A stretch of DNA of 35,447 nt from NCBI GenBank assembly GCA_938084455.1, contig CALKDX010000004.1, positions 1 to 35,447 on the forward strand, written 5' to 3'. Below, in pieces: positions 1-35,447 of the stretch; within the stretch, counting starts at the first letter, position 1, and every line of letters begins with the position of its first letter. The position numbers and the translations under genes were made by a program. The DNA comes from Candidatus Poseidoniaceae archaeon. Lineage in GTDB: Archaea > Thermoplasmatota > Poseidoniia > Poseidoniales > Poseidoniaceae. Below the pieces are notes generated by a model that saw only the letters and a list, made by a program, of their open reading frames with translations, searched no databases and was not told where the DNA came from.

Positions 1-204
1 CATGTTTGAAGCGTACAGTTCAGGTAGGCCCAACACGTTGACTGAGACCGATGTGGAATCCCCTCCGTGGCATGTGCAGCCATTGTCGCCCAGCTGCCCA
101 ACACCGGTGGGCATGCTTGAGAAAGTGGGTGCTCCGAGAACCAGAAGCAACAATGCGGTGCCAAAAATCACCGTACGCTGCCTTTGCCCCCCCATGTGTA
201 TCAT
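1..204 (-). CDS. Partial secreted/membrane-anchored protein, N-terminal 68 residues, truncated by the left window edge
   Basis: Hand translation of the minus strand from ATG at 204 is open to base 1: MIHMGGQRQRTVIFGTALLLLVLGAPTFSSMPTGVGQLGDNGCTCHGGDSTSVSVNVLGLPELYASNM. Signal-peptide-like hydrophobic stretch followed by GCTCHGG. Missing from the ORF track, probably because it runs off the edge. Confidence 0.7.
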   Translation of the reverse strand, partial: MIHMGGQRQRTVIFGTALLLLVLGAPTFSSMPTGVGQLGDNGCTCHGGDSTSVSVNVLGLPELYASNM

Positions 205-334
205 CCAAACCGACGCTGCCCGCCCCTTTGACACTTGGGCCGTTAGATGCACTTGTTCATTGATAATCTATCGGTGCTTTGTGCACTTCAGAGTTCAAGG
301 TTTTTTTTCTCAAAAAAACATCCTTTCATGTACT

Positions 335-1009
335 ATGAAGAGAACAAATCGAAGTGATAACATGATGGGACCATGGGAAACAGCGCCACCACAAGTGGAA
401 GAAGAAGAAATCGATATTTTTGCCGAATTGGGTGCAATGCGCCCCGCTGAAGCACAATCTGTGGCGAAACAACACTCTGTTCCCACACTCAACACCTCGG
501 ACCCTCTTGCCATGTTTATGGAAGACGATGACGAACCATCAATGCTGGCTGGTGAGTCAACGTTTGGATTAAATGAACAAGCATCGGAAAACATCAATTT
601 TGCACCTGTTGAAAAAACCATATCGCAACCCGAGCCCTCTTCACCAACACCTGTTGCTCATGAAGTGGTCACTGAACTCTTGGAGGTTCTGGTCAAGAAG
701 GAACTTCACTCTCGGGTCGAGCGTGGAGAAGACTGGTTGAGTGATCTACCTGCAGAAGCCATCGCTAAAATCGAAACGGCGAAAGTCATCAAGGATCAAC
801 AGGCATACCACCTTTCCCTGATCATTGACATGGTTGGTACCGGTGAAGTGCGACCCTTTGCTACAGTTCTATCCACCGATGAAGGAACCCTCCCGGTTGC
901 CCCTCCACCCCAAATCCCACAATCATGGCATCCGTTGTACAATGCACTCAGGGAATTGTTGCTCAATGCGATGAACTCGCTCACCGCAATCAAAGTAGTC
1001 GCAAACTGA
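335..1009 (+). CDS. Hypothetical protein with acidic, disordered N-terminus
   Basis: ATG at 335 inside ORF 2..1009 (MKRTNRSDNMMGPWETAPPQVEEEEIDIF...); the upstream part of the ORF overlaps the divergent 1..204 gene and looks non-coding. Confidence 0.7.
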   Translation: MKRTNRSDNMMGPWETAPPQVEEEEIDIFAELGAMRPAEAQSVAKQHSVPTLNTSDPLAMFMEDDDEPSMLAGESTFGLNEQASENINFAPVEKTISQPEPSSPTPVAHEVVTELLEVLVKKELHSRVERGEDWLSDLPAEAIAKIETAKVIKDQQAYHLSLIIDMVGTGEVRPFATVLSTDEGTLPVAPPPQIPQSWHPLYNALRELLLNAMNSLTAIKVVAN

Positions 1010-1012
1010 TAC

Positions 1013-1393
1013 TCACTGGTGAACTTCGCAGGCGTGTGTCATCTCGACGTTCACGAACATCTGTGAAACCGTGCAGTACTTCTCATGGCTCTTTGCCACA
1101 AGCCGTTCAAGCAACTTGAGTGGAACTTCACCGCGAACGTGGTACACCATGTGGATCTTTGTGAACACCTTGGGGCGCGTTTCGGCACGGGTTGCGTCCA
1201 ACTCAACCCACACTTCACTGAATGAACGGTCTTTCAAACCAAGAACGACATCCGCAGTGGAACAAGCACCAATGACCTGCAAAGCAACCTGCATTGGGGT
1301 TGGACCCTCTTCCCAGTCAAGGTTAATCCGATCGCCTCGTTCATTTGTGCACGCAACGGTGTCGCCACCAGTCCAATCTATGCGCCCGTACAT
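1013..1393 (-). CDS. OsmC/Ohr family protein
   Basis: 126 aa; pattern GPTPMQVALQVIGACSTADVV...VHYHVRGEVP-like...L..LV..S..KYCTVSQM typical of the OsmC family. Confidence 0.85.
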   Translation of the reverse strand: MYGRIDWTGGDTVACTNERGDRINLDWEEGPTPMQVALQVIGACSTADVVLGLKDRSFSEVWVELDATRAETRPKVFTKIHMVYHVRGEVPLKLLERLVAKSHEKYCTVSQMFVNVEMTHACEVHQ

Positions 1394-1451
1394 GGAACTC
1401 CCAAGGGCGGTTCATTCTTGAAGGGGACGCTTCTGCCTAGGACCGATTGCA

Positions 1452-2678
1452 ATGACAGGAACCCCAGTTACAATGGAAAATGGAAAACTCAACATCCCAA
1501 ATGATCCAGTAATCCACTACATCGAAGGCGATGGAATTGGCGTTGATATCACGCCGGTTATGATCAAGGTGGTCGATGCATCGGTCAGCAAAGCATACGG
1601 CGGTTCTCGCAGCATTGTATGGTCTGAAGTATTGGCTGGAGAAAAAGCGTTTAACGCCACTGGTGAATGGCTTCCAGAAGCCACCTTGGATGCTATGCGA
1701 ACAGGGCTTGTCTCAATCAAAGGGCCGCTCACCACGCCCGTTGGCGGAGGTATTCGCTCGCTCAACGTGGCGCTCCGACAAAAACTCGATCTCTTCGCAT
1801 GCGTCCGACCTGTTCGTTGGTACGACGGAACGCCTTCACCGGTCAAAGCCCCCGGCGATGTTGACATGATCATCTTCCGCGAAAACAGCGAGGATGTGTA
1901 TGCAGGCATTGAATGGGAAGCAGGATCAGAAGGCGTCAAGAAGGTCATTGATTTCCTTCAGAATGAAATGGGAGTGGACAAAATCCGATTCCCAAACACC
2001 TCTGGTATTGGGATTAAGCCAATCTCGCAAGAAGGAACCGCGAGAATTGTTCGCGCTGCAATCACCTACGCATTGGAGAACGACAAAGAAAGCCTCACCT
2101 TGGTGCACAAAGGAAACATCATGAAATTCACAGAAGGTGGATTCCGAGATTGGGGTTACGCCATTGCCAAGGATGAGTTTGGCGCTGTGGAACTTGATGG
2201 TGGACCTTGGTGCACGCTTGAGAACCCAACCACTGGACGTTCAATTTTGATCAAGGACGTCATCGCAGACGCCATGCTCCAACAAATCATCACCCGACCA
2301 GCCGAGTATTCTGTGCTGGCCACAATGAACCTCAACGGCGATTATATCTCTGATGCTCTTGCTGCTCAGGTTGGCGGCATAGGCATCGCACCCGGGGCGA
2401 ACATCAATTATGACACAGGAATCTCAATTTTTGAAGCCACTCACGGAACCGCTCCAAAATACGCTGGTCAAAACAAAGTCAATCCTGGCTCCCTCATCCT
2501 CTCCGCTGAGATGATGTTGCGGCACATGGGTTGGACTGAAGCTGCCGACCTTATTGTCAAAGGAATGGAAGGAGCGATTTCTGCTCAAACCGTCACATAC
2601 GACTTTGAGCGTTTGATGGACGACGCTACACTGCTCTCATGCAGTGACTTTGGCGATGCAATGATCTCACACATGTGA
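1452..2678 (+). CDS. icd: NADP-dependent isocitrate dehydrogenase
   Basis: 408 aa with [93 protein letters not shown] motifs. Confidence 0.96.
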
Positions 2679-2685
2679 GATTTGC

Positions 2686-5600
2686 TCAACCGTGAAGGAA
2701 ACTGTTGAGTGCACGACTGTTCTTGGCAACGCCGAATCCAAACCGTTCTTCGAAGGCACGAGAAACCAATGTGAAATCGCTGTCTCGCGTTGCGATGAGG
2801 ATGGTTCCAAGGTTTCCAAGGGATTGCTTAGCAAGATGGAGGGCAATGTGCATTAAGGTACGATCTGGTGCTTCGGGGTAAACATCCAAGCCGTCAACTA
2901 CGGTTCGCGCAGGCTCTCCACGTGTCCGCTTCATAGCAGTGATTTCTTCATAGATTTCCGTGTAATCCGTAAGGAAGTTCACAACCTGTGTTTTGTACGC
3001 TTCATCATTGGCCTCTGCCTCAAGTTGCAAATCCATTGGGCGCCATGTGCTGTAATCATTGAGCACTTGGTCGACAAGTTCCGCGATGACATCCTTTCTA
3101 AACACGGTATCAAGCATCGTTGGTGGGACCAAAAGTCCACTGAAACGGCTGCGAAGGAAATCAAGATCGCTGGCGATACCTGTCAGCTCTTGCTTGACAA
3201 TTGACGGGAGCCAAAGTTGGATTTTACCTTCCTGGGCCCGCTTTAGCAGGACATGGTGGAAGTGGCCGTGCCCCACGATATCGAGACTGGCTTCAGTAAA
3301 CACTTCCAAGCGTTGCTTGATGGTGTCCATGAGGGCATCGATGAGGATGTTTGTGTCGATGAGGACAAGAGGAGAGAGCGAAAGATTGCGCAGGTAACGG
3401 CGGGATGAGTTCGGGATTTGATCTTTGTAAGACGAAAACAATCCTTGTTCAGCGTCTGCGATTCGTTTAATTTCACGGACGCTGAATTGGCCCTTATTTT
3501 GGGCACGCTCAAGGAACATTAGGCCTTCAATTGGCTTTTCCTGAGCAGCATCTCTGGCCAAATCATACAGCTCATCAAGCGAAGGCGAGGAGCCTTGCAT
3601 CAACTGAGTGAATCGTGTGTCAAAGGCATTGCGCTGGCGGCGGCGATTCTTCTGCAAGGCGTTGACTGCTGCAGTGACTCGGCCACAAAATGGATCAGTT
3701 GGAAGGACGCGGTGATGCTCCAATGGATAGGTTTTGAGCATGTCCAAATCATCCTCGGCAAAGTACGTCACCTCGACATCCTCGAGGGTCCCATCTTCTT
3801 TTTCTTGACTGATGGTTTTCGTGCTTCGGACAAACTCCTTCAGCAAGCGTGTTGCTGCGTTGGTGTCTTTTGTCGACATGTGTGAGACACGGAGGTAGAG
3901 TTGGAATCGCTTTGTGATGGCGCTCTTCAAAGCCGGTTGTGCATCAAGCAGTTCCACCGCTTCTTTCCATTGTTCAGCAAAGGCCAAATGGATGAGTGAC
4001 TTTCTGTAAAGGACGATTTTATGTTCGTAATCGAAGCCATCGTGATCGCCTGCACGACGGTAATCACGGGCAGCATTGAGTTCATCTTGCATGGATGCAG
4101 AAACAGAGGCTCGAGCCAATGTATGCCATGGAGACAGCGGGTCATTGGTTTGGTACCAGCGGACCAGCGAAGGAAGACCAAGGTCGTGCTCAAGAACGAG
4201 ATGGCGAACCGAATGAATCATTGCGGTCGGGACATTTTCGTTTTCCAGAATGGTGTTGACGCTGTCAACGGTCGTATCGTCTGTCGTGCCATGTTGGAGC
4301 ATGAGGGCCACGCGGTTGAGCCGCAACGTATCGATGACGGCAGCAAACAAATGCTGTTCCATTTCGGACAATTTTGCGTTTGAGATGCTGGTCTCCAGGG
4401 CGTTCAATTCCTTATTGGCAACGATGCCCGTTCCCCCTTCTCGAAGCGCACGTCGGATGACTCCAAAGGCAAGCAAACCATTCTTGTCGAGCAGGGTGCT
4501 GAGGCGTTCATCGTCTACATTTTCACCTTCAAAGAGCATCAAGAGTGCTTCGCTGGTTGAGGAAAATGCAGGTGGTGCATCTGTGCTATGGATGGAGTCG
4601 AGGGCTTTACCTCGAGCTTCGCGTACTGCATGCCACAACGCATTGTCTTTGCCGGCAGCAAGCAAATGGGCGGCGAGCAATGTTTCGTAAGGATGAGACA
4701 TTGGGGCCAAATCATTCTTGACAATTATTTCCGACAATCTTCGCAGATTCATCGAACGGGTATAGATGTCAATCACAATTGGAAGAACGCTTTCCCATGC
4801 TTCACCGTTCTCTTCGCTCAGGTGCTTTGCTGCTAGTGCTTGCACATCGGTTGCTAAACCATTGAAACGGATAATTTCGACCAATGCCCCGTCGTCAAGG
4901 TGAGGAATTTGTTGGCCTAACCAGGTTTGAACCTCTTGATTGCCGAGGTCGGAGATCAATGGAAGAAGATGGGAGAGTTCGGCATGGACATCCAGTTTCA
5001 AAGCCGTTAATGTCGCCACAGTCTCCTCGGTCTTTCCTTCTCGATGAAGGGCTGAAAGGCGCCACCACATCACCCGTTCAATCGCTTGTGTTGGGGCGTT
5101 TCCTGAGCGAAGAAGGTCAAGGCCTTCTGAAAGAACATCGGACTTGAGTTGAGCAGAGGATTCGGGAGGGTGGTGCCACGCCAAAAACTTGCGAGAATGA
5201 GCCAATGAATGGTCGTCTTTTGCCGTTGAACTCTTCTTCCAATCCGAGACCTCGCCTGCTTTTAGTCGAACCAAATCTGAGAGTTCTTCAGCAAGTTGGG
5301 AATCAAGAGATTCCACATTGGCCAAGTTCGCTTCTGAATCTTCGCCCATTGCAATTGAGAGCAGGGCTGAAATGATGCATGCAGGGCCTTCAAGTTCAAG
5401 CAATAGAGGGGCTGGGTTGAGGCTTCGACCTGCTGACAATTGGGAGAGGACGGTGCGTAGCGCCACTTGGGATTCTGCCGTGTCAACCGTTTGAGAAAGC
5501 GCTTCGAGAGCAACAGCCAAGTCCTCATTCACCGTTGGATCAATGTAAGCAGGACTGCTGTCCACTGTCTTTTTTGATCTCTTTTTCTTTGGTTTTGCGA

Positions 5601-5988
5601 CTGGGAATGCTGCAAATTGCCCAAGAACGGATGTCCGTTGTGCAAGGTCGCCCCAGACTGGATGAACGCCGTCAGCAAGACATGATTCTCGCAAACTGGT
5701 CTCCGAAGATTCCCATGCCGCATCCCATTCGTCTTTGTTCAGTAGTTTGTGTGCGAGCAGGACTGCTAAGCGGAAAGCATCTGAATAGTCACTTGGAAGC
5801 ACCATTTCAGCAGCGCTTGGAAGGTTGTCAAGGGGTCCATTAGAGCCACGTCCACCGCGACGGCCGCGGGTGCGCCTCATGTGCGCAGGCTTTCGCGATG
5901 GGCTGGGTTGATCGTCTTCATCTGCGGCCGGTAATTCGGTTTCAGCCACGGCTAACAAGAGGACTGCGCGCCAAGGTTTCTCGAGCAA
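2686..5988 (-). CDS. Large alpha-helical repeat-like protein with C-terminal PIN-domain ribonuclease
   Basis: 1100 aa; C-terminal LVLIDTNILIDAL...IVKQELTGIA...APDRTLMHIALHLAKQ...ILIATRDSDFTLVSRAF fits the PIN acidic-residue pattern. Central region rich in helical, TPR-like segments. Track start (TTG 5988) is uncertain; ATG 5880 is an alternative. Confidence 0.88.
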   Translation of the reverse strand: MLEKPWRAVLLLAVAETELPAADEDDQPSPSRKPAHMRRTRGRRGGRGSNGPLDNLPSAAEMVLPSDYSDAFRLAVLLAHKLLNKDEWDAAWESSETSLRESCLADGVHPVWGDLAQRTSVLGQFAAFPVAKPKKKRSKKTVDSSPAYIDPTVNEDLAVALEALSQTVDTAESQVALRTVLSQLSAGRSLNPAPLLLELEGPACIISALLSIAMGEDSEANLANVESLDSQLAEELSDLVRLKAGEVSDWKKSSTAKDDHSLAHSRKFLAWHHPPESSAQLKSDVLSEGLDLLRSGNAPTQAIERVMWWRLSALHREGKTEETVATLTALKLDVHAELSHLLPLISDLGNQEVQTWLGQQIPHLDDGALVEIIRFNGLATDVQALAAKHLSEENGEAWESVLPIVIDIYTRSMNLRRLSEIIVKNDLAPMSHPYETLLAAHLLAAGKDNALWHAVREARGKALDSIHSTDAPPAFSSTSEALLMLFEGENVDDERLSTLLDKNGLLAFGVIRRALREGGTGIVANKELNALETSISNAKLSEMEQHLFAAVIDTLRLNRVALMLQHGTTDDTTVDSVNTILENENVPTAMIHSVRHLVLEHDLGLPSLVRWYQTNDPLSPWHTLARASVSASMQDELNAARDYRRAGDHDGFDYEHKIVLYRKSLIHLAFAEQWKEAVELLDAQPALKSAITKRFQLYLRVSHMSTKDTNAATRLLKEFVRSTKTISQEKEDGTLEDVEVTYFAEDDLDMLKTYPLEHHRVLPTDPFCGRVTAAVNALQKNRRRQRNAFDTRFTQLMQGSSPSLDELYDLARDAAQEKPIEGLMFLERAQNKGQFSVREIKRIADAEQGLFSSYKDQIPNSSRRYLRNLSLSPLVLIDTNILIDALMDTIKQRLEVFTEASLDIVGHGHFHHVLLKRAQEGKIQLWLPSIVKQELTGIASDLDFLRSRFSGLLVPPTMLDTVFRKDVIAELVDQVLNDYSTWRPMDLQLEAEANDEAYKTQVVNFLTDYTEIYEEITAMKRTRGEPARTVVDGLDVYPEAPDRTLMHIALHLAKQSLGNLGTILIATRDSDFTLVSRAFEERFGFGVAKNSRALNSFLHG

Positions 5989-6234
5989 GGTCCAATCAGG
6001 TGTTCGTACGACGAAGGACTGGCGACGGTTTTTCGTTACGTTCGCTTTGAACGCAGCTTCAAGACAATTCGCCAGATACGTCTCCTGCAGAATCCTCGCC
6101 CCTCATCCAATGCCTCAACCTACCCATCTTCAACCCACCGGCAGGCTATACTCCCCTGCAAACGCTCCGCATCAGAACGAGCCCCGACAACATCAATGAA
6201 GCGGGAGAACCTCCCCTAACTGAAGGCGAGTTCC

Positions 6235-6705
6235 ATGGACATCGTGAACGCAATTGTGTTGCTCCTGCATCCGGTGCTGGCAACAGGCTTGTTGGTGTGG
6301 TTTTGGTGGCAGTATTCCTGGCGGAAAAAAAGCCACGAACTCAAGGGAGAAGCGCGGATAGAAGCCCGTTCTCGGCATGAACGGGTGGGGGAACAGCTTC
6401 TTTGGTCAACCCTTGGCGTCATCGTTGTTGCATTCGCAGCCCGAGCAATTGACGGCTACCTCGAAAATGGAGATGTGTTCTCGAACCTCATGCCACAACA
6501 ACTTCACGGATTTATGGGCCCCGTTGGCTTTGGCCTGCTCTTTATCTTAGCACGGATGGGACGCAAAGCAAAAACTGCCAGAAACGAAGGAGAGAAATTT
6601 AGGCATCACGCTCTGAAACACGGTAGAGCCGCTGACCTGTTGATGGCCCTGGTGTTCATTCACGCCTTCCTCGGATTTCTGTACCTTTTCACTGTCTTGG
6701 GATGA
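6235..6705 (+). CDS. Integral membrane protein, several TM helices (possibly DUF4079/cytochrome b561-like)
   Basis: 156 aa with hydrophobic helices and His residues near TM ends (LLLHPVLATG, QQLHGFMGPVGFG, VFIHAFLGFLYLF); ATG start. Confidence 0.75.
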   Translation: MDIVNAIVLLLHPVLATGLLVWFWWQYSWRKKSHELKGEARIEARSRHERVGEQLLWSTLGVIVVAFAARAIDGYLENGDVFSNLMPQQLHGFMGPVGFGLLFILARMGRKAKTARNEGEKFRHHALKHGRAADLLMALVFIHAFLGFLYLFTVLG

Positions 6706-7731
6706 TCAAAGAATTGACAGAGTCTCGTCCCGATTAGCCCACATTTCAAGCCAAACTTCGAGGTTTGAATCGAGGCCTGGTGGCTGAATGCGACATCCAC
6801 ATGCGTTTGCATGCCCGCCCCCAGTTGGGTCCAACGCTGTAGCAAGCCGTGAAAGATCGTACCTACCTTGCCCGTTAGGGAGGAAGGAATTAGCGTAAAA
6901 ACTTGCAGAAAGTGCTGGACGCTCTGGAGTATCGATTGAACCATCGCTATAGCCATGGACAATGCAGCAGGCATCGGCTTTGTCACCTGCCCATGCTGTG
7001 ACGAGGTATCCGTTTGAACGAACGCCTTTCTCGTCCATTCGGCAGACGGCCAAGCGGTCGATGATTGTCGTGTGCTTTTCGACCACCATTTGTGCTGCGT
7101 GGCGCTCTTGTTTTGCCCTCGACACATGTGGAGCGATGTCTGGGTGGGCGAGCACATCGACCAGACGAGTCCCGGCCGCCAGCATGCCAAGAAGACGCTG
7201 CATGTGCTCTGGTTCCCGCATGGAAAGAGAACGGGACAATTGCAGAATTGGTCCATCCTCGATAAATTCCTCTCGGCTAATTTGCCCGGAATCAAGAGCG
7301 TCGACGACGGGCATTATTTCTTCGAGATGGCTCAAATCAATGAACGGGCTAAGCACGTCGTATGCCAAGCGAGCAGCAGAAGGAGTGGCCTCCCAGTGGC
7401 ACGTACCGCCGTCAGCGATGAAGGCTTTTTCTTCCTGCTCATCGGGTCGATTTGTCTGGTGATGATCAAGATACCATCCGCAGTTCGGATGAAACGGAAG
7501 GTCAACCATGGCGGTGTTTCGGTCAATCAGGTGGTCAAGCGAGCCAGACCGCACCAGCGCAGCATGAGCGAAGTGAACAGTCGCTTCGGGATTGACCGAT
7601 TTTAGAACCGCAGCAGCGCACAACCCGTCCAAATCTGAATCCGCAATAATGGATTTGAAATGAGGCAACCCAGCCTTTTGGAGCACGCTCGAACGGTCGC
7701 CCATGAACGCAAGCGCAGGTTGAGTGCTCAA
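6706..7731 (-). CDS. DHH/DHHA1 family phosphoesterase (RecJ-like)
   Basis: IIADSDLDGLCAAAVL, YLDHHQTN, C-terminal DPTGGGHANACGCRI motifs. Confidence 0.9.
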   Translation of the reverse strand: MSTQPALAFMGDRSSVLQKAGLPHFKSIIADSDLDGLCAAAVLKSVNPEATVHFAHAALVRSGSLDHLIDRNTAMVDLPFHPNCGWYLDHHQTNRPDEQEEKAFIADGGTCHWEATPSAARLAYDVLSPFIDLSHLEEIMPVVDALDSGQISREEFIEDGPILQLSRSLSMREPEHMQRLLGMLAAGTRLVDVLAHPDIAPHVSRAKQERHAAQMVVEKHTTIIDRLAVCRMDEKGVRSNGYLVTAWAGDKADACCIVHGYSDGSIDTPERPALSASFYANSFLPNGQGRYDLSRLATALDPTGGGHANACGCRIQPPGLDSNLEVWLEMWANRDETLSIL

Positions 7732-7793
7732 GAAGATTTGCTGAAGCGAGATTCGCCAAAAGTAACTTGACCGGCGACCTTCCAGTTGCAGAT

Positions 7794-8204
7794 ATGGAGA
7801 CGTCTTGTGGAGTGGTGTTAGTCAACTACGGGACCGTGCTTTTGCTCCAATATCCACAAGGTCATTGGGACTTCCCAAAAGGGCATGTCGAAGAAGATGA
7901 TACCGATCATCATGCAACCGCTGCAAGGGAGTTAACAGAAGAGACGGGCATCGACAAGATTCAGTTTGTCGAGGGGTTTGTCGAACGGAGTGAATACACA
8001 TTCAAACATCGGGGAAAGAAAAAAACCAAGCAGGTGTTTTGGTACCTTGCTCAAACCGAGCAGATCTCGATCACCCTCTCTCACGAGCACCGGGGCTATA
8101 TGTGGTTGGACTGGGACATGGCTGAGCAACAGTTGTCTCATGAAGAAACACGACTTGTCTTACGAGGAGCTAGGCAGCACATGACTGCAATGGGCCTTGA
8201 ATAA
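7794..8204 (+). CDS. NUDIX hydrolase (diadenosine polyphosphate hydrolase-like)
   Basis: NUDIX box GHVEEDDTDHHATAARELTEETGI; ATG at 7794 (METSCGVVLVNYG) preferred over the TTG at 7767. Confidence 0.9.
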   Translation: METSCGVVLVNYGTVLLLQYPQGHWDFPKGHVEEDDTDHHATAARELTEETGIDKIQFVEGFVERSEYTFKHRGKKKTKQVFWYLAQTEQISITLSHEHRGYMWLDWDMAEQQLSHEETRLVLRGARQHMTAMGLE

Positions 8205-8900
8205 TCAAAGGTCTGCGAAGTCATCATCAGAGGCATGGAGTTGACGGATTCGCTTTGCAACTCCGGTCTCTGGACCTCTTTTACCGAGCGGTTGCCAAAG
8301 CGTTTCATCGTGGCCTAATCCCGATGTGACCCAGCGCCCAAGCACGAACAACCAATCGGACAATCGATTGAGGTACACCTGAACGATGGGGCGAACGGAT
8401 GCGTCTCCTTCTGTTTCTTTGAGCCGCAGAACAGATCGTTCTAACCTCCGAGCAACCGTTCGGGCAAGATGAAGCATGGCTTCAGGACCATGTCCTGCTG
8501 GCAAAATGAAACTTGTTAAGGGCTCGAGATGTTCAAGCCAGGCATCCATTTCATCAACGAGAACATTGGATTGTTCTTCACTGATGAGGACCATGTATTC
8601 AGGAAGTTTAGAAGGGTCACAGGCGAGTTCTGCCCCAAGGTCAAACAGTTCGTTTTGCACCCGAGTGAGAACCATCGAAAGGATGGTTTGGACGCGTTGT
8701 ACGGTCGCTCTATTTCCACCATCTTCATGGTCAGGCATGCGGTTTGCTTCCATGGCAACCAAACCAAACACTGCGTTGAGTTCGTCGCATGTCCCAACCA
8801 CTTCAAAACGTGGATCTGCTTTGGAACGACGTGATCCGTCAACCAACGATGTTTCGCCCGTATCACCGCCTCCGGTGTAGACTCGATTAATGCGCACCAT
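8205..8900 (-). CDS. Cob(I)alamin adenosyltransferase, PduO type
   Basis: RVYTGGGDTGETSLVDGSRRSKADPRFEVVGTCDELNAVFGL and FILPAGHGPEAMLHLARTVARRLERSV...YLNRLSDWLFVLGR are PduO-family signatures. Confidence 0.95.
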   Translation of the reverse strand: MVRINRVYTGGGDTGETSLVDGSRRSKADPRFEVVGTCDELNAVFGLVAMEANRMPDHEDGGNRATVQRVQTILSMVLTRVQNELFDLGAELACDPSKLPEYMVLISEEQSNVLVDEMDAWLEHLEPLTSFILPAGHGPEAMLHLARTVARRLERSVLRLKETEGDASVRPIVQVYLNRLSDWLFVLGRWVTSGLGHDETLWQPLGKRGPETGVAKRIRQLHASDDDFADL

Positions 8901-8923
8901 GTGTTTCCCTCAGACGAGCCAAG

Positions 8924-9409
8924 TCATGCTTCTATGAGGGGTTTTCGGGCCATGAAACTTGCATCGATGGGGTGATACCATTCAATGTCCTCTTCGCCTA
9001 AACTCCAAGAATAAAGCGCAAGATGTTCATCCACCACACCATACCATTCCAAACGACCAGGCTCTAAACAGGCGATTCGAGTCCCTGTGGCCTCGATTTT
9101 GGCCGTTGTGTGTTGCCAATGGGTGACAAGTTGAGCTAAATGTTCCGCCACTTCGATGACGTGTTCATTCTCTGCCTCGAGAGATTCGAGAAGCACTTCC
9201 AGTTCTTCTGTGAGATCGTGCGCTTCATCGCTCATTGCCTGAAGTTCAGCGAGCCAGCGGGTGACTTTTGGCAGGTTTTCTCTCGCCTCTTCGATGGTCA
9301 CAATACGAGCGCCATGTGGAAGCACACGCAGTGCGTCCTCTTGATCTCGCAATGAACATGTGTCCATAGGTCGACCTGAAAAGAATGGAGCATCGCCTGT
9401 CTCTTTCAC
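8924..9409 (-). CDS. DUF2203 family protein
   Basis: 161 aa: IVTIEEARENLPKVTRWLAEL ... GTRIACLEPGRLEWYGVVDEHLALYSWSLGEEDIEWYHPIDASFMARKPL, the DUF2203 layout. GTG 9409 or internal ATG (9365) start. Confidence 0.8.
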   Translation of the reverse strand: MKETGDAPFFSGRPMDTCSLRDQEDALRVLPHGARIVTIEEARENLPKVTRWLAELQAMSDEAHDLTEELEVLLESLEAENEHVIEVAEHLAQLVTHWQHTTAKIEATGTRIACLEPGRLEWYGVVDEHLALYSWSLGEEDIEWYHPIDASFMARKPLIEA

Positions 9410-9541
9410 ATGCGTTCCTTTACTTGACGGACCTTCAAGTCATCGGCACAAACATTTGATTTTCGCCAAATTTGGGGGGTGGGTCCAAACTTCGTCGGCT
9501 CTCTCTGCCGGAGGGTCGGATGGAGTGAAAAGAAATGTACA

Positions 9542-9823
9542 CTAAGCCGGAAGAGTTTGTAATTTAGACGCTGTCCATGTTTTCTGGACAACCTTTCGAA
9601 CCAAGAGAGAGGCAAGGCTGATCCACACTGCCAATTCGACAACCACGACAATGTAGTAGACAGGTCCGAGTTCTTTCAGCATCGTAATGGCATCGTAGGG
9701 CTCACCATTGAGCGCCATGTAGAACGATTGGGAAAACAAACTTGAAGCGAACCAAATGAAAATTGCATACCACAAAACGGTGCTTAGAGTAGTGCTTGAC
9801 GCCTTCGCCTCCACTTCTTCCAT
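9542..9823 (-). CDS. Small two-TM hypothetical membrane protein
   Basis: 93 aa ATG ORF with two hydrophobic segments; fills the gap between same-strand genes. Confidence 0.65.
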   Translation of the reverse strand: MEEVEAKASSTTLSTVLWYAIFIWFASSLFSQSFYMALNGEPYDAITMLKELGPVYYIVVVVELAVWISLASLLVRKVVQKTWTASKLQTLPA

Positions 9824-9889
9824 GTTAGTTAATCGACTTTCAAGATATTAAGTCCTTTGTTTGGTTGTGCGCTTAATTGCATCACACAG

Positions 9890-9923
9890 CACCCTTCCTG
9901 CTCTTTTCGGGCAGAAAAGGGTG
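9890..9923. repeat. Imperfect inverted repeat / potential stem-loop between two minus-strand genes
   Basis: CACCCTTCCTGC-TCTTTTCGG-GCAGAAAAGGGTG: arms CACCCTT/AAGGGTG and CTGC/GCAG with a small bulge, 22 nt past the stop of the 9945-10712 gene. Confidence 0.6.
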
Positions 9924-9944
9924 AATCAAAATCGGAAACCGGAA

Positions 9945-10712
9945 TTATTCCTCTTCGTCAACAAGGCTGGGAAGCAAGGATGCTGTTTCTGAATCGATGC
10001 GTGTCAGCGCATCGTGAATTGCTTTGATCCACTCAGGAGCAACTGCTCTTTCGCCCCCAGCATCTTGCAAGGCCTCCCACCATTCAGCCGCTTTTTCAGA
10101 ATCACCGATGAACAAATTAAGGCGGTGAAGTGCGACATACGCCATTGGGTTAAGATGCTCTTCTTCAGCGTCCCACCCCTTTTCAAAACAAGCAATTGCT
10201 CCATCATGACCATCGACAAGTCCACGTTGAAGAGCCACCATTCCAGCCTGGCTCCAAGCTAGAGGAAGCCGTCCAATCAACAGGCCGCGGAACACAAGCC
10301 ATGTTTGGCCCCCACCCAACACGACCAGCGAAAGGAAGCCCGACCATTGTTCGAAGGTGCTCAAATCGTCCCATGTGGTGACCATCAGTCCACCGACACC
10401 AACGCAAAACATGAACCCCGAAAAGGGCGCAATCAGCACTTCTCTTCGAGTTCTTAGAAGATGATGAATACCAACAAGCAACCCGAACGAACCGAAAAAA
10501 GTGAGGATGACAAGGTGGCCAATGACGGTCACCGGATTAGGGGCGAGTTGGCCCAATGCAAGCAAAAATCCAGTGGTCAACACCAGCGACCCGAAACGGC
10601 GCGACGGAAGGGGGAATGGTTGGCTTCGTGAGCCAAGGATCAAAACAGTGCCAATAAGCAGTTCAAACCCAAGGAGAATCCAGCGAAGGCTTTCGTCTTC
10701 CAAGAGCAGCAT
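9945..10712 (-). CDS. Multi-TM membrane protein with C-terminal TPR-like soluble region
   Basis: 255 aa; about six hydrophobic segments then a helical region (AWSQAGMVALQRGLVDGHDGAIACFEKGWDAEEEHLNPMAYVALHRLNLFIGDSEKAAEWWEAL). Confidence 0.75.
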   Translation of the reverse strand: MLLLEDESLRWILLGFELLIGTVLILGSRSQPFPLPSRRFGSLVLTTGFLLALGQLAPNPVTVIGHLVILTFFGSFGLLVGIHHLLRTRREVLIAPFSGFMFCVGVGGLMVTTWDDLSTFEQWSGFLSLVVLGGGQTWLVFRGLLIGRLPLAWSQAGMVALQRGLVDGHDGAIACFEKGWDAEEEHLNPMAYVALHRLNLFIGDSEKAAEWWEALQDAGGERAVAPEWIKAIHDALTRIDSETASLLPSLVDEEE

Positions 10713-10759
10713 GTTAGGTCTCCGTTTCTCGCAATCTTCGGTGCTTCTTGACCCTTTGG

Positions 10760-11230
10760 TCAGGCCTTGTGGTAATCCGAACCACGAATAATTTCAGTTG
10801 CACGGTAAACCTGTTCGATCAAAACAATGCTTGCAAGTTCGTGCGGCATGGTCATCGGCGAAAGCGAAAGCCGTTCAAAATGACGGTCTGGCCTCTCAGT
10901 CCAGCCCTCAGCTGGCCCGATGGCAAGGTGGATTGGCTCGCTGCCCACGCTCCATTTTTGGTACCTTTTGGAGAAGGCAATGGATGGTTCCAGCATCCCC
11001 CCCTCATCCATGAGATAGAGTGTCCCCGGCACCTGGCTTAACACTTCACAGTACGCTTTGCAAGAAAGTTTGTTTGAGTGGATGCGGACCTTTACGCCTC
11101 GGCTTTGAAGACGTTCATGATACATCTCGAAAACGCGCCGTAGATCATTTTGTTTCATGGTCCCGTGAAGGTGAAGAACCACTCGACCCATGCCGTAGGC
11201 TGTCCGCCATGGTTGATGAACTTGCATCAC
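10760..11230 (-). CDS. RlmH-like SPOUT rRNA methyltransferase
   Basis: C-terminal IGPAEGW...RHFERLSLSPMTMPHELASIVLIEQVYRATEIIRGSDYHKA matches the RlmH signature (LSLS.MT.PH.LA...L.EQ.YRA..I..G..YHK). Exact start uncertain. Confidence 0.88.
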   Translation of the reverse strand: MMQVHQPWRTAYGMGRVVLHLHGTMKQNDLRRVFEMYHERLQSRGVKVRIHSNKLSCKAYCEVLSQVPGTLYLMDEGGMLEPSIAFSKRYQKWSVGSEPIHLAIGPAEGWTERPDRHFERLSLSPMTMPHELASIVLIEQVYRATEIIRGSDYHKA

Positions 11231-11547
11231 GATTTTATCTTTTGAACAAGGTAGAACCCAAGCGCGACACTTGCACCAAACATGCCAAGTTCCACGACAG
11301 ATTCCATCACGGATATGACCTCATCAACAGCCCGACCGCTATTTTCCATCAGTCCCATGGAGAGTCGTTCCCAATCGACAGTCAGAATGCCCCGAGACTC
11401 CAACCATTTCAAGAGGATGAATTGTCCGAGTAAAAACCACTGCAGAGCCTTTGTAGCCATCGCCCAAATCAAACCAAGTATTGCCCCTAAGAGAACACCT
11501 TCAATCGCTGCCGTGCCGAGTAAATCGAGCCAGAATTCTGAGTCCAT
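11227..11547 (-). CDS. Small hypothetical membrane protein
   Basis: 106 aa with hydrophobic segments; stop overlaps the start of the RlmH-like gene (TGATG-type overlap). Confidence 0.65.
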   Translation of the reverse strand: MDSEFWLDLLGTAAIEGVLLGAILGLIWAMATKALQWFLLGQFILLKWLESRGILTVDWERLSMGLMENSGRAVDEVISVMESVVELGMFGASVALGFYLVQKIKS

Positions 11548-11621
11548 GTTTCATCCAATACAGTTGCCAATATATGACATTTAATAGATGGCGTTAAGGG
11601 TTCTTGACCCGTCACCAAACC

Positions 11622-11963
11622 ATGGGATGGTGGCCGTTCACTTCAAAAAAGTCATCCAAGCGGGCGCGAGTTGATGACCCTCTGTTGAAGGATGCTCGGA
11701 CTTGGATTTCAGAGCTGCGGGACGTGTGCGAGATGAATTTCGAACAACCCGAGGAAGCGAGACGCCGTATTCGTCACATGCAAGTGGAGTGGCACGACGC
11801 TATGGAAATAGGTCATCTAAGCCCGGCTAATCGAGAAGGTCTTGAGGCGAGAGCCTTCCGCCTTCTGAGTTGTCCAGATGATGAATGGATGCATTGGCTT
11901 GATGATCTCGACTTTTGGAAAACAGGTTGGAAACCTGCATCTTTAGCTGATAACGAGGCTTGA
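11622..11963 (+). CDS. Hypothetical soluble protein
   Basis: ATG at 11622 (MGWWPFTSKKSSKRARVDDPLLKDARTW...) within ORF 11604..11963. Confidence 0.6.
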   Translation: MGWWPFTSKKSSKRARVDDPLLKDARTWISELRDVCEMNFEQPEEARRRIRHMQVEWHDAMEIGHLSPANREGLEARAFRLLSCPDDEWMHWLDDLDFWKTGWKPASLADNEA

Positions 11964-11989
11964 AGAAGGGGCCGCCCGCAGGATGCTCC

Positions 11990-12682
11990 ATGGGTCAAAC
12001 CCCAACCCTCCACATGCTCTACACCTGCCCCTTCTGTTGGAAGGTCCGTGGAGTCATCGAACACCTCGGCATGGAAGTTGAGTACGTCAGTGTCAACGGA
12101 ATGAAAATCAAGAAAGAAGTGTCCTTCGCAGGAGATTGGGGGAAAGTACCGGTCTTCACCGACGAGAACGGAGAATATTTTGTCAATTCCACCCCGGTTA
12201 TGAAACACATCGATGCCGCCTATAACGACGGTAAGCTAGCCTCTAAGGGCGATCCAGCCCGCCAAGAGAAATGGCTCGAGTGGGCGGACGCAAAGGTCTC
12301 CAAGGCAACGGTTCCAATCTTGTACGGAACCCTTGGGGCTGCCTTGAAAACAACAACTCGAATTTCAAAACTAGAAAAATTCGGGTTCATTTCTAAGCGG
12401 CTCTATGCATGGGCGGGCTTCCCAATCATGTGGGGCATTATCGCTCGAAAGCGAGTCAAAAAAGACGGTAGAACTCCGAAAAAATTGTGGCATGATCTCT
12501 TGACCGAATTTACAGATGAACATGGCGAACATGCCTTCTTTGGGGGGGACTCCCCCGACCTAGTTGACTTCGGGATGTTCGGCTATGTGCGCTCAATCTC
12601 CCCATTCCCACAATTTACCTTGCTTGAAGACCACCAGAAAGGTATGGCTTGGTATCGACGCATGGAAGGAACACTCCAGTGA
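11990..12682 (+). CDS. Glutaredoxin/GST-like protein resembling membrane-associated prostaglandin E synthase 2
   Basis: ATG at 11990; LYTCPFCWKVRGVIEHLGMEVEYVSVNGMKIKKEV...WGKVPVFTDENGEYFVNSTPVMKHID is a CPFC thioredoxin-fold N-domain with a helical C-domain. Confidence 0.8.
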   Translation: MGQTPTLHMLYTCPFCWKVRGVIEHLGMEVEYVSVNGMKIKKEVSFAGDWGKVPVFTDENGEYFVNSTPVMKHIDAAYNDGKLASKGDPARQEKWLEWADAKVSKATVPILYGTLGAALKTTTRISKLEKFGFISKRLYAWAGFPIMWGIIARKRVKKDGRTPKKLWHDLLTEFTDEHGEHAFFGGDSPDLVDFGMFGYVRSISPFPQFTLLEDHQKGMAWYRRMEGTLQ

Positions 12683-12691
12683 GGGATTCAC

Positions 12692-13540
12692 TTGGAACCA
12701 ATCGATGTTTTAGGAATTGACTTTCACCCAGTGAAAGCGCAAACGATGTTCTTGGGCACCGATAAGGGCGGTTGGATTTACTCGAGCCAAAGGCCACGCC
12801 ACGAGGTCAGGTTGCCGGATTATTACATCATGAACGCCCCCCTGAGTGAACGCGACGTGGCCCTGCTTTCGGGAACTGAAGGCGGTAACCCTGAAGCACT
12901 TTTCAATGTGGATGTTGAAGTCCTAAAGCGCATTTTGCAAGCCGGTAATGCTGCGGTTGAACAAGGCATTGAAGGATTGGATTCTGCCACCCGATGGGAA
13001 GTACGAAACCCTACTGAATCAGAATGGCGTTGCGCCGAAGCCGAACTCGGACTTGGTCTTGAGAAAAAGCAGATCGAAATCCTTGCCGACGCAGTCAATT
13101 CAAATTACCGAGGTGCCATGATGGACGGACGGCCTCGTCGTTTCGAAGGCATCGGCCCAATGGCGCTTCACCGGGCTGCCATCGAAACGCATCCCAGTAA
13201 AGAGGGCATCACCGCTCTTTCAAGCGTACCTTTGGACCGACCAATCGGGGGTGTCGTCGCAAGATTGGTCGTCGCGCCAATCCGTGAGGGGCCAGAAAAA
13301 AAGGTCCCGGTTGCAGCAGATATGGCAGCGAACCTTCGCATGGAATTAATCTGCACGTTCTTGCTTGGCGTGATTCCTTCATTTGCCATTCCCGTTCTTA
13401 GGGGCATGGGAGATTATGCATTCACCGGCTGGGCTAACCTGCTGTTTGGAGGCCTCTGTGCCGGGTTTGTAACGGGTGCCTTCTGGAGACCACGTAGGCC
13501 AACCATCGCCTTTGATGACGTGGAATCTAAGATTCCTTGA
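12692..13540 (+). CDS. Divergent formylglycine-generating-enzyme-like (FGE-sulfatase) domain protein with C-terminal TM pair
   Basis: 282 aa from TTG; PRHEVRLPDYYIMNAPLSERDVALLSG and WEVRNPTESEWRCAEAELG resemble FGE-like H.V.L..F.I...EVT...Y and W.LPTEAEWE.AAR; hydrophobic C-terminus. Confidence 0.6.
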   Translation: MEPIDVLGIDFHPVKAQTMFLGTDKGGWIYSSQRPRHEVRLPDYYIMNAPLSERDVALLSGTEGGNPEALFNVDVEVLKRILQAGNAAVEQGIEGLDSATRWEVRNPTESEWRCAEAELGLGLEKKQIEILADAVNSNYRGAMMDGRPRRFEGIGPMALHRAAIETHPSKEGITALSSVPLDRPIGGVVARLVVAPIREGPEKKVPVAADMAANLRMELICTFLLGVIPSFAIPVLRGMGDYAFTGWANLLFGGLCAGFVTGAFWRPRRPTIAFDDVESKIP

Positions 13541-15857
13541 CTGGCTCAACCAAACTTTCCCAGTATGGCTCTTGACGGATGGCGTCAGCAGCACATATGG
13601 CTGCCATATTGACAATGTGACGCACACCATCCTGTCGAGCAACAAGTTGGACTGGGTGGCTCATGCCTTCCAAAATAGGACCGGTCATTTCCGCGTCCCC
13701 CAGTTCCTCAAGCAGTTTGTAAGCGATGTTTGCTGCTGCTAGGTTCGGCAAAACGAGGACATTTGCAGCACCTTCGAAAGCCATGAATGGGTATTCGCCT
13801 TGCACGTCTCCATTGAGGGCGGTATCGGCTTGCATTGGACCGTCGATGACCAGGGAAGGGTCAAGTTCACGGGCAAACTCAATCGCATCTTCAATCCGTT
13901 CAGACCGTTGCGCACGGCTGCTACCGAAATTGGAGAACGAAAGCATAGCAACCACGGGATCAACACCAAATCGACGAGCGACTTTGGCAGTCTGCACGGC
14001 TATTTCTGCAAGTGTTCTGCTGTCAGGGTACACGTTGACTGTTGCGTCTGCAAGGAAGATCGTGCGTCCTTTTACGTTCATCATATAGCACCCAACGATG
14101 CAATGAGCGTCGTCATCTGCCCCAATCAACTCAAGGGTAGGACGAAGCACATCGGCATAGTTCCGGCTCACACCTCCTACGAATCCATCTGCATCACCGT
14201 TGGCCACCATCTGGCTGGCAAAGTAAGGACGGGATTTCAGCAACCGTGCAGCATCGACGACCGTCATTCCCTTTCGGTTTCGACGCTCGAGCATGGATTG
14301 AGAGTACACACCTTTCCGGCGTTCGTCCTTTCTTGGGTCATAGACTTCGTAATCAAACGACAAACTCAACTCATCGACCATTCGATGTATGCGCTTTTCT
14401 GGGCCCAACAAAATTGGATAACATATTTTTTGCTCGACCAGTTGAGCAGCGGCTCTGATCACTTTTTCATTGTCTCCTTCGGGGAACACAATTCGCTTTC
14501 CTCGGCCGCGTACCTGATTGATGACGTGTCGCATGATTGAGTAAGATTGTCCAAGCCTTGCTTCCAATTCGTCTCGATAATCGGTGATGGAGAACTCTTC
14601 TGGAACCACACCTGCAATGCCTTCATCGACAGCCGCTTGTGCCACTGCAGAAGCCTCCCAAAGCAAGACCCTTCGATCAAAGGGTTTTGGAATGATATAA
14701 TCGGGCCCATACTGCATCACTGCGCCATCGTATGCGGCAGAGATGTAATCGGGCACCGGTTCTTTTGCCAATGCTGCAAGCGCACGGGTTGCTGCCATTT
14801 TCATGCCCTGAGTGATGTCTCGAGCGCGAACGTCAAGCGCGCCACGGAAAATGTATGGGAAGCCCAACACGTTGTTGACTTGATTGGAATAATCTGAGCG
14901 TCCGGTCGCAATGATCGCATCTGTGCGCACTTCGAGAATTTCCTCGGGCAATATTTCCGGAGTTGGGTTTGCCAAAGCAAACACAATCGGTTTTGGCGCC
15001 ATGCTGCCAATCATTTCTTTGCTCACTAAACCCCCCCTTGAAAGGCCCAGCATGACGTCTGCGTCTTTCAATGCGTCAGCCAATTGACCGGGTTCGCGCT
15101 CATGGGCGAATGGGGCTTTGTACTCGTTGAGTTCGCCCGCTTCCAATCTTGCCTTAGTGACGATTCCTTTGCTGTCAACCATTGAAATGTTCGATCTCGA
15201 AACACCGATGGCAACGTAATGATTTGCGCAAGCAATAGCGCTGGCGCCCGCCCCTATCACAACCACTTTGATTTCAGAGAGCTCTTTTCCTTGCAACTCA
15301 ACGGCGTTGAGCAACGCTGCTGCGGAGATAATCGCAGTACCATGTTGATCGTCATGCATCACGGGGATGTCGGTTGCTTCTGCAATCCGCCGTTCAATTT
15401 CGAAACACTCAGGGGCTTTGATGTCTTCAAGGTTAATCCCTCCAAAGGTCTTAGCAATGTTGACAACCGTATCGATGAAGGCTTCTGGATCTTCTGTATC
15501 CACTTCAATGTCAAACACGTCGATGTCTGCAAATGTCTTCAGCAACAGGCCCTTTCCTTCCATGACTGGTTTGCTTGCTAGAGCACCGATGTTTCCTAAC
15601 CCTAAGACCGCTGTACCGTTTGAAATAACAGCGACTAAATTCCCTTTCGAAGTGTAGCGGTAGGCATCTTCAGGGCGTTCGGCAATCGCCAAACAGGGGT
15701 ATGCAACGCCTGGTGAATACGCAAGGCTGAGTTCATGAGCCGTGCTGTGTGGTTTGGTTGGAACAACCTTGATTTTTCCCCTCGGCTCAGCCTCGTGGTA
15801 CTCGAGAGATTCTTTCTTGAGCAGCCGCTCCTTTTTCTCTCGATTCATGGTAACCAA
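13527..15857 (-). CDS. maeB: NADP-dependent malic enzyme fused to phosphotransacetylase-like domain
   Basis: 776 aa; N-terminal malic enzyme (SLAYSPGVAYPCLAI, FADIDVFDIEVD, DIKAPECFEIE, MHDDQHGTAII) and C-terminal PTA domain (RIVFPEGDNEKVIRAA, VDGPMQADTALN-type). Confidence 0.95.
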   Translation of the reverse strand: MVTMNREKKERLLKKESLEYHEAEPRGKIKVVPTKPHSTAHELSLAYSPGVAYPCLAIAERPEDAYRYTSKGNLVAVISNGTAVLGLGNIGALASKPVMEGKGLLLKTFADIDVFDIEVDTEDPEAFIDTVVNIAKTFGGINLEDIKAPECFEIERRIAEATDIPVMHDDQHGTAIISAAALLNAVELQGKELSEIKVVVIGAGASAIACANHYVAIGVSRSNISMVDSKGIVTKARLEAGELNEYKAPFAHEREPGQLADALKDADVMLGLSRGGLVSKEMIGSMAPKPIVFALANPTPEILPEEILEVRTDAIIATGRSDYSNQVNNVLGFPYIFRGALDVRARDITQGMKMAATRALAALAKEPVPDYISAAYDGAVMQYGPDYIIPKPFDRRVLLWEASAVAQAAVDEGIAGVVPEEFSITDYRDELEARLGQSYSIMRHVINQVRGRGKRIVFPEGDNEKVIRAAAQLVEQKICYPILLGPEKRIHRMVDELSLSFDYEVYDPRKDERRKGVYSQSMLERRNRKGMTVVDAARLLKSRPYFASQMVANGDADGFVGGVSRNYADVLRPTLELIGADDDAHCIVGCYMMNVKGRTIFLADATVNVYPDSRTLAEIAVQTAKVARRFGVDPVVAMLSFSNFGSSRAQRSERIEDAIEFARELDPSLVIDGPMQADTALNGDVQGEYPFMAFEGAANVLVLPNLAAANIAYKLLEELGDAEMTGPILEGMSHPVQLVARQDGVRHIVNMAAICAADAIRQEPYWESLVEPVKES

Positions 15858-16051
15858 ACCAAACGAATGTGGTTCGGTGTTTGAGTGTTGTGTGTCAACG
15901 GGACAGTTGATGCTGAAAACACACCCCTAGGGAGCACTCCAAACGCTGGATTGCTACCCGACCGCCCCGCTGAACGCCTGCAAAGACAAATGAGCAGGGA
16001 TTGCACGATTGGGGGCCGCGTTCAAATACCCCAAAAGGCGCCTGTGATACC

Positions 16052-19000
16052 ATGAACCGGCGAATCGCACTCATTTCCCCCGCCGGCGCCGGCAAAAGAG
16101 CCCTGATGCTGGTTGCAATTATGCTCTGTTCATCGGTTGCCCCGATGATGATGGCCCCTGGTGTTTCAGCCCACGAATCGGCCAATGACACGGTATGGCC
16201 GAAGTCTGGCAGCAACGATACAGGTTGGGTTCAGTTGGACGCCATTGGCGCCGACCCAACAACTGGAACTCAAGCAACCGCAGATTGGACCCTAGAGTTT
16301 GCTCCAGGCGCTGATTTGTCCAATGTTTCCTTCCAAGTCCGAGTCAACGGGAGCGATGGCTTGATGATTGAAGAGCCAATGTTGTTGGCCAACGATATTG
16401 GCATCAATCTGTTGGACTGGCGAGGGCTTGGTTCCTTTGGTTCCTCGGACAGCTTTGCTGGAGCGAACCCCTACGACGGAAGGCTCACACCAAACAGTGA
16501 TTCAGGCGCAACATGGACCATTCCGTCGGATGCGACGATCACCGACTTGGTGATTGAAGCACTGGCGCCAGTGGACCCGGCCGTTTCATTCGAACCGATT
16601 CAATTGGAAATCGGAGCTAAGGCCATTCATCCAGACGATGGCCGGATGTACCTCGCAATCCTCGATGACGTGCTTGTTTTAGACTACAACAACGACCCGC
16701 CAATCATTGACATGATTGAATTCGAAAGCGATGTCCTTGACATGGAAATCGACACGGCAAACAACATGATTCACTTTCTGACCAATGATGAAGGCTTCAG
16801 TGCCATTTCCCTCACAGATTCAGGCAGCCAAGTGGTCCTACCTGATTCTGACGACCCGGAATTCATCGATATGGACCAATTTACCATCACCAGTGGAGGC
16901 GTTTTTGCCGCCGGTGAAAGTGGCCTGTTTTCTTGGACTTCAGGGGCCTGGAGCGAGATTGATGCGCTAGGTGGATCGAGCATTCTTGACATGCTTGAAG
17001 TCGATGGCGTCCTCTACATTGCAACCGACGGAGACGGCGTAATGCGCTACTCCGTTGCCAACGGGGTGATGCTCTCGGATTGGTCGACTGCTAATTCATT
17101 GCATTCTGATGAAATCACATCTATGCTAGTCTCCGGCAATCAGCTGGTGATGGCTTCAAGCGATGCTGGTCTTGCCCGATATGACTGGAGTTCTGGGTTC
17201 TGGCTCTCAACATGGAACAGCGGCAACTGGCTTTCAAGCAACGATGTCACAGGCTTGGCCCGTTCAGGCAACACGCTCTACATCCTCAACGGCGATGCCC
17301 TTCACACCTACAACGCAGCAAGCAATGTGTTCTCTGGCTCCCAAACCATCGATGCTTTCGGTCTTGCAGGGACTGGTGATGAGTTGATCCTCTGGCCAAA
17401 CTCAGGGGCCCGCTCACCAAGTTCGGAATTGATCCTCGTGAGCGATGGTTACGGGGCGCTGGTTGAGTTGACGCCCGGATCCACGCCACTCAACACAGGC
17501 GTTCTCTTGTTGGGAAGTGGACCAACCTCTGGTCAGATGATTGATTCAACCGAACTCGATGGCGTGTTGTTTGTTGCGACTGATGATCAATACCTCAATC
17601 GGTTCGACACGCAAGCATCCCGTTGGATTGAGCCCGTGTTCATTGGAGCTGACATCACGAAACTCAGCAATGACGGAACCCACGTGTACATCGCCGCTGA
17701 AAATGGGGCTCACCAAATGCACAACAATGGAACCGTCCTCCAAACATGGGACACCTCAAACACCCTTCTCTCAAGCAATGATGTCACTGTGGTCCAATCT
17801 GACGGTTCGACCGTCATTGTGCTCAACGAGTTTTACAGCGAATTTTTGGCCATTAACCTCACCGGCTCTCAACCTGCTGTGTTCGAAAGCATCGTGCTGG
17901 ATACAGGTTCAGTTACCGATGCAGCGATTCACGCCAACATCGCCTATGTAGGAACTCAAAACGATGGCCTTCTTCGATATGACATCGCTAACGACACATG
18001 GTTGACCCCGTGGATCTCCACGGGCATCAACGGTGCAAACGATGTGCCTGTCGCGGTTGTTGGCGATATTCTGTACTTTGGAATTCCCGGCTACGGCGTA
18101 GCGCGCAAAGACCTTTCCACCAATGAGATTCTTCTTCCGCTGACGCAATCAAGCAACACTGGCAGCGGAAGTTCCACTGAAATCCTACCATCAGACACGA
18201 TTTATTCGCTGGAAGCAAATGGAAATGTCTTGTACATCGGCACCTCCTTTGGTGCCGTTGAATGGGATGAAGCTGGTTCCAGCGCTGATTCATTCCAGAT
18301 TGGAAGGAACTGGGATGAGCGCCCTCAACAATTCTTTGATTTTGTCGTGGTTGGCTCAAACGTGTACGCTGCAACCAACATCGGTGTGTGCAAATTTCCA
18401 ACAGGAACACTCGATATTGAAGAATGTTTGAATGTGTACGACGGCATGCCAAACTGGGCAACATACTCCATCGGAGTCGGCTCGAACACCTACCTCTTCG
18501 GAGGAACAAATTCTGGTGTTGGAATCATTACAATTTCACCGTTCGACGTGGTCGGTGAATGGACCGCTGGTGAGCAAACAAACAACGCACCCGTTGTCGT
18601 GGTCGGCGATGTTGCATTTATCGCCCTTGATGGCATTGGAATTGCCCGCTATGACATCCCAAACGATGAATGGCTTACGCTGTGGACCGATGACAATTTC
18701 CTTGACGGCGGAAATGAAGATGCAACTGCCCTTTCTGTTGACCTCAATCCAAATTACATCTGGATTGGAGGCGCCGACGGATTCCAATTGCTCAATGCTA
18801 CGACAGGGGCCGAGGTGTACGACATCGAAAAGTCAAGCAACCTGTTTGCTGGAAACGGCGATCCTCTTGATATGATCCTCAAAGGGAACATCATGTATTA
18901 CCACGACGGAGCCAGCAGCGACAATCTGTATCGGTTCGATGCGCAAAATTTCACGGCCCTTTCTGCCCTCGATGCAGGCGCCCAAATCGGTCAGAACAAC

Positions 19001-22000
19001 GGCGATGTCAATGGTATGGGCCTCATTGGCGACATCATCATGATCAGCGTAGCCTCTCAAAACTGGTGGGAGGTTGATGGTTCCGGTGGCATCGCCCAAT
19101 TCAACACAAGCAACGGTTCTTGGGGTGAAAACATTCTGCCAATTGGGCAAGTGGACCGCGTGACTGCTTACCAATCCTCAACCGGAAACATGTGGGTTTC
19201 ATGGGGCGAAAACTCCCTTCAATACATGGACGCTAATGGGACACTGCTCGGCGAATGGGACGATGATGACTTCGATTTCCCAATCCGAGAAATTATCGAA
19301 TATGATGGCGAGGTTTTATTCGCAACCGTAGAAGGAGTTGCGAGGTTCAACGAATCATCAAACCAATGGCTCACGATGTGGGAGGAAGGTTCTGGCCTTC
19401 CAAACAACGCAGGTGAACAGATCTACGAACTCTGGACCGATGGTACAAACTTGGTTGTTGGTGGCGGCGAAGTCAGTGGGTTCGGCCAATTCAGGAATGG
19501 CGCCATTTCTCACTGGGATGGAACCACGTGGAACGATTATTCCACAGGTCAAAACGGCATCCCGAACGGTTATCCAATCACGATGACAGAATGTGCAGGT
19601 TTGCTTCACATTGGCATCTATGCCAATAACGGCGGTGTTGCCCGATTTGACATGGCAAATGACTCTTTCTTAGGCACCTTCACGACAAGCGACTGGAACG
19701 AGAACTATGGAGAGGTTTCCGGCGTTGCTTGCGATGGCACTGACACCCTCTACGTCTCATTCTATGAGGACGAAGCAGACATCAAGAAGTACAGTTACTC
19801 CAGCAATGGATGGTTGAGTCCAATCACGACAGTGAACCACAATCTTCCAAGCGACAGGGTGTGGTGGGACGCTATTGACTACGCCAACGGCATGCTCGTG
19901 CTTGGACATGGCATCGGCACCAGTGGCGACAACGTCATCGGTGGAGGCTACAGCGCTGTGGCCACATCTGGATCATCCACTGCTCAAGTGAATTTCAACG
20001 GGCAAGGATCATCTGTGACTTCATTCCAGTGGCTCACCAACGAATGGCTCATTGGCCAAGCCGGCGGCTCGTCAGGATACAGCCACGTCGACACCATCAG
20101 TTCACTCGGGCAAAACACCTTGCTTGACTTCCCTGGACTTGTCAGTGGCCAGGTCACCTCGATGGCTGGCAATTCCACTCACATCTGGGTTGCGACTGAA
20201 GGGGCAAGCCAGGGCTTCGGCCAAAATGGCGCATCCTCTGGTGCTGGTCTTCTTCAAGGCGAGCGACAGGCAGACGGAACAATCGACTGGCAAGATGGCT
20301 GGACAATGACCGCAAACAGTGTTGCAAAGGACATGGAACTGATTGGTACAGATTTGTACATCACAACAACACCAACAGGACTGTACAAACTCGATACGCT
20401 CAACGGAATGATAATGCGACTCAACGGTGGCCTCCACTCAAATATGGATGGATTATTCGTCAATGGAAACACCCTTGTCATTGGACTGCAAGGAAGCTCG
20501 GGGTCTGCTGCAGGTGTCCAACTCTACGACATTGCAACAGGTTTCGGCAATGGCAAATTACTCGGAGGACTCCCTTCAAACGTCATCAACGCTTTCGCAG
20601 AAACAAGTTCAACCCTCTACATCGCAACCAATGGAGGCGTTGGCCGGTGGAATTGGGCTGCTAACGATTGGATTAACCCGCTCACAACAAGCGATGGCCT
20701 CCCCACCAATGTCGTCGAAGACATCCAAGTGATTGGCACTGACTTGTGGATGGCAACCGCAGCAGGGGTTGTCAAAATGGACACCCTCACAAACGCTACA
20801 ACGCTCTATTCGAGCGGAACAGGTTTGATGGCGACCTCAGCCCAATCCCTCACCACTGCAACGCAGACCACCACCGATAACTCTGGAACGACGACCACGG
20901 TAACCACCCTCTTCATCGGCCATGATGGCGCTGGGGCTGAACGCCCGGGAGTGACCTCGGTCGAGGACACAAGCGGAGCAATCCAGTGGCACAAATTCGA
21001 TCAGTTGCCGTCCAACACCATCGACGCCCTTGCTTCTGATTGGTGGGGCCTTCACATCGCAACTGATGTGGGCCCAATGACCCATTACAACGGCCAGAGC
21101 AACCAACTCGAAGACGGCGTGCCGTCCTTCCAAGTAGCAGGCTGGCCAATTCAGAAGATGGTCAGCGATGGAGATCATGTCTTGGCCATCGGCGAAAATG
21201 GAGCATCGATTCTGAGTGCCAGAACCCCCACTCATGCAACGCTCAAGGTCTTCCAAGAAACTGATCTGACTGGCGGAACAATCACCTCTGACGCAGTGTG
21301 GTTGACAACAGGGGAAATTGGCTTGTTCGGCTTTGAAAACAACGCACAATACACCGAGATGGACCGATTCACGCTCCGAAAAGCAAACCCGTTGAACGTT
21401 GGCTTCAATCTACAATCCTTGGACATCAGCGACATGACTCATCCTGGCATGGCCATTCAGTTGGCGGACCTCGACAACCCCGTTGCCCTCGACCCGTCTT
21501 TTGGTGTCGCAGGCACCAACGGCATCTTGTTCCAAACAGTGCCGTTGGCCTTTACCTCACCCGTCAATTACGCAGCAACATGGGCTAAATCAGTGAGTCT
21601 GAAGTACAACGCTACGATCGAACTGAACAACAACCCAGACTTCGAAACCACCATGCAACTTGCCGTCGACAATGGCATCATTGTCAACGGAACTCAATTC
21701 GTGCAACTCACTTTGCGCTCACCAGCCAATGGGTCCATGCATGTGCGCCTCATTTACGACTATGTCAAGACTGAAACACCGATTGCCCTGTCTGAACTCA
21801 TCGATCGCCCAGACGATGGTGGCGGAGCCTTGATTGCGGAATGGAGCCTTGTTCACGACGATGATTTTGCGCGCTACCTCGTGTATGTGAATGAAGGTGC
21901 AGTTTGGGACCCAAACGGCATCACGGTTGACTACCTCAGCACGCGAACCGTGGACAAAGCCATATCACTTCACAGTCGACTTTCGAGCGAAGTCACAACG

Positions 22001-24394
22001 GCAAACGGAATCGACTTGGTTGATGGCACAGATTACTATGCTGTTGTCGTTGTCGAATACGACGATGGGCGCTTAGGTATTCCATCGCCAGTGATTGGCC
22101 CAGCCTCACCAAGTGATGAAGTTCCACTTCCGCCCATTTGGGCTACTGCGGGGCCCCATGAGGGCGGAGAGGACGGCGATCTTGATGTCGAATGGTCGCG
22201 GTGCACAAGCCTTGACCTTCTGCAAACTAACATCTATGCATCCACTCAACCAATGACCGATGTCTTGGGCTTAACACCCGAGGCTGGAGTCATGAGGATG
22301 GAGGGGAATTCCACTGTATTGTCCCTCTCGCCCGGCCAGCCATATTGGCTTGGATTGACTTGCGTCGACGAGGCTGGTCAAGAGGATTTGATGAACGCCC
22401 TCATCGTTGGACCGTTTGTCCCAACCGGTGGACTCAATGACAACACGCCTCCACCGAAGATGGAGAATGTTGCCGCCATTGACACCCCGGATGACGAGGG
22501 TGGACGAATCACCGTTTCATGGGATGCGAACCCTGCTGAAGACTGCACCTTCTACACCATCTTCATGCGAACATGGGACGAAGCAGCAACTCAAATTGAC
22601 CAAAGTTCGATGCAAGTGATTACCGATTACGGCTTCACTCAAGCGAAGATCATCAATGATTGCTCAGAGGAGTCAGCCATCGTCACAAGCATTGATGGCG
22701 TCGCACTCCAAGACGGGCAAACCTACTATGTGGGCGTCGTAGCATACGATGACTGGCTCAACGCCAACCTTGTTGATGTCACCCTCGTGCAGGTGACGCC
22801 TCTACGAAACACAGCTGGAACAGGAACAATTCCCGATCGTATTTCCACCGTCCAAGCCTTCGACCATCCAGATGACGACGGGACTGCTATCGATGTGCTT
22901 TGGTCCATTTCAGATGCTGATGATTTCTCGCACTACACCGTTTGGGCGGCCGACCAACCAATCGCAGACCTTACAACAGCATGGGCAGCCTTTGGCGAAG
23001 ATCCTAATCGTTGTGGCTGCTTGAAAATCAACAAGCAGTGGGTCGATGAAGAGTTCAATCCAATTGAAATCACCCTCACCTCAGCCCTGTACAGCGGTAC
23101 AACCGGCATGATGGATTTGACTTCAGCAACACCACAATTGATTCAACCTGGAATCGAATTGTTCGTGGTCGTTACAGTGCATGACCTCTCTGGAAATGTG
23201 CACCTCACCGACCTCGTGGAAGCGACGGTCACCCCAATCGACAATGAACAAGACACTGAGGCCCCTGCAAGACTGGAATCACTCGAACTTGTTGACAGGC
23301 CTTCTGACGACGGCAGCGCTCTGTTGCTTGACTTCGAGTTGAGTGATGCGAGCGATGTCGGCTCGTACGAAGTCTATGCTGCAACATGGTCCTTCACAAG
23401 CGTAGGAACTGGAACATTAGGCCCGAGCGCACCGATTGCGATCCTCGAACGTTCCCCTGACCTCCCGCTCACCATTGACTTGGTTGCGGGAGATACACCA
23501 GTGATTCCTGGGCAGGAAATTTGGGCGGTTGTTGTCGTTCGTGACACGTCCGGTAACGCACTCACAAGCGACCTTGTGGTGGTTTCATCTCAATCGGTTG
23601 ACGATGGAGTCGATGAGCGGGGCGACTATCTTCCGGATGTTTCGGGGGTTACCCTTTCATGGGTTGATGAATCCAACATTTTGGTGACCTGGACATTGTC
23701 CTCTGACGACACCATTGAAAGTTACGTCATCTACATTGCAGAAAATGAGTATGATACGACCCTTGAAGCGACGTGGTTGGCCGATGTAAAGGCTTCCAAT
23801 TCCTTCTTAATCACCGCTGAGATATTTGAAGATTTGACCAACGCAAGTGCATGGTATGTCGGCGTCACAGTGCAAGACAATCTGTTCGAAAAGCAGGCCA
23901 TTAATCCGCAAAAGATTGACCCTATCAAAGGTGAAGGCGGCGACAGCACCCTTCCAGGAGATGGCAGCGATGGAGCTGATTTCTCGTCCTTGTTGACAAC
24001 ACCAAACCTCCTTGCAGCAGGGTTGTTCTTCGCAGCGATTATCCTCTTCATTGCAGTTGTCCGCACACGTGGAAACCAGCGCAGCCGATCGAAGTCGTGG
24101 GAACTTCAGGAAGCAACTTGGGGCATTCAAGACGACCAAGATTGGGGTGATGCATCGCCTGCCAATCCACCAGCTGCAGCACCGCCAATGGCACCTGCTG
24201 CTGCGCCAGCGACAGATATGTACGCACCTCAACAAACTCAGCAAGACATCTATGGGCGCCCTGCTTACCAACCAGCACAACCGGTTATGCAGCCCGTACA
24301 GAACAATGAGTTGTTGAACGAGTTAGGTGCTGGTCCTGCTCCAAAGCAACCAAGCAAGGGAATTGACACCTCTTTCTTAGATGATTTACTTTGA
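16052..24394 (+). CDS. Giant cell-surface protein: signal peptide, beta-propeller-like repeats, FN3-like modules, C-terminal TM and cytoplasmic tail
   Basis: ~2780 aa; start MNRRIALISPAGAGKRALMLVAIMLCSSVAPMMMAPGVSAHESAND; many LY(I/F)(A/G)T..GV.R.....W repeats; LLAAGLFFAAIILFIAVVRTRGNQR TM; tail rich in P/Q/A. Confidence 0.93.
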   Translation: MNRRIALISPAGAGKRALMLVAIMLCSSVAPMMMAPGVSAHESANDTVWPKSGSNDTGWVQLDAIGADPTTGTQATADWTLEFAPGADLSNVSFQVRVNGSDGLMIEEPMLLANDIGINLLDWRGLGSFGSSDSFAGANPYDGRLTPNSDSGATWTIPSDATITDLVIEALAPVDPAVSFEPIQLEIGAKAIHPDDGRMYLAILDDVLVLDYNNDPPIIDMIEFESDVLDMEIDTANNMIHFLTNDEGFSAISLTDSGSQVVLPDSDDPEFIDMDQFTITSGGVFAAGESGLFSWTSGAWSEIDALGGSSILDMLEVDGVLYIATDGDGVMRYSVANGVMLSDWSTANSLHSDEITSMLVSGNQLVMASSDAGLARYDWSSGFWLSTWNSGNWLSSNDVTGLARSGNTLYILNGDALHTYNAASNVFSGSQTIDAFGLAGTGDELILWPNSGARSPSSELILVSDGYGALVELTPGSTPLNTGVLLLGSGPTSGQMIDSTELDGVLFVATDDQYLNRFDTQASRWIEPVFIGADITKLSNDGTHVYIAAENGAHQMHNNGTVLQTWDTSNTLLSSNDVTVVQSDGSTVIVLNEFYSEFLAINLTGSQPAVFESIVLDTGSVTDAAIHANIAYVGTQNDGLLRYDIANDTWLTPWISTGINGANDVPVAVVGDILYFGIPGYGVARKDLSTNEILLPLTQSSNTGSGSSTEILPSDTIYSLEANGNVLYIGTSFGAVEWDEAGSSADSFQIGRNWDERPQQFFDFVVVGSNVYAATNIGVCKFPTGTLDIEECLNVYDGMPNWATYSIGVGSNTYLFGGTNSGVGIITISPFDVVGEWTAGEQTNNAPVVVVGDVAFIALDGIGIARYDIPNDEWLTLWTDDNFLDGGNEDATALSVDLNPNYIWIGGADGFQLLNATTGAEVYDIEKSSNLFAGNGDPLDMILKGNIMYYHDGASSDNLYRFDAQNFTALSALDAGAQIGQNNGDVNGMGLIGDIIMISVASQNWWEVDGSGGIAQFNTSNGSWGENILPIGQVDRVTAYQSSTGNMWVSWGENSLQYMDANGTLLGEWDDDDFDFPIREIIEYDGEVLFATVEGVARFNESSNQWLTMWEEGSGLPNNAGEQIYELWTDGTNLVVGGGEVSGFGQFRNGAISHWDGTTWNDYSTGQNGIPNGYPITMTECAGLLHIGIYANNGGVARFDMANDSFLGTFTTSDWNENYGEVSGVACDGTDTLYVSFYEDEADIKKYSYSSNGWLSPITTVNHNLPSDRVWWDAIDYANGMLVLGHGIGTSGDNVIGGGYSAVATSGSSTAQVNFNGQGSSVTSFQWLTNEWLIGQAGGSSGYSHVDTISSLGQNTLLDFPGLVSGQVTSMAGNSTHIWVATEGASQGFGQNGASSGAGLLQGERQADGTIDWQDGWTMTANSVAKDMELIGTDLYITTTPTGLYKLDTLNGMIMRLNGGLHSNMDGLFVNGNTLVIGLQGSSGSAAGVQLYDIATGFGNGKLLGGLPSNVINAFAETSSTLYIATNGGVGRWNWAANDWINPLTTSDGLPTNVVEDIQVIGTDLWMATAAGVVKMDTLTNATTLYSSGTGLMATSAQSLTTATQTTTDNSGTTTTVTTLFIGHDGAGAERPGVTSVEDTSGAIQWHKFDQLPSNTIDALASDWWGLHIATDVGPMTHYNGQSNQLEDGVPSFQVAGWPIQKMVSDGDHVLAIGENGASILSARTPTHATLKVFQETDLTGGTITSDAVWLTTGEIGLFGFENNAQYTEMDRFTLRKANPLNVGFNLQSLDISDMTHPGMAIQLADLDNPVALDPSFGVAGTNGILFQTVPLAFTSPVNYAATWAKSVSLKYNATIELNNNPDFETTMQLAVDNGIIVNGTQFVQLTLRSPANGSMHVRLIYDYVKTETPIALSELIDRPDDGGGALIAEWSLVHDDDFARYLVYVNEGAVWDPNGITVDYLSTRTVDKAISLHSRLSSEVTTANGIDLVDGTDYYAVVVVEYDDGRLGIPSPVIGPASPSDEVPLPPIWATAGPHEGGEDGDLDVEWSRCTSLDLLQTNIYASTQPMTDVLGLTPEAGVMRMEGNSTVLSLSPGQPYWLGLTCVDEAGQEDLMNALIVGPFVPTGGLNDNTPPPKMENVAAIDTPDDEGGRITVSWDANPAEDCTFYTIFMRTWDEAATQIDQSSMQVITDYGFTQAKIINDCSEESAIVTSIDGVALQDGQTYYVGVVAYDDWLNANLVDVTLVQVTPLRNTAGTGTIPDRISTVQAFDHPDDDGTAIDVLWSISDADDFSHYTVWAADQPIADLTTAWAAFGEDPNRCGCLKINKQWVDEEFNPIEITLTSALYSGTTGMMDLTSATPQLIQPGIELFVVVTVHDLSGNVHLTDLVEATVTPIDNEQDTEAPARLESLELVDRPSDDGSALLLDFELSDASDVGSYEVYAATWSFTSVGTGTLGPSAPIAILERSPDLPLTIDLVAGDTPVIPGQEIWAVVVVRDTSGNALTSDLVVVSSQSVDDGVDERGDYLPDVSGVTLSWVDESNILVTWTLSSDDTIESYVIYIAENEYDTTLEATWLADVKASNSFLITAEIFEDLTNASAWYVGVTVQDNLFEKQAINPQKIDPIKGEGGDSTLPGDGSDGADFSSLLTTPNLLAAGLFFAAIILFIAVVRTRGNQRSRSKSWELQEATWGIQDDQDWGDASPANPPAAAPPMAPAAAPATDMYAPQQTQQDIYGRPAYQPAQPVMQPVQNNELLNELGAGPAPKQPSKGIDTSFLDDLL
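21775..23935 (+). repeat. About six tandem FN3-like modules (~110-145 aa period) within the giant surface protein
   Basis: Recurring starts: LSELIDRPDDGGGALIAEWSL, WATAGPHEGGEDGDLDVEWSR, VAAIDTPDDEGGRITVSWDA, VQAFDHPDDDGTAIDVLWSI, LELVDRPSDDGSALLLDFEL, VTLSWVDESNILVTWTL. Confidence 0.75.
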
Positions 24395-24414
24395 GATGAA
24401 GGGGGACTGACTCG

Positions 24415-25182
24415 GTGCCTACCAACCCGCGAGACAAGGTGTTCACCACGCTTGTATGGGATGGGGGAAGCCACCTTGCTGACCTCCAACTCCACCTAGA
24501 GCGGATGGAAAAGCATGCTAAGCGGCTACGAATTGCTTGGCCTGAACATATTCTATCCATGCTTGATGCAGCATGGAGCATAGCAGAACCTAGCCCTGCC
24601 CCACCGCAGTTTCACCCCTACGGTCTGATTCGACTTGAACTCTCGAGGGAGGGCCACATCGCAATTCAATCCCGCCAGTTTGTTCTTAGAAACGATGAAT
24701 TTGAGGCTGTCACTGTCCCTGCACCCCGGTGGTCTCCGAAGATCAACGGAACAAAGCACGGTGACTGGGAACCGTATGTTGAGGCAACAAAACATGCAGA
24801 TGCGAAGGGGTCCGATCTTGCCTTACTGGTCCACGGATTTGCCATCATTGACGCAGACCGTGCAACCCCACTCGTGATTGACGAAGACGGTACGGCATGG
24901 CTTGCAGCTGAAGAGGAAGGTGGAGTGCAGAGCGTCACTGCCGACATTCTTACGCCGCTGTTGGAGGCCTCTGGAGTTCCGGTTCACCGCGGCCGGTTGA
25001 ATGAACGGATGGTGGCACGAGCGTTGGAAATGGTGGCCATCGGCAGTGGAGTTGGCGCTTCACGAATTGCATCGATAGATGGAGAAACGATTGGAAATGG
25101 ACAGGAGTTCACACAGAAGTGCCAAGCAATGTTGACCCAACATTATCAAAATGAGAACGCTTGGACTCATGTGGGGGCTTGA
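24415..25182 (+). CDS. pabC: Class IV aminotransferase fold, 4-amino-4-deoxychorismate lyase-like
   Basis: GTG start; EATKHADAKGSDLALLV, VPVHRGRLNERMVARALEMVAIGSGVGASRIASIDGETIGNGQ; directly upstream of pabB-pabA fusion. Confidence 0.82.
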   Translation: MPTNPRDKVFTTLVWDGGSHLADLQLHLERMEKHAKRLRIAWPEHILSMLDAAWSIAEPSPAPPQFHPYGLIRLELSREGHIAIQSRQFVLRNDEFEAVTVPAPRWSPKINGTKHGDWEPYVEATKHADAKGSDLALLVHGFAIIDADRATPLVIDEDGTAWLAAEEEGGVQSVTADILTPLLEASGVPVHRGRLNERMVARALEMVAIGSGVGASRIASIDGETIGNGQEFTQKCQAMLTQHYQNENAWTHVGA

Positions 25183-27419
25183 CCATCGAAGAACGCTTGG
25201 TAACCCTCTTGCATCATCTGAACGAGGTGGGCCTCATTGGTCCGAATGCGTTCAAGTTCGGAGGTCCTGATGAGTTGTTGCTAATTTCTGGGGGACCAGC
25301 CTCCCACCTTGCAAAAGCCTCGATGCTTTGTGGCCCGTCTCGTCGAAGATTGGTCGTCGTTCAACCAAAAATCCAACCTTCACCACCTCATTCTCCAAGT
25401 AAAGGAGATGTTCGCCTCACCTCACAAACCTCGCAATTGGTTGGACGTATTGAAGAGTGGAAACATGGATGTTGGTACCATGCCACCACTATTTTTGACG
25501 AAACGCTTGCGGGTTTGTTGGAAAAGCTCCAGGCCTTCTCAACCCAAACCGAATTTGAAGGCACACCTCTCCCTGAATTGCCTAAGCGTCCATTCTGGTC
25601 TGGTTGCCTTGCGTATGATTTGGTTCAGTGGACTCAGCCTTTGGCGCTTCAACACCCACCTGAGGAGGGGACGATTTTGTGCGTTCTGTTCTTTGTTGAA
25701 CGGTACCTCGCTGAGGACAAATCAACCGGGGAACTTCACGCCTTTTCAATCAAGGGTGATGACTGGTCGCAACGGGTAGGCTCTGAACTTAGCCAAGCGC
25801 AACAAAAGAGCCTCGGCGTTCAGACACTAAATCCTCATCCTGAATCATCCAACATGACGGACCAAGAACACAAAAACGGAATTGAGGCCATCCGCACAAG
25901 CATCGCTGCAGGTCAAATGTATCAGGTCAACCTCGGACGCTGGTGGCGAGGGCAATTAAACGAGCATCCAAGGATCATTTTCCAACGGCTTTGCGCCACG
26001 AATCCAGCGCCGTTTTCTGCTTACATGCATTCTGAAGATCTCGGCCTTGCCTTGGTAAGTTCGTCACCAGAGTCTTTGCTTCAATGCGATGGAGTTCAAC
26101 TGCGCACAGCACCAATCAAAGGCACTCGTCCAAGAGGTGAGACGCCACAAGAAGAACTCCTGCTTCGCGAGGAAATGATCAATGACGAAAAAGAGCGTGC
26201 TGAACACAGAATGCTTGTGGATTTGATGCGAAACGATTTGGGTTCGGTGTGTGCTGTTGGGAGTGTCGAAGTTGAGCGATTTGACGTCGAGGCTTATGCC
26301 AATGTGCAGCATCTCGTGTCTCAAGTCACAGGAAATTTGGTCCCCGGAAACACACCGTTTGACGCACTTGAAGCAATCTTCCCCGGTGGAAGCATCACCG
26401 GATGTCCGAGAACCGTTGTGTGCGCTACCATTGATGAGCTTGAACAGACACCTCGCTCTTTTTGGACCGGATCAATTGGTTGGTTTGACCCCTACAGCGG
26501 AGCTGGAACATGGAACATCCTCATTCGGACCTTAATCGCAACAAGAGTTCGCAAACAGTGGCACGGTGCCATCGCAGCAGGAGGTGGCATCACGATTGGT
26601 TCGGTTGCTGAAGAAGAAATTAAGGAAGCCAAGTGGAAGGCTGCAGCCTTGCGCAAAGCGTGCGGTTGGAATTTAGATGATCGTGCGTCATTGCCACAAG
26701 GTCAGTTGGCCATTCATCATCTCATTCCCGAAGAAGCACCTCCCTCAACCGCACCTCACGGGACGGTGATGATCGACACAGTTGACCTCCAGATTGAGAA
26801 ATGTGTGTTGCTTATTGACAATCTCGATTCCTTCACCCAAAACATTGCACATGCTGTGGCCGGACGAGGACATAACGTCGTCATCCATCGTTCCAGAACC
26901 AGTGATCGACCTGTTGAGGTGCCCATTGGTGAGGTTGAACAACTGCTTCAACGGCTCAAACCAACGCATGTGATCTTAGGCCCCGGGCCGGGCGAACCAA
27001 GCCATTCAGCACTGACCATGGACATTGCAAAGCAAGCCATTCGGGGTGAAATTTCAATCCCTGTTTTGGGCATCTGCCTTGGGCATCAAGCCATCGGTCT
27101 AGCAGCAGGAATGAGCCTAAACCAAACACCATCGGGTCCGGTCCATGGCTCTCCGAGAAACATTACTCATACTGGCAACGGGCTGTTTGAAGGCCTCAAT
27201 TCCCCCCATCCATTTACGTTGTACAACTCACTGATTGTAGCGTCTGGGTCTGGCGATGAGTTGCTAGAAACAGCCCATCTCGAAGGTACGGGTGAAATCA
27301 TGGCCATTGCGCATTCAGAGCACTCCGTGGTCGGTGTTCAATTCCACCCCGAGTCGGTTGGCTCACCAGAAGGCATCACCCTGCTTGCCAATTTCCTCAG
27401 GATGGAAGCGGATGCTTGA
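25179..27419 (+). CDS. pabB: Aminodeoxychorismate synthase: PabB-PabA fusion
   Basis: Chorismate-binding domain with PIKGTRPRG (PabB-type Lys), C-terminal class I GATase with LGPGPGEPSHS, GICLGHQAIGLAAG, VQFHPESVGSPEG. Probable TTG start overlapping pabC stop. Confidence 0.92.
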   Translation: MTIEERLVTLLHHLNEVGLIGPNAFKFGGPDELLLISGGPASHLAKASMLCGPSRRRLVVVQPKIQPSPPHSPSKGDVRLTSQTSQLVGRIEEWKHGCWYHATTIFDETLAGLLEKLQAFSTQTEFEGTPLPELPKRPFWSGCLAYDLVQWTQPLALQHPPEEGTILCVLFFVERYLAEDKSTGELHAFSIKGDDWSQRVGSELSQAQQKSLGVQTLNPHPESSNMTDQEHKNGIEAIRTSIAAGQMYQVNLGRWWRGQLNEHPRIIFQRLCATNPAPFSAYMHSEDLGLALVSSSPESLLQCDGVQLRTAPIKGTRPRGETPQEELLLREEMINDEKERAEHRMLVDLMRNDLGSVCAVGSVEVERFDVEAYANVQHLVSQVTGNLVPGNTPFDALEAIFPGGSITGCPRTVVCATIDELEQTPRSFWTGSIGWFDPYSGAGTWNILIRTLIATRVRKQWHGAIAAGGGITIGSVAEEEIKEAKWKAAALRKACGWNLDDRASLPQGQLAIHHLIPEEAPPSTAPHGTVMIDTVDLQIEKCVLLIDNLDSFTQNIAHAVAGRGHNVVIHRSRTSDRPVEVPIGEVEQLLQRLKPTHVILGPGPGEPSHSALTMDIAKQAIRGEISIPVLGICLGHQAIGLAAGMSLNQTPSGPVHGSPRNITHTGNGLFEGLNSPHPFTLYNSLIVASGSGDELLETAHLEGTGEIMAIAHSEHSVVGVQFHPESVGSPEGITLLANFLRMEADA

Positions 27420-27456
27420 AGAATCGTGAGCATTTCGGAGGCTATGAGGGAAGACC

Positions 27457-27843
27457 ATGCCAAGTTGCCGTTACTGTTCGAGCACCTACCCACGTGAACA
27501 ATTCATTCATGGAAACGGGCCTATGACACAAGTCTGCGTGCGCTGTGGTTTGGAAAAGGGACTTGTCTCAAAAGAAGACGCTGCGAACATGTACGACGGG
27601 GGATTAGGCAGTGCCCGTCTTCAAACTCTCGCTCGGCGATACAGTATTTTCCTGTACATTCCGTTGCTCTGGACCCTTTGGATAATGGTGATTCGAGATG
27701 TTCAACCATGGGGCTTGTATTTCTTGCTCATTTTGCTCGCCTTGACGCTCTTGACACCTGTTTGGTTCATCTACCGAGGCGGGCAATATTCTGGCGACAT
27801 GGCTCGTTTAACCCCTGCCTACGATCGACCAAAAGGCCACTGA
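27457..27843 (+). CDS. Zinc-ribbon membrane protein
   Basis: 128 aa; CRYCSS...CVRCG Cys pairs followed by two TM helices. Confidence 0.75.
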   Translation: MPSCRYCSSTYPREQFIHGNGPMTQVCVRCGLEKGLVSKEDAANMYDGGLGSARLQTLARRYSIFLYIPLLWTLWIMVIRDVQPWGLYFLLILLALTLLTPVWFIYRGGQYSGDMARLTPAYDRPKGH

Positions 27844-29154
27844 TCACGATTTAGCGTGAATTTTCAGAACATCTCCGTCCTGCAACTCATGGTCGGAACC
27901 AACAACACGTCGGCTTCGTCCATCGACGCCCCGAATGAACCCGTTTCCTAAATCGGTGTGCACCTTGAATGCCAAGGCTTTGGCTTGTATACCAGACGGA
28001 ACCACAAACGCATCGGGCAGCACCTTTCCATCGCCATCGGTCCAGCGAGCTTCATCCTGTACGGGGTAGACCACGATATGATCCAATTCATCGAACAAGA
28101 CCGTGTCGAGCACCCTCGCAACACCCGTTCCTTGGTTGGTTTTGAGACGTTCCTTCATGTGATCAAGGGCCTTCATTTGAGCTTCATTGAGCGAGGATTG
28201 ATCGCTGAATTGGAAGTCATTCTCGCCGGGTACATACGCGATGAGGTTTGCTGCATCCGCACGACGCAGACCCAGTTCCACATCGGCCATGCATGGTATG
28301 ATGACGCCATTGGCAGCAACACCATCCAGCACATCGTTCGGAGCAACATCAAATTTGTTGGCGGCAATGTGGATTGGGAAAAGAGCTGTTCTCAAATGGA
28401 CGGCTAGCGTTGCGATGACATCTGAATCCCAATCCCAAGGGGAACCAAGGTCGCTTTGTTCTGAAAAGAAGGCATCGTATGCTAAGGAGACCGACTGCAG
28501 CGTGGCGCCTAATCCCGTAAGCCGCTCATGAATGAATGAAACGAGGCCTTTGTCACCTTCAGCTTGCACTCGGCGCACCCCACGTGACCAACCATCCAGC
28601 AACAAACCTGCAATCCACGCATCAAGTTCATGACCGAGGAATTCAATTTCTTCATTGACTCGTGCCCGGGCGAGTTCTGATGGTTGGTTCAGCCCCTGAG
28701 GGTTGCCTTCGAGGTCCGTGCTTCCGGCGGCATCCACGACCTGTATGAGCGCGTTGCAGTTTGCTAAATCCGCCAAGAAGGCGTTCCCGCGTCCACGCCC
28801 TTCGCTCGCCCCCGGAACAAGACCTGCAATGTCGACAAGGAAGCAAGGGACAAGGCGGCGATGGCCAACACAAGAACCCGTCCTGGGCTCACATAGACTG
28901 CCCTTTCTTGGATCGTCTTCCTTGACGGCCTCAATTCGTCCTTCGGCTTCCAGTTTCACTCTGATGTCCTTGCAGGGACAATCAAGACGTGCTGCCACAA
29001 AAGCAACACCGACGTTCGGTTCAATGGTACAGAAGGGGTAGTTCGCAATGTCCACCTTGGCCAATGTTGCAGCGCTGAAAAAAGTAGATTTGCCCACATT
29101 TGGTTTGCCGACAAGGCCAATTCGCACCCTCCCACATCCCCTTTGCAGCTTCAC
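27844..29154 (-). CDS. Archaeal Obg/YchF-like GTPase with C-terminal TGS domain
   Basis: GLVGKPNVGKSTFFSAATLAKVDIANYPFCTIEPNVG, VDIAGLVPGASEGRGRGNAFLADL, C-terminal TGS-like HTDLGNGFIRGVDGRSRRVVGSDHELQDGDVLKIH. GTG start (29154 or 29127). Confidence 0.93.
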   Translation of the reverse strand: MKLQRGCGRVRIGLVGKPNVGKSTFFSAATLAKVDIANYPFCTIEPNVGVAFVAARLDCPCKDIRVKLEAEGRIEAVKEDDPRKGSLCEPRTGSCVGHRRLVPCFLVDIAGLVPGASEGRGRGNAFLADLANCNALIQVVDAAGSTDLEGNPQGLNQPSELARARVNEEIEFLGHELDAWIAGLLLDGWSRGVRRVQAEGDKGLVSFIHERLTGLGATLQSVSLAYDAFFSEQSDLGSPWDWDSDVIATLAVHLRTALFPIHIAANKFDVAPNDVLDGVAANGVIIPCMADVELGLRRADAANLIAYVPGENDFQFSDQSSLNEAQMKALDHMKERLKTNQGTGVARVLDTVLFDELDHIVVYPVQDEARWTDGDGKVLPDAFVVPSGIQAKALAFKVHTDLGNGFIRGVDGRSRRVVGSDHELQDGDVLKIHAKS

Positions 29155-31130
29155 TCTTCTTCAGAAGTGCTTTGCATGGATCGAATTTTTGTCACAGCAA
29201 TGTCGAGTTCTGGAAGGTTGATCTTTCCATCGCCGTCGAGATCCATTGCCTCGAGGAGTGCACTCATTTCCCATGGTGGTAGGTTTGCAATTTCTGCGTT
29301 CTTGAGCGCTCTTTGGAATTCGAAACCATCGATGGTGCCCGAATCATCAAGATCGATGGATTGGAAGAATTGGAACAGTGATTGATCCGATTCTGCAAGG
29401 TAATTTGACAGCATCACCAACTCTTCTGCTGGGCCTGTGCCATCGTCTGGGAATTCAGTGATTTCTTCATTGTGAAGGTGAGCACTGACGGCGATAATTG
29501 TAGCGCCATCGTCCTCTTCACTGTGGCCAATGTTGAGTGCTGTATCGATTCCAACACCTCGACCAAGCAAGGTACGAATTGTTGTTGTGCCCTCAACAAG
29601 GGTGTAAGCATTGATGTCGCTTGTTGCGCTTTGGGGCACTGCATCTGCGTTGCCACGAGTACCGGTACGAATCAGAACCTGCGCTGCGATGATGGTCGCA
29701 ATTGCACAAAGATAGTACATTGAAGAAGCAACGAGAAGGAAACCGCCTGAGTCGGCAACTGCATCTTCCACTCCGGAATTTGCAACGGCTTGGTTGGTGA
29801 AGTCGCCCATCAAGCGAATGACGGTTGACATGAGGCCGCCGACAATGGTGAGCCAGACTGCAAGTTGTGCGTTCGAGGTGGACGCCAATTGCTTTCGTGC
29901 AGCAAGCGGGTATGCTGTGAACACACTCGCAAGCATCATCAAACCACCAACGGTGTACATGAAGCCTTGATCGACGGTCGTGGCCATTGTACCGAGGTTA
30001 CCAAGACCAACGAAGACATCCATGCTGGTGAAGTAGCCGCCAACAGCATACAGTGGAAGCAGTAGCATTGCTCCTGTAGCTGCAAAGGCACCAGGGTTCT
30101 TGACAATCGCTTCTGCGTTTGATTTTGCAGTGATGAGGAGGTTAAACGATCCTGCAAGCAATGGAAGCAGTCCAAGGGTAAGGAGTATAGCACCTACGTT
30201 TTGGAGGAACTCTGCACTTGTTGCTGCCGTCATGAAGAACGGGGGAACGGTCACAAACAGCAAAAGCATGTTGACCTTGAACATCGACTCTGACCAAACT
30301 GGAGTGCCGGTTGTGTAAGGGATGATGTGGTAAGCAAGCCCGAAGATGAGCGCAAGTGGAACCCATCCAGTGAGCACATGTTCTGCCATCCAAACGGTTT
30401 GTGTGGAGGACATGAGTTCGCCGAGGAAGGCCATGAGGCCGCCGGCAATCTTTGCAACAAGCGCCAAAACGAGGAACCACGTGGTCGGGGAAAGGTTGTC
30501 AGAGGCACGGTTTGCAACGGTGATGAGCACGTTGATCAGAATCGCTGCGTGAAGCAAGGAACCGACCACAAGCGAGGAAACATCGGTCACGGTGTCAATG
30601 ATGCCTGCTTCGTTGTCAAGAGTCACGAACGAGAGCAGGACTGGCAGGAATAGATAGGCAGCAGTGGATACTGTGAGAAGCAAGGCCACCATAGAAGCGC
30701 TCTTTTCACTCGCAAGTCGACCTTGAGCGGTACGAGAAACGGCGACAAGAGCGCCACCAACGAGCATGTAGTTGAGGGCGGTCATGAAGAACACGTTGGT
30801 GTATTCTGTTAGCATTGAGCCATCGTCATAGGACCATCCAATGCTAGCAAGGGAATCCAGGGCAGTGCCATCGTAACTGTGCCAAAGGCCGAGGAAGCTT
30901 GAGATTGCTGCAAAAATAAACCAAACCATACCGAAGCGAATCCAAGTTTTGCTCCCACTTCCAGCCTCATCACTGAACAGATCAATGATGCCGGCTGGGG
31001 CTTTATTGAGAAGGAAGATACCCACTTGCTGGAGCGGTGCGCTCATTCCTCCGATGCCTTTGACAAGGTAATTTGCGGTGAAGAAAAGAATGGCAATCAA
31101 AAGGCCAGATGTAATGAAGACGGTTTCCAT
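29151..31130 (-). CDS. Degenerate heme-copper (cbb3-type) oxidase subunit I-like membrane protein fused to EF-hand pair
   Basis: 659 aa, ~12 TM; WMAEHVLTGWVPLALIFGLAYHIIPYTTGTPVWSESM resembles cbb3 [34 protein letters not shown]; C-term DLDDSGTIDGFE and DLDGDGKINLPE EF-hand loops. Confidence 0.75.
   Translation of the reverse strand: METVFITSGLLIAILFFTANYLVKGIGGMSAPLQQVGIFLLNKAPAGIIDLFSDEAGSGSKTWIRFGMVWFIFAAISSFLGLWHSYDGTALDSLASIGWSYDDGSMLTEYTNVFFMTALNYMLVGGALVAVSRTAQGRLASEKSASMVALLLTVSTAAYLFLPVLLSFVTLDNEAGIIDTVTDVSSLVVGSLLHAAILINVLITVANRASDNLSPTTWFLVLALVAKIAGGLMAFLGELMSSTQTVWMAEHVLTGWVPLALIFGLAYHIIPYTTGTPVWSESMFKVNMLLLFVTVPPFFMTAATSAEFLQNVGAILLTLGLLPLLAGSFNLLITAKSNAEAIVKNPGAFAATGAMLLLPLYAVGGYFTSMDVFVGLGNLGTMATTVDQGFMYTVGGLMMLASVFTAYPLAARKQLASTSNAQLAVWLTIVGGLMSTVIRLMGDFTNQAVANSGVEDAVADSGGFLLVASSMYYLCAIATIIAAQVLIRTGTRGNADAVPQSATSDINAYTLVEGTTTIRTLLGRGVGIDTALNIGHSEEDDGATIIAVSAHLHNEEITEFPDDGTGPAEELVMLSNYLAESDQSLFQFFQSIDLDDSGTIDGFEFQRALKNAEIANLPPWEMSALLEAMDLDGDGKINLPELDIAVTKIRSMQSTSEEE
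29208..29243 (-). other. EF-hand Ca2+-binding loop 2 (DLDGDGKINLPE)
   Basis: Canonical 12-residue loop D-x-D-x-D-G-x-I-x-x-x-E. Confidence 0.9.
29319..29354 (-). other. EF-hand Ca2+-binding loop 1 (DLDDSGTIDGFE)
   Basis: Canonical 12-residue loop D-x-D-x-S-G-x-I-x-x-x-E. Confidence 0.9.
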
Positions 31131-31142
31131 GCATCACACCTC

Positions 31143-31415
31143 CTAATCGACGATGACCTCTGCAAGGAGCGAGGCCACAATGGCACCAATACCAATGAGA
31201 AGGCCAATGAGGTAGTACCAGATTCCACTGCCGCCAAGATTCCCAATCAATGGGACCAGTTCACCGAGCAAAGGAATGTTGTCCCAGCCAAAGACATTTG
31301 AGAACAATGCGAACAGACCGAGCACGCCAACTGAGAGCAGGGTCAAAAGGATACGACTGGAAGCCGGTTCGCCGGTTCCAACGGTTACATCTGGAAGACT
31401 GGTTGTATTTGTCAT
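31143..31415 (-). CDS. Small 2-TM membrane protein, probable operon partner of the oxidase-like gene
   Basis: ATG at 31415 (MTNTTSLPDVTVGTGEPASSRILLTLLSVGVLGLFALFSN...) preceded by SD-like GGGTGA; 12 bp upstream of the oxidase-like gene. The track start 31424 is a GTG. Confidence 0.72.
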   Translation of the reverse strand: MTNTTSLPDVTVGTGEPASSRILLTLLSVGVLGLFALFSNVFGWDNIPLLGELVPLIGNLGGSGIWYYLIGLLIGIGAIVASLLAEVIVD

Positions 31416-31430
31416 ATGGTTCACCCGAAC

Positions 31431-31449
31431 ATGACCCCATAGGGGTCAT
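31431..31449. promoter_or_regulatory. Inverted repeat ATGACCCC-ATA-GGGGTCAT at the 5' end of the small membrane-protein gene
   Basis: Perfect 8-bp arms with 3-bp spacer, ending 15 bp upstream of the proposed ATG at 31415. Confidence 0.6.
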
Positions 31450-31522
31450 TCCGCCCACTCGTAATGCGGTGATAAAGATTCACACCTCACAAAGAGGGAT
31501 AGGGGCGATTGCTCGAAGCAGA

Positions 31523-32689
31523 TCAAGGCGCCCGCAATGCATCCAAAACATTGCCACGGCGGGGTTTCGAGATACCGAGGGGTGTTGGCAAAGCGTGCTC
31601 AAGTGCGACCTCTTCTGCCCATGCCTTCTGGCAATCGCATTCCAGGCCTTCAAACTCAGCCAATTCTCCTGAAACGGCATACCGCTCGATAGCGGCCACG
31701 ACCTCAGCATCGCAAGCCCCGCAGTTGTGTGCACCGCGTACACGGCCACCAGCTGTTGGGTGAACAATGAGTCGACTGACTTGGCCCTCGCCACCATTGC
31801 CTGTGTTGTTAGGATGAATCGTTGGGTGTGCCTGTCGAATCATTTCGACCAAAGACCACAGCCAAGGAGGACGATACTCGTTGTGACGGTGCAATCGATC
31901 GATGATGGTACCGCGCTGAATGTTCATCGGGTTAACAGAAATTTCATCGCTCTTTTCAGCCACAGCCTCAATCCATTTGACTCCATGAAGCAGTGCATCT
32001 GCTTCATTCATGAACGGTGGTTTGAACATCAAATAGGTCTTCACCCGTACGTTGAATTTCTTGAGGTTCTCAACAGCACGGTCCCATGATTTGGTCGTGA
32101 ATCCTTTGTTGACGTGGAAGCGAAGCACTTCATCGTCGTAGGCCTCGAGGCCGATGGCGACTGCGAAACTCGTGTTGATCGAGGTGGCCCAGGCCAACTT
32201 CTCTTCCGTGAGTTGTTCGCATCGTGATTCAACGATCAATTCTTTGCCAAGATCCTGGCAATCGCGCAGCACAGTCTCTTGAAAAGGAACTGGAATTTCC
32301 CGATCCTCAAGCAGTGAACCGCTGGTGTAAACTTTCACCATCGCATGGTCTTTGAAATCGTCGAATTTAGATTTTGCATACGTCCATTGGGCGTGCAGGT
32401 CCTCGTTCGTGACATCGTCGCGTGTGTCGTTGAAGTACCCGCAAAAGGTGCACCCACTTGACCACCACCAATGGCATCCCTTGGTGCGCAGAATCACGGT
32501 CACTGCACTGCAAGGGGTTCCATCTGCGAGTGTTTCCGGGGTGTAGTACACTGTTGCAGGTTCACTTGCGTCCCATGACTGTTGCCTGGCTTTAGCCCAA
32601 GGCGTGTTTGCCGGGGCTTTGACCAGATCGTGAATACGAGCGCCTTTCTGACCATCTCCAACCAAGGTGAGTGATTTTTGATTCGCCAT
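31523..32689 (-). CDS. Radical SAM protein of the archaeosine biosynthesis (RaSEA) type
   Basis: RTKGCHWWWSSGCTFCGYFNDT cluster-binding motif (C-x7-C-x2-C), VKVYTSGSLLEDREIP, ELIVESRCEQLTEEKL, AIGLEAYDDEVLRFHVNKGF, C-terminal CGACDAE. Confidence 0.88.
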   Translation of the reverse strand: MANQKSLTLVGDGQKGARIHDLVKAPANTPWAKARQQSWDASEPATVYYTPETLADGTPCSAVTVILRTKGCHWWWSSGCTFCGYFNDTRDDVTNEDLHAQWTYAKSKFDDFKDHAMVKVYTSGSLLEDREIPVPFQETVLRDCQDLGKELIVESRCEQLTEEKLAWATSINTSFAVAIGLEAYDDEVLRFHVNKGFTTKSWDRAVENLKKFNVRVKTYLMFKPPFMNEADALLHGVKWIEAVAEKSDEISVNPMNIQRGTIIDRLHRHNEYRPPWLWSLVEMIRQAHPTIHPNNTGNGGEGQVSRLIVHPTAGGRVRGAHNCGACDAEVVAAIERYAVSGELAEFEGLECDCQKAWAEEVALEHALPTPLGISKPRRGNVLDALRAP

Positions 32690-32728
32690 GAGAGTCCCCC
32701 TTTGGTTTGTTGGCCGGCCCTACCGGTT

Positions 32729-33595
32729 TCAATCCACCGACGCGGATTGAACACTAGGATGGAACAGGATTGAGGAGCCTGCCTGAACAAATTGCCCTTT
32801 TGGATAAGCATCTTGATTCATTTCTGCGGAGACAACAGCGGATGAGAACGCGGCTGCAGGAACACGAACATCAACCCTCGAACCAAGACGAATCATGCCA
32901 AACCTTTGGCCACGTCGCATCGGCTCGCCAATGCCACTCCACGGTATGATGGTCCGCGCTAAGGCTCCAGAAATTTGAGTGACTTCAACTCGGACTTGCT
33001 CGTCGTTCAGAAACACTGTTCGAACCCTTTCATTGTGTTCGCTTTCCTTTTTGAACGCTGGTCGAAACGGTCCTCGCTTGAGTCCTTTCCCTGTCCGATG
33101 TTCCATCCGTTCAATGGTCCCAGCCATTGGGGCTCGGTTGACATGGACATCCAATGGTGACATGAAAATCGCAGCACGCACAACATCATCTGCACTTTCC
33201 TCACCTTCGGGCACCGCTTCGAACCGTTGTTCAGTTTCAAAGGACAAGGGATTTGAGCAGGCCTCGCCAACCCAATTTCCGGTGAGGGGATCGTCTTCAA
33301 TGGCTGATACCTGGAGTTCTTCCTTTGAGGGTCGTCGTCCCGTCGCTCGTTCTCGACGCACAAACATGACATGCCCGTCAGCAGGCGAAACCAAAACTCC
33401 TGTGTCTTTTGGAATCGGTCGGTCGGGGTCACGCCAAAAATTAACGAAAAAGGCCGACACCATGAGGCATAAAATTCCAAACAAAGGAATGAGGCCGCTC
33501 AAAGGGTCAATGAGCGCGCCTACAATGAGTGAACTGACACCCATCATGAAGGTGATCAAAACCGGCGCATGGCCGCCATGGGCCAGCCCAGACAT
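32729..33595 (-). CDS. Phosphatidylserine/archaetidylserine decarboxylase-like protein
   Basis: FFVNFWRDPDRPIPKDTGVLVSPADGHV, FMSPLDVHVNRAPMAGTIE, proenzyme cleavage-type FGMIRLGSRVDV; two N-terminal TM helices. Confidence 0.92.
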   Translation of the reverse strand: MSGLAHGGHAPVLITFMMGVSSLIVGALIDPLSGLIPLFGILCLMVSAFFVNFWRDPDRPIPKDTGVLVSPADGHVMFVRRERATGRRPSKEELQVSAIEDDPLTGNWVGEACSNPLSFETEQRFEAVPEGEESADDVVRAAIFMSPLDVHVNRAPMAGTIERMEHRTGKGLKRGPFRPAFKKESEHNERVRTVFLNDEQVRVEVTQISGALARTIIPWSGIGEPMRRGQRFGMIRLGSRVDVRVPAAAFSSAVVSAEMNQDAYPKGQFVQAGSSILFHPSVQSASVD

Positions 33596-33604
33596 GTGAG
33601 TGCC

Positions 33605-34411
33605 TCACTCTGCCCAGGGGTCGTCGCCATTCGACCAATCAGAAGGCGTAGCCTCTGCGGCCTCGGGAGTTTCCGTTTCATCAGCAGGAGATTCTTCCAC
33701 AGCTTCTTCTTTTGCAGCCGTGTTGCTGTTGTTGAGGACTCCGTCGTCGAGAAGATCTTCCACTGCACTATCGCCCACAATTTCAACAGAGGCCGAATCG
33801 GCTTCTGCTGAGACTTGTTCTGCTTCCTCAATGGTCATGTCCGCAGCACGTGCTTCGACCATGTCGTCCATTCGCTCAGTGAAAGCACGGGACATGTGTT
33901 GGGATTTGCGCTCCGCTTCGACAGCGCGCTCAATCATGTCATAACGTTGTTTGATGGCCTTGTTGAGGTCCTCAAAGATTTGCATGTGGTCGACGTACCA
34001 ATCGTCACGGGCTTTCATTTCTGAAACGGCCAAACGGAGGTCATTGTCCAGTTCTTCTGCAATGCCGAACACTTTGCCCAGACGATCCTTCTCACGGGAG
34101 TATTTCTCTTCCATCTTTTCGAGTTCTGGCTTGAGATGCTCCACTTGCTTTCCGGCCTTGACAGCCCGCAATTCAAGTTCACGAACACGAATTTCTCGTT
34201 CATTAAGAAGAGCTTCTTGTGTTTCTTTTTCGATCTCACGTTCGATGATTTCTTTTTCCAAAACCTCGTTTTCCGTTCGTGCATCAAAGAGGTCTTTCTC
34301 CACTCCTTCGTAAGCAGCGAACAACTTCTGCAAACGGTCGGTCTCGGTTGCGAGTTGTTCCTCAAGTTGTTGAATTCGAATCTCTGGCGTGACGGTCCCT
34401 TCTTCGGTCAT
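33605..34411 (-). CDS. Long coiled-coil protein with acidic C-terminal tail
   Basis: MTEEGTVTPEIRIQQLEEQLATETDRLQKLF... heptad-rich, then acidic A/E/D/T-rich tail ending SDWSNGDDPWAE. Confidence 0.78.
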   Translation of the reverse strand: MTEEGTVTPEIRIQQLEEQLATETDRLQKLFAAYEGVEKDLFDARTENEVLEKEIIEREIEKETQEALLNEREIRVRELELRAVKAGKQVEHLKPELEKMEEKYSREKDRLGKVFGIAEELDNDLRLAVSEMKARDDWYVDHMQIFEDLNKAIKQRYDMIERAVEAERKSQHMSRAFTERMDDMVEARAADMTIEEAEQVSAEADSASVEIVGDSAVEDLLDDGVLNNSNTAAKEEAVEESPADETETPEAAEATPSDWSNGDDPWAE

Positions 34412-34513
34412 GGTATCACCCGGAGGCGAGCCTCCATGCAAGTCCACTTAACTCCACCCTATCAAGCCGACGCTTCATCGACCGTGAAAACGGGCATGAA
34501 CTTGCAGAATAAT

Positions 34514-35447
34514 TCACTCGGAAACTGAATCTGTTGCAGCCACGAGTTCCCTTGCGATGCTCACTTCACCCATCGAATGGCCTGCATCAGCAACAATGAT
34601 CAGGTTGCTTTGGGGGAGGACTTTGTGCAATTCCCACGCACTGCGGGTTGGACAGACCACATCATACCGTCCTTGTACAATCACAGTTGGGATATGAGCG
34701 ATGAGTTCTGCATGGTTCAAAATATGGGCTTCTTCGACAAAGATAGCGTTGATGAAGTAATGGCATTCGATGCGCGCAAAGGCCACTGCGAAATCCAAAT
34801 CTTCGGCTTTCTCCAAGTAACTCGGGTCGGGGAAAAGGCGACTTGTGGCCATTTCCCAACGGGTCCATTGCTTGGCAGCAGCCCGACGAACATCGCCATC
34901 TTCGCTGGTCAAGCGAGCGTAGTAGGCTTTGATGAGATCTCCTTGTTCTTCTTCTGGTATGTGTTCGCGGTAAGGCTCAAACGCATCAGGGAAGATATGG
35001 CTGGCACCGTCCTGGTAGAACCAATGCAGTTCACTTTTTCTGCACATGAAGATGCCTCTTAGAATCAAACTTTGAACACGGTCGGGGTATGTTTGAGCAT
35101 AAATCAGGGAGAGAGTGGATCCCCAAGAACCGCCGAATACATGCCATTGTTCAACGCCAAATGAAACCCTTAATGCTTCGATGTCAGCCACCATTGCTTG
35201 TGTTGTGTTGTCTCGCAACTCGGCGTGAGGTATTGATTGACCACAACCACGTTGGTCGAATTGGATGATGTTGAATTTTGCTGGATCGAAGTATTGCCGG
35301 TAGGCAGGTTGGCCGCCGCCGCCTGGCCCTCCATGAATCACAACGACTGGAATCCCATCTGGATTACCGGACTTTTCCCATGCAATTGTATGGAGGTCGG
35401 TGACCTGAAGCATTCCAGAATCATAAGGTTCGATCGAAGAATAAAGC
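34514..35447 (-). CDS. pip: Proline iminopeptidase (alpha/beta hydrolase), 5' end beyond the right window edge
   Basis: HGGPGGGGQPAYRQYFDP, QFDQRGCGQS, FGGSWGSTLSLIYAQ; hand translation shows the frame continues upstream of the listed Met as ...LYSSIEPYDSGML, matching the usual family N-terminus. Confidence 0.92.
   Translation of the reverse strand, partial: LYSSIEPYDSGMLQVTDLHTIAWEKSGNPDGIPVVVIHGGPGGGGQPAYRQYFDPAKFNIIQFDQRGCGQSIPHAELRDNTTQAMVADIEALRVSFGVEQWHVFGGSWGSTLSLIYAQTYPDRVQSLILRGIFMCRKSELHWFYQDGASHIFPDAFEPYREHIPEEEQGDLIKAYYARLTSEDGDVRRAAAKQWTRWEMATSRLFPDPSYLEKAEDLDFAVAFARIECHYFINAIFVEEAHILNHAELIAHIPTVIVQGRYDVVCPTRSAWELHKVLPQSNLIIVADAGHSMGEVSIARELVAATDSVSE

Follow-up and report, generated by a model that had tools for sequence, protein, structure and literature searches.

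A divergent PIN domain on a long helical scaffold, a probable accessory endoribonuclease of Candidatus Poseidoniales

Described PIN proteins and the present locus

PRORP and HARP are protein-only RNase P enzymes with PIN-type nucleases, and PRORP also joins its PIN domain to a helical-repeat domain. Amongst archaeal proteins, the PIN-ATPase PINA is a large PIN protein that combines an N-terminal PIN domain with an ATPase domain. Genetic data on PINA have been published (PMC8775617). In SMG6, the metazoan nonsense-mediated decay endonuclease, a TPR-like domain precedes the C-terminal PIN domain, whose acidic residues are D1251, E1282, D1353 and D1392 (PMC12923823).

We have analysed a 35,447-nucleotide stretch of DNA from a Candidatus Poseidoniaceae archaeon (hereafter the window), with a minus-strand gene whose predicted product shares the plan of SMG6, i.e. 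a large helical region, TPR-like in SMG6, that leads into a C-terminal PIN domain carrying acidic residues. The likeness, judged by analogy, is one of plan and not of membership. SMG6 was absent from the PDB profile matches and from the top 50 listed structure matches, and no sequence relationship, including to its 14-3-3-like fold, was observed; moreover, the Poseidoniales PIN domain is predicted to carry a helical insert of ~85 residues, and the fold of its scaffold could not be equated with that of SMG6. The eukaryotic pathway in which SMG6 acts is, to our knowledge, not known in these archaea.

With VapC toxins (PF01850) the PIN core appears related at the profile level and the acidic residues occur in the same order, however, the protein has about 1134 residues as against about 130, is accompanied by no antitoxin and is inherited as a single copy across the order. 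The family PIN_12 (PF16289) ranked among the two commonest Pfam matches when the PIN domain was searched by itself (9 of 28 orthologs), but always under its curated cut-off of 32 bits, and the other archaeal PIN_12 matches are without a large scaffold, their frames being mostly 119-508 residues long. Unlike in PINA, the PIN domain is C-terminal and no ATPase domain was matched.

As regards PRORP and HARP, RNase P RNA was detected in 55 of 60 relatives, the window genome included, whereas the HARP model (PF08745) had no match over its cut-off in 60 genomes and PRORP was unmatched in PDB searches. A separate Nob1-type PIN protein was found in 44 of 50 genomes (in the window genome on another contig), and the PIN_6 model (PF17146) did not match the PIN-scaffold protein. 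Rrp41-family proteins occur in all 40 genomes searched, with 24 over the curated cut-off and three having weak paralogue matches only, and aCPSF1 exceeded its cut-off in 37 of 40. Since RNase P, Nob1, the exosome and aCPSF1 are all present, replacement of any of them by the PIN-scaffold protein was rejected; it comes on top of a full archaeal complement.

No entry in Pfam, NCBIfam, PADLOC or the PDB describes the protein, and no account of it was found in the part of the literature covered; a match to a well-described large family of PIN proteins, which the initial annotation had named as counter-evidence to its own reading, was not obtained. On sequence and predicted models, we regard it as a putative PIN nuclease whose scaffold and insert have not been described before.

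Gene model and predicted architecture

The initial annotation placed the gene at 2686-5988 as a frame of about 1100 residues. This minus-strand frame, with a TTG start at 5988, is present in the window and is real, a chance frame being excluded by unbroken full-length frames in more than 50 genomes together with a dN/dS of about 0.05; however, the TTG probably lies 34 codons too far downstream. The gene most likely spans 2686-6090 on the minus strand, encoding 1134 residues plus a stop codon, with a CTG start codon at 6088-6090 which is kept in all near relatives examined. In most orthologs outside the window's clade an ATG, TTG or GTG lies at the CTG position or a few codons away from it, and the start at 6090 is preferred because the N-terminus and the place where it begins are conserved among orthologs. 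Residues are numbered throughout from the CTG of the 1134-residue protein; full-length orthologs range from about 1090 to 1250 residues. Standard gene callers would place the start of this gene too late.

Upstream of the start, a block of ~29 bp (GCCGGTGGGTTGAAGRNGGGTAGGTTGAG, 6114-6142, minus strand) was found, in an alignment of 29 relatives, to be more conserved than the surrounding leader, and it occurs at the PIN gene in most genomes of the same subclade. Its folding as RNA is unremarkable (z -1.9). The core of the block, CGRTGNNTTGA, also precedes other genes, for instance at 32689 (minus strand), and occurs in the window more often than expected (38 against 23). For these reasons a gene-specific regulatory leader was rejected and a general promoter element is considered likelier; the block may be an undescribed promoter element of Poseidoniales. 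As a separate observation, a near-perfect inverted repeat, CACCCC...GGGGTG, lies about 10-30 bases before the start of the PIN gene at five loci of other Poseidoniaceae genera, where it could hide the ribosome-binding site.

The whole-protein AlphaFold2 model consists of an all-helical solenoid and a C-terminal PIN fold, with a mean pLDDT of 82.5 and a pTM of 0.63, so that local structure is surer than overall curvature. Residues 1-50 are modelled as helical and are followed by a low-confidence segment (residues 53-84, pLDDT below 50). Within this segment lies an Arg/Gly-rich stretch at about residues 72-82 (5845-5877, minus strand), the basic RGRRGGRG run noted in the initial annotation, which is indeed conserved: R77 is invariant, R78, G80 and R81 are conserved in at least 90% of 31 orthologs, and the net charge of the stretch is positive or neutral in all 31. 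The alpha-solenoid scaffold is predicted to comprise residues 93-900 (3391-5814, minus strand), almost all of it helix, in agreement with the earlier description of the ~850 residues before the PIN domain as helical. Its likening to TPR or HEAT repeats found no Pfam match in the window protein, and orthologs gave isolated weak solenoid matches only. Structures matching the whole model are generic solenoids with TM-scores around 0.15, the best weak ones including the Ski238 complex. A predicted beta-hairpin at residues 755-777 (3760-3828, minus strand) breaks the solenoid and, along with the insert in the PIN domain, is the least conserved of the structured parts, whereas conservation at the end of the solenoid (residues 621-754) and in the helices preceding the PIN domain exceeds that of the remaining scaffold.

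The C-terminal PIN domain (residues 901-1134; 2689-3390, minus strand) had been proposed from short motifs, all of which are present and conserved, namely LIDTNILID (D912, T913, N914), VKQEL (E968), DRTLMHIA (D1076) and ATRDSDF (D1103, D1105, F1106). Modelled alone, the domain reached a pTM of 0.85, and its elements run in PIN order, with a strand bearing D912, helices, a strand, a helix bearing E968, the helical insert, a helix bearing D1076, a strand, TRDSDF with D1103 and D1105, a helix and a final strand. The conserved acidic residues likewise fall in the order of PIN domains, with an Asp after strand 1, a Glu in helix 3, an Asp in a later helix and an Asp after strand 4. The insert, delimited by model topology and low conservation, covers about residues 976-1060, i.e. 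~85 residues (2911-3165, minus strand).

In Pfam searches with the isolated domain from 28 orthologs, PIN-clan families were the commonest matches (PIN in 12 and PIN_12 in nine, next to three each for NYN and PIN_3), every single match being below its curated cut-off. The PIN core was also compared by hhalign with 27 VapC-type PIN domains taken from archaea elsewhere in the phylum, the only set tested. With the insert kept, only partial local matches were obtained; when it was cut out, using thirteen alternative boundaries chosen after these untrimmed comparisons, profile P-values were 1.2e-6 to 8.8e-6. Ten column-shuffled controls gave a best P of 0.016 and seven scaffold segments gave 0.1 or worse, while an eighth segment (residues 790-939) scored 1.1e-4, as is expected because it contains the DTN strand. 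In a viral structure library, two PIN proteins ranked top against the PIN model (probability 0.98 and 0.97, E 0.03-0.04), whereas a PDB structure search with the same model returned no significant PIN match and no subfamily placement. In view of the latter, the assignment rests jointly on motif order, profile test, predicted topology and viral structure matches. The domain is, as judged from sequence and models, a divergent PIN domain with an unusual insert, to which structure searches lend weak backing.

Distribution, locus and selection

The gene is nearly universal within one order. Amongst 293 genomes of the phylum searched with a full-length profile, it was found in 77 of 82 Poseidoniales genomes, of both families, and in none of the 211 others, including six of the same class but another order; a PIN-only profile gave a matching distribution. 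The architecture, for which the initial annotation had suggested a survey of taxonomic distribution, is therefore near-universal in Poseidoniales (77/82) without being found elsewhere in the phylum (0/211). The gene is essentially single-copy, second matches being mostly fragments on other contigs. A profile search of contigs confirmed 222 loci; among the best 80 of these, the named relatives are Ca. Poseidoniales (Marine Group II) or metagenome-assembled genomes labelled Euryarchaeota or euryarchaeote, and the closest is UBA258 at 98% protein identity. Viral contigs, when searched, contained no relative of the protein, and a viral origin was rejected on this ground.

Five Poseidoniales genomes were negative. 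In two of them (G298 and G306) the site of the PIN gene is missing from the assembly, as the neighbouring DHH gene lies at a contig end. The remaining three belong to a single genus (g4) that retains the flanking genes but lacks the PIN gene. At its three loci (L159, L160 and L161) synteny is otherwise preserved from the DHH gene to icd, or to the gene following icd, and in L159 other genes occupy this interval. In a single-gene tree, the g4 DHH genes nest inside other genera of their family, and the absence is therefore read as a lineage-specific loss, although the three sequences do not form one clade in that tree. Loss from an otherwise intact locus also indicates that the gene is not strictly essential and that it performs no indispensable step in this genus.

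The gene occupies a stable chromosomal locus that is syntenic across the order. It adjoins icd tail-to-tail at a distance of 7 bp, a small membrane-protein gene diverges 144 bp upstream, and in both families a recurrent order is found, i.e. cobalamin adenosyltransferase, NUDIX, DHH phosphoesterase, small membrane protein and PIN gene, on alternating strands. An operon-type partnership with the DHH and NUDIX genes was rejected, since, despite the conserved order, the genes lie on alternating strands and the neighbours are still found in genomes that have lost the PIN gene; for the same reasons, shared function cannot be concluded from synteny alone. The neighbouring genes are metabolic and not repair genes, and the neighbourhood offered no operon or RNA-processing partner that would hint at a substrate. 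The DHH/DHHA1-type phosphoesterase itself (6706-7731, minus strand), also syntenic order-wide, is divergent, scoring below the Pfam cut-offs with the DSDLDG, DHH and GGGH motifs present. Elsewhere in the window, an open frame of 2797 residues (16001-24394, plus strand) with hydrophobic segments at its N-terminus and near its C-terminus resembles a giant cell-surface protein.

Sequence comparisons indicate strong purifying selection, with the PIN domain as the most constrained part. D912, E968, D1076, D1103 and D1105 are invariant in 31 orthologs with identities down to 26%, as are T913, N914 and F1106; a disrupted acidic quartet, which the initial annotation had named as evidence to the contrary, was seen in none of the 31. 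Relative to UBA258, dN/dS was 0.047 overall, 0.052 for the solenoid and 0.016 for the PIN domain; synonymous sites are saturated in more distant comparisons.

Proposed function and its alternatives

The reading that we favour, and hold to be probable with some reserve, is that this protein, confined to Ca. Poseidoniales, acts as an accessory endoribonuclease dependent on metal ions, in which a single polypeptide supplies both the nuclease and a scaffold to guide it. From the PIN fold we infer, by analogy, RNase catalysis and RNA as the substrate, and we propose docking by the scaffold and a role in processing or surveillance. The disordered Arg/Gly-rich tail and the long alpha-solenoid would bind a specific RNA or RNA-protein complex, the acidic residues of the PIN domain would hold Mg2+ or Mn2+, and the PIN domain would cleave single-stranded RNA that is presented close to where the solenoid ends, so acting as an accessory RNA-processing or RNA-surveillance nuclease beyond the complete set of RNase P, Nob1, exosome and aCPSF1. 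The invariant acidic residues, the profile P-values, the viral PIN matches, the modelled helical solenoid, the low dN/dS, the presence in 77 of 82 genomes, the conserved locus and the conserved Arg/Gly stretch all argue for this reading; against it stand the absence of a PDB PIN match, the sub-threshold Pfam scores, the loss in one genus and the lack of any partner hinting at a substrate. The gene had earlier been suggested to encode a housekeeping or RNA-processing nuclease with a large recognition scaffold. The large helical scaffold and intact-looking PIN site uphold much of this, and structure prediction returned the helical solenoid with a C-terminal PIN fold, but 'housekeeping' is too strong for a gene that is confined to one order, was lost in one genus and coexists with the standard enzymes.

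A narrower form of the endoribonuclease reading, which we consider unlikely, is a ribosome- or mRNA-surveillance endonuclease convergent with SMG6, whose solenoid would recruit translation or quality-control factors while the PIN domain cuts faulty mRNA. It draws on the likeness of plan to SMG6, in which a TPR-like helical domain precedes a C-terminal PIN bearing four acidic residues (PMC12923823), and on the Ski238 complex being amongst the best weak matches of the whole model. However, TM-scores near 0.15 are typical of any solenoid, the PDB profile search gave no sequence link to SMG6 and no partner gene suggests surveillance. An order-specific archaeal RNA-surveillance endonuclease, with an RNA- or ribosome-binding solenoid and its own PIN domain evolved independently of SMG6 for mRNA quality control in these abundant surface-ocean archaea, has a minor chance of being correct.

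The wider PIN-like superfamily also includes DNA nucleases such as FEN1, and the PDB search gave the PIN domain no subfamily; a nuclease of DNA or branched structures, with a DNA-binding scaffold and a PIN domain serving repair or replication, is nevertheless decidedly doubtful. Arg/Gly tails are commoner in RNA-binding proteins, the profile comparison, which covered VapC-type PIN domains only, matched these, and the neighbouring genes are metabolic.

It is still less likely that the protein serves as a structural scaffold, with a non-cleaving PIN domain that binds RNA or protein; a catalytically dead PIN domain on a large helical protein does exist in SMG5 (PMC12923823), but here every acidic residue is invariant and the PIN domain is the most constrained part.

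A VapC-like toxin or other defence effector with a large regulatory scaffold is highly improbable, for in spite of the resemblance of the PIN core to VapC domains at the profile level there is no antitoxin, the locus is stable and syntenic order-wide, the gene is single-copy and under strong purifying selection, PADLOC gave no consistent match and no viral relative was found. A toxin-antitoxin role was rejected on size, neighbourhood and distribution, in keeping with the initial annotation, which had judged the gene not toxin-sized and without an antitoxin: the product has 1134 residues, and no antitoxin-sized partner lies beside the gene in the window, where its neighbours are icd and the membrane-protein gene, or in relatives. 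PF01850 itself was detected in none of five Poseidoniales genomes, whereas 28 of the 36 genomes searched elsewhere in the phylum carry one or many such domains. Membership of a defence system was also rejected, given the want of a consistent PADLOC match.

Marine Group II is described as uncultured and among the most abundant archaea of surface oceans (PMC6461757, PMC9723583). A single-copy, strongly constrained nuclease that is kept by nearly all of Marine Group II and is unnamed in curated families would point to a lineage-specific step of RNA processing or surveillance, and the genus without the gene offers a natural comparison for finding its function.
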